Shown here: positions 1-64,000 of the stretch, in pieces | Layout of the letters: each line of letters starts with the position of its first letter | How positions within the stretch are numbered: position 1 is the stretch's first letter | Notes under the pieces: model-generated | What the model was told of the DNA's origin: nothing | The model's database searches: none | What the model saw: only the letters and a program-made list of their open reading frames with translations | Assembly (NCBI GenBank): GCA_022824465.1 | Contig: JAJDZV010000008.1 | Span: forward strand, 310,001-374,000 | Source: Anaerolineae bacterium | GTDB taxonomy: Bacteria > Chloroflexota > Anaerolineae > Aggregatilineales > Phototrophicaceae | Length of the DNA stretch: 64,000 bases | Direction of reading: 5' to 3' | Made by a program: the position numbers and the translations under genes

Positions 1-575
1 GACTCCAATGCCCGGCGCCGTATCTCCAACGATTCCGATTTGTCCGTGTACAGCCGCAGCAACAATCCCTGCGCCTCCTGAGCCAACAATTCCGAGATAT
101 CCCCGTATTCGCCAAGCAGTATGAAGCGTCCAAGAGCTTTCAGCGCGCCAGCGCGGACGCTTGGATCGCGGTCCCTGTCGGCAAGCCGCATGAGCTCTCT
201 CATTACTCTTTCGCTCTCATCCGTCCAAAGCAACTCTATCGCGGCCGCGCGCACGGCGCCGCTTTTAGCCTCCAGGTTTTGCAGCCCCAACTCACGATAG
301 CTAAGCTCAAACAGCGCCTCGCTCGAATCGACCAGCGACCGCAATACTCGCTCTTTGGTCGGCGCCGGCAATGCATCCCATGCACATGAGACACGCTGCC
401 ATTCTGCCGCAGTCAAATCGCTCAGGCCATAGGTCAGCGTTGCGGATACCGACTGCTTCTGTTCATGCCGCGCTTCAGCGAGCGCTGCCAACACCGCGTC
501 GGCATTCGGTCTGTCGATAACCGGGGGATAGTTCGACCCGGATGAGTCTGGCTTGTCCGACATGCAGTCTGTCAT
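1..575 (-). CDS. HEAT-repeat-like protein, 3' end cut by window edge
   Basis: The reverse strand reads open from an ATG at 575 to the window edge (about 191 codons seen). The ATG overlaps the stop of the upstream M50 protease gene (ATGA), which suggests translational coupling; a second in-frame ATG lies at 563. After about 70 residues the protein becomes helical and rich in Ala/Leu/Arg, with HEAT-type helices such as VRAAAIELLW and VRAGALKALGRF spaced about 40 residues apart. No catalytic motif is visible. HEAT proteins are usually scaffolds, so a partner cannot be named. The family call is by repeat pattern only. Confidence 0.6.
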   Translation of the reverse strand, partial: MTDCMSDKPDSSGSNYPPVIDRPNADAVLAALAEARHEQKQSVSATLTYGLSDLTAAEWQRVSCAWDALPAPTKERVLRSLVDSSEALFELSYRELGLQNLEAKSGAVRAAAIELLWTDESERVMRELMRLADRDRDPSVRAGALKALGRFILLGEYGDISELLAQEAQGLLLRLYTDKSESLEIRRRALE

Positions 576-2077
576 GCGATACTCGGCGGGTTAATAAGGT
601 CGTATACCATCACCGCTACGCCCAAGGCCAGCAGAAGCATAATGCCAATCTGATGGATACGCGCTTCGGTTTTTGGATCGACTGGCTTTCCACGCAGCAT
701 TTCGATCAGAACGAACACGATCCGCCCGCCATCCAGCGCCGGAATCGGCAGCAGATTGCTAATGCCGAGAAATATGCTGATTAAGGCAACAAAGTGCAGC
801 ATCGTGCTGGGACCATCCTGGAAACTGCGTTGCAAAAGCTCGCCGCCAATCTTGCTGATCCCTATGATGCTAATCGGACGCGCGTCCCGTCCGCTCAAAG
901 ATCCATCCAGCAAGCGGCCCGGTATTGATGCGATCGCTCTGAAGGTTTCGCTGGTCGTATTCCAACTGTACGCGAGGGCGTCACCGATGCCCTGCGGCAC
1001 GTATTCGCTCTTGAAGCCGCCATTGGCAAAGCGCGTGCCGTCCGCCAAGCTGAATTGCGAACGAACCGCAATACCGAGCCTCCCCTCGTCGTCCGGCGGA
1101 TCAATGCGCGGCGTGACCACCACTACAAAGGACTCGGCAGATCCGTCATCGCGCTCGCGCAGGATCGTCAAGGGTAGCGGCCTTCCCTGCCCGCTTCGCG
1201 CCAACTCACGTAGAGTTTTCGCCGGATCGCCCCGCGACGGAATCGGCAAGTGACCCACATGCGTCACGATGTCACCCGGCAAGATTCCGGCAGCAGCCGC
1301 CGGCGACCCCTCCGCCACGCCTAATACCTGCACGGCCCCGGCTCGACCACCAAAATCCGCTTCGACTGACACGCTGTATTCATCGCCATCGTCAAGCCGC
1401 AGCAACGCGAATTCAATGCTCGTCCCCTCATAGGTCGCCAGAATATCGTGAAAGGCGCTGAAATCCTCAAATCTCTCGCCGTTGATTCTTTCAATAACAT
1501 CGCCGACTTTCACTTGAGTCCCGGCAAAGAGCGAGCCGCTTGGCATAGCATCCACCTGGCCAAGGCCCCCAACCGGCAGCAGCAAACCTGCGAGTGCGGC
1601 GACGAAGAACAAGAGAACTGCTGACGCGAAATTGGCGAAGGCGCCCGCGGCCATGAAGAATATGCGTCCTAGGGGCGGCGCCTCGTTCACTGACATCATT
1701 TGGCGCTCGCCGACGCCCCGCAATCGCAGCATTTCCCTCTCGCCTACGACATGGACCTCGATCGACTGCCGCTCTGTCAATACCTCTCGATCGCGCTTAA
1801 GCTTCTCCTCGCTGACGGGTCCAATCATGTCCTCGCCCAAGGGCCGCACAAATCCGCCAATTGGCAGGAGATTCAAGGTGAACTCCGTCTCGCGCCAAGA
1901 GAAGAGCCGGCCGACGCGCGGCGGAAAACCAATGCCGAACTCAAGCACATTGATCCCGACCAACTTTGCCGCGAAGAAATGCCCCAACTCGTGAATGATA
2001 ATCGCGGGAAAAAGTACAATTACAAACGCGGCGACAGCGAGCAGCAAGTCGCTTGCGGCAGCAGTTGGCATCAGCAT
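572..2077 (-). CDS. rseP: RseP/RIP-type site-2 zinc metalloprotease (M50)
   Basis: Intramembrane metalloprotease of the S2P family, which cleaves membrane-bound anti-sigma factors or other single-span proteins. The first membrane segment carries HELGH at residues 29-33 (zinc ligands and catalytic Glu). A PDZ region lies around residues 180-330. The second conserved motif, NLLPIPALDGGR, lies near residues 440-451 in a C-terminal hydrophobic segment and supplies the third zinc ligand (Asp). About 500 residues is usual for the family. A TTG at 2080 and ATGs at 2077 and 2071 are possible starts; GAGGG eight bases upstream favours 2077. The gene lies downstream of the mevalonate decarboxylase gene (49 bp gap) and is followed by the HEAT gene with a 4-bp overlap. 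Confidence 0.9.
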   Translation of the reverse strand: MLMPTAAASDLLLAVAAFVIVLFPAIIIHELGHFFAAKLVGINVLEFGIGFPPRVGRLFSWRETEFTLNLLPIGGFVRPLGEDMIGPVSEEKLKRDREVLTERQSIEVHVVGEREMLRLRGVGERQMMSVNEAPPLGRIFFMAAGAFANFASAVLLFFVAALAGLLLPVGGLGQVDAMPSGSLFAGTQVKVGDVIERINGERFEDFSAFHDILATYEGTSIEFALLRLDDGDEYSVSVEADFGGRAGAVQVLGVAEGSPAAAAGILPGDIVTHVGHLPIPSRGDPAKTLRELARSGQGRPLPLTILRERDDGSAESFVVVVTPRIDPPDDEGRLGIAVRSQFSLADGTRFANGGFKSEYVPQGIGDALAYSWNTTSETFRAIASIPGRLLDGSLSGRDARPISIIGISKIGGELLQRSFQDGPSTMLHFVALISIFLGISNLLPIPALDGGRIVFVLIEMLRGKPVDPKTEARIHQIGIMLLLALGVAVMVYDLINPPSIA

Positions 2078-2128
2078 CAATTTTGCCCTCTATATTTACG
2101 AGTCAACCGCATTATATGCCCCTTTCCG

Positions 2129-3151
2129 CTACTTGCGCAAGCGACGCTCCCTATGCGGCGGGTCCGCCGGGAGGACGACTGCCCCGCCACCGACGCGCGA
2201 TCGCAGTATCTCGATTTCAGGCGAGAGCGCCTTCAATCTATCGACGACCCGCTCCGCATCGCCCGCAGCACAAATGCAATGCACATTCGGTCCTGCGTCA
2301 AGCGTGTAACAGACTTGCAGCCCATCCGTCGCACGCCAGCGCCGTACCGACTCCATGACTGTTAGCGAGAGAGGCTGCCAATAGAATAGCGGCGGTCTGC
2401 TCGTCATCATTACCGCATGCATAAGGTTACTATCCTCTTCGACGGTCTTGGCAAATAGCTCAAAGTCGCGTTGCAGGATCGCTTGCTTAACCGAGAGCAA
2501 ACGCGCGCCAGCGCTATCCACGCGCGCCGACTGAATCACGCTTGAGCCAGCTGTTTGATGCCCGGCGCTCGAGCCAACGCGCTTGTGACTTCGGCTAACA
2601 ACTGCGATCACGTCGACAAGCGCCCAGTGATCCGCCTCCGCAAATGTCTCCGCACATGAGGTATCGTGACTGTCCCCAGAGCGCCACTCGACGAAACCCG
2701 ACGCTACCGAACGCGCCGCCGAGCCCGAACCGAGCCGCGCCAATGTTGACAGCGCTCGCACATCCATGCGCTTGCCCAATGCCGAGACCGCCGCCAGTGT
2801 CAATGAGGCAAAGGCCGAGGCTGACGAGGCGATTCCCGTGCCCATAGGAAAGTTATTGTACGAGTCGACGCGCGCACGGCAATCCACCTCGAGCCGACGG
2901 CGTATCTCATCCAAGTGCGCGCGCACACGCAAAAGAGCGCTCTTGTCAGCCCGCGCGCCATTGATTGTCAGCGAGTCTGTTTTCCGATCGGCCTGCCATT
3001 CCACCGTCGTTGTGGTATGCAGTGCCGCTAGGTTCATGCTAATAGACGAGTTGGCTGGCAACCGTAAGTCATCGTCGAGGTTGCCCCAATACTTTACAAA
3101 CGCAATATTGGAATGTGCGCGCGCCCTTGCTATATTGTTGTTGCGCGACAT
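2129..3151 (-). CDS. (Di)phosphomevalonate decarboxylase-family GHMP enzyme, probably phosphomevalonate decarboxylase
   Basis: GHMP-fold decarboxylase of the mevalonate pathway. The N-terminus has the family signature (SNIAFVKYWG); GSGSAARS with GFVEW follows at mid-protein; YTLDAGPN near the C-terminus contains the catalytic Asp. Known diphosphomevalonate decarboxylases make IPP, while a Roseiflexus (Chloroflexota) homologue acts on mevalonate 5-phosphate and makes isopentenyl phosphate. Because an isopentenyl phosphate kinase lies 2 kb away and no phosphomevalonate kinase is in the window, the monophosphate activity is inferred here. The ATG at 3151 was chosen because GGAG lies eight bases upstream; the longer open frame to 3190 has no such support. 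It is divergent from the UbiA gene. Confidence 0.85.
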   Translation of the reverse strand: MSRNNNIARARAHSNIAFVKYWGNLDDDLRLPANSSISMNLAALHTTTTVEWQADRKTDSLTINGARADKSALLRVRAHLDEIRRRLEVDCRARVDSYNNFPMGTGIASSASAFASLTLAAVSALGKRMDVRALSTLARLGSGSAARSVASGFVEWRSGDSHDTSCAETFAEADHWALVDVIAVVSRSHKRVGSSAGHQTAGSSVIQSARVDSAGARLLSVKQAILQRDFELFAKTVEEDSNLMHAVMMTSRPPLFYWQPLSLTVMESVRRWRATDGLQVCYTLDAGPNVHCICAAGDAERVVDRLKALSPEIEILRSRVGGGAVVLPADPPHRERRLRK

Positions 3152-3253
3152 CTGTGGGACTCCAAGATTGCTTATTTCAGCCTGCCGCAATTCTACTCTT
3201 TCATTATCCCCCGCTCATTTCTCCTGTCCAGCGCGAACAGAGCAGTAAACATC

Positions 3254-4135
3254 GTGAGCGCGATCTACGGCTTGATCCTGAGCATGCGCCCAAAACAATG
3301 GACGAAGAATGTGCTCTTCGTCTTCCCGGCCATCGTGTTCAATGCCCAGCTATTCGACCAGGAATCCTTCGTCCGCGTGCTCATTTGCAGCGCGCTCATG
3401 GTGCTAGCGGCCGGCGGCGTCTATATCTTTAACGATATCGTCGATGTGGAGTCAGATAGGCGGCACCCGGTAAAGCGTCAACGACCGATAGCGGCCGGGA
3501 TGGTCCCGCTGGGCATTGCGCGCCTTGCAGCCGCGGCGCTCGCGGGCGCTGCGCTCTTGCTGGCCTTCAACGTCGATGAGGAATTGACGCTCCTGCTCCT
3601 GGCTTATCTTCTGCTGCAAGTCGCTTACTCGCTCTATCTCAGAAATGTGGTCTTGCTCGACATCTTGGCGGTGGCGGCCGGCTTCGTTATGCGGATCATG
3701 GCCGGCGGTCTCGTAATTGACGTCTCCCTTTCCCCGTGGCTGACAACCTCCGGTGGCCTCTTGGCGCTCTTCCTGGTGATCGGCAAGCGTCGTCAGGAAA
3801 TCGCGCTTCTGGGCGATCAAGCGCCTGCCGCGCGGGAGATCTTTCAGCGCTACAACCTCCCTTTGCTGGATGACATGCTGCGTATCGTCACTACCTGCGT
3901 AATGATCACCTACATCATCTATACGGTGGAATCGCCGACCTTGACTAAGCAAGGCCAAAACCTCGGACTTATAACCGTTCCCATTGTGATTTACGGTCTA
4001 TTCCGTTACCTTTACCTCATCCACGTTGAAGATGAAGGAAGCGCGCCTGAGGAGGTGCTGCTGACCGATCGCCCGCTGCAAACGACCATTATCGCCGCCG
4101 CAGCCGCATACTTCGTCATTTTGTACTTGCTGTGA
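3254..4135 (+). CDS. UbiA-family prenyltransferase, decaprenyl-phosphate phosphoribosyltransferase-like
   Basis: Integral membrane prenyltransferase with eight to nine hydrophobic segments. The first Asp-rich motif is of the DPPR-synthase type: ND-x2-DVESDRRHPVKRQRP. The N-terminal RPKQWTKN is also typical of this subgroup (mycobacterial Rv3806c-like enzymes that move ribose 5-phosphate onto decaprenyl phosphate), while UbiA proteins of quinone synthesis lack the HPxKxxRP extension. The open frame continues to 3113 but would overlap the divergent decarboxylase; a GTG at 3254 gives the usual spacing of about ten residues before RPKQWTKN. It sits six bases before mevalonate kinase, so polyprenyl-phosphate supply and use are probably co-transcribed. 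Substrate is inferred from motif only. Confidence 0.8.
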   Translation: MSAIYGLILSMRPKQWTKNVLFVFPAIVFNAQLFDQESFVRVLICSALMVLAAGGVYIFNDIVDVESDRRHPVKRQRPIAAGMVPLGIARLAAAALAGAALLLAFNVDEELTLLLLAYLLLQVAYSLYLRNVVLLDILAVAAGFVMRIMAGGLVIDVSLSPWLTTSGGLLALFLVIGKRRQEIALLGDQAPAAREIFQRYNLPLLDDMLRIVTTCVMITYIIYTVESPTLTKQGQNLGLITVPIVIYGLFRYLYLIHVEDEGSAPEEVLLTDRPLQTTIIAAAAAYFVILYLL

Positions 4136-4141
4136 CAATCC

Positions 4142-5092
4142 ATGACCAGTCAGCACAGCGCGCCAGCAAAAGTGATACTCCTGGGCGAGCACGCCGTCGT
4201 ATACGGCCTGCCGGCAATTGCCTTGCCTCTATCGCATGTCCGCGCCTACGCCGACTATCAAATCAGCGAAAGTCCCCTAAAAGTTTGGGCTGACACTCGC
4301 CCAGACCCGCTTGTTCAGTGGACGCATATTACGTCCTGCGCCAGCAATCCCTTGGCGGCGATGATTCGGCTCACCGCCGAGCACTGCGCCGTCTCCGACT
4401 TAAAGGGCGATATCGTCATACGATCGGACATTCCTGTCGCCAGCGGCCTAGGCAGTGGCGCTGCCGTGTCTGCCGCTCTGGGGCGCGCCGTCGCCGCCAT
4501 CGCTGGTCAAAGGATCTCCGATTGCGATCTAAACGCGCTCGTCTACGAAGTTGAAAAACTGCATCATGGGACGCCCAGCGGCATCGACAACACGGTCGTC
4601 GTATATGAAAAACCCGTCTACTTTGTAAAAGGCAAACCCATTCAAAGCCTGGACGTCTCTAGCCCGATCCATCTTGTCGTGGCCGATACCGGCGTGGCGG
4701 CGTCCACGCGCGACGCAGTGGCTCATGTCCGGGCGCAACTCGAAGCTCAGCCGCCGCCTACGCAAGACCTGCTCGATGGGATCGGCGCGCTGGTCCGGCA
4801 GGCGCATCCGCTCCTGAAGTCCGGACCAATAGAGCGCATTGGCTCGCTAATGACGCGAAATCATGAACTCCTGCAAACGCTGGGCGTGTCGTCACGGGCT
4901 TTGGATGACCTTGTCGCCGCATCTATCGCCGCCGGCGCATACGGCGCCAAACTTTCCGGCGGCGGACGCGGCGGTAATATCATCGCGCTGACGAATGAAC
5001 GTCGTCGACCGTCAGTCGAAGCGGAATTGATAAGGGCCGGCGCAAAACGGGTCTTGTCATCGACTCTGCTTCCGAAAGCGATACGCGCATGA
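4142..5092 (+). CDS. mvk: Mevalonate kinase
   Basis: GHMP kinase that phosphorylates mevalonate to mevalonate 5-phosphate with ATP. The N-terminal APAKVILLGEHAVVYGLPAI is the mevalonate kinase signature; the ATP-binding loop GLGSGAAVSAAL lies near residue 101, HHGTPSGIDN follows, and KLSGGGRGG is near the C-terminus. The 316-residue length matches archaeal-type enzymes. The stop overlaps the start of the isopentenyl phosphate kinase gene by four bases (ATGA), so the two are likely translated together. Regulation is not evident. Confidence 0.95.
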   Translation: MTSQHSAPAKVILLGEHAVVYGLPAIALPLSHVRAYADYQISESPLKVWADTRPDPLVQWTHITSCASNPLAAMIRLTAEHCAVSDLKGDIVIRSDIPVASGLGSGAAVSAALGRAVAAIAGQRISDCDLNALVYEVEKLHHGTPSGIDNTVVVYEKPVYFVKGKPIQSLDVSSPIHLVVADTGVAASTRDAVAHVRAQLEAQPPPTQDLLDGIGALVRQAHPLLKSGPIERIGSLMTRNHELLQTLGVSSRALDDLVAASIAAGAYGAKLSGGGRGGNIIALTNERRRPSVEAELIRAGAKRVLSSTLLPKAIRA

Positions 5093-5877
5093 CGACGCTT
5101 ATTAAACTTGGCGGATCGCTTGTAACCGACAAACGGCGAGCCAAGTCTTTTCGCCGCGGAACCGTTCAGGCTATCGCCCGAGAAATTTCTGAACTGCGCG
5201 CGCTCCAGCCGGAAAGACGCATCGTCCTGGGCCACGGCAGCGGTTCATTCGGGCACTACGAAGCGCAAAAGCACAATACAATCGACGGGGTGCATACCGA
5301 CCAAGAGCGCCTGGGTTTCGCCCGTGTAGGCGCGGTCGCCAGCGAGCTCGGACAGCTGATTGTGCGCGAACTGCTGGCGGCCAGCTTGCCAGCGCTGCGC
5401 TTTCAGCCTTCCGCCATGCAAATCGCGCGCAATAGGTCCATTGCGCATATCGACCTCCGCGCGCTCAAACTTGCATTGGACAACCAGCTTCTCCCCTTGG
5501 TTCACGGCGACATCGCGCTCGATGAGACGATCGGCGGCACGATTATCTCGACCGAGTCTCTATTCGCCCGGCTTGTCAAGCCGCTTGACGTACGGACCAT
5601 CGTGCTTCTGGGCGACGTGGACGGCGTCCTGGATCTCGACGATCACGTCCTTCCGCTTATTACGCCGGACAGCCAGCGACAGCATGCGCGCTTGCTGGGC
5701 ATCGCCAGCGGCTATGATGTGACCGGCGGCATGCAGCAGAAAGTGAATGAAATGCTTGGGCTGGCGAGACGCTACCAAGACCTGACAATCGTCATCGCAA
5801 ATGGCAACCTGCGCGGCATTCTTCTTGATCTGCTGGTGAATGGCGCGGCGCTGGGCACCCGGATCAGCGCCAGATAG
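5089..5877 (+). CDS. ipk: Isopentenyl phosphate kinase
   Basis: Amino-acid-kinase-fold enzyme that converts isopentenyl phosphate to IPP. IKLGGS at residues 5-10 is the nucleotide loop; GHGSGSFGH at residues 48-56 carries the His that distinguishes isopentenyl phosphate kinase from other amino acid kinases. GDVDGVL and the SGYDVTGGMQQKV stretch complete the family pattern. At 262 residues it is of normal length. It is the last gene of the ubiA-mvk-ipk group and is convergent with a lipoprotein gene only three bases away, with no terminator visible between them. With the decarboxylase at 2.1 kb it indicates the isopentenyl-phosphate variant of the mevalonate pathway. Confidence 0.92.
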   Translation: MTTLIKLGGSLVTDKRRAKSFRRGTVQAIAREISELRALQPERRIVLGHGSGSFGHYEAQKHNTIDGVHTDQERLGFARVGAVASELGQLIVRELLAASLPALRFQPSAMQIARNRSIAHIDLRALKLALDNQLLPLVHGDIALDETIGGTIISTESLFARLVKPLDVRTIVLLGDVDGVLDLDDHVLPLITPDSQRQHARLLGIASGYDVTGGMQQKVNEMLGLARRYQDLTIVIANGNLRGILLDLLVNGAALGTRISAR

Positions 5878-5880
5878 CGT

Positions 5881-7521
5881 CTAACCGCTCGCAACGCGGA
5901 CATCGTAAAGCAGCGGATAGAAACCGTAAGCGTCAAACCTTAGATTGACCAGATCCGCCCGGGCCGCGCTCAACCGTACCGTCTCGCGAATAGGCAGCAT
6001 CAATACCTCATCCATTATCATTGACTGTATTGCATACACCTGACTCCGCCGGAGCTCCGGATCTAGCGTCCGCCCAGCCGCCAACAGCGCCTCGTCCAGT
6101 GCCGTAATTGGCAGGCGCGAAGCGGCGAATTCGCCCGAAGCAAGATATATTGAGTTGAGAGATTGCGGGTCAACTCCATACCGTTGCACCGGAATCAAGT
6201 CAATTTGCCCCGACTGAATCAAATCCTCGAATGCCGTTTCGCCTGCCGCCGATACGATCCGCAGGTCGATTCCCAATGCGCGCCACTGGCTCTGAAGGAT
6301 TGTCGCAACCTCCGGCAACCTGCCCCAAGGCGGCGCGACAAGGCTCAGTGTTAACGCCGCCCCGTCCATATCGAGAATGCCGTCGCCATCGCTGTCAGAG
6401 TATCCGGCCGCTTGCAGCAACTGCTGAGCCGCTGCCCGGTCAAATGCGAACCGGTTGATATAGCCCGTATGAGAATAACGCGTGCTCTCCGAAAGCGGAG
6501 CCCAGGCAACAGGAGAGAAGTTGAAAAACGCCTGGTCAATGATAGCGACGCGGTTGGTCGCCAACAGAAGCGCCAATCGAACGTCGCGGCGGCTCAAATG
6601 TTCCCGGCGAGTATTGAACAAAATGTGAACCGCGGTACCTGGAACCTCGGTTGGCAGAAGCTGCACCCGGCTGTTGCCCGCCAGGTTCTGCGCATCCGCC
6701 GGCGACACATTATCGATCACATCCACATGCTGGCTCAACTCTGCCAGCGCGCCAACATCCACGCCGCGGCTGAATAGGAACTCGATCCGCCCAATCGCCC
6801 GTCCCTCTACCTGCGAAGTCTCCGCCGTAACGACGCGATACTCCTCATTGCGCTCCAGTACCGCGCGTTCGCCCGGCAGATACTCCACCAGACGAAAGGG
6901 TCCTGTGCCCGCCAAATGAAACTGATGACGCAAGTCACTGTACGCCGCCAGCGCGACCGGGCTCGCTATGCCTAGATACGGCTGCGCCAAACTATCAAGC
7001 AAGGTCGGGAATGGCGACGCCAATGTCAGGCGAATCGAATGCGCGCCCAACACCTCGAATTGGGTGAGCGGACCGAGCAGTTCGCGCGCGTATGAATCCG
7101 GCAAGGCCGGATCGTAAATCCGTTCTATATTCGCCGCCACCGCCGCCGCATTGAAGGGGGCGCCATCGTGGAAACTCAATCCCTGGCGCAAGTCGAACGT
7201 GTAATGCAGACCGTCGGACGACACTCGCCACTCGCGCGCCAAGCCCGGCCTGTACTCGTGCGTTTCTGAATCTCGATAAACCAGCGAGTCAAATACTTGC
7301 CGGAAAATGATGCCCGCTTCCGGTGATCGGGCGATGTGCGGGTCAAGTATGGGAATTTCGGCCGCGATGCTGTAGCGTATGCAACTTGGATCGTCCGAGC
7401 AAGGCAAAGCGGTCCCTCCGCCTCCGCAGCTGGACAATAGCGCCGCCAGCATGCCTGCGACCAAACAAAGGGCTATGAATATCGGATTTCTTGGCGCGCC
7501 AATCAAATATGATCCTGTCAA
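5881..7521 (-). CDS. ABC transporter substrate-binding lipoprotein, family 5 (peptide/nickel type)
   Basis: Extracytoplasmic solute-binding protein of the DppA/OppA family. A signal peptide ends in the lipobox LLSSC (lipidated Cys32). The mature part has family landmarks: IPILDPH, VFDSLVYRD, the stretch WRVSSDGLHYTFDLRQGLSF, and AAVAANIERI. Length (546) is typical. No permease or ATPase genes are adjacent, so the transporter it serves and its ligand (oligopeptide or other) are unknown. It is transcribed alone; upstream is a 162-bp divergent intergenic region shared with the membrane protein gene at 7684. Confidence 0.88.
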   Translation of the reverse strand: MTGSYLIGAPRNPIFIALCLVAGMLAALLSSCGGGGTALPCSDDPSCIRYSIAAEIPILDPHIARSPEAGIIFRQVFDSLVYRDSETHEYRPGLAREWRVSSDGLHYTFDLRQGLSFHDGAPFNAAAVAANIERIYDPALPDSYARELLGPLTQFEVLGAHSIRLTLASPFPTLLDSLAQPYLGIASPVALAAYSDLRHQFHLAGTGPFRLVEYLPGERAVLERNEEYRVVTAETSQVEGRAIGRIEFLFSRGVDVGALAELSQHVDVIDNVSPADAQNLAGNSRVQLLPTEVPGTAVHILFNTRREHLSRRDVRLALLLATNRVAIIDQAFFNFSPVAWAPLSESTRYSHTGYINRFAFDRAAAQQLLQAAGYSDSDGDGILDMDGAALTLSLVAPPWGRLPEVATILQSQWRALGIDLRIVSAAGETAFEDLIQSGQIDLIPVQRYGVDPQSLNSIYLASGEFAASRLPITALDEALLAAGRTLDPELRRSQVYAIQSMIMDEVLMLPIRETVRLSAARADLVNLRFDAYGFYPLLYDVRVASG

Positions 7522-7683
7522 GACGCGTCCGGCCCTTCGAGCCTCGTCTACGCGCCATACAGCGCCGAACTAGCGACAGTTGGATATGGCTTGCTTGCCG
7601 GCGCCATTTACATCTAGTCGCCGATTTCGTATCTTTGGATTATAGTCGGCTGGCGCCAGTCCTCATAGGCTTGCGGAAACACT

Positions 7684-8586
7684 ATGCAGAATACGCAGCA
7701 AATTCAAAATCAGGCGGAGACCTACGCGTTCCGGCCTGTCTGGCTCCGTCTAACAGTTCAAATGGCCGCCTTGTCGCTGATAGCAGGCGTCGCCGTCCTG
7801 CTCGCCGAAGTCTTGCCCTTCCAGCTCGAGCCTGTCATTGGCCGACCGCTGTCCATTCTATTGGTCGTCGTTCCCGTGCTGTTTTGGCTAACCCTGTCGG
7901 TTCTGCCGGAGTATCGCTTTGCGCGTCCGCGTCGCCGGCTGATCGGCGTCGCCGTAGTGTCCTGCTTAACTGCGTCAGCCATTGGCTTGCCCTTGGTTGA
8001 GAGCTTTTACGTCGTTGACCGCTGGCTTCCCCTGCAGTCCGTATTTGCGCGCGTCATCGGCTATACATTTACCGCCGGCATTGTGGACGTCGGCTTGAAG
8101 TTCGTCGTCCTGCGTTATGTCATATATCCACAAGGTTTGCGCGTTCGCAGCGACGCCGTCGCCTATGCCTTTGCCGCCGCTGTCGGATACAGCTTCTACT
8201 TGAATCTCGCGCAGATTTGGCGCATGGATCCCACATGGGACGTCGCCGCTTTGACCGTCCTGGCAACCACGACCATCCAGCTAGCCTCCAGTCTCTTTAT
8301 TGCCTTGGGACTCGTCGAATCTTATTTTGGCGACGCCTTCCCTCTGGTTTTGCCGACCAATCTCTTCGTGGCCGCCATCGCTGCGGGCATCATTTCTGCG
8401 CTGTATCCGGGCTTCATCAGCGGCGTCCTAACCCCAGCGGGCAGCGCCGCTCGTCCTCTATTTGGCTTGGCAATGCTTGTCGCCGCTTGGTGCCTGTCCA
8501 TGGGGCTGACCTACTTCCTCTACGCCACTTCAGAACGGCGCGAGCGAGAAGCCTTCGGCGGACGAGGAGACTTCGATGGAGTTTGA
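7684..8586 (+). CDS. Polytopic membrane protein, weakly PrsW-like
   Basis: A 300-residue protein with about eight hydrophobic segments. The middle part (FTAGIVDVGLKFVVLR, then VAYAFAAAVGYSFYLNLA) is arranged like PrsW-type intramembrane proteases, where an EExxK motif is followed by a Gly-rich helix with a second Glu; here the acidic pair reads VD and the later Glu is absent, so proteolytic activity is doubtful. First gene of a tightly packed group: its end overlaps the next gene by 11 bases and the third follows with a one-base overlap. The family assignment is tentative; it could simply be an uncharacterised membrane protein. Confidence 0.5.
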   Translation: MQNTQQIQNQAETYAFRPVWLRLTVQMAALSLIAGVAVLLAEVLPFQLEPVIGRPLSILLVVVPVLFWLTLSVLPEYRFARPRRRLIGVAVVSCLTASAIGLPLVESFYVVDRWLPLQSVFARVIGYTFTAGIVDVGLKFVVLRYVIYPQGLRVRSDAVAYAFAAAVGYSFYLNLAQIWRMDPTWDVAALTVLATTTIQLASSLFIALGLVESYFGDAFPLVLPTNLFVAAIAAGIISALYPGFISGVLTPAGSAARPLFGLAMLVAAWCLSMGLTYFLYATSERREREAFGGRGDFDGV

Positions 8587-9175
8587 AACAGGCAGGTCTC
8601 CCGCGATTCAAATCACACCCCGGCAGCGTTGGTCGATTGCCTTTAGCTACGCGCTGATTGTAATTGGACTGACGCTGGGCGTGAATCAACGCGACAGTTT
8701 TCTGCATCAAACTAGCCAATACAATAACTTTGAAGCCGGGATCTCCGCAAGCTATCCGGCACGCTGGCTGTTGGACGAGTCCGACGCTAATATCTTTCGT
8801 GTGCGCGATATGTCGCATGCGGGCTACAATACCGAGATTGAGGTGAGTTCGATTCCTGTCGGCGCCGACGCCGCTGAGCGCAACCTGCTCGATCGCATCA
8901 GCATGCAGCGAGCGCAATTCCTGGTTGACTACACCGTGCTTGGCTACGACGCCTATAGCTTGCCCGATGAGTCGCAAGCCATTGCCATGTCGTATTCCTT
9001 TGTTTGGCGCGATGCCAGTCCCTTCCTAAACAGCGTATCGTCAATCGTCAATGGATTGGACATCTTAACTGTGCGGCGCGGCCAAGCGCTTGTCATTTCG
9101 TTTCGCGCCGACGCAGCCGTGTATGACCGCGAACTGCAAACACTTTCCGCCTTTCTGGATAATCTGCAATTCTGA
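8576..9175 (+). CDS. Hypothetical single-span envelope protein
   Basis: A 199-residue protein with one N-terminal membrane segment (about residues 22-40, after RQRWSIAFSYALIVIGLTLG) and an extracytoplasmic domain of about 155 residues. The domain starts with SASYPARW, which recalls the opening of small secreted PsbP/DUF1795-like domains; no catalytic motif was recognised. It overlaps the upstream membrane protein gene by 11 bases, and its TGA overlaps the next ATG (TGATG), so the three proteins were probably selected for coordinated synthesis. Function unknown. Confidence 0.7.
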   Translation: MEFETGRSPAIQITPRQRWSIAFSYALIVIGLTLGVNQRDSFLHQTSQYNNFEAGISASYPARWLLDESDANIFRVRDMSHAGYNTEIEVSSIPVGADAAERNLLDRISMQRAQFLVDYTVLGYDAYSLPDESQAIAMSYSFVWRDASPFLNSVSSIVNGLDILTVRRGQALVISFRADAAVYDRELQTLSAFLDNLQF

Positions 9176-11400
9176 TGCACCAGACTCTTCGACGCGCCCG
9201 ACACGCCGCATTCCTGGCAACAGTCTTGTTAGCCGTCGCCATCTCCGGCTTGGCGCAGCAAAGCTTTGACGCTAGTCTTGACGTGGCAAAACGCGCAACC
9301 GTATTCATCTATCAAGCCAGTACCAGCGACAGCGCGCTTGCAGTCACTTGTGTCAGCACTGGCACGCTGATAAGCGCCGATGGGCTGATCCTAACCAATG
9401 GCGGCGGCGTCATCCCCAGCCGCCAATGCCCCGGCGATACGCTAATCATCTCGCTCAATGTCGATTTCAACGAACCGCCAATTCCCAAATACCGGGCCGA
9501 ACTTGCGCGAGCCGACGCTGGCTTGGACATCGCGCTCCTGCGCATCAATCGCGAACTGGACGGTCGACTGATCGCCCCCGGCGACCTCCCGATCCTGCCC
9601 TTTGTCCCGGTCGGGGACTCGGCGGATGTGGCTATCGATGACAACCTGACTATCATCGGCTACCCCGGCATGGGCAACGATCCCGTCGCCGTTGCGCGCG
9701 GTACGGTTACGGCTTTCTTGGCTGAACCGCTTGGCGGCGGCCGTACCTGGTTCAAGACTCGGGCGGAGATCGCTGGCACGATGGCTGGCGGCGGCGCCTA
9801 TAACTCAGCCGGCGAACTGATCGGCCTGCCCACAAATGCCCCGATAACAAGCTTTGGCTCCACTGCCAACTGTCGCTTCCTCGACGATACCAACCGCGAC
9901 GGCTTGGTCAATAGCAGCGACCATTGTGTCCCAGTAGGCGATTTCATCAGCACGATCCGCCCGATAGGACTGGCTGAGAGCTTGATCCGCGGCGCGCGCC
10001 TGCGCCTGAATGTGGAACCTATTTCCGCGGACCCTTCTCCCTCGCCGCCATTGTCGCCGCCGAGCATATCACGGCTGTTCTTCGCTCCCTCAGTCCGCGG
10101 CGCCGTGCCGGCCACCGTCGTCGGCGCGCTGCCCGCCAACGCCCGCAGTCTCTACCTCTTCTTTGACTACGACAATATGACAGCCGAAACCGTAGTCGAA
10201 CTGCGCGTCACACGCGATGGCATACCTGACGGAGTCTTCAGCTTGCCGCCCGTACGCTGGAGCGGGGATGAGCAAGGGCTCTGGCACATCGGCGCGCGCG
10301 AACAGACCTGGGCGAATGGCGCCTACGAATTCACCGTGCTCATTGATGGCGCCAGCGCAGGAAGCCAGCAAATACTGGTTGGCGGCGGCGCCGATAGCCA
10401 AAGCCATTTTAGCGACATTGTCTTCGGCGCGCTCGATCAATCCGGCAACCTCATCGGAAATGGCGCGATCGTGCCGCTGGGTAATGCCGCCTATGCACGC
10501 TTCCTGCACGCCAACATGCGCGCCGGCACACCCTGGTCGGCTATCTGGTACTACAGAGGCGCTGAGTTTGCGCGTTCCGCCGATAGCTGGTCGGAGGATA
10601 GCCACGGATCAAAAGTCATTAGCGTGGCGCCCGCCGGCGGTCTCCTGCCCGGACAGTATCGTCTGGAGCTCTATGTCGAAGGCGCCTTATCGGCCACATC
10701 CGACTTCTACGTCGCCGGCCTTCCCGGCGCGCCCCTGCCCCGCGTATTCTCCGATCTGAGGTTTGCCAGCGCGGGCACGCCAAACGCGGCGCTCAATGTA
10801 CCCGCTGCCGCCAGCTTTCCCAGCGATATCGACAACCTCATTGCCATCTTCTCCTGGCAACAGATCGAAGCTCACACACCCTGGACGCTTCGCTGGCTTG
10901 TGGACGAGCAGCTGTTCTTTCAGCAGTCTTATCGCTGGTCGCTCGCCAGCTCAGGCGCCGATTTCCTGGTCGCCCTGCCCAATCCGCCCGACGGCAGCTA
11001 CGAAATGCAACTCCTTGTGAACGGACTGCTGCTGGCGCAAACTGAGGCAACCGTCGGCATTGGGCAACTGCCAATTGACCGCTTCGCCCAATTCAACGGG
11101 ACAGTCCTTTCCGGCACAGTGGTTGACGCCTCAACCCAAATTGGCATTCCAAACATTGCCATCGTATTGATAGGCGAGGACTACGCAGCCAGCGAGTTTG
11201 AGTGGAGTCAGGAACAAGTGGTTGACCTGGCGACCAGCGATCGAAACGGCGTTTTCCAATTTGCGCGCCCTCTGGCAGTTGACACGCCCTACAGCGTCGT
11301 CATCGAAGCTGACGGCTTCATCCCGCTCGCCGCTGACCGCTTCGAATTCACACAGAATCAACCAATCGCCGACATAACGATAGAGCTGGTGCGAGGCTAG
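9175..11400 (+). CDS. Secreted trypsin-fold protein with lost catalytic residues and Ig-like/carboxypeptidase-regulatory C-terminus
   Basis: A signal peptide (about 26 residues, ending AISGLAQQ) is followed by a domain that matches HtrA-like trypsin folds (GTLISADGLILTN, DIALLRI, GELIGLP). The catalytic His position reads LTNGGGV instead of LTNxHVV, and the Ser position reads AGTMAGGGA instead of GNSGGP; only the Asp remains. It is therefore probably a non-proteolytic binding protein. From about residue 290 there are repeated beta-rich domains of roughly 120 residues, and the last 100 residues (SGTVVDASTQIGIPNIAIVL, TSDRNGVFQFARPL) look like a carboxypeptidase-regulatory domain. It is the third gene of the 7684-11400 group. 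Ligand unknown. Confidence 0.75.
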   Translation: MHQTLRRARHAAFLATVLLAVAISGLAQQSFDASLDVAKRATVFIYQASTSDSALAVTCVSTGTLISADGLILTNGGGVIPSRQCPGDTLIISLNVDFNEPPIPKYRAELARADAGLDIALLRINRELDGRLIAPGDLPILPFVPVGDSADVAIDDNLTIIGYPGMGNDPVAVARGTVTAFLAEPLGGGRTWFKTRAEIAGTMAGGGAYNSAGELIGLPTNAPITSFGSTANCRFLDDTNRDGLVNSSDHCVPVGDFISTIRPIGLAESLIRGARLRLNVEPISADPSPSPPLSPPSISRLFFAPSVRGAVPATVVGALPANARSLYLFFDYDNMTAETVVELRVTRDGIPDGVFSLPPVRWSGDEQGLWHIGAREQTWANGAYEFTVLIDGASAGSQQILVGGGADSQSHFSDIVFGALDQSGNLIGNGAIVPLGNAAYARFLHANMRAGTPWSAIWYYRGAEFARSADSWSEDSHGSKVISVAPAGGLLPGQYRLELYVEGALSATSDFYVAGLPGAPLPRVFSDLRFASAGTPNAALNVPAAASFPSDIDNLIAIFSWQQIEAHTPWTLRWLVDEQLFFQQSYRWSLASSGADFLVALPNPPDGSYEMQLLVNGLLLAQTEATVGIGQLPIDRFAQFNGTVLSGTVVDASTQIGIPNIAIVLIGEDYAASEFEWSQEQVVDLATSDRNGVFQFARPLAVDTPYSVVIEADGFIPLAADRFEFTQNQPIADITIELVRG

Positions 11401-11402
11401 TC

Positions 11403-12194
11403 TTGACTGCCAAACTCCGCTTGGACCGTCTTCTAGTTGACCGAAAGTTCGCGCAGACGCGCAGCAAAGCCGCCGCGATGATTATGGCCGGTGAAGTCAA
11501 GGTCAACGACCGCCTCATTGATAAACCCGGCGCCATGATTCGCTTAGACGCTCGGATTACGCTAAAACAAAAGCCGCGTTACGTCGGACGTGGCGGCTTG
11601 AAACTGGAAGCCGCGCTTCAAGCATTCGCCATCGATCCGACCGCCAGAATCTGCGCTGACGTTGGCGCCAGCACCGGCGGTTTCACCGATTGCCTCCTCC
11701 AGCGCGGCGCCGCACGGGTCTACGCCATAGACGTCGGCAGCGGCATCATTGACTATCGCTTGCGAACTGACGGCCGCGTCGTCTTGCTTGAAAACATCAA
11801 TGCGCGCTACCTCGAGACACTGCCAGAACAACCAACGCTGGTCGTCATCGACGTCTCGTTCATTTCGCTTCGCCACATTCTGCCCGCCGCGCTGAAGTGG
11901 ATTGCCCCAACCGCCGACATCGTCGCCCTCGTCAAACCACAATTTGAAGCCACCAAGTCTGATGTTGGCAAAGGCGGCATCGTGCGCGACCCGACTGTGC
12001 ATCGGCGCGTGCTCGGCGCCATCACCGAGCGTGCCGCCAAACTTGGTCTTGCGCCGGCTGATCTCATGCGCTCGCCTATCACCGGCGCCAAAGGCAACAT
12101 CGAGTTCTTGCTCTGGCTTCGACGTGATCCCAACGCGCGCGCCGCCGTCCGCCTCGAAGATAAACTCGATCGCCTCTCCGCCGCGACTGACTAG
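11403..12194 (+). CDS. tlyA: TlyA-family rRNA 2'-O-methyltransferase
   Basis: N-terminal S4 RNA-binding domain (residues 4-60, LRLDRLLVDRKFAQTRSKAA), linker PRYVGRGGLKLEAAL, then an FtsJ-type SAM-dependent methyltransferase domain with DVGASTGGFTDCLL and the catalytic region VKPQFE. The family 2'-O-methylates cytidines in 16S and 23S rRNA; some members have been called haemolysins. Translation seems to begin at TTG 11403, two bases after the preceding stop, and no better ATG lies in frame before the S4 domain. The length (263) is normal. Followed by lepA. Confidence 0.9.
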   Translation: MTAKLRLDRLLVDRKFAQTRSKAAAMIMAGEVKVNDRLIDKPGAMIRLDARITLKQKPRYVGRGGLKLEAALQAFAIDPTARICADVGASTGGFTDCLLQRGAARVYAIDVGSGIIDYRLRTDGRVVLLENINARYLETLPEQPTLVVIDVSFISLRHILPAALKWIAPTADIVALVKPQFEATKSDVGKGGIVRDPTVHRRVLGAITERAAKLGLAPADLMRSPITGAKGNIEFLLWLRRDPNARAAVRLEDKLDRLSAATD

Positions 12195-12263
12195 CTTCCC
12201 CTGTTCCTGCGTCCCGCCATGATTCATAATGACCAGCAAGAATACCGGGAGCGCCACGCCTCG

Positions 12264-14063
12264 ATGAAGATCGAACATATTCGCAACTTCTGTATCATCG
12301 CCCATGTCGACCACGGCAAAAGCACCTTGGCCGACCGTCTGCTCGAGCTGACAAATACCGTCAGCGCGCGCGACATGCAGGAGCAGCTATTGGATAGCAT
12401 GGCGCTGGAACGCGAGCGCGGCGTGACCATCAAAGCCTCAGCCGTACGCATGACCTATACCGCCCGCGACGGCGTCGACTATGTCATCAATCTCATAGAT
12501 ACCCCCGGCCATGTCGACTTCACCTACGAGGTCAGCCGCGCGCTGCAAGCATGTGAAGGCGCCGTCTTGGTCGTCGACGCCAGCCAGGGTATCGAGGCGC
12601 AGACGCTCTCAAACGTCTACCTGGCGCTCGAGCAAGATCTCGAAATCATTCCTGTGATCAACAAGATTGACCTGCCGGCCGCCCAGCCCGATGAAATCGC
12701 TCGCGATGTCGAAGAGCTGCTGGGAACTCCCCTGGCCGATATGCCCCGCATTTCCGCCAAAAGCGGAATCGGCGTCTCCGAAGTGATAGAAAAAGTAATC
12801 GCCGAAGTCCCTGCGCCCGCCACCAGCGCACAAGAGAGCTTGCGCGCTCTCGTCTTCGACTCGCATTATGATGCCTATAAGGGCGTTATCGCCTATGTGC
12901 GTATCATCGACGGCCTAGTGAAAAAGCGCGATCTGTTGCGCCTTTTCGCCACGGAGGCCCGCTTCGAACCCGTAGAACTCGGCGTCTTTGATCCCATGAT
13001 GCGCACAGTCGACTCGTTGAGCGCTGGAGAAGTCGGCTATATCGCCACCGGTTTGAAAACGGTGCAGGAATGCCGCGTCGGCGATACCATCACGTTCGCC
13101 AAGCGCGGCGCCGAAGGGCCTCTTCCCGGCTACCAGCAGGTCAAGCCCATGGTCTTCGCCGGCATCTATCCCACAAACAACGAAGACTATGCCGACCTGC
13201 GTGACGCCCTCGAAAAGCTGCAGCTAAACGACGCCTCGCTCGTCTATCAGCCAGAGACTTCGCAAGCGCTGAATTTTGGCTTTCGCGTCGGCTTTCTGGG
13301 CTTGTTCCACATGGAAATAGTCCAGGAGCGCTTGGAGCGTGAATATGATCTGGATATCCTGGCGACAGCTCCAAGCGTCGAATACCGTGTCCTGATGAAC
13401 AATGCTGAGATTGCCCTGGTCGACAGCCCCGCTCTGCTGCCCGACGAGAATCTGGTCGCGGAAATCCAGGAACCGTGGATGAAGATTCAAATCTACGTGC
13501 CGCAAAACTACATCGGCGCCGTTATGGATCTGACGATCAAGAAGCGCGGCGTCTACGAAACCACCGAATACCTGGATGCGAGCCGCGTCATTCTTCACTT
13601 TGAGATTCCCCTGTCAGAAATCATCATCGACTTCTACGACAAACTGAAAAGCGTGACCCAAGGCTACGCCAGCCTCGATTATCAGTTTCACGAGTATCGC
13701 GCCGGCGATCTAGTGAAGGTAGACGTGCTGGTTAACGAGGACAAGGTCGACGCCTTGGCTATGATTTGCCATCGCGATGACGCCTACCATCGGGGCCAAC
13801 GCCTGGTAAGCCGCCTAAAGCAACTCATTCCCCGTCAGATGTTTACCGTGCCTGTGCAAGCCGCGGTCGGCAAGCGCGTGATCTCGCGCGCCAACGTGCG
13901 CGCCCTGCGCAAGGATGTGCTCGCCAAGTGCTACGGCGGCGATGTCACCCGCAAGAAGAAACTGCTCGAAAGGCAGAAAAAAGGCAAGAAGCGCATGAAG
14001 ATGATCGGCTCGGTCGAAGTCCCGCAAGCAGCCTTCATGGCGCTCTTGAGTCTGGATGAATGA
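12264..14063 (+). CDS. lepA: Elongation factor 4 (LepA), translational GTPase
   Basis: Ribosome-dependent GTPase that back-translocates or remodels stalled ribosomes. G1 AHVDHGKST, G2 region RERGVTIKA, G3 DTPGH, G4 NKID and G5 SAKSG are all present. The C-terminal LepA-specific domain ends in VTRKKKLLERQKKGKKRMK, as in other LepA proteins. The open frame reaches ATG 12219, but the ATG at 12264 gives the family's standard MKIEHIRNFCIIAHVDHGK N-terminus; GGGAG lies 12 bases upstream. About 599 residues, full length. It lies 69 bases after tlyA in the same direction. Confidence 0.95.
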   Translation: MKIEHIRNFCIIAHVDHGKSTLADRLLELTNTVSARDMQEQLLDSMALERERGVTIKASAVRMTYTARDGVDYVINLIDTPGHVDFTYEVSRALQACEGAVLVVDASQGIEAQTLSNVYLALEQDLEIIPVINKIDLPAAQPDEIARDVEELLGTPLADMPRISAKSGIGVSEVIEKVIAEVPAPATSAQESLRALVFDSHYDAYKGVIAYVRIIDGLVKKRDLLRLFATEARFEPVELGVFDPMMRTVDSLSAGEVGYIATGLKTVQECRVGDTITFAKRGAEGPLPGYQQVKPMVFAGIYPTNNEDYADLRDALEKLQLNDASLVYQPETSQALNFGFRVGFLGLFHMEIVQERLEREYDLDILATAPSVEYRVLMNNAEIALVDSPALLPDENLVAEIQEPWMKIQIYVPQNYIGAVMDLTIKKRGVYETTEYLDASRVILHFEIPLSEIIIDFYDKLKSVTQGYASLDYQFHEYRAGDLVKVDVLVNEDKVDALAMICHRDDAYHRGQRLVSRLKQLIPRQMFTVPVQAAVGKRVISRANVRALRKDVLAKCYGGDVTRKKKLLERQKKGKKRMKMIGSVEVPQAAFMALLSLDE

Positions 14064-14084
14064 CCCGACTGCTTCCGGCAACCC

Positions 14085-15311
14085 CTAGTCCGCGCAGCCT
14101 TCTCTTAGCATTCGCCACAGATTCGCCAAACCCCAGCGTGACAGCCACTCGCGCGCCAGCGGCGATTGCGCGCCGAATCCGTAGACGCGGTAGCGCAGGT
14201 CGCGCGCTGTGCAAATCGCGATGGCGCTTCCCTGCTCAACGTCAGCGTTCTCGTAAAGATCTGGAAAGCTCAGCACCACCACGCTTGCATCAACCCCGCG
14301 GCGCTCGCGCTCGCGTCGAGCGACCTCGATGGCAAGCCGGCGCAGTGTCGCCTCCGCTTCATCTGCCGCGGAATACTCATACAACTGAAGCGGCTCATCG
14401 TACCACGTCGACGAGAGCAAGCCGCAGCCTTCGGGAAAGCTGTCGCTGATTACGCCCGCCAGCCCCGCCTCAATCACATGAACCCTCAGCCCCTGTTGAC
14501 GCACGCATTGCCATACCACATCTTCCAGCGTCGCGTCGTCCAAGCCGTAGACATGGCCGCCGACTCGGGATTCCACTCTCACTTGCATGCGGTCGAGCAT
14601 AGTTTCGGCCGCCTCTTTGGTCTCGGCTTTGGCCGTCATGCGGATATCAACGCAGCCGTGGTGCGCCGCCAAACCGACGCTCGGGTTGGTTTCGCTAAGT
14701 ATATCTGCGCCAATCTGATCATCGAGAGCGCTTTCGCCAATCCCTGCAGTCCGCAGGGTGCGCGCGACAATGATGCCGAGCTGATACTTCCGTAATAGAT
14801 ACGGCATAACATCCGCCCTTAGCAAGTACTTCATCTCCCGCGGCACGCCAGGCAGGCTGATCACCACGCCGCGCTCCGATTCCACAATGAAGGCGGGCGC
14901 CGTCCCGACCGGATTCTCGACTAGCAACCCACCCTGCGGGAGATATGCCTGCTGCCGGTTGTTTTCGGTCATACGGCTGCCGAAGCCCCGAAAACGCTCC
15001 GCGATGCCGTCATACAAGGCTTGGTGAAATTCAAGCGGCTTGCCTACCGCATCAGCCACCGCCTGCCGCGTCATATCATCCACTGTCGGTCCCAAGCCGC
15101 CGGTCGTAATCACGACTTCAGCCCGGTCCAACGCGCCCGAAATCGCCTCTGTGATTCGCGCCAGATTGTCGCCGACCGTCGTCATGAAAAAGACATTGAC
15201 GCCGATATCACGCAGTTGCCGCGCGACGAATACTGAATTCGTATCCGTTATCTCGCCCAGCAGCAACTCGGTTCCGATTGCGACGATCTCCGCGTTGGGG
15301 TTATCCGACAT
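14085..15311 (-). CDS. cinA: CinA-family protein with degenerate C-terminal deamidase domain
   Basis: The N-terminal MoCF/COG1058 domain is well kept (AEIVAIGTELLLGEITDTNS, TTGGLGPTVDD, LPGVPREM). In bifunctional CinA the C-terminal NMN-deamidase domain begins with an AESCTGG motif holding the catalytic Ser; here the equivalent stretch reads VIEAGLAGVISDS, so deamidation is unlikely. Total 408 residues, the usual CinA length. The start at 15311 (MSDNPNAEIVAIG) was preferred over the longer open frame to 15401, which would run through the promoter/operator of the divergent ABC ATPase. Convergent with lepA (21-bp gap). Confidence 0.85.
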   Translation of the reverse strand: MSDNPNAEIVAIGTELLLGEITDTNSVFVARQLRDIGVNVFFMTTVGDNLARITEAISGALDRAEVVITTGGLGPTVDDMTRQAVADAVGKPLEFHQALYDGIAERFRGFGSRMTENNRQQAYLPQGGLLVENPVGTAPAFIVESERGVVISLPGVPREMKYLLRADVMPYLLRKYQLGIIVARTLRTAGIGESALDDQIGADILSETNPSVGLAAHHGCVDIRMTAKAETKEAAETMLDRMQVRVESRVGGHVYGLDDATLEDVVWQCVRQQGLRVHVIEAGLAGVISDSFPEGCGLLSSTWYDEPLQLYEYSAADEAEATLRRLAIEVARRERERRGVDASVVVLSFPDLYENADVEQGSAIAICTARDLRYRVYGFGAQSPLAREWLSRWGLANLWRMLREGCAD

Positions 15312-15367
15312 GGCATCCTCGGCTGAGCCTGGTTTTCGGGCAATTCTGCGTCTCTGCGACGAATCTA

Positions 15368-15402
15368 TTGCATTTGTCGAAAAAGTGGCTATAATTGCCA
15401 CT
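15368..15402 (+). promoter_or_regulatory. Promoter with palindromic operator over the -10 box, upstream of the ABC ATPase
   Basis: TTGCAT at 15368-15373, a 16-base spacer and a perfect TATAAT at 15390-15395 form a plausible sigma-70 promoter. The -10 box sits inside a perfect inverted repeat, AGTGGC-N7-GCCACT (15384-15402), so a repressor bound there would block RNA polymerase. The 5' leader to the GTG start would be about 85 bases. The -35 match is weak; the palindrome and the -10 are exact. Confidence 0.6.
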
Positions 15403-15486
15403 ATAAAAGTACCTTGCTGTCAAGTAGGGTATTTGTGCAGATTCACCAATCTTTTCGTCCATTTACTTATTCCAACGGAGGTTCTT

Positions 15487-16614
15487 GTGGCCGGTGTCAC
15501 TTTCAATCATGTTTCCAAGGATTTCGGTGATCAGCGGGTAGTTTCCGATCTGAATATTGAAGTCCACGACAAGGAGTTTCTCGTCTTCGTCGGTCCTTCT
15601 GGCTGTGGCAAATCCACGAGCTTGCGAATGCTCGCGGGCTTGGAAGAGATCACTGAAGGCGAAATCCTCATCGGCGACCGCGTCGTCAACAATGTCGCGC
15701 CGAAAGACCGCGATGTCGCGATGGTGTTCCAAAGCTACGCCTTGTATCCGCACATGACCGTCTATGATAACATGGCTTTCGGTCTAAAGCTCCGCAAAAC
15801 TCCGAAGAAGATCATCGACGAACGCGTCAACGAAGCCGCCAACGAATTGGGCATCGGTCACTTGCTAGATCGCCGCCCGCGCCAACTCTCCGGCGGCCAG
15901 CGTCAGCGCGTCGCCGTTGGACGCGCGATCGTGCGCGAGCCCGCCGTCTTCCTCATGGATGAGCCCCTCTCCAACCTCGACGCCAAACTCCGCGTGGAAG
16001 CCCGATCGTTCATCAGCCGCTTGCACCAAAGGCTGGAAACGACCTTCATCTACGTGACCCATGATCAGGTCGAGGCCATGACGATGGGCACACGCATTTG
16101 CGTCCTCAACGAAGGCGAACTCCAGCAGATCGACTCGCCCTACAACTTGTATCACAATCCGCACAATGTCTTTGTCGCCGGCTTCATCGGCAGCCCGTCA
16201 ATGAACTTCTTTGACGCCGTCCTCAAGGAAGACGGAGACTCCCTGGTGGTGGATACCGGCCCCTTCTCCCTCCCCGTCCCCGCCAGCAAGACCGACTCCT
16301 TCCGCAGCCACGCCGGCATGGAAGTCATCTGTGGCATCCGCCCCGAAGATATCCACGACACAAACTATCTGCCGCAAGGCATCATCCCGGCGAATCTGTC
16401 GTCGAATGTGGAAGTCGTCGAGCAGATGGGCAACGAGGTGATCATCTACCTCGAAAACGGCGGCAAGAATTTCATCGCGCGTACCGACCCGCGTACCGGG
16501 GCGACCGTCGGCCAGGAAATGGGCGTCACCTTCAACCTCGACAACATGCACATCTTCGATACCAATACCGAGGACTCGCTTGCATACGAGTCAAAGAAGA
16601 AGGAAGCTGTATAG
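15487..16614 (+). CDS. Sugar ABC transporter ATPase (MalK/UgpC/MsmX type)
   Basis: ATPase subunit of a carbohydrate importer. Walker A GPSGCGKST, Q-loop FQSYALYPHMTV, signature LSGGQRQRV, Walker B VFLMDEPLSNLDAKLR and the switch His (YVTHDQ) are intact, followed by a C-terminal TOBE/regulatory region of about 135 residues that is typical of MalK/UgpC. Translation starts at GTG 15487 with a perfect GGAGG five bases upstream; the open frame further upstream is fortuitous. No permease or binding protein is nearby, so it may be a shared ATPase for several sugar transporters, like MsmX. Preceded by a promoter with a palindromic operator and followed by a strong terminator. Confidence 0.93.
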   Translation: MAGVTFNHVSKDFGDQRVVSDLNIEVHDKEFLVFVGPSGCGKSTSLRMLAGLEEITEGEILIGDRVVNNVAPKDRDVAMVFQSYALYPHMTVYDNMAFGLKLRKTPKKIIDERVNEAANELGIGHLLDRRPRQLSGGQRQRVAVGRAIVREPAVFLMDEPLSNLDAKLRVEARSFISRLHQRLETTFIYVTHDQVEAMTMGTRICVLNEGELQQIDSPYNLYHNPHNVFVAGFIGSPSMNFFDAVLKEDGDSLVVDTGPFSLPVPASKTDSFRSHAGMEVICGIRPEDIHDTNYLPQGIIPANLSSNVEVVEQMGNEVIIYLENGGKNFIARTDPRTGATVGQEMGVTFNLDNMHIFDTNTEDSLAYESKKKEAV

Positions 16615-16641
16615 CTCGCGCGGAATTCAGAGCGACAAAAA

Positions 16642-16671
16642 AGAGCCGCCTCAGCGCGGCTCTCTTCTTTT
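16642..16671. terminator. Rho-independent terminator after the ABC ATPase gene
   Basis: An 8-bp perfect stem AGAGCCGC/GCGGCTCT (16642-16649 with 16656-16663) with a 6-base loop, followed by CTTCTTTT. An A-tract on the left side means it can also serve the opposite strand, where the mevalonate/DUF35 operon ends at 16693. Confidence 0.88.
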
Positions 16672-16692
16672 GACGTTTCTTTTGGGCTTGCC

Positions 16693-17001
16693 CTATTTGA
16701 TCAAAGGACGAAACTTGTAGCCGTAAACTATCATGCCCCGCTCGCCGTCCGTCGTCAGTTTCCGCGTCACCATTTCAACCCGCTCGCCCATTGCAATCTC
16801 GCCGTCAACATCCGTCAGTTGCGCCGTGACCAATCTTCCGTCATCCAAGCCCACAAGCGCCAACTGATACGGCGCCTGCCCGACAAACCCCACCGGCGGC
16901 TCTTGCACCGTCGTATAGCTGTACAGGGTTCCGTATACGCGGTCCGCGCCGCGCTCCGCCATATCCAGACTTGCCGACGGAGACTCCTGCGTCCGCGTCA
17001 T
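16693..17001 (-). CDS. DUF35 OB-fold protein (C-terminal half), HMGS/thiolase partner
   Basis: A 102-residue protein matching the OB-fold half of archaeal DUF35 proteins (GTLYSYTTVQEPPVGF, APYQLALVGLDDG, GERVEMV, YGYKFRP). In archaea a single DUF35 protein with an N-terminal zinc ribbon bridges acetoacetyl-CoA thiolase and HMG-CoA synthase so that the unfavourable thiolase product is passed on. Here the ribbon-like half is a separate gene upstream (16998-17162) whose stop overlaps this ATG by four bases (ATGA). It is the last gene of the HMGR-HMGS-thiolase operon. The role is inferred from this context. Confidence 0.75.
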   Translation of the reverse strand: MTRTQESPSASLDMAERGADRVYGTLYSYTTVQEPPVGFVGQAPYQLALVGLDDGRLVTAQLTDVDGEIAMGERVEMVTRKLTTDGERGMIVYGYKFRPLIK

Positions 17002-17162
17002 CTGACCAACTCCGCGACCTCGTCGCGCTTTATCCGAACTGTGCCAGCCGCGCCCGCCTTCGCCAGGCTCGCCGAATGCGCGCTCTCAGTCAGAGCGGCT
17101 CGTTTATCCCGCGCCAAACGATAACGTAGTTTATTGTTGCGCCAATACTTCGCGACATGCAT
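16998..17162 (-). CDS. DUF35 N-terminal ribbon-like peptide lacking zinc-binding cysteines
   Basis: A 54-residue product starting MHVAKYWRNNKLRYRL, which matches the start of DUF35 proteins (WR-x2-x-LRY-x-L). In that family a C-x2-C ... C-x2-C rubredoxin-like ribbon follows; here the segment RAALTESAHSASLAKAGAAG has no cysteine. GAGGAG eight bases before the ATG at 17162 supports translation, and the open frame further upstream is not needed. It overlaps the OB-fold half by four bases in another frame, so it is a natural split or an old frameshift of one ancestral gene. Confidence 0.6.
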   Translation of the reverse strand: MHVAKYWRNNKLRYRLARDKRAALTESAHSASLAKAGAAGTVRIKRDEVAELVR

Positions 17163-17264
17163 CACGCATGCTCCTCGCGTCTCTTGCCACCACAATTCAG
17201 CTTAGAATCGCGAGCCTATCAAAAGCTATCCTGATAGATTTTGCCACTTGCAGACACTCTCACG

Positions 17265-18428
17265 TCAGTCGCCACTGGCGCTCAAAACATGCGTCGCGAC
17301 CGTCGCGCCCAATCCGCCGACACTCTGCGTAATGGCATGCTTTGCGCCCAAGACCTGATTCTCGCCCGCCTCTCCGCGCAATTGCAGCGACGCCTCCACC
17401 GCTTGGTACAGGCCTGTCGCACCACTCGGATTGCCCCGGCTCTTGAGCCCGCCGAAGGTGCTGATCGGCTTATCGCCATCGCGGGCGATGCGCGCGCCGC
17501 CCTCTGCCGCCCATCGCCAACCCGCGCCCGCCTCGCTCAATCCCATCGCCTCCAAAGCCAGCGTCGTCAAAATAGTGTATGCGTCGTGCAATTCAAAGAC
17601 ATCAATGTCATCCATCTCCAGACCTGCCTGCGCGAGCGCGAGCGCAGCCGACGCTTGGACCGCGTCCAGGCGCAGCGGCTCTCGACGCTCCTGCAGCGTG
17701 AGACAAGCAGTAGCGACAGCGCTCCCGCAAACCGTGATCGGCCGCGGCACAAGGTCGCTCGCCATATCTTCAGCAACCAAAACCACCGCCGCGGCGCCGT
17801 CCGCATCCGGCGCGCTGTCAAACAGACTTACCGGTTCCGCCAACATCGGGGCTTTCGCAAAGGCGCCCGCTCGCAACTGATTGCGATACATCGCCAAGGA
17901 ATTGCGCGCTCCATTGCGATGCGCGTTCACGCTAAAGCCCTCGAACTGATGTAGCTCCACCTGATTCTCGTGCATATACCGCCGCATCAGCAGACCGGCC
18001 ATCGCCGTCATGGTCGCGCCGTTCACCGTCTCATAGTCAGCGTCCAGGCTCACCGCGCGCGCCGTCGCCCGCGCCGGTCCCACCGTGTCCGTGCTTTTCT
18101 CCACGCCAAGAACCAAAGCCGACCGGACCGCGCCCGCCGCCACTGCCAGCCAGCCGCTGCGCAGCGCCACGCCGCCAGACGCATCGCCCGCTTCGCAGGT
18201 ATACGCTTCTATGCCGCCAAGACCAAGCTGATGCGCAATCAACGGACCCAGTTGCGTCTGCTGGTTGAAGGTCGCGCCATAAGCATTGCCAATGTACAAG
18301 GCCTCAACCTGCGCCAGCCCGGCGTCTTCCAGCGCCAGCCGACCCGCTTCCTCCGCCAATTCGCCGATGCCTCGCGACCAATGCTCGCCCACATCGGTCA
18401 TGCCACAGCCGACAATCGATACAGTCAT
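17265..18428 (-). CDS. SCP-x/archaeal-type thiolase (acetoacetyl-CoA thiolase of the mevalonate pathway), active site altered
   Basis: Thiolase-fold protein of the archaeal class that pairs with HMG-CoA synthase (SIVGCGMTDVGEHWSRGI; GVEKSTDT; HDAYTILTTLALEAMG; GGLKSRGNPSGATGLYQ; SVGGLGATVATHVL). In active relatives the nucleophilic Cys lies in an ACASGG-like motif; here the stretch reads TCEAGDASGG, with Asp at that place and a Cys four residues earlier. The His usually found in GHPxGATG is Asn (GNPSGATG). It could be an atypical thiolase or a structural partner. A GTG lies at 18434; the ATG at 18428 has AAGGA ten bases upstream. Between HMGS and the DUF35 genes. Confidence 0.8.
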   Translation of the reverse strand: MTVSIVGCGMTDVGEHWSRGIGELAEEAGRLALEDAGLAQVEALYIGNAYGATFNQQTQLGPLIAHQLGLGGIEAYTCEAGDASGGVALRSGWLAVAAGAVRSALVLGVEKSTDTVGPARATARAVSLDADYETVNGATMTAMAGLLMRRYMHENQVELHQFEGFSVNAHRNGARNSLAMYRNQLRAGAFAKAPMLAEPVSLFDSAPDADGAAAVVLVAEDMASDLVPRPITVCGSAVATACLTLQERREPLRLDAVQASAALALAQAGLEMDDIDVFELHDAYTILTTLALEAMGLSEAGAGWRWAAEGGARIARDGDKPISTFGGLKSRGNPSGATGLYQAVEASLQLRGEAGENQVLGAKHAITQSVGGLGATVATHVLSASGD

Positions 18429-18434
18429 CGCCAC

Positions 18435-19502
18435 TCAATCCTTTAGCTTGTCCCGATAGCGGACATAGGTCGCATAATCGATCGGCCTGCGCCGACGCAA
18501 ATAATCCGTCGTGCGATTGACGTCCCGCGGCCTGAACTTGATCCGCTCAGTCACGCGAATGTCAAATGCGTCAGAGCCGGCGCCGCTTCCGTAACTCACC
18601 ATCAAAATGCGCGCCCCGGCTTGGGCGACATCCAGTATCGCCGTCAATCCAATCATGCACGAACCCGAATACACATTTCCAATCTCATTCGCCAGCAAGC
18701 CCGCCGTAATCTGTTCGGGCGCGAATCCGAGCGTCTTGGCGGCGCGCGCCGGGAACTTCACATTCGGCTGATGAAACACCGCATGGTCGTAATCTTCAGC
18801 CGTCGTACCCATCATTTCCATCAGCGCCGAACCCGCTTTGAGAGTATGCGCGAAATAAGCCGGCTCGCCCGTGAAGCGATCCCCATGGCTCGGATACGCT
18901 TCGCCCGCGCGCCGCCAGAAATCAGGCGTGTCGGTCACATAGCTGTAGCTGCCCTGGAATACCGCATAACTCTCCGCTGCCGGACCCACTACGAATGCCG
19001 CCCCGCCCGATGCCGCCGTATACTCCAGCGCATCCCCCGGCCGCCCTTGCGCCGTGTCCATCCCTATGCTGAGGATATACTGCGCCATGCCGCTGCCGAC
19101 CAAACCGAGCGCCGCCTGCACCGCCTCCGAACCGGCTTTGCAAGCGAACTCCCAGTCCGCCGCCTGGATATTCGGCGATGTGCCGATGCTCTCAGCCACG
19201 ATCGTGCTTGTCGGCTTTACCGCGTACGGATGGCTCTCACTGCCTACCCAAACCGCGCGTATGTCCCGCGCGTCGATCTCTGCGCAGGCGATGGCGTTGC
19301 GCGCCGCCTCGATCGCCATCGTCACAACATCCTCGTCCAAGCCCGCAACCGCCTTTTCCTTCACTGGCGAACCGCCGCTGCCGCCCGTCCATATTCGCGC
19401 TATTTCACTTCCCGACAGACGATAGCGCGGTACATACGCCCCAAAGCCGACAATGCCGACCGCGCGATCCGGCTGCATTAACCACTTAGATTCATTCGTC
19501 AT
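18435..19502 (-). CDS. mvaS: Hydroxymethylglutaryl-CoA synthase (archaeal type)
   Basis: Condenses acetyl-CoA with acetoacetyl-CoA to HMG-CoA. The catalytic Cys lies in FACKAGSEA (Cys121); the conserved His/Asn stretch [23 protein letters not shown] and [11 protein letters not shown] are present. The 355-residue length and the short C-terminus fit the archaeal class rather than the eukaryotic one. The ATG at 19502 overlaps the HMGR stop by four bases. Second gene of the HMGR-HMGS-thiolase-DUF35 operon. Confidence 0.94.
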
Positions 19503-20788
19503 TTCCCCTGCTTCCTGTCGTCCAACAGCATCTTTGCATACGCCAGTCGTATCCTGCCCGCGTCTATCATGCGCTGCGCTATCTCCGGCGCGTCTTCCGG
19601 CGTCGCGCCTGCCGCCAGCGCCAACTGACGCGCGTGCAGCCGCATGTGCCCGCGCTGGATGCCCTCTGTCGCCAAAGCTCGTATCGCGGCGAAATTCTGC
19701 GCCAAGCCAACCGCCGCCGCAACTTCCGCCAACTCTTGCGCCGAAGTCACACCAAGAATCTTCAGCGCCGTCTGCGCCCCGCCATGCGCGCCCGTTGCGC
19801 CGCCGACGATGCCAACTGCCAGCGGCAGCTCAATACGACCGCGAAGATTGCCGTCGTCGTCCTTCCGCCATTCAGTCAAACTCGCATAGTGACCGTTCCG
19901 CGCGGCGTAGGCATGCGCGCCGGCTTCAACCGCCCGCCAATCATTGCCCGTCGCCATGACCACGGCATCAATGCCATTCATGATGCCCTTGTTGTGCGTC
20001 GCCGCCCGATAAGGATCAATCTCCGCCAAGGCAGCCGCCTCCATGATCACGTCTATAACTTGCGATCCACTCGCCTTCTCAGTCTCCAGCGCCTTGGCTT
20101 CGATCATGCCCGAGGCGCGCGCAAGCCGCCGATCGCTCAAGTTGCTCAATATCCGCAGATGCGCCCTTCCGCCGCTGATGCGCTCGATCGTCGGCGCGAT
20201 GCTTTCCAGCGCGCTGTTTACCGCGTTGGCGCCCATCGCGTCACGCGTGTCAATGTGAATGTGCAGCACCAAAATCTCGCCGCGCCCTGAGCCGCTTAAG
20301 TCGCGGATCTCGAGATCGCGCGCCCCTCCGCCCCGCCGGACGATACTGCCTGCCCGGCCATCTATCTCCGCTAAAATATCCGCCTTCCGCTCCAGAATCT
20401 CATCCGCCGCCGCCGCCAGGTCTGGCAGATCCAGCAATTGTAGCTGACCAATCATGATCGGCTCATCGCTGCTCGCTTCGAATCCACCAGACGCGCGAAA
20501 AAGCTTGGCGGCATAGCTGCTGGCCGCGACCACGCTGGGCTCCTCAATCGCCATCGGGATCAGGAAATCGCGGTTATTGATGCGGAAGTTCGTCGCCAAA
20601 CCCAGCGGCAAACTGAAGCGCCCGATGACATTCTCGATCATCAGATCTGCCTGCGCTTCAGGTAGACCGGTATTGACCAGCGTCTCCAAATCGTCCGCGC
20701 TAAGTCCGGCATGAGCTTTGGCAACTGCTCGCCGCTCAGCAATTGATTTGCGGTAGAACTGGCTGATTGCCGAATGCTTGTCGTCCAT
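19499..20788 (-). CDS. mvaA: Hydroxymethylglutaryl-CoA reductase, class II
   Basis: Reduces HMG-CoA to mevalonate. The catalytic set of class II enzymes is visible: Glu in [12 protein letters not shown], Lys in [12 protein letters not shown], Asp in [12 protein letters not shown] and His in [14 protein letters not shown]; the flap ending in that His is typical of bacterial class II (Pseudomonas-type) enzymes. 429 residues, normal. It is the first gene of the upper mevalonate operon. The start at 20788 has AGGGGC directly before it, adjacent to a perfect hairpin (20795-20814) that could affect initiation. Confidence 0.95.
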
Positions 20789-20794
20789 GCCCCT

Positions 20795-20814
20795 AAGCTA
20801 GCGCCCGCTAGCTT
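20795..20814 (-). promoter_or_regulatory. Perfect hairpin/palindrome just upstream of the HMGR start
   Basis: AAGCTAGC-GCCC-GCTAGCTT (20795-20814), an 8-bp perfect stem with a 4-base loop, ends six bases before the HMGR start codon at 20788. It has no U-tract, so it is not a terminator. It could be a repressor operator or an mRNA structure controlling the ribosome binding site. Confidence 0.5.
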
Positions 20815-20887
20815 GCAATTCCTATCAGCGAGGTATCCATAGCTCTCAACTGCCATTGAGCTGGTGGCGCTGCGCGTCTTCCCACAC

Positions 20888-20911
20888 AAAAAATCCACCC
20901 GCAGGTGGATT
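20888..20911 (-). terminator. Rho-independent terminator after the small membrane protein gene
   Basis: Perfect 8-bp stem AATCCACC/GGTGGATT (20892-20899 with 20904-20911) with loop CGCA; on the minus strand it is followed by TTTTTTGTGTG. It lies 25 bases after the end of the gene at 20936-21184 and insulates the mevalonate operon. Confidence 0.85.
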
Positions 20912-20935
20912 CTGGACGATGGACTACCCTTCAAT

Positions 20936-21184
20936 CTAGTCGGGAAGTATCCGCGTATCCATGAATGCATCCAGCCAAATCACCAAGACCAGACCAATAG
21001 GTATGGACGTGAACAGATAATAGAACATGCCATACTCGTCAATCGAGACGCCTTGAGGCGTCTGCACCGCGCTGAAGAGCGGAAGCAAATCAAATCCGAC
21101 CGTTATAATGCCATAGCCGACAATCAAACCCAACACCATCGACACAACCCAGACGATTATCCTGCGAATTGTCAAACTAGACAT
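20936..21184 (-). CDS. Small membrane protein, function unknown
   Basis: 82 residues with two hydrophobic segments (about residues 8-30, IIVWVVSMVLGLIVGYGIITV, and the C-terminal FTSIPIGLVLVIWLDAF). The ATG at 21184 is preceded by GGAG at a six-base distance, so it is preferred over ATGs at 21196 and 21208. It stands alone between a terminator and a 300-bp region shared with the oxoamine synthase gene. No family recognised. Confidence 0.65.
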   Translation of the reverse strand: MSSLTIRRIIVWVVSMVLGLIVGYGIITVGFDLLPLFSAVQTPQGVSIDEYGMFYYLFTSIPIGLVLVIWLDAFMDTRILPD

Positions 21185-21498
21185 GTCCCGCTCCATGACT
21201 GTCCCCAATAACGTCCCCTATTCTACACCTCGGCATCCGCCGCGCGCAAGCGAAACTTCGCTTCGGCCGCCAAGCTTTCGCCCTTGACTATCGCTGTCGG
21301 CGAGCGCAATCTCGGACGCCTTCTGTCCAAATGCGCATTGTAGAAGACTTAGCATGCTGATAGACTCTCCACCGAGAATGGGTTGACGTCGGGGTACGTC
21401 AATGGACGGGCTCTTGGTGGCTTTTCCGGCTTCAGTTTGACCTGACGCCCGGCCGCCCGAGAGATGCCAGAGCCGAAAGCGCCGTTTAGGAGACAATC
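21185..21498. promoter_or_regulatory. Intergenic region with promoter and palindromic operator for the alpha-oxoamine synthase gene
   Basis: No gene is visible in these 314 bases. On the + strand, TTGTAG (21338-21343), a 17-base spacer and TAGACT (21361-21366) form a likely sigma-70 promoter. About ten bases after the expected start of transcription lies an inverted repeat TTGACGT-N6-ACGTCAA (21383-21402), a candidate operator. The leader to the GTG at 21499 would be about 125 bases. Confidence 0.5.
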
Positions 21499-22698
21499 GT
21501 GGCTGACTTATACGACAAGCTTTCCGGCTTCACCCTCGCCCGCGAGGCGATGGAGATGGGTGTCTATCCTTTTTTTCGCGCCTTGAGCGACTCCGAAGGC
21601 ACAACCGCCACCTTCGAGGGCAAAGAGGTGGTGATGCTGGGCTCCAACAACTACCTCGGCTTGACCACCGACGAGCGCGTACAGCGCGCCGCCATTGACG
21701 CCACCCTGAAATTCGGAACCAGCGTAACCGGCTCCCGCTTCCTCAATGGCACCCTTGATCTGCATCTGGAAGCGGATCGGCGGCTGGCGGAATTTGTCGG
21801 CAAAGAGGCCGCCCTGGTATTCTCCACCGGCTACCAGACCAACCTCGGCACCGTAGCCGCCCTCATCGGCAAAAACGATTACGCCATTCTCGATAAGGAC
21901 GCCCACGCCAGCCTTGTAGACGGCGTCTTCATGTCTCGCGGTACCCTGAAACGCTTCAAGCACAATGATATGGACGACCTTGAGCGCGTCCTGAGCCGCG
22001 TGCCCGCTGACGCCGGCAAGCTTGTCATTGTTGACGGCGTTTACAGCATGGGAGGCGACTTCGCGCTGCTGCCACAAATTGTGGAACTCTGTCAAGCTTA
22101 TGACGCTCGACTGTTGGTGGACGATGCGCACGGAATCGGCATCGCCGGCGGCGGCCGCGGCACGTCCGCGCACTTCGGCTTGACCGACCAGGTCGACCTG
22201 ATCATGGGTACATTCAGCAAGAGCTTCGCCTCAATTGGCGGCTTCATCGCTGGCTCGGCCGATGTCATTCACTACATCCAGCACCACGCGCGCTCCTTGA
22301 TTTTCTCGGCCGCTTTGCCTGCGCCCAATCTCGCTGCCGTGCTCGCCGCGCTCAATATCATCGAAAACGAACCCAGCCACGTCCAGCGAGTCTGGCAGAA
22401 CGCCGAATACATGCGAAACGGTCTCAAGTCTCTCGGCTATGATACCTTTAACAGCCAGACGCCGATCATACCGGTCAAGATCGGTGAGAAATACCGCACT
22501 AGTTTAACCTGGATGGCGCTGATTGAAGAAGGTGTATATACCAACCCGGTCGTCCCGCCGGCCACCCCGCCCAATCAAGGTTTGCTGCGCACCAGCTACA
22601 TCGCAACCCACCGACAGCATCACCTCGATCGCGCGCTGGCCGCCTTCGAAAGAGTGGGCAAGAACCTCGACTTAATCCCGCAGACGGCGCGTGTCTAA
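21499..22698 (+). CDS. PLP-dependent alpha-oxoamine synthase (serine palmitoyltransferase/Kbl-like)
   Basis: Class II aminotransferase-fold enzyme that joins an acyl-CoA to an amino acid with loss of CO2 or CoA. GSNNYLGL, FGTSVTGSRFLNGTLDLH, DKDAHAS (His136), VDDAHGIG (Asp208/His211) and GTFSKSFASIGGF (PLP Lys241) are all present. FGTSxTGSRFLNGTLDLH and the ending LLRTSYIATH are closest to bacterial serine palmitoyltransferases, but glycine C-acetyltransferase or AONS cannot be excluded. GTG 21499 has AGGAG six bases upstream. 399 residues. Its stop overlaps the stop of the convergent selD gene. Confidence 0.85.
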   Translation: MADLYDKLSGFTLAREAMEMGVYPFFRALSDSEGTTATFEGKEVVMLGSNNYLGLTTDERVQRAAIDATLKFGTSVTGSRFLNGTLDLHLEADRRLAEFVGKEAALVFSTGYQTNLGTVAALIGKNDYAILDKDAHASLVDGVFMSRGTLKRFKHNDMDDLERVLSRVPADAGKLVIVDGVYSMGGDFALLPQIVELCQAYDARLLVDDAHGIGIAGGGRGTSAHFGLTDQVDLIMGTFSKSFASIGGFIAGSADVIHYIQHHARSLIFSAALPAPNLAAVLAALNIIENEPSHVQRVWQNAEYMRNGLKSLGYDTFNSQTPIIPVKIGEKYRTSLTWMALIEEGVYTNPVVPPATPPNQGLLRTSYIATHRQHHLDRALAAFERVGKNLDLIPQTARV

Positions 22699-23756
22699 GC
22701 CCGGCCGCCGCTAACCAGCAGCCTGCCAGAACCAGCCACGACCCCGCCCAGGTCAAATGCGTCTTCGCCCGCCGCTCGCAAGTCGGCCAATAGGTCGCTC
22801 GCCCGCGCCTCTGCCACTGCCATCAAGAGTCCGCCGGAAGTCTGCGGGTCATAGAGCAATCCCGTCGCATAGTCTGGTAGCGCCGGATCCATATCGACCC
22901 ATTGTCCGAAGTATTCCAGATTGCGCGACATGCCGCCCGGAAACACGCCCTGCTTCGCAAACTCAAGCGCGCCGGGCAACAAGCGAACGCAGTCGAAGTT
23001 CAATTCAAAATCTACTCCGCTGAGTCGCGCCATCTCCAGGGCGTGTCCCCCCAATCCGAAGCCCGTGATATCCGTCATCGCGCCAACGCCGTAGGATTTC
23101 GCAAGTTCAGACGCCACCCGATTAAGCCGTGACATCGACCCGACCGCGCTCTCTATGATGTCGCTGGCGGCAAGGTCGCGCTTTAGCGCCGTCGTGACCA
23201 CACCCGTCCCCAGCGCCTTGGTCAATATCAGCCGGTCGCCAGGCGCCGCGCCAGACTTTCGGATGATGCTCTCCACCGCCGCCTCGCCAGTGACCGACAG
23301 CCCATACTTTGGTTCCGCATCCGTGATAGAATGCCCGCCAGCGATGACCGCGCCAGCTTCCCGCGCCTTGTCCGCCCCGCCCCGCAATATCTCCGACAAG
23401 ATGCCCTTGTCAAGATCCTCAGGATAAGCCACCAGATTAATCGCCATGAGCGGTCGTCCCCCCATCGCGTATACATCGCTCAAAGCGTTTGCCGCCGCAA
23501 TCGCGCCGAAATCATAGGGATCATCAACAACCGGCGGAAAGAAGTCCGCCGTCGAAATGATCGCGCGCGCATCATCGACCAGAAAAACCGCCGCATCATC
23601 CGGCTCGGATAAGCCTACCAAAACCCGCGGATAATCCCGCTGTTGAAATATCTCGCTTAACGGGCGCAAGACCTGCGCCAATTCGCTCGGGCTGAGCTTG
23701 GACGCTCAACCAGCGCAGTTCGCCAGCGCCGTCAGCCTGACCGCTGTCGTTTGCAT
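22695..23756 (-). CDS. selD: Selenophosphate synthetase with selenocysteine (in-frame UGA) at the active site
   Basis: Makes selenophosphate from selenide and ATP for Sec-tRNA and seleno-uridine synthesis. An AUG-initiated ORF after the UGA would start only at MAQVLRPLSE and lack the active site. Upstream, the same frame continues through a TGA at 23706-23708 to ATG 23756, preceded by AAGGAG seven bases away. The added residues read NCAG-U-ASKLSP, matching the family's G(C/U)(A/G)xK motif exactly at the Cys/Sec position (codon 17). Downstream motifs are intact (DDAAVF, GPFGIG-like ADITGFGLGGHALEMA region, LYDPQTSGGLL). A bacterial SECIS-like hairpin follows the UGA (23663-23679). About 353 residues, full length. 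The stop overlaps the convergent gene's stop. Confidence 0.9.
23663..23679 (-). promoter_or_regulatory. Bacterial SECIS-like hairpin in selD
   Basis: On the minus strand GGCGCA-GGTCT-TGCGCC forms a perfect 6-bp stem with a 5-base loop. The loop begins 33 bases after the UGA, inside the 16-37 base range known for bacterial SECIS elements. The apical sequence GCAGGUCU is the same as that of the Escherichia coli fdhF SECIS, which is bound by SelB. It supports reading the TGA at 23706-23708 as selenocysteine. Confidence 0.75.
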
Positions 23757-23770
23757 AAACTCGCTCCTTC

Positions 23771-23800
23771 CAAACAAAGAGCCCACCAACTGGTGAGCCC
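23771..23800 (-). terminator. Terminator after tRNA-Pro
   Basis: On the minus strand a 10-bp stem (GGGCTCACCA with TGGTGGGCTC, two G-U pairs) is followed by TTTGTTTG. It lies 12 bases after the 3' end of tRNA-Pro and just before the selD ribosome binding site, so the tRNA is probably terminated before selD. Confidence 0.7.
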
Positions 23801-23812
23801 GTCTGACTCTTG

Positions 23813-23887
23813 TCGGGGTACCCGGATTCGAACCGGGGACCTCTTACACCCCATGCAAGCGCGCTAGCCGGACTGCGCCATACCCCG
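23813..23887 (-). tRNA. tRNA-Pro (GGG)
   Basis: Cloverleaf on the minus strand: acceptor CGGGGTA/TACCCCG (7 bp), D-arm GCGC/GCGC, anticodon stem CTTGC/GTAAG with loop ATGGGGT (anticodon GGG), T-arm CCCGG-TTCGAAT-CCGGG, discriminator A. CCA is not encoded. C1-G72 and the anticodon both fit proline. Confidence 0.95.
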
Positions 23888-23947
23888 TCTAGCGCTAATG
23901 ATAACACATTTCGCGTCCTCTTCCAATTGCGGATCATACGCTGCGCG

Positions 23948-25516
23948 TCAGCCATCAAGCGGCAAAACGCCGTAGGTGCATGATTCATAGTCTTGACCGA
24001 TAATCACTTCGTAATCGAACTCCCGATCCGCCCGCGCATCGCGTATCACCTGGTCGTCCGTCATATTCAACGCGCGGAGCAGCCGGCCTGTCAGGCTGCC
24101 TTTTTCTGTCACTATGAAGTCGGTCAACTGGCTCGACGGCAATCGCTCGCCACCCGCCAGAGACCCGAGAGCTATGGCGTTGTAGCCATCCCAACGCAGC
24201 CGCTGAGCCGCGACGATGTCCAAGTCGTCGTTCGCCGAGGCATTGAATACGGCGATGGACGGACCCGCCAGCGCCGCCTGGTTGGCGTGCGGCGGCAAGT
24301 AGAAGTCTTGCATGAGCGCCGCGACGGCTTCCGCATTGGGCAGTTGGACTTCCGCGCCACTCGGCATGACCCATTCTGTCGTATGGTAATTCTTCTTCAG
24401 CGTGAGGTTTTCGATGTCGGCGAAATCAAGATCGATGACCAGCGGCAGGAGGCGAAGCATCGTATCAAGGGGCATATCGGTGTGCACGACTTGCGTAAGC
24501 TCCGCCCAAAGGCCAGGCAAAGCGCCCAGCAACCCTTGCTGCCTCGCTTTTCGCCATATGGCGCGCACAATCTGCTGATGCCGCCGGCCACGATCGAAGT
24601 CATCCGTGTACTTTCGCGTCCGGGCGTACCAGAGCGCGTCGAATCCATCAAAGCTGTAGTAGCCAGCCGGCAAGGTGCGCCAGCGATATTCGCCCCCGCC
24701 AACCGGATATAGATCGCGATACGCGCAGTCAACGGCGATGTCGATGCCGCCAAGCCGATCGATGACGGCTTGGAATCCGGAGAAGTTGACCCGCGCGTGG
24801 TAATGTACATTGATTCCGAAATTATAAAATAGCGTTTGCCGCAGAAGTCCGAAGCCGCCGCCGGGCTGCCAGCTGATGTTTTCGCCGATGCCGTATGCCG
24901 TGTTCAAGCGTCCCATCCGACCGCTGGGTATATATACCAAGAGGTCGCGCGGCAAACTCAGCATGGCGACCGTGCCCGTCTCAACATTTAGCGAAACAAT
25001 AATCATCGTGTCGGTACGTATGAAATTGTCTTCGCTCAGTTCCTCGTCGCTGCCCAAGAGCATGACATTGATCAAACGATGCTCCCGTATCACCGGCGGA
25101 ACCCGCGTAGGCACCCGCGTTCCCGCCAGCCACTTGCCTTGTTCCGGCGCCAGCGGCACAAGCAGTTTGGGCAAGTTGAAATCATCCGACACCGGGGTTT
25201 CGGCCGCGCGTTCATTGAGAGAATCCGGGGCTGGCGGCGTCGCCGTCCGCGCTTCGGTGTCGGACTCGTCTTGCATGAGCGCAAAACGGGGAGCGGCGCG
25301 AAGGCTCGTGTTCTGTTCTTCGTAATAAATCGCTGTGGCCGTCAGCGCATAGCTGCCGCGGCGCGCCTCATAGGTCGCCGAAATCCGATCGCCGTCGCGC
25401 GATACCGACGCCAATTGCGCCGCCGTCCATCCCAGCGCGATCAACAGCAGAACGAGCGCGCAATAAAGCGCGAGCCGCGCCAGGCGAATTGCCTGACTAC
25501 GAATGAAACTTGCCAA
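23948..25516 (-). CDS. LytR-CpsA-Psr (LCP) family envelope protein
   Basis: LCP enzymes attach polymers from polyprenyl-phosphate carriers to the cell wall or envelope. One N-terminal membrane segment (residues 13-35) is followed by a Pro/Thr-rich linker and the LCP domain (VMLLGSDE, RTDTMIIVSLN, MLSLPRDLLVYIP, LNTAYGIG, the FDGFDALWYARTRKYTDDFDRGRR stretch split around FDGFDALWYARTR). A LytR_C-like region (IAVFNASANDDLDIVAAQRL) closes the protein. Start is TTG 25516 with GGAGG six bases upstream. It is the third gene after the histidine-kinase-like and giant repeat genes (32-bp gap), which suggests a shared envelope role. Confidence 0.9.
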   Translation of the reverse strand: MASFIRSQAIRLARLALYCALVLLLIALGWTAAQLASVSRDGDRISATYEARRGSYALTATAIYYEEQNTSLRAAPRFALMQDESDTEARTATPPAPDSLNERAAETPVSDDFNLPKLLVPLAPEQGKWLAGTRVPTRVPPVIREHRLINVMLLGSDEELSEDNFIRTDTMIIVSLNVETGTVAMLSLPRDLLVYIPSGRMGRLNTAYGIGENISWQPGGGFGLLRQTLFYNFGINVHYHARVNFSGFQAVIDRLGGIDIAVDCAYRDLYPVGGGEYRWRTLPAGYYSFDGFDALWYARTRKYTDDFDRGRRHQQIVRAIWRKARQQGLLGALPGLWAELTQVVHTDMPLDTMLRLLPLVIDLDFADIENLTLKKNYHTTEWVMPSGAEVQLPNAEAVAALMQDFYLPPHANQAALAGPSIAVFNASANDDLDIVAAQRLRWDGYNAIALGSLAGGERLPSSQLTDFIVTEKGSLTGRLLRALNMTDDQVIRDARADREFDYEVIIGQDYESCTYGVLPLDG

Positions 25517-25548
25517 AGCCCTCCTCCCTTAGTCTACCGGCGCCACCA

Positions 25549-28500
25549 TTATGGCTCGGCGAATACAACCGGTATGCTGCAGGCGCTGTCAGGCACAATG
25601 GCGCCCTCTCTGTCAGTCAGCCTCAGCCGAAGATGATGAAGGCCAGCGCCAAATATCTCCGTGTTCACCAGTCCGATCACATCGTCGCTGACTGCACGGC
25701 CCGATTGCACCAGCGTAAAGTAGGTCTCGGACCAGGCCGGCATGACTGAAATCTCGTATCTGCCCTGCTCAAGCGGCGCGACCCATCCTTCAATAGCGAA
25801 GACCCCGCCAAGCTTTTCACCCGGCCTTGGACTTAGAATCTGAGCCCGCGGCGATAGACAGCCTATGGATTGCAGCGCCTGGTCCGATGGCGGCAGAACC
25901 GGATCAGGCACCTCCAACGGCATCGGCGGCAACATCGGAAGTACGATCGTGTCGCCGGCCAATACGCCGCTCACCGGGCTACGACAATTGCCGTCTCGTA
26001 AAGAAACTAGATCAGTTCCGGAAGCAAGCGCCAAAGCAATCAGTGTATCTCCTGTCCGGACTTTGTAAGCCTGCCAATCGGGCCGAACCCGGCAGCCATA
26101 GTCGCTAGCTGCCTCAATGCTGCCAGGAGCAGTGGGCGTCGCGATCAGATATGCGAGCATCGCAGGCAAATCTGTCGGGGCGGTTGTACTAATCGGCGTC
26201 TCAGTGAGCGCAGTTCCCGGCAGCGTCACCACTACCACCCTGCCCGTGGCACCCACAATCGGATCAACCGTCGCGCTTGCTGTCTCCATCGGCGCAGACG
26301 TCTCGACGACTTCCGTCGCCGGCAGCGTAACGACGACCACTCTGCCCGTCGCAACCACAGCCGCTTCAGCCGTCGCGCTCGCAGTCTCCGTCGGCGCGGA
26401 CGTCTCGACAACCTCCGTCGCCGGAAGCGTCACGACAACCACGCGCCCCGTGGCAACCACAGCCGGCTCAACCGTAGCGCTCGCAGCCTCCGTCGGCGCA
26501 GGACTTTCGACGACCTCTGTCGCCGGCAGCGTAACCACAACCACGCGCCCCGTCGCAGCGACAGCCGGTTCAGCCGTCGCGCTCGCAGTCTCCGTCGGCG
26601 CAGGATCTTCGACGACTTCCCTTGCCGGCAGCGTCACGACCACCCTGCCCGTCGCAACCACAGCCGGTACAGCCGTCGCGCTTGCCGTCTCAGTCGGCGC
26701 AGGACTTTCGACGACCTCCGTCGCCGGCAGCGTCACGACAACCACCCTGGCCGTCACCTCAACAGCCGGTACAGCCGTCGCGCTCGCAGTCTCCGTCGGC
26801 GCAGGACTCTCGACGACTTCCCTTGCCGGAAGCGTCACCACTGCCACCCGGCCCGTCGCCACCACAGTCGGTTCAGCCGTCGCGCTCGCAGTCTCCGTCG
26901 GCGCAGGCGTCTCGACGACCTCCGTCGCCGGCAGCGTCACGACAACCACCCTGGCCGTCGCCTCAAAAGCCGGTTCAGCTGTCGCGCTCGCAGTCTCCGT
27001 CGGCGCAGACGTCTCGACGACTTCCGTCGCCGGAAGCGTCACAACAACCACCCTGCCCGTCGCAACCACAGCCGGTACAGCCGTTGCGCTCGCAGTCTCC
27101 GTCGGCGCAGACGTCTCGTCGACTTCCCTTGCCGGTAGCGTCACCACTACCACCCGGCCCGTCGCAATCACAGCCGGAATAGCCGTTGCGCTTGCTGTCT
27201 CCGTCGACGCAGGACCATCGACGACCTCCGTCGCCGGAAGCGTCACCACTACCACCCGGCCCGTCGCGACCACAGTCGGTTCAGCTGTCGCGCTCGCAGT
27301 CTCAGACGGCGCAGACGTCTCGACGACTTCCCTTGCCGGCAGCGTCACCACTACCACCCGGCCAGTCGCCTCAACAGCCGGTACAGCCGTCGCGCTCGCG
27401 GTTTCCGTCGGCGCAGGGTCTTCGACGACTTCCCTTGCCGGAAGCGTCACCACTACCACCCGCCCCGTCGCAACCACAGCCGCTTCAGCCGTCGCGCTTG
27501 CTGTCTCCATCGGCGCAGGACTCTCGACGACTTCCCTTGCCGGCAGCGTCACGACTACCACCCTGCCCGTCGCAACCACAGCCGCTTCAGCCGTCGCACG
27601 CGCAGTCTCGGTCGGCGCAGGACCATCGACGACCTCCCTTGCCGGCAGCGTCACCACTACCACGCGCCCCGTCGCAACCACAGTCGGATCAACCGTCGCG
27701 CTTGCTGTCTCCATCGGCGCAGGACTCTCGACGACTTCCCTTGCCGGCAGCGTCACGACTACCACCCTGCCCGTCGCAACCACAGCCGGTACAGCCGTCG
27801 CGCTAGCCGTCTCAGTCGGCGCAGGACTCTCGACGACTTCCCTTGCCGGCAGCGTCACGACTACCACGCGCCCCGTAGTCTCAACAGCCGGTACAGCCGT
27901 CGCGCTAGCTGTCTCCGTCGGCGCAGGACTCTCGACGACCTCTGTCGCCGGAAGCGTCACGACCACCTCGCCCGTGGCAACCACAGGCGCTTCTGTCGTC
28001 GCGCTCGCAGTCTCTGTCGGCGCAGGCCTCTCGACGACCTCCCTTGCCGGCAGCGTCACCACTACCACCCTGCCCGTCGCCTCCACAGCCGCTTCAGCCG
28101 TCGCGCTCACGGTTTCCGTCGGCGCAGGACTCTCGACGACCTCCGTCGCCGGCAGCGTCACAACAACCACCCTGCCCGTCGCAACCACAGGCGCTTCTGT
28201 CGTTGCGCTCGCTGTCTCCGTCGGCGCAGGACTCTCGACAACTTCCCTTGCCGGCAGCGTCACGACCACCTGGCCCGTGGCAACCACAGCCGGCTCAACC
28301 GTCGCGCTCGCTGTCTCCGTCGGCGCACGCGTCTCGACAACTTCCCTTGCCGGCAGCGTCACCACTACCACCCGCCCGGTCGCAACCACAGCCGCTCCAG
28401 CTGTCGCGCTCGCAGTCTCCGTCGGCGCAGGCCTCTCGACAACTTCCGTTCCCGGCAGCGTCACCACTACCACGCGCCCCGTCGCAACCACAGTCGGTTC

Positions 28501-31500
28501 AGCCGTCGCGCTCGCGGTTTCCGTCGGCGCAGGACTCTCGACAAGGTCCCTTGCCGGAAGCGTCACAATAACCACCTTGCCCGTCGCAACCACAGCCGGC
28601 TCAACCGTCGCGCTCGCAGTCTCCGTCGGCGCAGGACTTTCGACGACCTCTGTCGCCGGCAGCGTCACCACTACCACGCGCCCCGTCGCCTCCACAGCCG
28701 CTTCAGCCGTCGCGCTCGCAGTCTCCGTCGGCGCCGACGTCTCGACGACCTCCGTCGCCGGCAGCGTCACGACAACCACCCGGCCAGTCGCCTCAACAGC
28801 CGGTACAGCCGTCGCGCTTGCCGTCTCCGTCGGCGCTGGACTCTCGACGACTTCCCTTGCCGGCAACGTCACCACTACTGCCCTGCCCGTCGCCTCAACA
28901 GCCGGTACAGCCGTCGCGCTCGCGGCCTGCGTCGGCGCAGGCGTCTCGACGACCTCCGTTCCCGGAAGCGTCACCACTACCACCCGGCCAGTCGCCTCAA
29001 CAGCCGGTACAGCCGTCGCGCTTGCTGTCTCCATCGGCGCAGGATCTTCGACGACTTCCCTTGCCGGAAGCGTCACAATAACCACCTTGCCCGTGGCAAC
29101 CACAGCCGGCTCAACCGTCGCGCTCGAAGTCTCCGTCGGCGCAGGCGTCTCTACGACCTCCGTTCCCGGCAGCGTATCGACGACCACCCTGCCCGTCGCA
29201 GCGACAGCCGGTACAGCCGTTGCGCTCGCAGTCTCCGTCGGCGAAGGACCATCGACGACCTCTGTTCCCGGAAGCGTCACGACAGCCACTTCAACCGTCG
29301 CGCTTGCTGTCTCCGTCGGCGCAGGACTCTCGACGATCTCCGTCGCCGGAAGCGTCACGACGACCACTCTGCCCGTCGCAGCGACAGCCGGTACAGCCGT
29401 CGCGCTCCCAGTCTCCGTCGGCGCAGACGTCTCGACGACTTCCGTCGCCGGCAGCGTAACGACGACCACCCTGCCCGTCGCAGCGACAGCGGGTACAGCC
29501 GTCGCGCTCGCAGTCTCCGTCGGCGCAGGACTTTCGACGACCTCCGTCGCCGGCAGCGTCACAACAACCACCCTGCCCGTCGCAACCACAGGCGCTTCTG
29601 TCGTCGCGCTCGCAGTCTCCGTCGGCGCATGACCATCGACGACCTCCCTTGCCGGAAGCGTCACCACAATCACCCGCCCCGTCGCAACCACAGCCGCTTC
29701 AGCCGTCGCCCTCACGGTTTCCGTCGGCGCAGATGTCTCGACGACCTCAGTCGCCGGAAGCGTCACAATAACCACCTTGCCCGTCGCAACCACAGCTGGT
29801 TCAGCTGTCGCGCTCGAAGTCTCCGTCGGCGCAGGCGTCTCGACGACCTCCCTTGCCGGCAGCGTCACGACAACCACCCTGCCCGTCGCCTCAACAGCCG
29901 GTACAGCCGTCGCGCTTGCAGTCTCCGTCGGCGCAGGACTCTCGACGACTTCCCTTGCCGGCAACGTCACCACTACTGCCCTGCCCGTCGCCTCAACAGC
30001 CGGTACAGCCGTCGCGCTCGCGGCCTGCGTCGGCGCAGGCGTCTCGAAGACGTCCCTTGCCGGAAGCGTCACAATAACCACCTTGCCTGTCGCAACCACA
30101 GCTGGTTCAGCTGTCGCGCTCGCAGTCTCCGTCGGCGCAGGACTTTCGACGAATTCCCTTGCCGGCAGCGTCGCAATAACCACCTTGCCCGTCGCCTCAA
30201 CAACCGCTTCTGCCGTCGCGCTCGCAGTCTCCGTCGGCGCCGGACGTTCGACGACCTCCGTTCCCGGCAGCGTCACCACTGCCACCCGGCCCGTGGAAAC
30301 CACAGGCGCTTCTGTCGTCGCGCTCGCAGTCTCCGTCGGCGCAGGACTTTCGACGACCTCCCTTGCCGGCAGCGTCACCACTACCACCCGGCCCGTCGCG
30401 ACCACAGCCGGCTTAACCGTCGCGCTCGCAGTCTCTATCGGCGCAGGACTCTCGACGACCTCCGTCGCCGGCAGCGTAACGACGACCACCCGGCCCGTCG
30501 CAACCACAGCCGGCTCAACCGTCGGGCTCGCGGTCTCCATCGGCGGAGGCGTCTCGACGACCTCCCCTGACGGCAGCGTCACCACTGCCACCCTGCCCGT
30601 CGCAACCACAGCCGCTCCAGCCGTCGCGCTCGCAGTCTCCGTCGGCGCAGGACTCTCGACGACCTCCGTTGCCCGAAGCGTCACCACTACCACCCGGCCC
30701 GTCGCGACCACAGCCGGCTTAACCGTCGCGCTCGCAGTCTCTATCGGCGCAGGACTTTCGACGACCTCCCCTGACGGAAGCGTCACGACGACCACTCTGC
30801 CCGTCGCCTCAACAGCCGGTACAGCCGTCGCGCTCGCAGTCTCCGTCGGCGCAGGACTCTCGAAGACTTCCGTTCCCGGCAGCGTAACGACGACCACCCG
30901 GCCCGTCGCCACCACAGCCGCTCCAGCCGTCGCGCTCGCCGTCTCCGTAGGCGCAGACGTCTCGACGACCTCTGTCGCCGGCAGCGTCACCACTACCACC
31001 CTGCCCGTGGCACCCACAATCGGATCAACCGTCGCGCTCGCAGTCTCCGTCGGCGCAGGACTCTCGACAACTTCCGTTCCCGGCAGCGTAACCACAACCA
31101 CGCGCCCCGTCGCCACCACAGCCGCTCCAGCCGTCGCGCTCGCCGTCTCCGTAGGCGCAGACGTCTCGACGATCTCTGTCGCCGGAAGCGTCACCACTAC
31201 CACCCGGCCCGTCGCAACCACAGCCGCTTCAGACGTCGCGCTTGCAGTCACCGTCGGCGCAGGCCTCTCGACGACTTGAGTCAGCGCCGCCTCAACCGGC
31301 GTCTGCGTTTCGCTCGCAACGGGGGAAGCAAGCGTCGTACCGATACCTGCCGCTGTCGCAGTAGCAGTCGCCGCAGCCTCACGCGCCGTTGGGCTCAATG
31401 GCGGCGGATTCTGCGTCGACGACGCCAACAGCAGCGCAAAGAGGGCGGCAAACAGCAGCGATATAGCCGCGAGCAGCGCTACGACTAGCTCGTTGCCGAT

Positions 31501-31512
31501 GTTGCGCCGCAT
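25549..31512 (-). CDS. Giant repeat protein: membrane anchor, 50 tandem 34-residue repeats, LysM-like and Ig-like C-terminus
   Basis: A 1987-residue protein. Residues 8-31 form a membrane segment; residues 32-87 are Thr/Ala/Pro-rich. Residues 88-1776 are 50 tandem repeats with consensus core ATGRVVVVTLPAxEVVE followed by SPAPTETASATA; 46 are 34 residues, three are 33 and one is 26. Residues about 1815-1860 resemble a LysM domain (YKVRTGDTLIALA ... LAGDTIVLP), and the last ~100 residues look like a beta-sandwich (GEKLGGVFAIEGWV, GLHHLRLRL). GAGGAA seven bases before ATG 31512. The likely picture is a long stalk carrying a glycan-binding tip, but no function is known. Preceded by the kinase-like gene (3 bp) and followed by the LCP gene. 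Confidence 0.85.
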   Translation of the reverse strand: MRRNIGNELVVALLAAISLLFAALFALLLASSTQNPPPLSPTAREAAATATATAAGIGTTLASPVASETQTPVEAALTQVVERPAPTVTASATSEAAVVATGRVVVVTLPATEIVETSAPTETASATAGAAVVATGRVVVVTLPGTEVVESPAPTETASATVDPIVGATGRVVVVTLPATEVVETSAPTETASATAGAAVVATGRVVVVTLPGTEVFESPAPTETASATAVPAVEATGRVVVVTLPSGEVVESPAPIETASATVKPAVVATGRVVVVTLRATEVVESPAPTETASATAGAAVVATGRVAVVTLPSGEVVETPPPMETASPTVEPAVVATGRVVVVTLPATEVVESPAPIETASATVKPAVVATGRVVVVTLPAREVVESPAPTETASATTEAPVVSTGRVAVVTLPGTEVVERPAPTETASATAEAVVEATGKVVIATLPAREFVESPAPTETASATAEPAVVATGKVVIVTLPARDVFETPAPTQAASATAVPAVEATGRAVVVTLPAREVVESPAPTETASATAVPAVEATGRVVVVTLPAREVVETPAPTETSSATAEPAVVATGKVVIVTLPATEVVETSAPTETVRATAEAAVVATGRVIVVTLPAREVVDGHAPTETASATTEAPVVATGRVVVVTLPATEVVESPAPTETASATAVPAVAATGRVVVVTLPATEVVETSAPTETGSATAVPAVAATGRVVVVTLPATEIVESPAPTETASATVEVAVVTLPGTEVVDGPSPTETASATAVPAVAATGRVVVDTLPGTEVVETPAPTETSSATVEPAVVATGKVVIVTLPAREVVEDPAPMETASATAVPAVEATGRVVVVTLPGTEVVETPAPTQAASATAVPAVEATGRAVVVTLPAREVVESPAPTETASATAVPAVEATGRVVVVTLPATEVVETSAPTETASATAEAAVEATGRVVVVTLPATEVVESPAPTETASATVEPAVVATGKVVIVTLPARDLVESPAPTETASATAEPTVVATGRVVVVTLPGTEVVERPAPTETASATAGAAVVATGRVVVVTLPAREVVETRAPTETASATVEPAVVATGQVVVTLPAREVVESPAPTETASATTEAPVVATGRVVVVTLPATEVVESPAPTETVSATAEAAVEATGRVVVVTLPAREVVERPAPTETASATTEAPVVATGEVVVTLPATEVVESPAPTETASATAVPAVETTGRVVVVTLPAREVVESPAPTETASATAVPAVVATGRVVVVTLPAREVVESPAPMETASATVDPTVVATGRVVVVTLPAREVVDGPAPTETARATAEAAVVATGRVVVVTLPAREVVESPAPMETASATAEAAVVATGRVVVVTLPAREVVEDPAPTETASATAVPAVEATGRVVVVTLPAREVVETSAPSETASATAEPTVVATGRVVVVTLPATEVVDGPASTETASATAIPAVIATGRVVVVTLPAREVDETSAPTETASATAVPAVVATGRVVVVTLPATEVVETSAPTETASATAEPAFEATARVVVVTLPATEVVETPAPTETASATAEPTVVATGRVAVVTLPAREVVESPAPTETASATAVPAVEVTARVVVVTLPATEVVESPAPTETASATAVPAVVATGRVVVTLPAREVVEDPAPTETASATAEPAVAATGRVVVVTLPATEVVESPAPTEAASATVEPAVVATGRVVVVTLPATEVVETSAPTETASATAEAAVVATGRVVVVTLPATEVVETSAPMETASATVDPIVGATGRVVVVTLPGTALTETPISTTAPTDLPAMLAYLIATPTAPGSIEAASDYGCRVRPDWQAYKVRTGDTLIALALASGTDLVSLRDGNCRSPVSGVLAGDTIVLPMLPPMPLEVPDPVLPPSDQALQSIGCLSPRAQILSPRPGEKLGGVFAIEGWVAPLEQGRYEISVMPAWSETYFTLVQSGRAVSDDVIGLVNTEIFGAGLHHLRLRLTDREGAIVPDSACSIPVVFAEP
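26185..31251 (-). repeat. Coding tandem array, 50 copies of a ~102-bp unit
   Basis: Direct count of the translated units gives 50 copies: 46 of 102 bp, three of 99 bp and one of 78 bp. All length changes are multiples of three, so the coding frame is kept throughout. Copies differ by scattered substitutions in a few modular positions (ESP/ETS/EDP/DGP; AVPAVEA/AEAAVVA/VEPAVVA), and several neighbouring pairs recur as blocks, as expected from unequal crossing-over. Confidence 0.97.
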
Positions 31513-31515
31513 AGG

Positions 31516-34500
31516 CTATTCCTCAATTGACGCAACCAATTGCAGAGGCAACGCGACATGGAAGACTGAGCCGCTGTTTAGATGGCTAGTGACCCTAAGA
31601 TCGCCGTCGTTGGCGCGAAGGTAGGCGCGCGCGATGCTCATGCCGACGCCCGTATCGCTCAAACCAGCGATGCTAGGATAGGCGTTCCGGTACTTTCGTT
31701 CAAATACCCGCGGCAAATCCGCCTCCGCGATGCCGCCGCCGCAATCATGAACCGATATCTCGATCCTTTCGGCTGCCGCGCCTTCATCCGCCACGCCCAA
31801 TAGACCCGCTTTGGCGCTTATCTTTATGTTCGAACCTGGCGGGGAGACTGCCCCGGCGTTGGCGAGCAGGCGCGTCAAAATCTGTTTCAGGCTGACTTCA
31901 TCGGCGCTCACCGGCGGCAGATTGTCGTCCAGCGCCAATTCTATCTGCAGTTGCTTATCGCCCAGCATGTCAGCGCTTGCCCGCACAACCTCATCGACTA
32001 CGCTCACGATATCTACATCTCGCAACGGCTGCGCCGAACCCGCTGATTCAAATTCGGACGCTTCCCGCAACCGTGTAATCAAGGCGGAGAGCTTGCCGAG
32101 GTCTTCGGCCATCAATCTCAACACATGCAGTTGCGCCGTACCAAGGATGCCGAGCGATTCAGCCAGCAGCAGATCGGTGTAATCGGATAGCGATCTCAAC
32201 GGCGATTGCAAATCCGCCGCGACGCTGGACAAGACCTCCCCCTCCCATGAAACACGGCTGCTAGTCTCGCCGACCTCGTCCGCCGACCGATCAGGCTGAG
32301 AATCGCGCGCGGCCTCGAGTTCGGTACGCGCATCGCTCAATTCCAGCGCCAATTCTTCTCGCTGCTCGCTGAGGTGGGCGACGGTCGCGCGCAATTCATC
32401 CAACTCGCTCCGTTCGACCGCGCCGCCGCCAGCCATTGCCGCCGCGACCCTCGCCGTCAGCTGATCGCGCAGCTTCAGCAGATTGTCACGCTCGCCAATA
32501 AGCTCCTTGATGCGCTGCTGCGTCGTTTCCCGACCCTCGACATTCGCCGAAAGCTCGCCCTGCAATTTCATGTTCTGCGCGACCAATTCCGACTTCTCCG
32601 CCTCAGCCATACGGAGTTCGTCCTGCAACTGCTGTCTTTCCCGGCGCATTTCTTCACGCGCGTTCAAGAGCTGTTCGTGGTCGGCGCTTAAATGCTTCAG
32701 CTGGCGTTCAATCTCCTCTCGGTCGCCGCCGTCAGCCGCCCTCGCTTGCTGACGATCATCAATGAGCGTCTGGCGATCCTGGTTGAGTTCATCCAACTGC
32801 TTTCCAAACGCTTCTCTCTCGGCGTACAGTTGAATCATCACTCGGGTCAAGTGGCTGTAGCTGCCGCTCGTTCCCAGGGTTTCAAGTTTCGCGGCGATCG
32901 ATTCCAGCCTCCGCCGCTGCTGATCGCGCTCCAATTCCAGTTGAGCCGTTTCATCGGCGATGCTCTGCAATACCGCGGTGATGCCATCGGCCGCCGCCGA
33001 CTTTCCCATCACCAGCGCCGAGTTGATTTGCCGACGCAATCGGTCGCGCTCGCTTTCAAGCACATTGGTTTCCTTATGCAGAAACTCGCGGATGATCTGC
33101 GCTAGCGTCTCGCCGCTGCCGACATTCAGGACGCGCAAGACGGTCTCCGCATCCAACAGATCATGCGCCGTCAACTCGCAGAGGTCGCGAAGGCGCGCCT
33201 GTTCATCAAACGAGGCGTTTAGCCGCCTGGCCGCGCCGCGATCGCCGCTGGCTTCCACCAGACCCTCCAACATGCGCACCTGCTGCTGCTGCAATTGTTG
33301 TCTCAAATCCGCAATCTGCGACCTCAAGTTGCGGCTGCGCTCGACTATCGGCGTCAGGCTGCTTTCCAGCTCCAGCCGATTTGATCGCAGCGCCGCCCCG
33401 TCCGCCGCCGTCTCGCTTGTCTTCTCCGCAATGAAATTGATTCGCGCCTCGCCCTTCCGCGAATTGGCTTCGGCCATCGCCGCCGTCCAAGCCAAGACAT
33501 GCCCCGCCACTACGCCAATTTCGCGTAAGGCCTCAATCTCCTGAAGCGACAGATCGACCTGGCGATACGGTGACAAAACGAGCAAAACCGCTTGTGATTC
33601 ACCAGTTCGGCCGAGCGGCTGGACGTATGTATTACTCAAGGGAGAGATATTTAGCCGTCGAAAGAGATCCGTCAATTCTTCTGCGTGGTATTCGGCAAAT
33701 AGAATCGTCTGCTCGCCGCGCCTTGCGGATTCCAGCAGCGTCGGCTGCTCATTGAGGTTCAGCGAAATGCCCGCAAGTCCCCGGTCGGCGACGCGATCGT
33801 AGCCGGCCGTAATGTCGGCATACTTGTTTTCCTGCACCTGGATGAGAAAGCAGACATCGGCGCCCAATGACTCCAATGCCGACCTCACGATCTGGGCGGG
33901 CGCTTGCGAAATCTCGCGTCCCTCAAGCATCATTCCAACTGCGTTGAGCAGCTTCTGCGAATCTCCCGCTACTGGCGCCGCCGCAAAGTTCCAGGAAGAC
34001 GCCGCCGCCGAAAGCCCATCTTCAGCTGGCGCGACCGCATCCGCCGGCGTCTGGCTCAACGCTGACGACGGCTGCGACGCCGCCAGCACCACCTCCACCA
34101 GACTGTTCTCCAGCAAGGCAACGGCGTACCGGTAGACAATCAAGGGAAACAGCGCCAGCCCGGCCGCGTAGGCCAAGCGCGCGCCGCCAAGATAACTCCC
34201 AGCCGCGTCCCCCTGCGAGAGTCGAATGAGGTCCAGGCCATTGCCCAGCGCCACGACCAGGAAGAACAGCGTCTTGAGAGGCGCGTCCACAATGCCGCCG
34301 ATGTTGACCAGCGTAAGAATCCCGCAGACGATCGCGATTAAGGCCGAGACGCCAGCCCATACGAGCGCGTAAGCTGTTGCGTTGAAGGCGCTCCCGCCAG
34401 CCGATTCCGCCAGCCAATTGGCGCTCGTGCTCAAATAAAGCAGCGCCAGCGCAAATGTCACAGCTACGATAAACAGGTTCGATCGATTCCGCCAGCGCTC

Positions 34501-34824
34501 AAACTCAGCGCTCAAGATCGCCCAGCCAAGCAGCGACAAAGTGACGGCGTAAGCCAGACGCTCCAACGGCGGCATAAAACGGTTGGCATCAAGGGCGGCG
34601 GTCTGCGCCAGCGCCGAAGCGCCCAGCATCACCAGCCAGACCGCCACCAAGGCAGCCGCGCTAAAGAGATAGCGCCGGGTCGAATGCTCATGAGGAAAGC
34701 GCGCGCGATGGCCTATCGCAAGGAAGAGCGAGCCTAGGCTGAAGGCGATTACTAGCAGAAAAAATAGCAGGTCGCCCGGAAATCCGACGAATAGATCAAG
34801 GATATCCAAGGGTGTTCTCAACAC
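31516..34824 (-). CDS. Membrane histidine-kinase-like protein with GAF and long coiled coil; phosphoacceptor His missing
   Basis: 1102 residues. Residues 1-250 hold seven to eight membrane helices; a GAF-like domain lies around 290-460; residues about 490-850 are a long coiled coil rich in Glu/Gln/Arg/Leu. The C-terminus has a HisKA-like helix pair and an HATPase_c domain (LLANAGAVSPPGS N-box, DCGGGI, FERKYR, TGVGMSIA). In the H-box the stretch reads SVAADLQSPLRSL where kinases have SHELRTPL, so Ala takes the place of the phosphorylated His (about residue 870). It may be a pseudokinase or sensor scaffold. GTG start at 34824. First gene of the operon with the giant repeat protein and LCP; no response regulator is adjacent. 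Confidence 0.8.
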   Translation of the reverse strand: MLRTPLDILDLFVGFPGDLLFFLLVIAFSLGSLFLAIGHRARFPHEHSTRRYLFSAAALVAVWLVMLGASALAQTAALDANRFMPPLERLAYAVTLSLLGWAILSAEFERWRNRSNLFIVAVTFALALLYLSTSANWLAESAGGSAFNATAYALVWAGVSALIAIVCGILTLVNIGGIVDAPLKTLFFLVVALGNGLDLIRLSQGDAAGSYLGGARLAYAAGLALFPLIVYRYAVALLENSLVEVVLAASQPSSALSQTPADAVAPAEDGLSAAASSWNFAAAPVAGDSQKLLNAVGMMLEGREISQAPAQIVRSALESLGADVCFLIQVQENKYADITAGYDRVADRGLAGISLNLNEQPTLLESARRGEQTILFAEYHAEELTDLFRRLNISPLSNTYVQPLGRTGESQAVLLVLSPYRQVDLSLQEIEALREIGVVAGHVLAWTAAMAEANSRKGEARINFIAEKTSETAADGAALRSNRLELESSLTPIVERSRNLRSQIADLRQQLQQQQVRMLEGLVEASGDRGAARRLNASFDEQARLRDLCELTAHDLLDAETVLRVLNVGSGETLAQIIREFLHKETNVLESERDRLRRQINSALVMGKSAAADGITAVLQSIADETAQLELERDQQRRRLESIAAKLETLGTSGSYSHLTRVMIQLYAEREAFGKQLDELNQDRQTLIDDRQQARAADGGDREEIERQLKHLSADHEQLLNAREEMRRERQQLQDELRMAEAEKSELVAQNMKLQGELSANVEGRETTQQRIKELIGERDNLLKLRDQLTARVAAAMAGGGAVERSELDELRATVAHLSEQREELALELSDARTELEAARDSQPDRSADEVGETSSRVSWEGEVLSSVAADLQSPLRSLSDYTDLLLAESLGILGTAQLHVLRLMAEDLGKLSALITRLREASEFESAGSAQPLRDVDIVSVVDEVVRASADMLGDKQLQIELALDDNLPPVSADEVSLKQILTRLLANAGAVSPPGSNIKISAKAGLLGVADEGAAAERIEISVHDCGGGIAEADLPRVFERKYRNAYPSIAGLSDTGVGMSIARAYLRANDGDLRVTSHLNSGSVFHVALPLQLVASIEE

Positions 34825-35086
34825 GTCGCGTCATCCGTTTTGGCTTGCCAGCCCGTGACTGCTGTCACCCGGCGCGGCAGTCCGCCCGCCGCGCCCGCTG
34901 CACGCAACGGAAGGCCGCTCGCCAGGCAGTCTGGTTACCGAGTCAGTATAGCATAGGCTCAATTTGCGTACTGACGGAACGGCGCGCATTTACCGCGGTC
35001 ATCAGCCTTGCTCCCCGCGGATCGCTGTTGACGCCCTCATGCCGACAATCTACACTTTGTGTGCCGCTGGATCATTTTGGACTGCC
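34825..35086. other. Divergent intergenic region, no clear gene
   Basis: 262 bases between the kinase-like gene (minus) and the Nudix gene (plus). A TATACT on the minus strand near 34945-34955 is a possible -10 element, but no convincing -35 was found for either direction. No RNA gene or short ORF with a good ribosome site was recognised. Confidence 0.4.
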
Positions 35087-35581
35087 ATGATTTCTCGACC
35101 GATTGCCGCGCTGCTGCGCAGATTCCCCTTTTTGACGCGACTGCCATATTTAATCTTCAGTCGCGCCCAAGCGCGCTTCACAATCGGCGTCGCCGCGATC
35201 GTAATTGATGATCATGGGCGCGTCTTGCTGGTCGAGCATGCCTATCATCCGCGTTACGCATGGGGCTTGCCCGGCGGCTGGATTGACCGCGACGAAGAGC
35301 CAGCCGCCGGCGTCTTGCGCGAGCTAAGAGAAGAATTGCAGCTGGATGCCGATGTCGTCCGTGTTGTACTCTCCAGTAAGACCGCGCCGCATCATATTGA
35401 TCTCGCCTACCTCTGCGAGGCGAAGTGCGCAGTCGGCAAGCTAAGCCACGAGCTGCTCGGCTTCAAATGGATCGACTTGGCGCAACTGCCGCGGCTCAAG
35501 ACCTTCCATCGCCGCGCGATTGAAGCAGCCTGCGCCCAAGCCACAGAGCCAATCGAGCTTGAACGCAGCGCCGGCATTTGA
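35087..35581 (+). CDS. Nudix hydrolase
   Basis: 164 residues. The Nudix box is complete (GGWIDRDEEPAAGVLRELREEL, i.e. G-x5-E-x7-REL-x-EE), preceded by ARFTIGVAAIVIDDHGRVLLVEH. Such enzymes hydrolyse nucleoside diphosphates linked to another group; the substrate cannot be told from the sequence. The N-terminal 30 residues are basic and hydrophobic (ALLRRFPFLTRLPYLIFSRAQ). The ATG at 35087 was chosen because it precedes this conserved-looking start; the longer frame is unsupported. The next gene begins 18 bases downstream. Confidence 0.85.
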   Translation: MISRPIAALLRRFPFLTRLPYLIFSRAQARFTIGVAAIVIDDHGRVLLVEHAYHPRYAWGLPGGWIDRDEEPAAGVLRELREELQLDADVVRVVLSSKTAPHHIDLAYLCEAKCAVGKLSHELLGFKWIDLAQLPRLKTFHRRAIEAACAQATEPIELERSAGI

Positions 35582-35599
35582 GACGCAACGAGGCGCAAA

Positions 35600-37234
35600 A
35601 TGGGAAGAACCAGCTTGAGTTCTCGCCGCCGCCGGTCCGGTTTCCCCATCCTGCTCGCTTTTTCGGCTCTCTGCATCGCCGCCGCCAGCGGCTTGCTGAT
35701 CTATTTCCTCGTCGTCTTCAGCCGCCGCGAACAACAACTGCCGGCTGGCGTGACGGTGGCGGGCATCAGCGTCGGGCAGTTGAGCGAGCGCAACGCCGTG
35801 GCGCGCTGGGAACGCGCCTATGCCGAGCCTATCTTGCTGCTGTACGCCAACCGGAGCGGCGAACACCCCATCCAATTGCATCCCGATCAGGTTGGCTGGC
35901 GCATCAGCAGCGAGCCAATGCTGGCCGGAGCGCTCGCGTCCGCGGCTGAAGGCGGCGGTTTCTGGCGGCGCTTTCTCGACTTTCTGCTTGGAATTGAACT
36001 GACTGTGCCGCGCGATATTCCACTGGTCGCCGACTATCAGGACAACGCGCTCGAGGCTTTCTTGCGTGATGTAGCGGCGCGCTATGACGATCCGCCCGGC
36101 CGTCCTACCTTTGATTTGGATACGCTGCGGGTATATCCCGGCGCCAGCGGCTTTGCGCTGGACATAGCCGGCGCAATGACCATGGCCGACGCCGCCCTGC
36201 GCTCGGCCGATCAACGCGTGGTTTATCTGCCGGTCGGCGGCTTGGGGAACGGCCGGCTGGACCTGGGCTCTTTGAAAGCTCTCATCGTCAATTACCTGGA
36301 CAGCCAGGGTTTCATCTATGATGGCTTGGGAACGGTCGCGTCCGTCTACATCCTCGACCTGGAGACCGGCGAAGAGATCAACCTGCTGGGCGATGTCGCT
36401 TTCTCGGCTGCGAGCACCATCAAAGCGCCAATCGCCATCGAGTATTTCCGCCGGCTGGATCGCGAGCCGACAGCCGGTGAAGCCTGGCTCATCGCCAATT
36501 CCTTGCTCTGCAGCAACAACAGCTCGTCCAACTTGCTGATGGAGATCATAGGCGGCGGCGATATCTTCACCGGACTGCGCAGCGTCTCCAACACGCTGCA
36601 AGCCATCGGGGCGGGGAATACGTATATCACGGCGCCTTTCTTTCTCGGCGTCGAAGGTCAAGAGCTTGGCTCGATCGCAGCGCCGGCGACCGCGCCGAAT
36701 GAATCCTTTGATACGCAGCCGGACCCCTTCAATCAGACAACCGCCGAGGACCTGGGCGCGATCTTTGCTCTGACATACGACTGCGCGCATTACGACTCCG
36801 GTTTGGCTTTGTCCCTGCCAGGCGGCCAAATCACACAGCGGGAGTGCCGACAGCTCCTGGAAGTGATGAGCGCCAACGACCTTGAACGCCTGCTGCAGGG
36901 CGGCATCCCGCCGGATGTCCGCATTTCGCACAAGAACGGCTGGATCTTCGATACCGTTGGCGATGCCGGCGTCGTCTTTTCGCCCAACGGACGGCACTAT
37001 GTGATATCCGTCTTCCTGTGGGAAGAGACCGAATTCCAGGATTACGAAAAGCTCTGGCCCCTGGTGGAAGAGATCTCGCGCGCCGCCTGGAATTTCTTCA
37101 ACCCGGAGCAGGCGCTTTTGCAGCCGCGCGCGAATCTGCCGCCGACCGCCATTGAATGCGAGGGCAATTATCTGCCGCCAAACGCTGAAGCCGTCGACCT
37201 TGATGACATCAACAGCTGGAAGCGCAATCCCTAA
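35600..37234 (+). CDS. Membrane-anchored class A beta-lactamase-fold serine hydrolase with VanW/PG-binding-like domain
   Basis: 544 residues. A membrane segment at about 15-40 is followed by a domain starting LPAGVTVAGISVGQLS, typical of PG_binding_4/VanW-type domains of wall-associated proteins. From about residue 245 the protein has the beta-lactamase/transpeptidase fold: STIK (272-275) as the S-x-x-K motif, SSN (309-311) as the S-x-N motif and KNG (445-447) in place of KTG. It may act on peptidoglycan or be a penicillin-binding homologue; resistance should not be assumed. Follows the Nudix gene in the same direction. Confidence 0.8.
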   Translation: MGRTSLSSRRRRSGFPILLAFSALCIAAASGLLIYFLVVFSRREQQLPAGVTVAGISVGQLSERNAVARWERAYAEPILLLYANRSGEHPIQLHPDQVGWRISSEPMLAGALASAAEGGGFWRRFLDFLLGIELTVPRDIPLVADYQDNALEAFLRDVAARYDDPPGRPTFDLDTLRVYPGASGFALDIAGAMTMADAALRSADQRVVYLPVGGLGNGRLDLGSLKALIVNYLDSQGFIYDGLGTVASVYILDLETGEEINLLGDVAFSAASTIKAPIAIEYFRRLDREPTAGEAWLIANSLLCSNNSSSNLLMEIIGGGDIFTGLRSVSNTLQAIGAGNTYITAPFFLGVEGQELGSIAAPATAPNESFDTQPDPFNQTTAEDLGAIFALTYDCAHYDSGLALSLPGGQITQRECRQLLEVMSANDLERLLQGGIPPDVRISHKNGWIFDTVGDAGVVFSPNGRHYVISVFLWEETEFQDYEKLWPLVEEISRAAWNFFNPEQALLQPRANLPPTAIECEGNYLPPNAEAVDLDDINSWKRNP

Positions 37235-37261
37235 GAAAATCATTGCCTGGCAGGCGCCGCG

Positions 37262-37594
37262 TTAGAAGCTGGCGACGGCCTCCGCCTGGGATTCAAAGAT
37301 GCGAAATATCTCATCCAAGCCCATCATCGCCAGCGCATCGCGGACGCGGTCGGAGGGCTGCGCGAGCCGCAGATCGCCCTTGGCGCGTCGGGCGCGTTTC
37401 AGGGCGGCGACCATCTCCCAAAGTCCGTCCTGCCCCATGTTGGTGACGCTCTGCAAATCAAGCACGAGGAAACGCTTCCCGCCTTCAATTTCGTATTGCA
37501 AGAAGGAACCCAGCTGTTCGGCGCTCGTCCGGTCGACGTTTCCGCCGGCCTCGACCACCAGGATCTTGCCATGTCTGGAACGTTCGATTCTCAT
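37262..37594 (-). CDS. STAS-domain protein (anti-anti-sigma-like)
   Basis: 110 residues matching SpoIIAA/RsbV-type STAS proteins (ILVVEAGGNVDRTSAEQL; LVLDLQSVTNMGQDGLWEM). In regulated members a Ser in the DSSGL motif is phosphorylated by an anti-sigma kinase; here it reads GQDGL, with Asp at that place, so switching by phosphorylation is unlikely in the usual way. AGGAG precedes ATG 37594. Divergent from the small membrane protein gene at 37663. No anti-sigma factor is adjacent. Confidence 0.8.
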   Translation of the reverse strand: MRIERSRHGKILVVEAGGNVDRTSAEQLGSFLQYEIEGGKRFLVLDLQSVTNMGQDGLWEMVAALKRARRAKGDLRLAQPSDRVRDALAMMGLDEIFRIFESQAEAVASF

Positions 37595-37662
37595 TGGCTG
37601 GTTCTCCTTGCCCGGCAGGCATGCTACAATGCGTGCATCAAACTGAGATTGCAGATTCGGCC

Positions 37663-37944
37663 ATGGACTGGAATTACGTCTTGCTCATCACAATTGCAGC
37701 CACGTTGCTTGGGCTGATGGTCCAGCGCACTGAGCCGGCGCGGCGGCGGCTCGCCTTCATTCTGGCGGCGATTTGTCTGCTGGTCATCAGGCATAATGCC
37801 TTCCTCAAGAGCCATCTCCACGAGGAGACGCTGCTGGCCTTCGTATTCGCGCTGCTGTTAAGCCTGCTGTTCTGGCTGCTCATCGGCCGTTACAACCCGG
37901 TCAGGAGCGACGACAGCGTCCGCGTGATCGGCATGGACGACTGA
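37663..37944 (+). CDS. Small three-span membrane protein, function unknown
   Basis: 93 residues starting MDWNYVLLITIAATLLG, with hydrophobic segments at about 5-20, 30-45 and 58-80 and an acidic tail (DDSVRVIGMDD). The open frame extends upstream to 37594 but would run into the divergent STAS start; a TACAAT at 37625-37630 could be the -10 box. No family recognised. Confidence 0.6.
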   Translation: MDWNYVLLITIAATLLGLMVQRTEPARRRLAFILAAICLLVIRHNAFLKSHLHEETLLAFVFALLLSLLFWLLIGRYNPVRSDDSVRVIGMDD

Positions 37945-37959
37945 GACGGACCACTGCGC

Positions 37960-39012
37960 TCAGCCGATGATGTTGATCGGGATGACATCGGCGCCTTGCA
38001 GCATAGCGACGCTGATACGCGCGGCAGCCACCTCGGATAGGCGCCTGAATGCGCGCCCGGCCGGCGAGTCGGGATTGTGGAGCGAGACCGGTCGGCCATA
38101 GTCGCCGCCCTCGCGAATGCCGGCCGCCAAGGGCAGCCGGCCCAGAAAGGGAACGCCGCGCTTCTCCGCAAACGCCTCGCCGCCACCGCTGCCGAAGGTG
38201 TCGCCCGACATGTTTTCCACGACGCCCAAGACCGGCACTTTGAGTTGATCAAACATGGCGGCTGCGCGAATGGCGTCCGCCACGGCGACATCCTGGGGCT
38301 GCGTGACGATGATGCCGCCTGTCAGCGGAAAGGACTGCGCCAGCGAGAGCGGCGCGTCGCCGGTGCCCGGCGGCAGGTCGACGATCATGTAGTCAAGCCT
38401 GCCCCAATCGACATCGGTGAAGAACTGACGAATGGCGCTGTGCAGCATGGGTCCGCGCATGATCATGGGCTTGTCCGGCGTCGTAAGAAAGCCGGTGCTA
38501 ATCAGCTTGACGCCATAGACCTCAAGCGGCTGCATCTTGTCGTTGGCGACCTTGGGGCGTCCGCTGCCCAAGCCGAACATCTGCGGGATATTCGGATTGA
38601 GAATATCGGCGTCGATAAGACCGACGCTGGCGCCGGCGTCGGCGAGGCAGACGGCGAGATTGGTCGCGACTGTGGTCTTGCCGACCCCGCCTTTGCCGCT
38701 GGCGATGGCGACGATGCTGTTCATCGGCACGTCAAGGCGGCCGTGAATGCGGCGGTCCATCGGGACTTGCGCGTCCCAGTTAATGCGTATGCGCTCGATG
38801 CCGGCGACAGGCCCGACCAAGGCAGCCTGGCAGCGTTCGACGAAGACGTCTTTCAGCGGGCAGGCGGGCGTGGTCAAGACGATCGTAAATTCGGCCGTGC
38901 CCTCCTCGACGGACAAATCGCGCACCATGTTCAGCGAAACGATGTCGCGATGCAGCTCCGGCTCAATCACGGACGAGAGGGCTTGCATCACGCGTTGCTC
39001 AAGGTTGCTCAT
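37960..39012 (-). CDS. mrp: Mrp/NBP35-family P-loop ATPase (Fe-S cluster carrier type)
   Basis: N-terminal MIP18/DUF59 domain (residues 1-85, [25 protein letters not shown]) followed by a deviant Walker A ATPase ([10 protein letters not shown]) and [21 protein letters not shown]. Mrp proteins carry Fe-S clusters to target enzymes; most have a CPxC motif after VENMS that binds the cluster between subunits. Here [17 protein letters not shown] lacks it, so cluster binding by that site is doubtful. 350 residues. It lies downstream of the complex I genes on the same strand, separated by 474 bases. Confidence 0.9.
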
Positions 39013-39486
39013 GAGGCGCCTTTTGTCGCTAGAGTGAACACGGTTTCAATATACCACCGATTGCGTTGGCGTCCAGAATATCGTGGACAGATCAAGGTCA
39101 GGCTTTCCAAGCCGCGCGATTGGGTCGTAAATGTATAACGGAAAAGGATGGGCGGAGTAGGGAAAAAGGCGGACGGAGTAGGAAAAAAGACGGAGCCAGT
39201 ATGGAAAATGACGGCGATTTCGCGGCTCTCTATCGATACAGTATCGATACTGGCGCGCTTTTGGGACTGTTTGCGGATGTTTGCGCGGTCAATGTTGGCA
39301 TTCGGTTGGCGGCAAGTACCCATAGGGGTAGAGAGAGGGGCGCGCGTTGTGATCTTCATGCTATGCAGTATAGCGGAAGTCCGGCCTTCAAAGGCGACTA
39401 AATGGTCGCGTTTGCGGCGAGATTCGGCCTGCGATGAAGGGAGGCTTTGGCGGCGCTCTGTTGGCGCGGACGGGATAGTCTGCGGT
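39013..39486. other. 474-base intergenic region with purine-rich direct repeats and palindromes
   Basis: No gene with a credible ribosome site was found. From 39140 to 39200 the + strand has three imperfect copies of a GGCGGAGTAGG-A(5-6) unit. Around 39226-39250 TATCGATAC occurs twice, two bases apart. At 39393-39410 lies GGCGACTAAATGGTCGCG, an imperfect palindrome that recurs exactly, in inverted orientation, at 45819-45836. The region should also contain the mrp promoter on the minus strand, which I could not place. Confidence 0.6.
39393..39410 (+). repeat. 18-bp palindromic element, copy 1
   Basis: GGCGACTAAATGGTCGCG can fold as GCGAC/GTCGC with a TAAATG loop. An exact reverse-complement copy is at 45819-45836. 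This copy lies 77 bases after the nuoI stop. No U-tract follows, so a terminator is unlikely; a protein-binding site or REP-like element is possible. Confidence 0.7.
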
Positions 39487-40329
39487 TTAGCCTTGTTTGG
39501 CGGCGCGGCGTGCCTTTCGTTCCAATGCCTTGCGGCGGCGTTCTTCGCGTTTGGCGTCGTCTTCTGACCAGGGTGTGGCGCCTTCGGCGGGGGGGGCGGC
39601 GGTGGCGGACGCGCTGGCATCGGCGGCCGATTCGGCAGCTGGAGTGGTTCTTGGGGTTGACGCCGCGGGTTGAGCGGCCGGTTGCGGCGACGGGGCGCTG
39701 GAACTTGACTGGCCGCGGCGCGCTTCTTTGGCGGCGTCTTTGTGCTCCCAGGTTCCGCGAACGAGCATCTCTTCGTAGGCCCGCGTGGGCGCGATGCTGC
39801 GCCAGTAGGAGTTGGGCTTTGAAAGCCGCTCTTTGTCATGGATATGGTGGGTGGTGCGGTCGTAGCTGGCCAATTCGTAATCGTGGTCCATTTTGATGGC
39901 GTCAAAGGGGCAATACTCGGCGCAGTAGCCGCAATTCATGCAGATATCGATATCAATGAAGAAGGCTTCGGGGTCGGGCACCGGGCGGCCCGTGACTGGA
40001 TCTGAGCCGCGAACGATCCAAATACACTGGGGCGGGCAGACTTTGGCGCAGATGCCGCAACTGGTGCACCAGTCTTTGCCTGCGCGCGTGGGATGGTCGT
40101 CATCTTCGACGATCAAAATCGGCACGAAACGGAAGCGCTCGGGGACGGCGACCTTCTCGTCGGGATACTGGACGGTGATGACGCCTTTGGTCTGAGTGCC
40201 CTGGCGGATGCCGAAGTTATCGGTGGAATGATGGTATTTGCGGAAGCCGTAGCGCAAATCATCAATGTAGGATTCGACGAAGTGGCGCAGCGTCAGCATC
40301 AGTCCTTTTGCCAATCCGGTGCCGTACAT
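39487..40329 (-). CDS. nuoI: NADH-quinone oxidoreductase subunit I (NuoI) with basic C-terminal tail
   Basis: Peripheral-arm subunit carrying two [4Fe-4S] clusters: CTSCGICAKVCPPQC and CMNCGYCAEYCP. The start ATG at 40329 has GGGAG upstream and gives MYGTGLAKGLMLTL; the longer frame to 40377 is not needed. About 280 residues, longer than usual because of a Ser/Ala/Pro-rich linker and a basic tail (TPWSEDDAKREERRRKALER ...) that resembles the tail of NuoB in the same operon. Last gene of iscX-nuoB-nuoCD-nuoI; the remaining complex I genes are not in this window. Confidence 0.93.
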   Translation of the reverse strand: MYGTGLAKGLMLTLRHFVESYIDDLRYGFRKYHHSTDNFGIRQGTQTKGVITVQYPDEKVAVPERFRFVPILIVEDDDHPTRAGKDWCTSCGICAKVCPPQCIWIVRGSDPVTGRPVPDPEAFFIDIDICMNCGYCAEYCPFDAIKMDHDYELASYDRTTHHIHDKERLSKPNSYWRSIAPTRAYEEMLVRGTWEHKDAAKEARRGQSSSSAPSPQPAAQPAASTPRTTPAAESAADASASATAAPPAEGATPWSEDDAKREERRRKALERKARRAAKQG

Positions 40330-40383
40330 GCTCTCTCCCTTGTTTGCGGCCGCGCGTCCTAAGTTCAACGGCGGCACATCAGG

Positions 40384-42264
<1,881 letters not shown>

Positions 42265-42270
42265 AGTGAT

Positions 42271-43149
42271 TTATTCCCCTTCCGCTTGGGCTGCACGGCG
42301 GGATGCGCGCAGCGCTTTACGCGCCAAGGCACGCAATCGGCGTTTTTCGCGTATGTCTTCGGCTTCCGCCCAGGGCGCGGCGCCGGCTGGCAAGACGACA
42401 TTCAAGGCGTCGACATCGGCGGGCGCGGCTTCGGCGACAGGGGCGGCGGTTTCTACTTTGGCGGCGACCATTTGCGTTAGCGCCGGGAGTTCGCGGCTGC
42501 CCAGGAGCGGCGCGTCGGCGGCGGACTCGGCTTGGCGGCGAATCATGTCCATCTGGCGGGGATCGATGATGTCGGGACCGAGAACGGGCACCGGTGTTGG
42601 CTCGGCTGGTCCGACGCCATACCAAGGCACATCGTCGCCGTTGGCGATGCTCTGGCCGTCGATCTTGCGCTGCAAGGCGATCATGCCGTAGAGGAGCGCT
42701 TGGGGCGTTGGCGGGCAGCCGGGCACGTACACATCGACCGGCAGGTATTTGTCCATGCCGGAGACAACATTGTAGCCCTCTTTGAAGGGACCGCCGCCGC
42801 TGGCGCAGGCGCCCATCGCCAGCACGTATTTTGGCTCGGGCATTTGGTTGTAAAGGCGCACGATCGGCACGACCATCTTCTTTGTGACGGTGCCGGAGAC
42901 GATCATCAGGTCGGCTTGGCGCGGGGTTGCGCGCATGACTTCGAAGCCGAAGCGGGAGAAGTCGAAGCGGGACGAGGCGGTGGCGATCATCTCGATGGCG
43001 CAGCAAGCCAAGCCAAAGAGCATGGGCCACATCGAATTGCGCCTGCCCCAGTTATAGAGTTGGCTCAAGCTGGTGATGGCGATATTGTCTTCAAGTTCGA
43101 CGGGAACGGGAAACTCGGTTGCGTTGAGTTCTTGCAAGTTCAGTTCCAT
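42271..43149 (-). CDS. nuoB: NADH-quinone oxidoreductase subunit B (NuoB) with basic C-terminal tail
   Basis: Holds cluster N2, the last Fe-S centre before quinone. The ligands are visible: tandem Cys in [15 protein letters not shown] and VPGCPPTPQ. The conserved core ends near residue 175; an Ala-rich linker and a basic tail ([20 protein letters not shown] ...) follow, so the protein is about 110 residues longer than typical NuoB. The start codon directly follows the stop of the iscX-like gene (TAGATG), which implies coupled translation. Confidence 0.94.
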
Positions 43150-43362
43150 CTAGTCACCGATCTCCTCATACCAGTCGCGAAGGATGGCTCTAAGTATAGC
43201 ATCATTCGCCCATGCCGGATCGTCTGCGAAACCCGGCAGCGACAGTATCCGTTGGCATAAGCCGTCCAAAGTCATATCGTCCAGGTTGGCGTCGGGGTAA
43301 GTCTCGATCAGCGCCAGCACTATCTCGTACGATGAATCCCAATAGAGTTCGGAATCCGTCAT
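43150..43362 (-). CDS. iscX: IscX-like small acidic protein
   Basis: 70 residues, strongly acidic. The layout fits IscX/YfhJ: W near the start, EIVLALIETYPD, a central LSLPGFADDP, then NDAILRAILRDWYEEIGD (IscX has LxdFdDDP ... NExILEAILxxWxdE). IscX modulates cysteine desulfurase in Fe-S assembly. Its place as first gene of a complex I operon, directly touching nuoB, fits an Fe-S delivery role, but this is inference and similarity is by eye. Confidence 0.65.
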   Translation of the reverse strand: MTDSELYWDSSYEIVLALIETYPDANLDDMTLDGLCQRILSLPGFADDPAWANDAILRAILRDWYEEIGD

Positions 43363-43441
43363 GATTGGCAGTCTGCAACGTTACCGGCCGACGATCCTCG
43401 TGATGAATTCTACGCGCTATCCGTCTCCGCGCAACGCAGTA

Positions 43442-43470
43442 AGTATAGAGACGAGCGTTGAGATTGTCAA
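43442..43470 (-). promoter_or_regulatory. Near-consensus promoter of the iscX-nuo operon
   Basis: On the minus strand TTGACA (43470-43465), a 17-base spacer and TATACT (43447-43442). The expected start of transcription near 43435 gives a leader of about 70 bases before ATG 43362. Confidence 0.85.
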
Positions 43471-43489
43471 GAATTTCACAAACGGCGCG

Positions 43490-44431
43490 CTAGCTGGCTT
43501 CGGTGATGAGGGCGCCGCGTCGATCGACCCTGGTGGATAGGGAGTCGCAGGGCATGCCGACTGCGTCGTAGACTGATTTCATGGCGACGGAGACTGACTC
43601 GGCGACGGTCTTTCGGTCGCAGAGAGCGCAGAGCGTGGGACCGGCGCCGCCGATGAAGAGCGCGATGGCGCCGGCGCGTTTGGCGGCGATTCGCGCCTCA
43701 GCCAGCATCGGCATCAGGTGCGCGCGCGCCGGCTCAACCACCTGGTCGTTTTCCATTGCCGCGCCCAGAGCCTCGAGGTCGCCCCGGTGAATGGCATCAA
43801 CCAGTTGCGCCACGGCGCCGGTTTGGTGGATCATTTGTCGCAGCGAGACCTTATCGGGCAATATCGCGCGGGCGCCATTGGTCGGCACTTGCACAGCCGG
43901 CGTGACCAGCGCCAGGTGGAGGTCGGCGGGAATCGGCAGCGACTGGATCGCGTCGACGGTAATGCCGGCGACCAGCACAATGCCGCCGAGCAACGAGGGC
44001 GCCACGTTGTCGGCATGGTATCCGCTGACGAGCGCCTCGCCTTCCAGGCAGAAGGGCAAGAGGTTCGGGCGGGAGAAGGGCTCGCCGAGCAGTTTGTTGA
44101 GGGCGACGGCGGCGACCACGCTGCTGGCGGCGCTGCTGCCCAAGCCGCTTGCGAGCGGGAGCCCCTTGATCAGTTTTATGGTGAGCCCGCGCTTATCGCC
44201 GATGTGATCGAGGAGGGCGCGCGCCGAAACCGAGGCGACATTTTCTGCGGGATCGCGCGGGAGCTTGCCGCCGTCGCCCTTGATATCGGCGATGACGATC
44301 TTGGGTGAATCGTGGAATTCGATGATGGCGCGATCGCCCATGCCCTCGAGCGCCATGCCGAGGATGTCGAAGCCGACGCCCAGGTTCGCGACTGACGCCG
44401 GGGCGTAGGCTTCTGCTCTGGTAAATGCCAT
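43490..44431 (-). CDS. thrB: Homoserine kinase
   Basis: GHMP kinase that phosphorylates L-homoserine for threonine synthesis. APASVANLGVGFDILGMAL is the ThrB N-terminal signature, GLPLASGLGSSAASSVVAA the ATP loop and GAIALFIGGAGPTLCAL the C-terminal GHMP motif. 313 residues, normal. Divergent from threonine synthase (thrC) with only 48 bases between start codons, so the two last steps of threonine synthesis probably share a compact bidirectional promoter. Confidence 0.95.
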   Translation of the reverse strand: MAFTRAEAYAPASVANLGVGFDILGMALEGMGDRAIIEFHDSPKIVIADIKGDGGKLPRDPAENVASVSARALLDHIGDKRGLTIKLIKGLPLASGLGSSAASSVVAAVALNKLLGEPFSRPNLLPFCLEGEALVSGYHADNVAPSLLGGIVLVAGITVDAIQSLPIPADLHLALVTPAVQVPTNGARAILPDKVSLRQMIHQTGAVAQLVDAIHRGDLEALGAAMENDQVVEPARAHLMPMLAEARIAAKRAGAIALFIGGAGPTLCALCDRKTVAESVSVAMKSVYDAVGMPCDSLSTRVDRRGALITEAS

Positions 44432-44479
44432 GGAAGGTCGCTATCCTTGCCGCGTTTTCGACCGAGCGAGGTCAGGCAA

Positions 44480-45751
44480 ATGCCAAGCATACTACATTGT
44501 ATGGATTGCGCTCAACAATACCCAATTCAGCGCGTGATCTACACATGCGAGGTCTGCGGCGGCTTGCTGGATGTGAAGCACGATTTCGGCGGGGAGCGGA
44601 TCTCGCGACAGCTATTTGACGGTCGGTTGGGCGGATTGGACGCGCCATTTGCCAGTGGGGTGTGGCGTTATAAGGAGTTGGTCTATCCCGGCATTGGCGA
44701 CCGGTCAATCGTCAGCGGCATGGAAGGCAATACGAATCTCTATCCGTTGCCCCGGGCGGCGGCCTATGCCGGCGTCGACGCGATTTACCTGAAGCATGAG
44801 GGCGAGAATCCAACCGGGTCGTTTAAGGACCGCGGAATGACAACCGGCGTCACGCAGGCGAAGGCGCTGGGCATGACGCGCGTGGCTTGCGCTTCGACCG
44901 GCAATACCTCGGCTTCGATGGCGTCTTATGCGGCGCGCGCCGATATGCAAGGGATTATCTTTTTGCAGGACCAACAGATTGCGCTGGGCAAGCTGGCGCA
45001 AGGCATTGCCTTTGGGGCGACCTGTCTGCAGATCAATGCCGATTTCGACCGCAATATGGAGTTGGTGCAATTGGTATCGGAGCGCCTCGGCATTTATGTT
45101 TTGAATTCAGTCAACCCCTTCCGGCTGGAGGGGCAGAAGTCGATCATGTTTGAGGCGCTGCAGCAGCTGCGCTGGCGGACGCCGGATTGGATCGTCGTGC
45201 CTGGCGGCAACTTGGGCAACAGTTCGGCCTTTGGCAAGGGCTTGCTGGAGATGTACGAGGTCGGTCTGATCGACAGATTGCCGCGGCTGGCTATAGTGCA
45301 GGCAGAAGGCGCCAATCCGCTCTATCGTCATTTCCGCGCCGGTTTCAAAAACTTCGAGCCGGTAAAGGCGGAAACGATCGCGACGGCGATCAAGATTGGC
45401 AACCCGGTCAACTTGCAGAAGGCGATACGCGCCTTGGAATGGACAAGCGGCGTTGTCGAAGAAGTGAGCGATCAGCAGATTATGGATGCCAAGGCGGTGA
45501 TTGACAGCGCCGGTATCGGCTGCGAGCCAGCCTCCGCTTGTTCGTTGGCGGGCACGAAGAAGCTGGTCGAGCGCGGCGTCATCAAGCGGGGCGATTCAGT
45601 TTTGGGTGTGCTCACCGGGCACGTGCTGAAGGATCCGGAGGCGACAATCGGTTATCACGCCGACAGGCTTGAGGGAATCGCGCCGAGCTACCGCAATCAG
45701 ATGCTTCAGGCAGCGGATGACATTGAAGCGATAGTCAAGCTCTTGAGCTAA
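44480..45751 (+). CDS. thrC: Threonine synthase
   Basis: PLP enzyme that turns O-phosphohomoserine into threonine. The N-terminus has a zinc-ribbon-like pair (Cys7, Cys10, Cys23, Cys26: CMDC and CEVC), then NPTGSFKDRG with the PLP Lys, ACASTGNTSASMA, and VPGGNLGNSSA for phosphate binding. The ATG at 44480 with GAGG eight bases upstream gives this ribbon directly. About 423 residues. Convergent with the PLP enzyme gene ending at 45959. Confidence 0.95.
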   Translation: MPSILHCMDCAQQYPIQRVIYTCEVCGGLLDVKHDFGGERISRQLFDGRLGGLDAPFASGVWRYKELVYPGIGDRSIVSGMEGNTNLYPLPRAAAYAGVDAIYLKHEGENPTGSFKDRGMTTGVTQAKALGMTRVACASTGNTSASMASYAARADMQGIIFLQDQQIALGKLAQGIAFGATCLQINADFDRNMELVQLVSERLGIYVLNSVNPFRLEGQKSIMFEALQQLRWRTPDWIVVPGGNLGNSSAFGKGLLEMYEVGLIDRLPRLAIVQAEGANPLYRHFRAGFKNFEPVKAETIATAIKIGNPVNLQKAIRALEWTSGVVEEVSDQQIMDAKAVIDSAGIGCEPASACSLAGTKKLVERGVIKRGDSVLGVLTGHVLKDPEATIGYHADRLEGIAPSYRNQMLQAADDIEAIVKLLS

Positions 45752-45818
45752 GCGGCAATGGCGGCTCGCGTATGCCTCGCCTGGGCGAATTAGTGTTCAT
45801 CAAGCACATTTGCCGGTA

Positions 45819-45836
45819 CGCGACCATTTAGTCGCC
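45819..45836 (-). repeat. 18-bp palindromic element, copy 2
   Basis: CGCGACCATTTAGTCGCC is the exact reverse complement of 39393-39410. It lies 68 bases after the thrC stop in the 207-bp convergent region between thrC and the PLP-enzyme gene. Confidence 0.7.
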
Positions 45837-45958
45837 TATTGCGAGAATTCTCCTGCTACCCTGTCCTTGTCAGCGCCTTAACAATTGAATAGAGGATGTC
45901 TCCAGATTGCCAGATTGCCGAGAAAAAGATTTACTCTTGGGAATCGCTAGCTCGTTTG

Positions 45959-47188
45959 TCAGCGCGCGGGCGTCTCGTTGAGCGACGCGTCCAGATCGGC
46001 GATGATGTCTTCGGCGTCTTCAATGCCCAAGGCAAAACGCACCAGATTGTCCTTGATGCCGATCGCCAGCCGTTCTTCGCTGCTAAGGTCGTAGTAGCTG
46101 AAGTAGGCGGGTTGCTCGATCAGGCTTTCGGTCCCGCCGAGGCTGGGGGCGATATAGGGTATGCGCAAGCGGTCAATGAAGTCGCTGGTTGCTTTGATGT
46201 CACCGGCCACCTCAAAACTGACGACGCCGCCGAAGCCGGTCATCTGGTCGCGGGCGATCTCATGGTCGGGGTGCGATGATAGCCCGGGATAATATACGCG
46301 CTCAATCTTGGGATGGCGCTCGAGAAACTGCGCGACTTTCAGCGCGGCTTCGTTTTGATGGCGAACGCGCAAAGCCAGGGTTTTGAGGCCGCGTTCTAAC
46401 AGAAAAGCTTGATGCGGATCAATAACGTTGCCGAAGACGCCGCGCGCGTCCTTGAGCGCTCTGATGCGCGGCGCATCGCCAGCGATGACTCCGCCGAGCA
46501 CATCGTTGTGTCCGCCGAAGTATTTGGTGGCGCTGTGCATGACGAAGTCGACGCCAAACTCGAGCGGCTTCAGATTGACGGGAGTGGCGAAGGTTGTGTC
46601 GAGCAGGGTCATCACACCGCGCGGCTTGGCTAAAGCGACCAAGCGCCGCAAGTCGACAACGCGCAGGTAGGGATTTGTGGGCGTCTCGGTGAAGATGAAA
46701 CGGGTCTTGCGCGGAATGATGGCCGCTTCGAGCGCGTCATAATCGCCCATGGGCACGATGCTGGCGGCGATTCCGAACTTCTTGAGGGTGGTCTCGCAGA
46801 ATTGACGGGTGCGGCGGTAGCAGTCGTCGGTCATGATGATATGCGTGTCGGGACGCAATACGGTCAGAAAGAGTGAAGTGACAGCCGACATGCCCGAGGG
46901 GTAGAAGACGGCGTCGTCGGCGGCTTCCAGGTTGGCGATGCGGGCTTCAACCGCCCAGGTCGAGGGATTGCCGTAGCGGGCGTATTCTTCGCGGTCCAGC
47001 TCCCCGCCATAGACTTTTTTGTCGAGGAATTCAATGAGCTTGGCGGTGCTGGCGAAGGTATAGGTGGCTGACTGCACGATTGGCGTGGTCATGGCGTGGA
47101 AGCCCTTTTCGCGGGCTGCGCCGCCGTGCACTGCGATTGTGCTAGCGCCTTTGAATCTGGAGTTCTTGGATTTACTCGCTAGGCTCAT
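45959..47188 (-). CDS. Cys/Met metabolism PLP enzyme (cystathionine gamma-synthase / O-acylhomoserine sulfhydrylase family)
   Basis: Trans-sulfuration family enzyme: TIAVHGG near the N-terminus, YARYGNPSTWAVE, FYPSGMSAVTS, FTETPTNP, HSATKYFGGHNDVLGG with the PLP Lys, and the C-terminal SLGGTESLIEQPA. The subfamily (cystathionine gamma-synthase, gamma-lyase or sulfhydrylase) cannot be fixed by eye, but control by a SAM-I riboswitch argues for methionine synthesis. The start at 47188 (MSLASKSKNSRFKG) has AAGGAT upstream and follows the terminator; the open frame further upstream lies within the riboswitch leader. About 409 residues. Confidence 0.9.
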   Translation of the reverse strand: MSLASKSKNSRFKGASTIAVHGGAAREKGFHAMTTPIVQSATYTFASTAKLIEFLDKKVYGGELDREEYARYGNPSTWAVEARIANLEAADDAVFYPSGMSAVTSLFLTVLRPDTHIIMTDDCYRRTRQFCETTLKKFGIAASIVPMGDYDALEAAIIPRKTRFIFTETPTNPYLRVVDLRRLVALAKPRGVMTLLDTTFATPVNLKPLEFGVDFVMHSATKYFGGHNDVLGGVIAGDAPRIRALKDARGVFGNVIDPHQAFLLERGLKTLALRVRHQNEAALKVAQFLERHPKIERVYYPGLSSHPDHEIARDQMTGFGGVVSFEVAGDIKATSDFIDRLRIPYIAPSLGGTESLIEQPAYFSYYDLSSEERLAIGIKDNLVRFALGIEDAEDIIADLDASLNETPAR

Positions 47189-47206
47189 GGTTTTATCCTT
47201 CCCAAC

Positions 47207-47246
47207 AAAAAAGCCCAAACATGAGGCGTCGCGCCAGTTTGGGCTT
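47207..47246 (-). terminator. Leader terminator of the SAM riboswitch
   Basis: On the minus strand a perfect 10-bp stem AAGCCCAAAC/GTTTGGGCTT (47246-47237 with 47220-47211) is followed by T residues (TTTTTTG). It ends about 19 bases before the gene start, so it is the expression platform: termination when SAM is bound. Confidence 0.9.
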
Positions 47247-47333
47247 CCGCGATTCTCAACAAAAACGACTGAGGCACAGTCTGCGGAGTTACCTGAAGCC
47301 GCGCCTCTAAACTGCGAAGTATTCAGGCGTTTA

Positions 47334-47437
47334 CCCTCATCTTCCAGAAACATCTGCCGAAATTAGCACCTTCCCATTGCCTGCTGGGGGTTGCTGTGGC
47401 TTCGTCGAGTCGGTCTCTCCGCCACCTCTGGATAAGC
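47334..47437 (-). ncRNA. SAM-I (S-box) riboswitch aptamer
   Basis: Minus-strand sequence follows the S-box pattern in order: CTTATCCAGAG, GGTGGCGGAGAGACCG, GATGAA-like GACGAAGCC, ACAGCAACC, GGTGCTAATTTCGGCAG, then TCTGGAAGATGAG. P1 pairs CTTATC (47436-47431) with GATGAG (47341-47336). It is followed about 90 bases later by a strong terminator and the methionine-type PLP enzyme gene, the classical arrangement. Confidence 0.93.
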
Positions 47438-47470
47438 GCAAACTTTGTATACAATTGTTAATCGGCACGG

Positions 47471-47499
47471 ACTATATCACAGGCGCGGGCGGTTTGCAA
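47471..47499 (-). promoter_or_regulatory. Promoter of the SAM-riboswitch leader
   Basis: On the minus strand TTGCAA (47499-47494), a 17-base spacer and TATAGT (47476-47471). Transcription would start near 47464, about 27 bases before the aptamer. Confidence 0.7.
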
Positions 47500-47585
47500 A
47501 TGACTGGCAGTTGATGTCGCAGGCTTGGCGAATTGTGATATTCTTAGGGGCAGTTTTGGCGCGCAATAATGAGACTGATGAGTTC

Positions 47586-48896
47586 ATGAACACGACAGCC
47601 TTACAGGTCCGCGGCGGCGGCTCGCTTCACGGCGAGATCCGGGTGCAACGCGCCAAGAATGCGATTCTGGCGATGATTGCCGCATCGATTGTGGTTGAAG
47701 ACGGCGAGACGATTCTACGTGAGGCGCCCGATATTGAAGATGTGGAGCGCGCCTGCGAGCTGCTGCGGGCGGTTGGCGCGCGGGTGGATCATGACCGCGT
47801 TGGCAGGACCCTGCGAATCGACGCTTCTGGCGTCAACCGGGGCCGTCTGCCGGAAGATGTGGCGTCGCGATTTCGCGGCTCGGTTCTATTTCTTGCGCCG
47901 CTACAGATTCGTTTGGGATACGTTGAATTGCCCGGTAGCGGCGGCTGTGACATTGGCACGCGAAAGATCGACTTTCATCATCGTGGCTTCGCTCGCTTGG
48001 GCGCGCATGTGCAATACTTCGAGGACGGACGCACCGTGATTGAGCTCAAGAACGGGCGCTTTCGGGGAACGCTGCTTTATCTGGACTTGCCCAGCCACAC
48101 AGGCACTGAGAACTTAATGCTGGCGGCTGCGCTGGCCGAAGGGCGCACCGTATTGGAGAATGCCTCGGTCGAGCCCGAGGTCGTGGATTTCGGCAACTTT
48201 CTCAATGCGATGGGGGCTGAAATTAGCGGACTGGGCACGTCTACGCTATTCATTAACGGAGTTTCGCGCTTGCGCGGCATCACCTATACGCCTATGCCGG
48301 ACCGGCTGGCTGCGGGCACGATGATGGCGGCCGCGACGATCGCCGGCGGCGATGTAACGATTCACGATGTCGTGCCGGCGCACCTGCGCATTGTGATCGC
48401 AAAGCTGGAGCAGATGGGCGCGGACATCACGACGAGCGGCAATTCGATTCGCGTTTGTCGGCCTGAAGGCCGGCGGCTAAACCCGATCAATATCCAGACG
48501 CATCCTTATCCCGGCTTTCCGACTGATCTGCAACCCTGTATGGCGGCGCTTTCTTGTATCGCAGACGGGACGAGCTATATTCGCGAGAGAATCTTCGACA
48601 ATCGCTACGACTATGTGGAGGCGCTGCTGGAAATGGGCGCCGACATTCTGATAAGCCAGAGCGATGTTTGTATTGTCAAGGGCGTGCGGGAATTGCGGGC
48701 GGCGCGGATCGCGGCGGACAATATCCGCTCGGGGGCGACGGTGTTGTTGGCGGCTTTGGCGGCGGATGGCGAGAGCGTCATCGACAATGTCTACCAGATC
48801 GACCGCGGTTACGAGCGAATTGATGATCTGCTAAGCCGGCTCGGCGCGGATGTTTCGCGGATCGAGACACGACCCTTGCCCCAGCCTACCTGGTAG
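47586..48896 (+). CDS. murA: UDP-N-acetylglucosamine 1-carboxyvinyltransferase
   Basis: First committed step of peptidoglycan synthesis: moves enolpyruvate from PEP to UDP-GlcNAc. AKNAILAMIAAS holds the Lys-Asn pair (residues 24-25); GSGGCDIGTRKIDFH carries the active-site Cys121, the fosfomycin target; PHLP-like QTHPYPGFPTDLQP and the final YERIDDLLSRLGA fit the family. The ATG at 47586 (MNTTALQVRGG) gives a normal 436-residue protein; the open frame upstream to 47445 overlaps the divergent riboswitch promoter. Confidence 0.95.
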   Translation: MNTTALQVRGGGSLHGEIRVQRAKNAILAMIAASIVVEDGETILREAPDIEDVERACELLRAVGARVDHDRVGRTLRIDASGVNRGRLPEDVASRFRGSVLFLAPLQIRLGYVELPGSGGCDIGTRKIDFHHRGFARLGAHVQYFEDGRTVIELKNGRFRGTLLYLDLPSHTGTENLMLAAALAEGRTVLENASVEPEVVDFGNFLNAMGAEISGLGTSTLFINGVSRLRGITYTPMPDRLAAGTMMAAATIAGGDVTIHDVVPAHLRIVIAKLEQMGADITTSGNSIRVCRPEGRRLNPINIQTHPYPGFPTDLQPCMAALSCIADGTSYIRERIFDNRYDYVEALLEMGADILISQSDVCIVKGVRELRAARIAADNIRSGATVLLAALAADGESVIDNVYQIDRGYERIDDLLSRLGADVSRIETRPLPQPTW

Positions 48897-48919
48897 CTGG
48901 CGCCAGAAAGGCGCTCAGC

Positions 48920-49981
48920 TCAAATTCTGCTGATCACGGCGGCGGCGAACTGGTCCGTGGAAACGGGTTGTTCTCCGGCGCTGGCGATATCGGCTGTACG
49001 CAAGCCAGCAGCCAAAGCGGCGTCTATGGCCGATTCGATAGCGGCGGCTTCGGCTTCGAGTTGCAGGCTGTAGCGCAGGAGCATGGCCGCGCTTAGAAAC
49101 ATGCCTATCGGGTTAGCGATTCCCTTGCCGGCGATATCGGGCGCCGAGCCGTGAACGGGTTCGTAGAGGCCGAAATTATCGGAGCGCAGGGATGCGGAGG
49201 GCAGCATGCCCAAGCTGCCAGCCAGCACAGAAGCCTCGTCGCTCAAGATATCGCCGAACATATTGCCCGCGACGATCACATCAAAGCTGCGGGGCCGCGT
49301 CAGCAGGTGCATGGTGGCGGCATCAACCAGCAGATGCTCCAATTCGACATCGCCGTATTCTTCGTGCACTTCGACCACCGTGCGGCGCCAAAGACGCATG
49401 GAGGCGAGGACGTTGGCTTTGTCGACGGAACAGAGTTTCTTGCGTCTTCCTTGCGCGGCGCGGAAAGCGACGTTTGCCACTTGTTCAACCTCGGCGCGGC
49501 TGTAGCTCATCGTGTCGTATGAGCGGTCGCTATCGCCTTGTTCCCGCCGATCGCCGAAGTAAATGCCGCTGACGAGCTCCCGCGCGAACAAGATATCGAC
49601 ATCTTGCAGCAGCTCGGCGCGGAGCGGCGCATGCTCGACCAGGGCGGGATAGGTCTTTACCGGGCGGAGGTTGGCGAAGAGGCCGAAGTGTTGACGGAGG
49701 CCAAGCAGACCGCGTTCAGGTTGGACGCTGGCGGTCGGGTCAGACCATTTGGGACCGCCGACCGCGCCAAGCAGAACGGCGTCGGCTCGCTCGCAGATTT
49801 CCACGGTTTCGTCTGGCAGCGGATCGCCGGACTCGTCAATGGCGATGCCGCCGATCACGCCCGCGACAAATTCGAATTCGTGCCCAAACTTTTCAGCGAT
49901 GGCGGACAAGAGCTCGGTGGCTTTGCCGACTACTTCCGGTCCTATGCCGTCGCCTGGCAGTACTGCAATCGTCGCCTTCAT
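48920..49981 (-). CDS. leuB: 3-isopropylmalate dehydrogenase
   Basis: Oxidises and decarboxylates 3-isopropylmalate in leucine synthesis; the same activity on 3-methylmalate serves the citramalate route. [11 protein letters not shown], the [10 protein letters not shown] stretch, KANVL, DAATMHL and [25 protein letters not shown] are typical, with [14 protein letters not shown] near the end. 353 residues. Last gene of the branched-chain operon; convergent with murA (23-bp gap). Confidence 0.95.
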
Positions 49982-50050
49982 TGATGTCAGTCTCCCAATT
50001 GAATCAGGCGACAGGCTGGCCGCTTGCCGTCCGATTGGCTTATCTGATTG

Positions 50051-51655
50051 CTATTCGATATGAACCAGCGGCTCAGCGTCGGCGCTGGCGGTTTCGGCGA
50101 CCGTCAGGCCGTATTCGACGCTATCAACGAGCGCCAGCCAACTGGCGCAGATGATATCGGTACCTGCGCCAACGGTGCTCCAGCGTTCACGTCCGTTGTA
50201 GGAGTCTATCAGCACACGCGTCATGGCGCCGGTGGCATTCTCGCTATCGAGGATACGGACCTTGTAGTCGACAAGCTGAATATCGCGCAAGGCGGGATAC
50301 AGGGGCAGCAGCGCCTTTCTAAGAGCGAGGTCGAGCGCGTTGACTGGTCCGTTGCCTTCGGCGGCGGTATGCGCGATATCGCCGTCGACGTCCAGCTTGA
50401 CCATGGCTTCGGCGATCTGTCCGCGTCCGTGCCGGTCTTCGACGATAACGGTGAAGTCAATGAGCTTGAATAGCGAGTGATAATCGGGCGCGGCGCGGCG
50501 CAGGCGGACCGCCACCGACGCTTCCGCGCCTTCAAAGACGAAACCGGCATTTTCGAGTTCTTTGATTTCGTTGAGCACACTGACGGCTTCATCGGTAGAG
50601 ACATCAAGGCCAAGCTCTTCGGCTTTGCTAAGGAGATTGCCGCGGCCCGACAGGTCTGATACGAGAACGCGCGTTTCGTTGCCGACGAGCTTTGGTTCAA
50701 TATGTTGATAACTGTCTACGTTGCGGCGCATGGCGGCGACGTGGATGCCGCCTTTGTGGGCGAAAGCGCTCATGCCGACATAGGGCAAATGCGTGTCCGG
50801 CGCCAGGTTGGCGATTTCAGCCACGGCGCGCGACAAATGCGTGAGCGTAGCCAGGTTGCCGTCCTGCGCCAGGCAAGGCACGCCCATTTTGATGATGAGA
50901 TCGGGAATGATGCTGCAGAGGTTAGCGTTGCCGCAGCGCTCGCCATAGCCGTTAATGGTGCCTTGGACATGGGCGGCGCCGGCGCGCACGGCTGCCAGCG
51001 AATTCGCGACTGCCAATTCGCCATCGTTGTGCGTGTGAATGCCGAAGGTCTTGTCGGGAAAGAGTTCCAGCGCTTGTTGCACGAAGTCGGCTGTTTCCCA
51101 GGGCATTGAACCGCCGTTGGTATCGCAGAGCACGATCACATCGGCGCCGCCTTCAACCGCGGCCGCCAGCGTGTCAAAGCCGTATTCCATATCGAGTTTG
51201 GCGCCGTCAAAGAAGTGCTCGGCATCGTAGATCACTTCTTTGCCTTGCGCCTTTAGATAGGCGAGGCTGTCTTGAATCATGTTGAGGTTTTCATCGGCGG
51301 TCGTCTGCAAGACGTCAGTCACATGCAACATGGAGGTCTTGCCGACGACGGTAACAACCGGCGTATTGGCGTCGATCAGCGCGCGTATGTTGGGATCGTC
51401 TTCGGGGCAGATTCCCTTGCGGCGCGTCGAGCCAAAGGCGGTGATTTTGGAGTGACTCAATTCGAGATCTCGAACCTGGTCAAAGTAACCGACGTCTTTG
51501 GGATTGGAGCCGGGCCAACCGCCTTCAATGTAGTCGACGCCCAGTTCATCCAGCAATTGGGTAATACGCAGCTTGTCAGCCAAGGAGAAAGCGATGCCCT
51601 CTCTTTGGCTGCCGTCGCGCAGCGTGGTGTCGTATATGGCGACCTTACGCTTCAA
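50051..51655 (-). CDS. cimA: (R)-citramalate synthase
   Basis: DRE-TIM metallolyase that condenses pyruvate and acetyl-CoA, opening a threonine-independent route to isoleucine. YDTTLRDGSQREGIAFSL, YIEGGWPGSNPKD and the LDYKVRIL-like VDYKVRILDSENATGA C-terminal region set it apart from LeuA and agree with the CimA family; NGYGERCGNANL is the conserved metal-site region. 534 residues. TTG start at 51655 with GGGGGTGG upstream. Between leuD and leuB. Confidence 0.92.
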   Translation of the reverse strand: MKRKVAIYDTTLRDGSQREGIAFSLADKLRITQLLDELGVDYIEGGWPGSNPKDVGYFDQVRDLELSHSKITAFGSTRRKGICPEDDPNIRALIDANTPVVTVVGKTSMLHVTDVLQTTADENLNMIQDSLAYLKAQGKEVIYDAEHFFDGAKLDMEYGFDTLAAAVEGGADVIVLCDTNGGSMPWETADFVQQALELFPDKTFGIHTHNDGELAVANSLAAVRAGAAHVQGTINGYGERCGNANLCSIIPDLIIKMGVPCLAQDGNLATLTHLSRAVAEIANLAPDTHLPYVGMSAFAHKGGIHVAAMRRNVDSYQHIEPKLVGNETRVLVSDLSGRGNLLSKAEELGLDVSTDEAVSVLNEIKELENAGFVFEGAEASVAVRLRRAAPDYHSLFKLIDFTVIVEDRHGRGQIAEAMVKLDVDGDIAHTAAEGNGPVNALDLALRKALLPLYPALRDIQLVDYKVRILDSENATGAMTRVLIDSYNGRERWSTVGAGTDIICASWLALVDSVEYGLTVAETASADAEPLVHIE

Positions 51656-51687
51656 GCGCCACCCCCGTTCAGATAGAAGAGTTTAGT

Positions 51688-52299
51688 TCAAGCCGTGGTC
51701 ATCACGCGCTGTGGGTTGCTCGTTTCGAATGCAGTCACCACATCATCCAGGGCGAGCAGGTAGCCAAGCTGATCAACGCCGTTAAGCAGGCAATACTTGG
51801 AGAAGCCGTCGAGCGGGAAGCGGATCTCGCGACCATCGGGCAGGGTCAATGTTTGCGACTCGACATCGGCAATGAGAGTGGTTGTCGGGTCTTCGTCTGC
51901 CAGGCTGAACAGCTGTTGCTGCGTGTCTTCATCGACGATGATCGGCAGCAAGCCGTTCTTCAGCGCGTTGTTGCGGAAAATGTCGGCGAATTCTGTGCTA
52001 ATGACGGCATTGATGCCGGCGCCGAGAAGCGCCCAAGGGGCATGTTCCCGCGAGCTGCCGCAGCCGAAGTTGTTGCCGGCGATCAAGATTGAGGCGCCCT
52101 GATATTCGGGTTTGTTGAGCACGAAGTCCGGGTTTGGCGTTTCACCGTCTTCGAGATAACGCCAATCGCAGAAGGCGGCTTTGCCCAAGCCTTGCTTGTC
52201 CGTCACCTTCAGGAATCGGGCGGGAATGATCTGGTCGGTATCAATGTCGTTGACCGGAATCGCGACGATGCTCCCCCGGATGCGCTTTACTTTTTCCAT
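51688..52299 (-). CDS. leuD: 3-isopropylmalate dehydratase small subunit
   Basis: Swivelling domain partner of Leu[28 protein letters not shown] and [17 protein letters not shown] are the family motifs. ATGs exist at 52305 and 52299; AGGGG six bases before 52299 favours the second. 203 residues. Starts ten bases after the leuC stop. Confidence 0.94.
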
Positions 52300-52308
52300 A
52301 GTCATCCC

Positions 52309-53751
52309 CTAGGTTAGTCCGGCTAGCATTGGACGCGGGTCGGTGACAGCGCCGGCGACGGCCGACGCGGCCGCTGTCAGCGGGCTGGCCAGGAAGGTGC
52401 GCCCGCCCTTGCCCTGGCGTCCCTCAAAGTTGCGGTTGCTGGTCGAGACGGCGTATTGACCGGGCTCCAGTTGATCGCCATTCATGGCTATGCACATGGA
52501 ACAGCCGGCTTCGCGCCATTCGGCGCCGGCATCGCGGAAGACGCGGTCGAGGCCTTCGCTTTCGGCTTGTCGTTTGACCTGCTGGGAGCCGGGCACGACC
52601 ATCATGCGCACGCTATCGGCCACCTTGCGGCCCTTGATGAACTTCGCCGCCTGCCGCAAGTCGGTGATTCGAGAATTGGTGCAACTGCCGATAAAGACGA
52701 CGTCAATAGATTTGCCCAACAGCTTTTGGCCCGGCTGCAAGTCCATATAGGTCAAGGCTTTGTCGAGGGCGATCCGCCGGTTGAGGTCGTTTTCGGATTC
52801 GGGCGCGGGCACAGTCGCGTCGATGGGAATGCCCATACCGGGATTGGTACCGTAGGTGATCATCGGAATGAGCTCGTCAGCGCGCAGCGTGATCTCCTTG
52901 TCAAAAGCGGCGCCGTCGTCGGAGGGCAGACCGCGCCAATTGGCGAGTGCCGCGTCCCAATCAGCGCCGCTTGGGGCATGCTCGCGTCCGTGGATGTATG
53001 CAAAGGTGGTATCATCCGGCGCGATCATGCCTGCGCGCGCGCCGCCTTCGATCGACATGTTGCAGACGGTCATGCGTCCTTCCATGTTCAGGCTGCGGAT
53101 GGCGTCGCCGCGATACTCGAAAACGCGGCCCGTGCCGCCGCCGATGCCGATGCGCGCGATGACGGCGAGGATAATATCCTTGGCGGTCACGCCGTCGCCG
53201 AGGCGTCCGTTGACGTTAACCGCCATGGTTTGCGGCCGGTTTTGCAGCAGGGTCTGGGTGGCCAGCACATGACCGACCTCGCTGGTGCCGATGCCAAAGG
53301 CGAGCGCGCCAAAAGCGCCGTGCGTGCTGGTGTGGCTGTCGCCGCAAACGACGGTCATGCCCGGCTGCGTGAGTCCCTTCTCCGGTCCGATCACATGCAC
53401 GATACCTTGATGTTCGTCGCCGAGGGCGTACATCGGGATGCCGAAGTCGCGGCAATTCCTGGTGAAGGTATCAAGCTGCCGCGCGGCCATGGCATCGGAG
53501 ACCGGGATGACTCCCAATTCGTTTCGCGGCGTGGTCGGCGTGCTGTGATCCATGGTGCCGATGGTTTGGTCGGGGCGCCGCACGGTCAAGCCGCGTTCGC
53601 GGAGCATGGAGAAGGCTTGCGGCGATGTCACTTCGTGCACGAGATGCAAGTCAATGTAGAGCACGGCAGGCGCGTCATCGCTTTGCGCGCGCACGAGATG
53701 GGAATTCCAGACTTTCTCGAAGAGCGTGCGCGGTTTTCCGTTTGGGGTCAT
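52309..53751 (-). CDS. leuC: 3-isopropylmalate dehydratase large subunit
   Basis: Aconitase-fold [4Fe-4S] enzyme of leucine synthesis. [39 protein letters not shown] and [11 protein letters not shown] provide the cluster Cys residues. The ATG at 53751 ([15 protein letters not shown]) has AAGGA seven bases upstream and is the normal LeuC start; the open frame further upstream overlaps leuA. About 480 residues. Confidence 0.95.
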
Positions 53752-53794
53752 TTGATCATCCTTAGGCCAATGCGTCTTTGCGTCGACATGCGAT

Positions 53795-55405
53795 TCAGGT
53801 TGATGCCAGCCCGATGGCGGCGACTTCACGGTTGGACTCGGTCTCGCCGTAGCCGGTCACCGATATCATGCGATTCAAGGCGGCGACATAGGCTTTGACG
53901 CTAGACACGACGATGTCGCTGTCTGCGCCGTAGCCGCCGAAGGTCCGGTTGCTGTTTCCGGGCGAAATACGCACTGTGACCTCGCCCAGCGCGTCGATGC
54001 CTTCGGTGACCGCGTGCATATTGAATTCGAGCAATTCATTGGGCGCCCGAACAATCTCATCGATCGCGCGGTATGATGCGTCTACTGGTCCTGTGCCGAC
54101 TGCGGAGACGATAATCTCTTGCCCATCCTGGTTGGACATCTTTACGGTAGCGGTGGGCATGCCCATCGTGCCGCAGACGACTTGAATATCGACCAGTCGG
54201 AAGAAGTCTTCCGGTTTCTGCGCGGCTTCATCGGCGACCAAGGCTTCCAAGTCGGCATCGGTGACTGTCTTCTTCATGTCGGCAAGTTCTTTGAAGCGGC
54301 GGAATACGTCCATCAGTTCGTCGCCGTCGACTTCGTAGCCGAGTTCGCGCAGACGCACGCGCAGGGCATGGCGGCCGCTGAGCTTGCCCAGAACAAGCTT
54401 GCTTTGGGTCAAGCCGATGTCTTCCGGCATCATGATTTCGAAGGTATTGGCGTCCTTTAAGACGCCGTCCTGATGAATGCCGGATTCGTGGGCGAAGGCG
54501 TTGGCGCCGACGATGGCTTTGTTTGGCTGGACGGGCATACCCATATAGTTGCGCACCATGCGGCTGGTTTTCATGATCTGGGTGGTGTCGATATTGGTGC
54601 GCAGGTTGTAGAAGCTCTTGCGGGTATGGATCGCCATGACGACTTCTTCGAGGCTGGTATTGCCAGCGCGCTCGCCGATGCCATTGACGGTGACTTCGAC
54701 CTGGCGCACACCGCGAGTCAAGCCAGCCAGGGTATTGGCGGTGGCGAGCCCCAGGTCATTGTGGCAATGCACGGACCAGATGACACCGCTGCCGGGACCG
54801 GCGCCGGGCGTTTCGTTGATGAGCATTTCGAGGGTATCCGCCCATTCGGCCGGCATGACGTAGCCGACAGTGTCCGGGATATTCAGGGTGGTCGCGCCGC
54901 ATTCGACGGCGACGGCGCAGGCGCGGATCAGGTATTCGGTATCGGTGCGACCGGCGTCCATCGGGCTGAATTCGACATCATCGCAGAGGCTCTTTGCCAA
55001 GGTCACGGCGCTGCGAATGCGCTCCAAGCCTTCTTCTTGGTTTATTCGCAGCATAGCCAGGTGGCTGGGCGATGTGCCGAGGAAGGTGTGGATACGCGGC
55101 TTGGCGGCTTCACGCACACCGTCCCAAGCGGCGCGGATATCGCTTTCGACTGCGCGCGACAGACCGGCGATGGCTGGACCATCTGGCGTGCCGACTTCGC
55201 GAGCGATGCGTTGCGCGGCGCGTAAGTCATCGGGCGAGGCGGCCGGAAAGCCCGCTTCAATGACATCGACGCCGAGGCGCGCTAGCTGACGAGCGATCTC
55301 GAGCTTTTCAGCGCTCGACAGGGTCGCGCCCGGGCTCTGCTCGCCATCACGCAGGGTGGTGTCGAAGATGATGACGGTATTATCGTCGTAAGTTCGCGTA
55401 ACCAT
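53795..55405 (-). CDS. leuA: 2-isopropylmalate synthase
   Basis: Condenses acetyl-CoA with 2-ketoisovalerate, the entry to leucine synthesis. [32 protein letters not shown] and [18 protein letters not shown] are the DRE-TIM and metal-site motifs; the C-terminal LeuA allosteric domain ([29 protein letters not shown]) indicates leucine feedback. 536 residues. GGAACACCTCC... upstream gives a GGA-type site. The region before it holds a small ORF (55380-55487). Confidence 0.95.
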
Positions 55406-55487
55406 TTGGAGGTGTTCCTTTCCTGAATAGAATCCGGTCGACTATGCGCTGTATCTGGCTAAGGCCAGCAAGACCATTTTCTGACAT
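55380..55487 (-). CDS. Possible 35-residue ORF overlapping the leuA start
   Basis: An ATG at 55487 has a perfect GGAGG seven bases upstream and opens a frame of 35 codons ([20 protein letters not shown] ...) that ends 26 bases inside leuA in another frame. It lies in the 138-bp gap between ilvC and leuA. It could be a coupling peptide or chance; no hairpin of terminator type was seen after it. Confidence 0.35.
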
Positions 55488-55543
55488 CAGGCGCCTCCTT
55501 TCCTGGATCTATCGCTCGCAATGTCACGTTCCCGAGTCTGCGG

Positions 55544-56554
55544 TCAATCGCTCTGCTTGATGTTTTTGGCATCGAGGAAGGGCATCATCTGGCGCAAGTC
55601 CGCGCCGACTTTTTCGATGAGCAAGTCGTGTTCGCGCTGGCGCCTGGCGTTGAAGTTGGGACGCCCGTGCCGGTTCTCTTCGATCCACTTCTTGGCAAAT
55701 TCGCCGTTTTGCACATTTTGCAGGACGCCGGCCATCTCTTCCTTGATCGACCGCTCGAATTGGTCGCCGATGACGTAGCCGCCGTGCTCGGCTGTATTGC
55801 TGACGCTGTACCACATATAGCTCAAGCCGCCCTCGTACAGCAGGTCGACGATGAGCTTGAGTTCATGCAAACATTCGAAGTAGGCGACTTCGGGCTGGTA
55901 GCCGGCTTTGACGAGTGTTTCAAAGCTGGCGCGGATCAGCGCGGTAACGCCGCCACAGAGCACGACCTGCTCGCCAAAGAGGTCGGTCTCGGTTTCTTCT
56001 TTGAAGGTTGTCGCGATGACGCCGGCGCGGGTGCAACCGATGGCTTTAGCGTAGGCGAGCGCCAGGGCTTGCGCGTTGCCGCTGGCGTCTTGTTCGATGG
56101 CGATCAAACCGGGTGTGCCGGCGCCTTCGGTGAAGACTTCGCGAACGCGATGACCCGGCGCTTTGGGCGCGATCATGGCGACATCGACGGAGGCTGGCGG
56201 CACAATCTCTTTGAAGTGAATGTTGAAGCCGTGGGCGAACATCAGCATGGCGCCCGCTTTTAAGTTGGGCGCGATATGCTCGTTGTATACGTCGCCTTGC
56301 CGCGTATCGGGAATGAGGACCATGACGATGTCAGCCTGGCGCGCCGCTTCGGCCACGGCAAAGACATTCAAGCCGTCGGCTTCGGCTTTGGCTGTGCTGC
56401 GGCTGCCTTCGTGCAAGCCGATGATGACCTTGCACCCGTTGTCGCGCGCGTTGAGCGCATGGGCGTGGCCCTGGCTGCCGTAGCCAATGACAGCGATGGT
56501 CTTGTCGTCTAAGAGTGTCAGGTCTGCATCTTGGTCGTAATATAGCGTCGCCAT
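55544..56554 (-). CDS. ilvC: Ketol-acid reductoisomerase (class I)
   Basis: NADPH-dependent isomeroreductase of valine and isoleucine synthesis. The nucleotide loop is [43 protein letters not shown] and the C-terminal [26 protein letters not shown] region ([19 protein letters not shown]) carry the metal-binding acids. 336 residues, class I length. 41 bases after ilvN. Confidence 0.96.
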
Positions 56555-56595
56555 CTAGGGTACCTCTCCTTGTTCGTAATGAGAATACATGAGCG

Positions 56596-57183
56596 TCAAT
56601 CGATGCGTCCGTTGCCTGTGCGCGCTTTCGCAGCGGCTTCAAGCAATGCCCGGCGATTGATGAATTTCGTATCATGGATGCGCGTGCCGCGACCCATCGA
56701 CACGACGCCGGTGCGGATCATCTCAACAATGCCGGTCGGGCGGACTTCTTCAATGAATTCTTCTATGATGGTTTCGGTTCCAACCATTTCGATTATGGCG
56801 ACGTGTGGACCCACATCGATGATGCGCGCTGGATAGCGGTCGCATATTTCAGTGATGGTGTTGCGCGAGTCGGCATCGTCGTTGCGCACCTTGATGAGCG
56901 CCAGGTCGCGTTCGACATGGGGCTCGTTGTCGAGCACGCGGACGTCGATGACATTGACCAGCTTTTGCAGGTTGGTCGCGATCTTGCGCGCGTATTCGGG
57001 ACCGGCGACCACGCGAATGGTCATGCGCGAGATGTGCGGCCGGTGGGTGCGCCCGACGGTGAGGCTGTCGATATTGAAGGCGCGGCGGCGAAAGAGGCTG
57101 GCTATACGGTTGAGGACGCCGGGTTCGTTTTCTACCAGCGCCACCACCGTCATTTTGTTTTCGGTTTTTGCTTCGTCCATCAT
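56596..57183 (-). CDS. ilvN: Acetolactate synthase regulatory (small) subunit
   Basis: ACT-domain subunit that gives valine feedback to IlvB. VALVENEPGVLNRIASLFRRR and FNIDSLTVG are the ACT signature; the C-terminal half (YPARIIDVGPHVAIIEMVGT; GIVEMIRTGVVSMGRG) is the conserved ALS small-subunit domain. 195 residues. Overlaps the ilvB stop by four bases. Confidence 0.95.
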   Translation of the reverse strand: MMDEAKTENKMTVVALVENEPGVLNRIASLFRRRAFNIDSLTVGRTHRPHISRMTIRVVAGPEYARKIATNLQKLVNVIDVRVLDNEPHVERDLALIKVRNDDADSRNTITEICDRYPARIIDVGPHVAIIEMVGTETIIEEFIEEVRPTGIVEMIRTGVVSMGRGTRIHDTKFINRRALLEAAAKARTGNGRID

Positions 57184-58883
57184 GCTTCTCCCGGCTTGGG
57201 CCGGCGCTTCATATCATGCAGATCGGCGCCGGCGGGCACCATCGGATATACCATTTCTTCTTTCTCGACCACAAACTCTATCAGCGTGGGACCGTCAATG
57301 CCGCGCGCGAAGTTGACCGCGTCTTCGATTTGGTCGCGCTGCGTGACCAGGCGATTGGGAATGCCATAAGCGTCGGCCAGCTTGCAGAAGTCGGGATTCA
57401 CCATTGGCGTCGCCTGATATCGTTTCTCAAAGAAGAGTTCTTGCCATTGGCGCACCATGCCGAGGAAGTTGTTGTTGATGATGGCGATATTGACATTGAT
57501 GTTCTCTTGCACTGCGGTCGCCATCTCGCAGAGGGTCATTTGGAAGCCGCCGTCGCCGACGATGGCCCAAATCTCCTCGTTGGGTTTGCCAAACTTCGCG
57601 CCGATGGCAGCGGGAAAGCCGAAACCCATGGTGCCCAAGCCGCCGCTCGTGAGCAAGGTGGATGGTCGCTGATGCGGGTAGTACTGCGCCTCCAGCATTT
57701 GGTGCTGTCCGACATCGGTAACGGTGATGGCGTCGCCGCCGGTGAGGCGCCAGATGTCGTTGATGACTTGCGCCGTCAGCAGGATACCCGGCGTCTCGTA
57801 GTTCAGGATGTCGCGTTCGCTGGAGTCTTCCTGCCAGTCGCGTATCCGTCCGATCCAGTCGAGATGGGAGTGCCGCGGCAGTTTTGGCAGGAGCTGCGTC
57901 AGCACAGTCTTGAGATCGCCGGCGATGCCGACGTCGGCGCGGACATTTTTGTTGATTTCCGAGCGGTCGATGTCGATGTGAATTTTGCGCGCGTTGAGGG
58001 CGTAGGTCTTGAGATTTCCGGTGACGCGGTCATCAAAGCGCATCCCGAGCGCAATGAGCAGGTCGGCCTCTTGTATCGCCAGGTTGGAGCAAGCCTCGCC
58101 GTGCATGCCCATCATGCCGATGACGAGGGGATGATCTTCGGGCATGGCGCCCTTGCCCAGCAGCGTCAGCGACACGGGAATCTGCGCTCGCTCAGATAGT
58201 TCGCGGACTTCGCTCATGGCTCCTGACATCAGGATGCCGTGACCAGCCAGGATTATCGGACGCTTGGAATCGGCGATCAATTGCAATGCCGCCTCGATTT
58301 CGTGTTCCTCTGCAGACGATGGCGGATGATAGCCCGGCAAGACGATTTCCGAGTCCGGGTATACGAACTCGGTTTCAGCGTTCTGAACATCCTTGGGCAC
58401 ATCAACCAACACAGGACCGGGGCGTCCAGTGCGCGCGATGTGGAAGGCTTCCTTCATCGTGTAAGCCAAGTCCCGTACATCGGTAACGAGATAATTATGT
58501 TTGGTAATTGGGAGGGTGACGCCGGTGACGTCGGTCTCCTGGAATGCGTCCGAGCCGATGGCCGGTATCGGCACTTGACCGGTAATGGCGAGGACTGGCG
58601 ATGAATCCATCATCGCGGTCGCCAAGCCGGTCACCAGGTTGGTTGCGCCCGGTCCGCTGGTGGCGATGCAGACGCCGACTTCTCCCGTTGCCCGCGCATA
58701 GCCGTCTGCCATGTGGGAAGCGCCTTGTTCGTGGCGCACAAGGACGTGATGAAGCCGATCTTCATATTTCGCCATCGCATCATAGGTGGGCAGGATCGCC
58801 CCGCCGGGATAGCCAAACATGACATGAACGCCTTCTTTCAACAGGCATTCCATGATGATTTCAGAGCCCTTGAGTATCATCAT
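57180..58883 (-). CDS. ilvB: Acetolactate synthase catalytic (large) subunit
   Basis: ThDP-dependent enzyme that makes acetolactate or acetohydroxybutyrate. VMFGYPGGAILP, RHEQGASHMADGYARATG with the catalytic Glu, TSGPGATNLVTG, and the ThDP motif GDGGFQMTLCEMATAVQENINVNIAIINN (GDGGF ... NN) are present. 567 residues. Two adjacent ATGs (58883, 58880) follow GGGGG. 30 bases after ilvE. Confidence 0.96.
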   Translation of the reverse strand: MMILKGSEIIMECLLKEGVHVMFGYPGGAILPTYDAMAKYEDRLHHVLVRHEQGASHMADGYARATGEVGVCIATSGPGATNLVTGLATAMMDSSPVLAITGQVPIPAIGSDAFQETDVTGVTLPITKHNYLVTDVRDLAYTMKEAFHIARTGRPGPVLVDVPKDVQNAETEFVYPDSEIVLPGYHPPSSAEEHEIEAALQLIADSKRPIILAGHGILMSGAMSEVRELSERAQIPVSLTLLGKGAMPEDHPLVIGMMGMHGEACSNLAIQEADLLIALGMRFDDRVTGNLKTYALNARKIHIDIDRSEINKNVRADVGIAGDLKTVLTQLLPKLPRHSHLDWIGRIRDWQEDSSERDILNYETPGILLTAQVINDIWRLTGGDAITVTDVGQHQMLEAQYYPHQRPSTLLTSGGLGTMGFGFPAAIGAKFGKPNEEIWAIVGDGGFQMTLCEMATAVQENINVNIAIINNNFLGMVRQWQELFFEKRYQATPMVNPDFCKLADAYGIPNRLVTQRDQIEDAVNFARGIDGPTLIEFVVEKEEMVYPMVPAGADLHDMKRRPKPGEA

Positions 58884-58913
58884 CGCCCCCCATCTACCTC
58901 GCTAACACCCGAA

Positions 58914-59843
58914 TCATTGGGATTTCGCATTCACGTAGGTCAGCCATCCGTACCTGTCCGGCGCTTCGCCGGAGGTGATAGCGAAGAAATCGCGCTGAAC
59001 GGCTTCGGTGATAGCGCCACGCGTGCCACAGCCGATGGGAATCCGGTCGACGGACTTGACCGGCGTAATCTCGGCTGCAGTGCCGGTGAAGAAGATCTCG
59101 TCCGCCATGTAAAGCATCTCGCGCGCTACCGGCTGGAAGCGCACCTCGATGCCCTGGTCGGCGAGAATCGTCAAGGCGCTGTCGCGGGTGATGCCCATCA
59201 GTATCGACGACCAGGCGCCGGGCGTATAGACCACGCCGTCGAGAATGACAAAAATGTTTTCGCCAGCGCCTTCGCTGACATAGCCGTTAACATCAAGCGC
59301 GATGCCTTCCTGGAAGCCGTTGTCGTGCGCTTCCATGCTGACAAACTGACTGTTGACGTAGTTGCCTCCCGCCTTGACCAGCGCCATGTGCGTATCGGGC
59401 GCCATCCGGCGGAACGAACTGATCTGCACGTCTACGCCTTGTTCGATCGCTTCGGCGCCGAGGTATCGTCCCCATTCCATAGTGAAAATAACCGTTTCGG
59501 TCTCGGTCCGGCCGCGGCCTTCCAATCCCAAAGCGCCAGTCCCGCGATAGATGATCGGACGAATATAGCAGGAAGCGTGACCATTGCGGCGAATGGTTTC
59601 GATAATCGCGGCATCCAGGGATTCGGCTGTGTTGTCGTGCTCAATACGCATTATACGGGCGCCATGAATGAGGCGTTCGCTGTGCTCGCGCAAGCGGAAG
59701 GCGGCGGGACCAGCCGGCGTGTCATAGGCGCGAATGCCTTCAAAGACGCTCGAGCCATAGTGCAGCGCATGTGCGCTGACGTGCACAGTCGCTTCGTCCC
59801 ATTTCACAAACTCGCCGTTGCGCCAAATCCATTCAGCCGTCAT
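58914..59843 (-). CDS. ilvE: Branched-chain amino acid aminotransferase
   Basis: Class IV PLP transaminase for Leu, Ile and Val. HALHYGSSVFEGIRAY, FRLREHSERL, YIRPIIYRG, GGNYVNSQ with the PLP Lys, and GYVSEGAGENIF are diagnostic. The ATG at 59843 (MTAEWIWRNGEFVKWDEA) has GAGG eight bases upstream; the longer frame to 59930 would run through the attenuator terminator. About 309 residues. First gene of the nine-gene branched-chain operon. Confidence 0.95.
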   Translation of the reverse strand: MTAEWIWRNGEFVKWDEATVHVSAHALHYGSSVFEGIRAYDTPAGPAAFRLREHSERLIHGARIMRIEHDNTAESLDAAIIETIRRNGHASCYIRPIIYRGTGALGLEGRGRTETETVIFTMEWGRYLGAEAIEQGVDVQISSFRRMAPDTHMALVKAGGNYVNSQFVSMEAHDNGFQEGIALDVNGYVSEGAGENIFVILDGVVYTPGAWSSILMGITRDSALTILADQGIEVRFQPVAREMLYMADEIFFTGTAAEITPVKSVDRIPIGCGTRGAITEAVQRDFFAITSGEAPDRYGWLTYVNAKSQ

Positions 59844-59892
59844 GTAGCCGTCCTCTGCATTGATAAGTTTGATCCGCCAACGTTTGCCAACG

Positions 59893-59919
59893 AAAAAGCC
59901 CCCCGTGGCTTGGGAGGCT
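59893..59919 (-). terminator. Attenuator terminator of the branched-chain operon
   Basis: On the minus strand AGCCTCCC (59919-59912) pairs with GGGGGGCT (59904-59897) and is followed by TTTTTCG. Its left arm is also able to pair, as CCCAAGCC (59914-59907), with GGCTTGGG (59958-59951) directly after the leader-peptide stop, which forms the competing antiterminator. Confidence 0.88.
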
Positions 59920-59959
59920 TCTGTCTGCAATCCTTTCGGAATATCGCCCGCCCAAGCCC

Positions 59960-60037
59960 TTAGAGTCCAATGATAATCACAAGGACGATGACTAGTACGA
60001 GAATGAGGCTGCGGTTTGCTCTAGGCTGTGCGCGCAT
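59960..60037 (-). CDS. ilvL: Branched-chain operon leader peptide
   Basis: A 25-codon ORF starting ATG 60037, with GAGG six bases upstream. Residues 11-25 read LILVLVIVLVIIIGL: 14 of 15 are Leu, Ile or Val. The stop (59962-59960) lies directly before the antiterminator strand. Ribosomes that stall for lack of these amino acids would leave that strand free and allow read-through to ilvE; ribosomes that reach the stop would cover it and allow termination. A tiny membrane peptide is a less likely reading. Confidence 0.88.
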   Translation of the reverse strand: MRAQPRANRSLILVLVIVLVIIIGL

Positions 60038-60070
60038 CTTGCGCCTCGAATAGATTGAACGAGCGTAGAG

Positions 60071-60099
60071 AGACTAGCGGATTTCCCGGCCCGTGTCAA
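60071..60099 (-). promoter_or_regulatory. Promoter of the branched-chain amino acid operon
   Basis: On the minus strand a perfect TTGACA (60099-60094), 17-base spacer and TAGTCT (60076-60071). The expected start near 60064 lies about 27 bases before the leader ATG. Confidence 0.75.
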
Positions 60100-60178
60100 G
60101 TAAGCGCTGCAAACGCAGTCAAGCGACGGGAAAGATTTAGGTAGACTAAAGCTAGTTACTCGTACATTCTGCACAAGG

Positions 60179-61546
60179 TCAGGCTGAATTCGCCTTTGCC
60201 AAGGCGATTTGTTGGCGAACGGCTTCGGGCGCGGTACCGCCAAACCCGCTGCGCTTTGCTACTGAAGCGCGGAAGTCAAATACCTCGTATATATCGTCCT
60301 CAAAGCTGGCGCTGACGGACTTGAAGGCTGCGAGGTCTAGTTTGGTCATGGCTACGCCGCGTTCGTCAGCCAGGCGCACGACGGCGCCAACTATGTGATG
60401 CGCTTGGCGGAAGGGCAGGCCTTTGCGCACGAGGTAGTCCGCCAGGTCGGTCGCGAGCAGGTCGGCGCTCAGGGCGGCGTTCATCGGTTCGGCGTTGACT
60501 TTCAGGCTGGTGACCGTCGCGGTGAGGACTGGCAAGAGGCGACGCATGGTCTCCACAGAGTCAAGAAGCGCTTCCTTGTCTTCTTGCAGGTCCTTGTTGT
60601 AGCCGCTGGGCAGACTCTTGAGTGTAGCCAGGAAGCCGGTCAGATTGCCGATGAGCCGCCCGGTTTTGCCGCGCATGAGCTCAATTGGGTCGGCGTTGCG
60701 TTTCTGTGGCATCAGACTCGATCCTGTACTGTAGCGGTCGTCAAGCGTGATGAAACCGAAGGCTGGATTGGAATAAAGCAGGATATCTTCCGCCAACCGG
60801 CTGAGGTGGATGGCGCAAAGGGAGATGACATAGAGCAAATCGGCGACGAAGTCACGATCGCTGACGGCGTCCAAACTGTTGGCGCTTGGTCGGTCGAAGC
60901 CCAAGTCAGAAGCCAGGCGATGGCGATCCAGCGGAAAAGGATTGCCAGCCAAAGCGCCGGCGCCCAAGGGGCATTCAGCCATGCGTGTTTTCGCCGAACT
61001 GAGCCGGTCTTGGTCGCGGTCAAGCATCCAGAAGAAGCTCATAAGCCAATGCGCGGCGCTAATGGGCTGTGCGGGCTGCAGATGCGTATAGCCTGGCATA
61101 AGGGTTTCGATGTGCGTTTCGGCAAGGCTGATGAGGGCGGACTGAAGGAATGAGATTTCGTCAGCGAGGTTGTCCGCGGCTCGGATTGACCAGAGTCGAA
61201 AGTCAGTCGCCACTTGATCGTTGCGGCTGCGCCCGGTGTGCAGTTTGCCGCCGACATCGCCAATGAGTTCGGTCAATCGCCGCTCGACTGCGGTGTGGAT
61301 ATCTTCATCGCCCGCTTGCAGCTCAAATGCGTCGGCATCAAACTCCTGCATGACTTGCCGCAAGCCGGCGACAATGTTATCGGCTTCATCTTGCTCAATG
61401 ACGCCGGCGCGAGCCAAGGCGCGAGCGTATACGATGCTGCCTTCAATGTCCTCGGCGTACAGCGCGCGATCAAAGGCGATACTGTCATTGAGCGCGCGCA
61501 GCTCGTCGTCGCTCGGTTCGCTGAAGCGTCCGCCCCAAAGGCTCAT
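60179..61546 (-). CDS. argH: Argininosuccinate lyase
   Basis: Splits argininosuccinate to arginine and fumarate. LWGGRFSEP, HTGRSRNDQVATDFRLW, GYTHLQPAQPISAAHW and the signature GSSLMPQKRNADPIEL with the mobile-loop catalytic Ser are intact. 455 residues. 23 bases after argG, same strand. Confidence 0.96.
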   Translation of the reverse strand: MSLWGGRFSEPSDDELRALNDSIAFDRALYAEDIEGSIVYARALARAGVIEQDEADNIVAGLRQVMQEFDADAFELQAGDEDIHTAVERRLTELIGDVGGKLHTGRSRNDQVATDFRLWSIRAADNLADEISFLQSALISLAETHIETLMPGYTHLQPAQPISAAHWLMSFFWMLDRDQDRLSSAKTRMAECPLGAGALAGNPFPLDRHRLASDLGFDRPSANSLDAVSDRDFVADLLYVISLCAIHLSRLAEDILLYSNPAFGFITLDDRYSTGSSLMPQKRNADPIELMRGKTGRLIGNLTGFLATLKSLPSGYNKDLQEDKEALLDSVETMRRLLPVLTATVTSLKVNAEPMNAALSADLLATDLADYLVRKGLPFRQAHHIVGAVVRLADERGVAMTKLDLAAFKSVSASFEDDIYEVFDFRASVAKRSGFGGTAPEAVRQQIALAKANSA

Positions 61547-61569
61547 TGTCTTGTCATTCCGCTGGCGGC

Positions 61570-62832
<1,263 letters not shown>

Positions 62833-63021
62833 TGAGCCGCTCCAAGTTGTATTGGGTCTGAACGCGATTAGTGTAATGCAAGTTCGGCAATTTGGAAGTG
62901 GGCGCTGGCGCGTGCGGGCGTCCGTGGCCAGATCGTAGCGCCATCAATGCGGCTTGTCCAAAGCGGCGGGCGAAGCTAGAATGATTCTGGGCGGAATTCA
63001 TGACAGCAGGATGAGGATCTA

Positions 63022-63330
63022 ATGACAACGGTAGAACAGTTGAAGAGCCTTCGCGATCACAAGTCGCGCCCCCATTTGGAGCAATATGCGCCGGTCTGGA
63101 TGTTGCGCGAGCTCATCGTGGCTGAGGACGAATCCATCCAGTTTCATGTGTTGTTCCAACATAACCTGCACGGCTGGGTGAATCGCCGCTACCGGTATGA
63201 CGGTTTTAACGACACGCTTTATCACTTGGGGCAGACGCTGGTTTCGGAAGACGAGGCTTTGGATATCATGCTGTCGCCGCCATACATCGAAGCCAAGGTG
63301 GCCGATATTCCCAATTCTTATGGCGGTTAA
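63022..63330 (+). CDS. Hypothetical protein, 102 residues
   Basis: Soluble, Tyr/His-rich protein (LEQYAPVWMLRELIVAEDES, NLHGWVNRRYRYDGFNDTLYHLGQ). GAGG six bases before ATG 63022 and a normal codon pattern support translation. No cysteine or membrane segment. Family not recognised. Its stop overlaps the stop of the convergent glycosyltransferase (shared TTAA). Confidence 0.7.
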   Translation: MTTVEQLKSLRDHKSRPHLEQYAPVWMLRELIVAEDESIQFHVLFQHNLHGWVNRRYRYDGFNDTLYHLGQTLVSEDEALDIMLSPPYIEAKVADIPNSYGG

Positions 63331-64000
63331 GGCTTCCGCAGCTTCTTGCAGCCTATTTCTTCAAACACTTGAATAAGCCTGCGGGCGATCTCCGACCAAG
63401 CGTAGTCTTTGGCGGCGCGCGCCGCGCTGTGGCCCATCATCGCCGTCTTGGCTGGATCTGCCAGCAGCGCCAGAATGCACTCGGCAAGCGAAATCGGCTC
63501 TCGCGCCGGGATATGGTAGCCGGTCTCCTGGTCGCGAACGAGGAATTGGAGTCCGCCAACCTGTGAGGCTATGACTGGCGTGCCGGTGGACATCGCCTCG
63601 AGAGCGACCATACCAAATGACTCATAGTCTGATGGCATGATCACAGCAGTAGCGGCGGCGTAATAGAGCGGCAGATCGGACTGTTCCTTCGCGCCGACGA
63701 AACTAACCAGGCGGTCGATGCCCAGCTTTACGCTCAGTTCCTGGAGACGGATGAGTTCGCGGTCTTGCGTGCTATGCGGATCGCCGCCAACGATCACGAA
63801 GCGCAGTTTCCGCAGCAGCTCCGGCGCGCGATCTCGCAGGACGCGCAAAGCTTCTAGAATGGTATCAACGGCTTTGAGCGGTTCGATGCGCCCGACGAAG
63901 AGCAGCATATTGCTATCGGGCTTTAAGCCCAGAGATTCGCGGGCTTCGTCCGCGGATACCGGCCTTCCAAAATGCGAAGTATCCACGCCAGGCGGAATGA
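63327..64000 (-). CDS. GT4-family glycosyltransferase, C-terminal part (5' end beyond window)
   Basis: The frame is open to the window edge; the visible part begins IPPGVDTSHFGRP, the usual GT4 linker. The nucleotide-sugar-binding half follows: LLFVGRIEPLKAVDTILEAL, FVIVGGDPHS, VSFVGAKEQSDLPLYYAAA, and the motif YESFGMVALEAMSTGTPVIAS with the conserved E-x7-E. At least 225 residues of a protein that is usually 400-450. It resembles sucrose-phosphate-synthase/MshA-like GT4 enzymes; donor and acceptor are unknown. Confidence 0.88.
   Translation of the reverse strand, partial: IPPGVDTSHFGRPVSADEARESLGLKPDSNMLLFVGRIEPLKAVDTILEALRVLRDRAPELLRKLRFVIVGGDPHSTQDRELIRLQELSVKLGIDRLVSFVGAKEQSDLPLYYAAATAVIMPSDYESFGMVALEAMSTGTPVIASQVGGLQFLVRDQETGYHIPAREPISLAECILALLADPAKTAMMGHSAARAAKDYAWSEIARRLIQVFEEIGCKKLRKP

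Follow-up and report, generated by a model that had tools for sequence, protein, structure and literature searches.

Two conserved hairpins downstream of the in-frame UGA in selenocysteine-encoding selD genes of Chloroflexota

The RNA signal behind the in-frame UGA of selD genes that encode selenocysteine (Sec) seems to consist of two hairpins, not one. SelD can be a selenoprotein, as is already known, and the bacterial SECIS is pictured as one hairpin; what our analysis adds is a second conserved hairpin, H1, between the UGA and the SECIS hairpin, H2. Both are conserved at the RNA level and are absent from orthologues with cysteine (Cys) at the same site. As a tentative account of the whole, held at a little short of even confidence, bacterial Sec-SelD mRNAs would carry a widespread two-part SECIS, in which a spacer H1, free in sequence and register, comes first and a SelB-binding H2 follows at some 32 nt from the UGA. 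Folding of H1 would then bring the loop to the canonical 17–21 nt; some Chloroflexota lineages would have a single hairpin at 16–20 nt instead. The pair spans three phyla, having been seen in Chloroflexota and in a single SelD of Pseudomonadota and another of Bacillota.

The window, a stretch of 64,000 nucleotides from an Anaerolineae bacterium, carries selD (selenide, water dikinase, or selenophosphate synthetase; 353 aa) on the minus strand at 22695–23756, and this gene very probably encodes a Sec-containing SelD. Its reading frame has a good start, with GGAAGGAG as ribosome-binding site (23764–23771, minus strand) ahead of an ATG at 23756–23754, and runs to 22695 through an in-frame UGA at 23706–23708 (minus strand). 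When this TGA was translated as Cys, the TIGR00476 selD model matched residues 7 to 318 with 376 bits (cut-off 125), and both the N- and C-terminal AIRS domains (AIRS, AIRS_C) were found in a domain search. The codon corresponds to residue 17, which aligned with the Cys in the active site of 3u0o, a SelD of solved structure, and U-A-S-K matched C-G-C-K of that protein, the Lys lying three residues past Cys/Sec. A Lys three residues beyond the catalytic Cys/Sec is a criterion for SelD. The original prediction, which had placed the UGA at the catalytic position and had a full-length SelD with a good ribosome site restored by reading through it, is thus upheld. Judged from sequence, Sec would be inserted at residue 17 and the enzyme would carry out the selenide- and ATP-dependent synthesis of selenophosphate.

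Directly upstream of selD lies a tRNA-Pro (GGG; 23812–23887, minus strand; tRNA and Rfam matches), and a terminator-like hairpin is located between the two genes at 23779–23800 (minus strand); positions 23650–24200 held two terminator-like sites, compared to a mean of 0.4 in shuffles. Twelve UGA sites with a SECIS-like hairpin were found within the window, and selD alone was judged by eye to be on the coding strand and in a gene. The other 11 were attributed, also by eye, to chance, being antisense, in a repeat gene or in short frames.

A search of the order listed 103 matching genomes, from which 90 SelD sites were read, the others being partial or weak matches. The codon at the site was TGA in 77 of the 90 (host included) and a Cys codon in the remaining 13, indicating that the UGA is not there by chance. 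Within the genus itself TGA was found in 34/34. In a further set of 90 rows, comprising 88 from Chloroflexota (gene G363 being present twice) and two from plasmids, 80 sites had TGA, one gene being counted twice, and the rest TGC or TGT. Sec and Cys orthologues therefore exchange UGA and Cys codons at this site, and among the relatives' sites read in the order and phylum sets no codon other than TGA, TGC or TGT was observed. A genuine stop in close relatives, which the original prediction had named as grounds for rejecting it, was likewise not found. Although an ORF with a TTG start exists from 23681, the notion that the UGA is a true stop, a frameshift or a sequencing error, with SelD beginning downstream, has a negligible probability: conserved residues precede the UGA, which itself falls on the catalytic residue, the Sec machinery is present, and the relatives' codons contradict it. 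Recoding of UAG or UAA at the Sec site was also considered and discarded, since the TAG/TAA flagged in six relatives were genuine C-terminal stops and the site itself read TGC or TGT.

In line with the expectation that the host has the Sec system, selA, selB and tRNA-Sec were all located in its genome. selB, with SelB winged-helix domains, is on the same contig as selD, about 22.6 kb beyond the window end, and selA and the tRNA-Sec (anticodon UCA) lie on two further contigs, one on each; the joint absence of SelB and tRNA-Sec, which would have spoken against the prediction, was thereby checked and both were present. UCA was the anticodon of the host tRNA-Sec and of the 16 tRNA-Sec genes that ARAGORN read in relatives. 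All 77 genomes in which a UGA-SelD was read (host included) had tRNA-Sec and/or selB, 70 of them both, and one or the other was found in 5/13 genomes with Cys-SelD.

H2 (GGCGCA-GGTCT-TGCGCC; 23663–23679, minus strand) spans +27 to +43 after the UGA, with its loop at +33 to +37 (23673–23669). The original prediction had put this hairpin 33 bases past the UGA; the hairpin is there and its loop starts at base 33, while the stem already starts 26 nt after the UGA. As far as the bSECIS model is set out in the portion of PMC13188914 consulted, it calls for a stem of 4–16 bp, a loop of 3–9 nt with a G in the first two positions, 16–37 nt from UGA to loop and an MFE of at most -7.5. With a 6 bp stem, a 5 nt loop starting with GG, a distance of 32 nt and an MFE of -10.2, H2 lies within all these limits. 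The likeness to the E. coli fdhF SECIS that had been pointed out also held, GCAGGUCU and GCAGGTCT of the hairpin being found there; Rfam gave no SECIS match, a tRNA being its sole match. The loop, together with the presence of SelB, suggests that H2 is the predicted site of SelB binding. Further, the 57-base stretch that starts just ahead of the UGA folded better than 200/200 shuffles (z -3.70), the fold consisting of a stem that includes the UGA plus H2.

Conservation was assessed on 170 SelD sites; the order search contributed 90 and named loci 80, many being the same genes, so that 139 were distinct. Leaving out only rows more than 88% identical gave a nonredundant order set with 102 Sec and 12 Cys genes, and the same thinning of the further set left 70 Sec and 9 Cys genes. 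Synonymous, protein-preserving codon shuffles served as the null model. Under a lenient definition of presence (three closing pairs), H2 was kept in 88 of the 102 Sec-SelDs vs. 22.7 expected, 26 of these 88 having fewer than six contiguous pairs; under the strict one (all six pairs) it was kept in 62 vs. 6.2 expected. The first two loop bases included a G in 143/143 genes with H2, and 94 of these 143 had an uninterrupted bSECIS-like hairpin at 30–35 under the strict energy limit. Over the 172 Sec genes, 85% of H2 stem cells were paired in register, compared to 23–51% when the stem was slid, and double changes were seen at all six stem pairs. The corresponding values in Cys genes were 55% and 31–42%, which suggests that part of H2 is dictated by the protein or survives as a remnant. 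A Val codon gives the GU of the H2 loop, and Val is also a protein feature, being found in 14/21 Cys genes. On a tree of 192 rows of these sets (one row being too short and left out), H2 was lost together with Sec in 5.4 of seven independent pairs and never the reverse (median p 0.031).

Hairpin H1 (GCTC-AGCCC-GAGC; 23685–23697, minus strand), which had been overlooked, occupies +9 to +21 after the UGA. H1 and H2 occurred together in 81 of the 102 Sec-SelDs vs. 6.4 expected and, in the phylum set of further Chloroflexota, in 47 of 70 vs. 4.5; when all six H2 pairs were required, the counts were 59 vs. 2.2 and 40 vs. 1.3, respectively. None of 21 Cys-SelDs carried the pair (0/12 in the order set and 0/9 in the phylum set), and two plasmid-borne Sec-SelDs, one of Pseudomonadota and one of Bacillota, both did. 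The H1 fold was kept across more than 30 different stems; the tree test of H1 against Cys by itself gave p 0.0625. Sliding windows of 24 nt over the 102 Sec-SelDs peaked twice, at H1 (+6, mean z -1.63) and at H2 (+27, -1.93), the lowest mean z from +33 to +180 being -0.39. At the same two positions the 12 Cys-SelDs had z values of 0.0 and -0.5, while their windows starting at 0 and +3 reached -0.97 and -0.85 and were thus not flat elsewhere; the host's own genus had -0.99 at +93. Taken as a whole, +1 to +54 had just a slight folding advantage over synonymous shuffles (mean z -0.90 for 124 Sec and -0.21 for 15 Cys genes).

We regard a role of H1 as a spacer as an evenly balanced proposition. 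In the mechanism proposed, SelB with Sec-tRNA would bind the apical loop of H2, UGA codon 17 would be read as Sec by virtue of this bound complex, and SelD would make selenophosphate for Sec-tRNA, including that for the Sec of its own synthesis. H1 would, as a best guess, fold away some 13 nt, which would bring the SelB loop, 32 nt off in primary sequence, to the usual distance of about 18–19 nt. Subtracting the H1 span from 32 left 17–21 nt in 118 of 128 two-hairpin genes. For comparison, the loop lies 18 nt past the UGA in E. coli fdhF (counted by eye), at 18 in three and at 23 in 13 of the 16 Sec-FdhA genes read in the order, and at 16 in 9/13 deiodinase-like genes. The spacing argument is nevertheless modest, because a 13-nt span, observed in 57/88 of the order set, was also the commonest in shuffles (12.7 of about 32), because spans of 14–15 nt dominate in the phylum set (37/59), and because 10/128 genes had an effective spacing of 13.

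An assignment of the SelB-binding SECIS to H1, or to both hairpins, with H2 as an auxiliary or alternative site, seems unlikely to us. It is favored by the 29 Sec-SelDs without H2, whose best hairpin was 16–20 nt from the UGA in 25 and fell within the bSECIS limits at 16–24 in 14, and by genes that do have H2: 20/143 also had a bSECIS-like hairpin at 16–24, and in 32/128 two-hairpin genes H1 had a G in its first two loop bases at a distance of at least 16 nt. However, H1 of the host, with four pairs, -5.1 kcal/mol and a loop 12 nt from the UGA, is outside the published limits, and the H2 loops GGTCT and CGTGC also occur in single-hairpin Sec-FdhA genes of the order.

A spacer role for H1 must also be weighed against a conceivable, though less probable, function as a structure that sits at the mRNA entry and pauses the ribosome or enhances read-through, similar to the SRE/HRE of eukaryotic SPS genes. 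At about +9 to +26, H1 would meet the ribosome when the UGA is in the A site. Moreover, an alternative stem, GGTTGAGC/GCTCAGCC (23690–23711, minus strand; seen in the MFE fold and the sliding windows), has the UGA in its 5' arm, competes with H1 and is additionally conserved in the host's own genus: windows starting at -6 to +3 had a mean z of about -2 in 22 genus rows and of -0.4 to -0.8 over the 102 Sec rows, so that the signal is strong in that genus only. A link between bacterial SECIS and the SRE/HRE of SPS genes is also drawn in at least part of Mariotti 2015 (PMC4561486). Against pausing, no such extra hairpin appeared among the best hairpins in scans of single-hairpin FdhA (order) and deiodinase-like genes (genus).

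With the UGA region modelled as lying inside the ribosome, predicted pairing of H1 was 0.67–1.0, and it was 0 in the free stretch from -30 to +60; in that free mRNA of the host gene, neither H1 nor H2 appeared in the predicted ensemble. The idea that H2 is masked in free mRNA and so acts as a regulatory switch, which the prediction for the host gene had raised, was dropped since the masking is not conserved: 56/143 genes had values under 0.2 in this prediction, and the median in own-genus rows was 0.89.

No Sec customer besides SelD was found in the host genome among the families searched. Formate dehydrogenase alpha (Fdh-alpha) had no match there at E <= 1e-60, its matches in the genus were without in-frame TGA, and none of eight host AhpC/TSA (peroxiredoxin) matches had a TGA. 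A deiodinase-like gene with in-frame TGA was present in eight genomes of the genus and absent from that of the host at E <= 1e-15; the expectation that other genes would be truncated too was hence confirmed for the genus and not for the host. The deiodinase-like region folded no better than shuffles (z +1.02), and 4/13 genes with the motif found had no good hairpin (row L382, in which the motif pattern was unmatched, was dropped). SelD as sole selenoprotein beside YbbB, an arrangement that Zhang reportedly described in 2006, was rejected, as selenouridine synthase (YbbB/SelU) was found in 0/121 genomes at E <= 1e-20, the E. coli control being matched. A Sec system kept for SelD alone, as a self-serving loop, would fit the lack of all these in the host at the thresholds used. 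We consider this improbable, since the host genome is 87% complete, the selenoprotein families covered besides SelD were Fdh-alpha, AhpC/TSA and deiodinase-like, and the portion of PMC13188914 consulted puts the known prokaryotic selenoprotein families at more than 110.

As a protein, this SelD is no different from the Sec-SelD of other bacteria, with which it shares the UGA at the catalytic Cys position, the full length and the Sec machinery; what differs is that the signal is here resolved into two conserved hairpins. Likewise, GCAGGTCT is common to fdhF and H2, whereas the bSECIS/fdhF model is one stem-loop and here a separately conserved H1 lies between the UGA and the SECIS. We found no published description of such a hairpin, but Supplemental Fig. 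SM6.1 of Mariotti 2015 (PMC4561486), which according to that paper's text presents an RNAz-derived bacterial SECIS of SelD, may show one. In the parts of that study drawn upon, 19% of SelD genes found across a prokaryote reference set encoded Sec, and three selenoproteins of three families were given for Chloroflexi. The SRE/HRE of eukaryotic SPS genes, as treated in those parts, resemble our case in that RNA structure forms locally next to the UGA of an orthologous gene. Unlike them, the system here is of the bacterial SelB type, where a 3'UTR SECIS is not expected, and the likeness is one of position that does not imply homology.

Ordinary gene callers will probably truncate this selD as well as the deiodinase-like genes of the genus. 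The hairpin pair offers a clear case of RNA structure kept while the encoded amino acids change, and missing in Cys orthologues. If the bacterial SECIS is two-part, this could be used by gene finders, and how SelB, mRNA and ribosome are arranged would be directly testable; if one of its hairpins sets the distance, the effective distance may be much narrower than the 16–37 nt range used for prediction suggests.

The selD gene occupies 23756-22695 on the minus strand and reads ATG...TGA(17)...stop, with GGAAGGAG preceding the ATG. All tests made upheld the identity of its 353-aa product: the TIGR00476 profile scored 376 bits (cut-off 125), both the AIRS and AIRS_C domains were present, and the closest relatives were solved SelD chains, whose active-site Cys aligned with residue 17. 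Downstream, selD lies tail-to-tail with an aminotransferase-family gene (21499-22698, plus strand), and the 4-base overlap at 22695-22698 holds both stop codons. Upstream, 55 bases with a terminator-like hairpin separate the selD start from tRNA-Pro(GGG), and selD expression may depend on read-through of a tRNA terminator; a promoter-like site lies ahead of the tRNA (region 23779-23926, minus strand). An ORF of 1987 aa (25549-31512, minus strand) contains many short Val/Thr/Ala-rich repeats (ATGRVVVVTLPATEVVESPAPTETASA...), and its C-terminal part appears LysM-like by eye.

The host genome (3.27 Mb, 14 contigs, estimated to be ~87% complete; the window is C11:310001-374000) encodes SelB with its winged-helix domains (C11:396596-398437), SelA (contig C5) and tRNA-Sec with anticodon UCA (contig C9). 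Its nearest named relatives are MAGs labelled Anaerolineae or Chloroflexi. Among 121 genomes (the host and 120 relatives), 87 gave a tRNA-Sec match (E <= 1e-10) and 90 a selB match (E <= 1e-70). Every genome with a UGA-SelD whose site was read had tRNA-Sec or selB (77/77; both in 70), compared to 5 of 13 Cys-SelD genomes (Fisher p 1.7e-8, uncorrected for kinship). In the remaining eight (G058, G078, G079, G089, G094, G095, G103 and G107), neither tRNA-Sec, selB nor selenouridine synthase was found, and their proteins are orphan SelDs, perhaps serving a selenium cofactor. Five genomes (G066, G091, G092, G100 and G112) had tRNA-Sec and selB without a SelD match, perhaps owing to incompleteness. 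SelDs close to those of Chloroflexota also occur in MAGs labelled Acidobacteria, Planctomycetaceae and Spirochaetes (L105, L115, L125), through gene transfer or mis-binned contigs.

Formate dehydrogenase is the usual customer of the Sec system; no match was found in the host genome (E <= 1e-60), and the genus matches showed no in-frame TGA. Selenouridine synthase was not detected in any of the 121 genomes searched (E <= 1e-20). A further selenoprotein of the genus is deiodinase/redoxin-like (motif FGSFT-U-PYC); its gene was found in 14 of the 121 genomes, eight of them in the host's genus and none the host itself, always with an in-frame TGA (e.g., L372:597-1343, plus strand, genome G031; further loci L375-L388). 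According to Zhang 2006 (PMC1794560), SelD and FdhA are the most widespread bacterial selenoproteins, several YbbB species have SelD as their single selenoprotein, and Chloroflexi are listed with three; of the SelD genes that Mariotti 2015 (PMC4561486) detected across a reference set, 19% encode Sec. Here, a SelD match (E <= 1e-40) was obtained in 240 of 301 Chloroflexota genomes, and 78 of 88 rows read from these (one gene twice) had a TGA site.

The hairpin put forward as a SECIS in the original prediction, hereafter H2 (23679-23663, minus strand), has a 6-bp stem and a GGUCU loop 32 nt past the UGA (-10.2 kcal/mol), and falls within the limits for bacterial SECIS elements quoted in a 2026 review (PMC13188914). 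Its predicted apical identity with the E. coli fdhF SECIS was borne out: GCAGGTCT is present in an fdhF piece that matched 5368 of 5426 E. coli genomes (the gene being fdhF in the three records listed). In fdhF, the loop lies 18 nt after the UGA (by eye).

In relatives, the bases between the UGA and H2 form a second hairpin, H1. Within the genus it is mostly GCUC-AGYCC-GAGC (+9 to +21 after the UGA); outside it, GGUC..GACC, GGCC..GGCC, GGACC..GGUCC, UCGGC..GCCGA and others occur in shifted registers and with different amino acids. RNA and protein signals were separated by synonymous codon replacement, drawn per gene from its own codon usage. Mean z was -1.94 (H1) and -1.77 (H2) over 124 distinct Sec-SelDs, compared to +0.11 and -0.70 over 15 Cys-SelDs; the stretch as a whole gave weaker values (-0.90 in the Sec and -0.21 in the Cys genes). 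Sliding windows from -30 to +180 peaked at H1 and H2 in the 102 nonredundant Sec-SelDs of the order set, while the 12 Cys-SelDs had neither peak, yet reached -0.97 and -0.85 in windows from 0 and +3.

Counting H2 leniently as present with at least three pairs closing a loop at 32 nt, we observed H2 in 88 of these 102 genes (22.3 expected), H1 in 88 (31.9) and both in 81 (6.4). Among 70 further Sec-SelDs of the phylum, the corresponding values were 55 (12.1), 59 (28.0) and 47 (4.5). With six H2 pairs required, H2 was observed in 62 (6.2) and 47 (3.4) genes of the two sets, and both hairpins in 59 (2.2) and 40 (1.3). No Cys gene had the two together (0/12 and 0/9). Distinct H1 stems numbered 33 in the order and 34 in the phylum set, with 28 among the 81 genes carrying both hairpins. 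Two-sided changes were found at all six H2 pairs (e.g., GGCGCA/UGCGCC to GACGCA/UGCGUC), and 85% of H2 cells were paired in register vs. 23-51% when slid (172 Sec genes), compared to 55% vs. 31-42% in 21 Cys genes. The loop, mostly N-G-U, had G within its first two bases in 143/143 genes, and its GU belongs to the Val codon of LAQVL. Since Val fills this position in 139 of the 143 H2-bearing genes, in 8 of the 29 Sec genes lacking H2 and in 14 of 21 Cys genes, the residue seems to be held by an RNA requirement.

Within the order, each Sec-FdhA gene read (n=16) has one hairpin, with a GGTCT loop at 18 nt (3) or C-G-[TG]-G-[CA] at 23 nt (13), and 9 of 13 deiodinase-like genes read have a SECIS-like hairpin with a CGGGC/T or CGGCG loop at 16 nt (e.g., GGATGG-CGGGC-CCATCC). 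H1, when folded, would bring the H2 loop to the usual distance from the UGA, because 32 minus the H1 span is mostly 17-21 nt (n=128 SelDs: 19 in 65, 18 in 24, 17 in 20, 20-21 in 9, 13 in 10), although H1-forming shuffles of the order set also favour a 13-nt span (~40% vs. 65% observed); spans of 14-15 nt dominate in the phylum set. With the UGA region of the host gene treated as inside the ribosome, predicted folding probabilities were 0.67-1.0 (H1) and ~0.98 (H2), while the predicted fold of the free stretch (-30 to +60) contained neither. A UGA-holding stem, GGUUGAGC/GCUCAGCC (23690-23711; 8 bp here), is also conserved in the genus and is mutually exclusive with H1, a possible switch. This stem resembles the UGA-containing stem of insect SPS1-UGA described in PMC4561486, which also reports an RNAz structure of bacterial SelD, shown in a supplementary figure. 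Neither a bacterial SECIS made of two hairpins nor a structure particular to selD was described in the literature searched, covered as listings with abstract openings, nor in the available parts of PMC1088965, PMC4513850 and PMC9312934; one may still be in print.

Among seven plasmid SelDs read, five had Cys and two UGA (Photobacterium and Terrisporobacter), the latter both with H1 and H2, the Photobacterium H2 having only three contiguous pairs. On a FastTree tree of 192 SelDs, Sec/Cys changed at least 9 times and H2 at least 25 times. H2 was lost with Sec in an average of 5.4 of 7 independent Sec/Cys pairs and the reverse never occurred (median p 0.031); for H1, the values were 5.3 vs. 0.05 (median p 0.0625). 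Of the 29 Sec-SelDs that lack H2, 25 have their best hairpin at 16-20 nt. Several Sec-SelD loci (L077, L079, L083, L088-L091, L096, L097, L111, L115) have a single strong hairpin at 19-20 nt, of the GGGCCAGG-GGA-CCTGGCCC type, and one, at most three, closing pairs where H2 would be. As judged from sequence, the predicted SECIS has moved place within the phylum.
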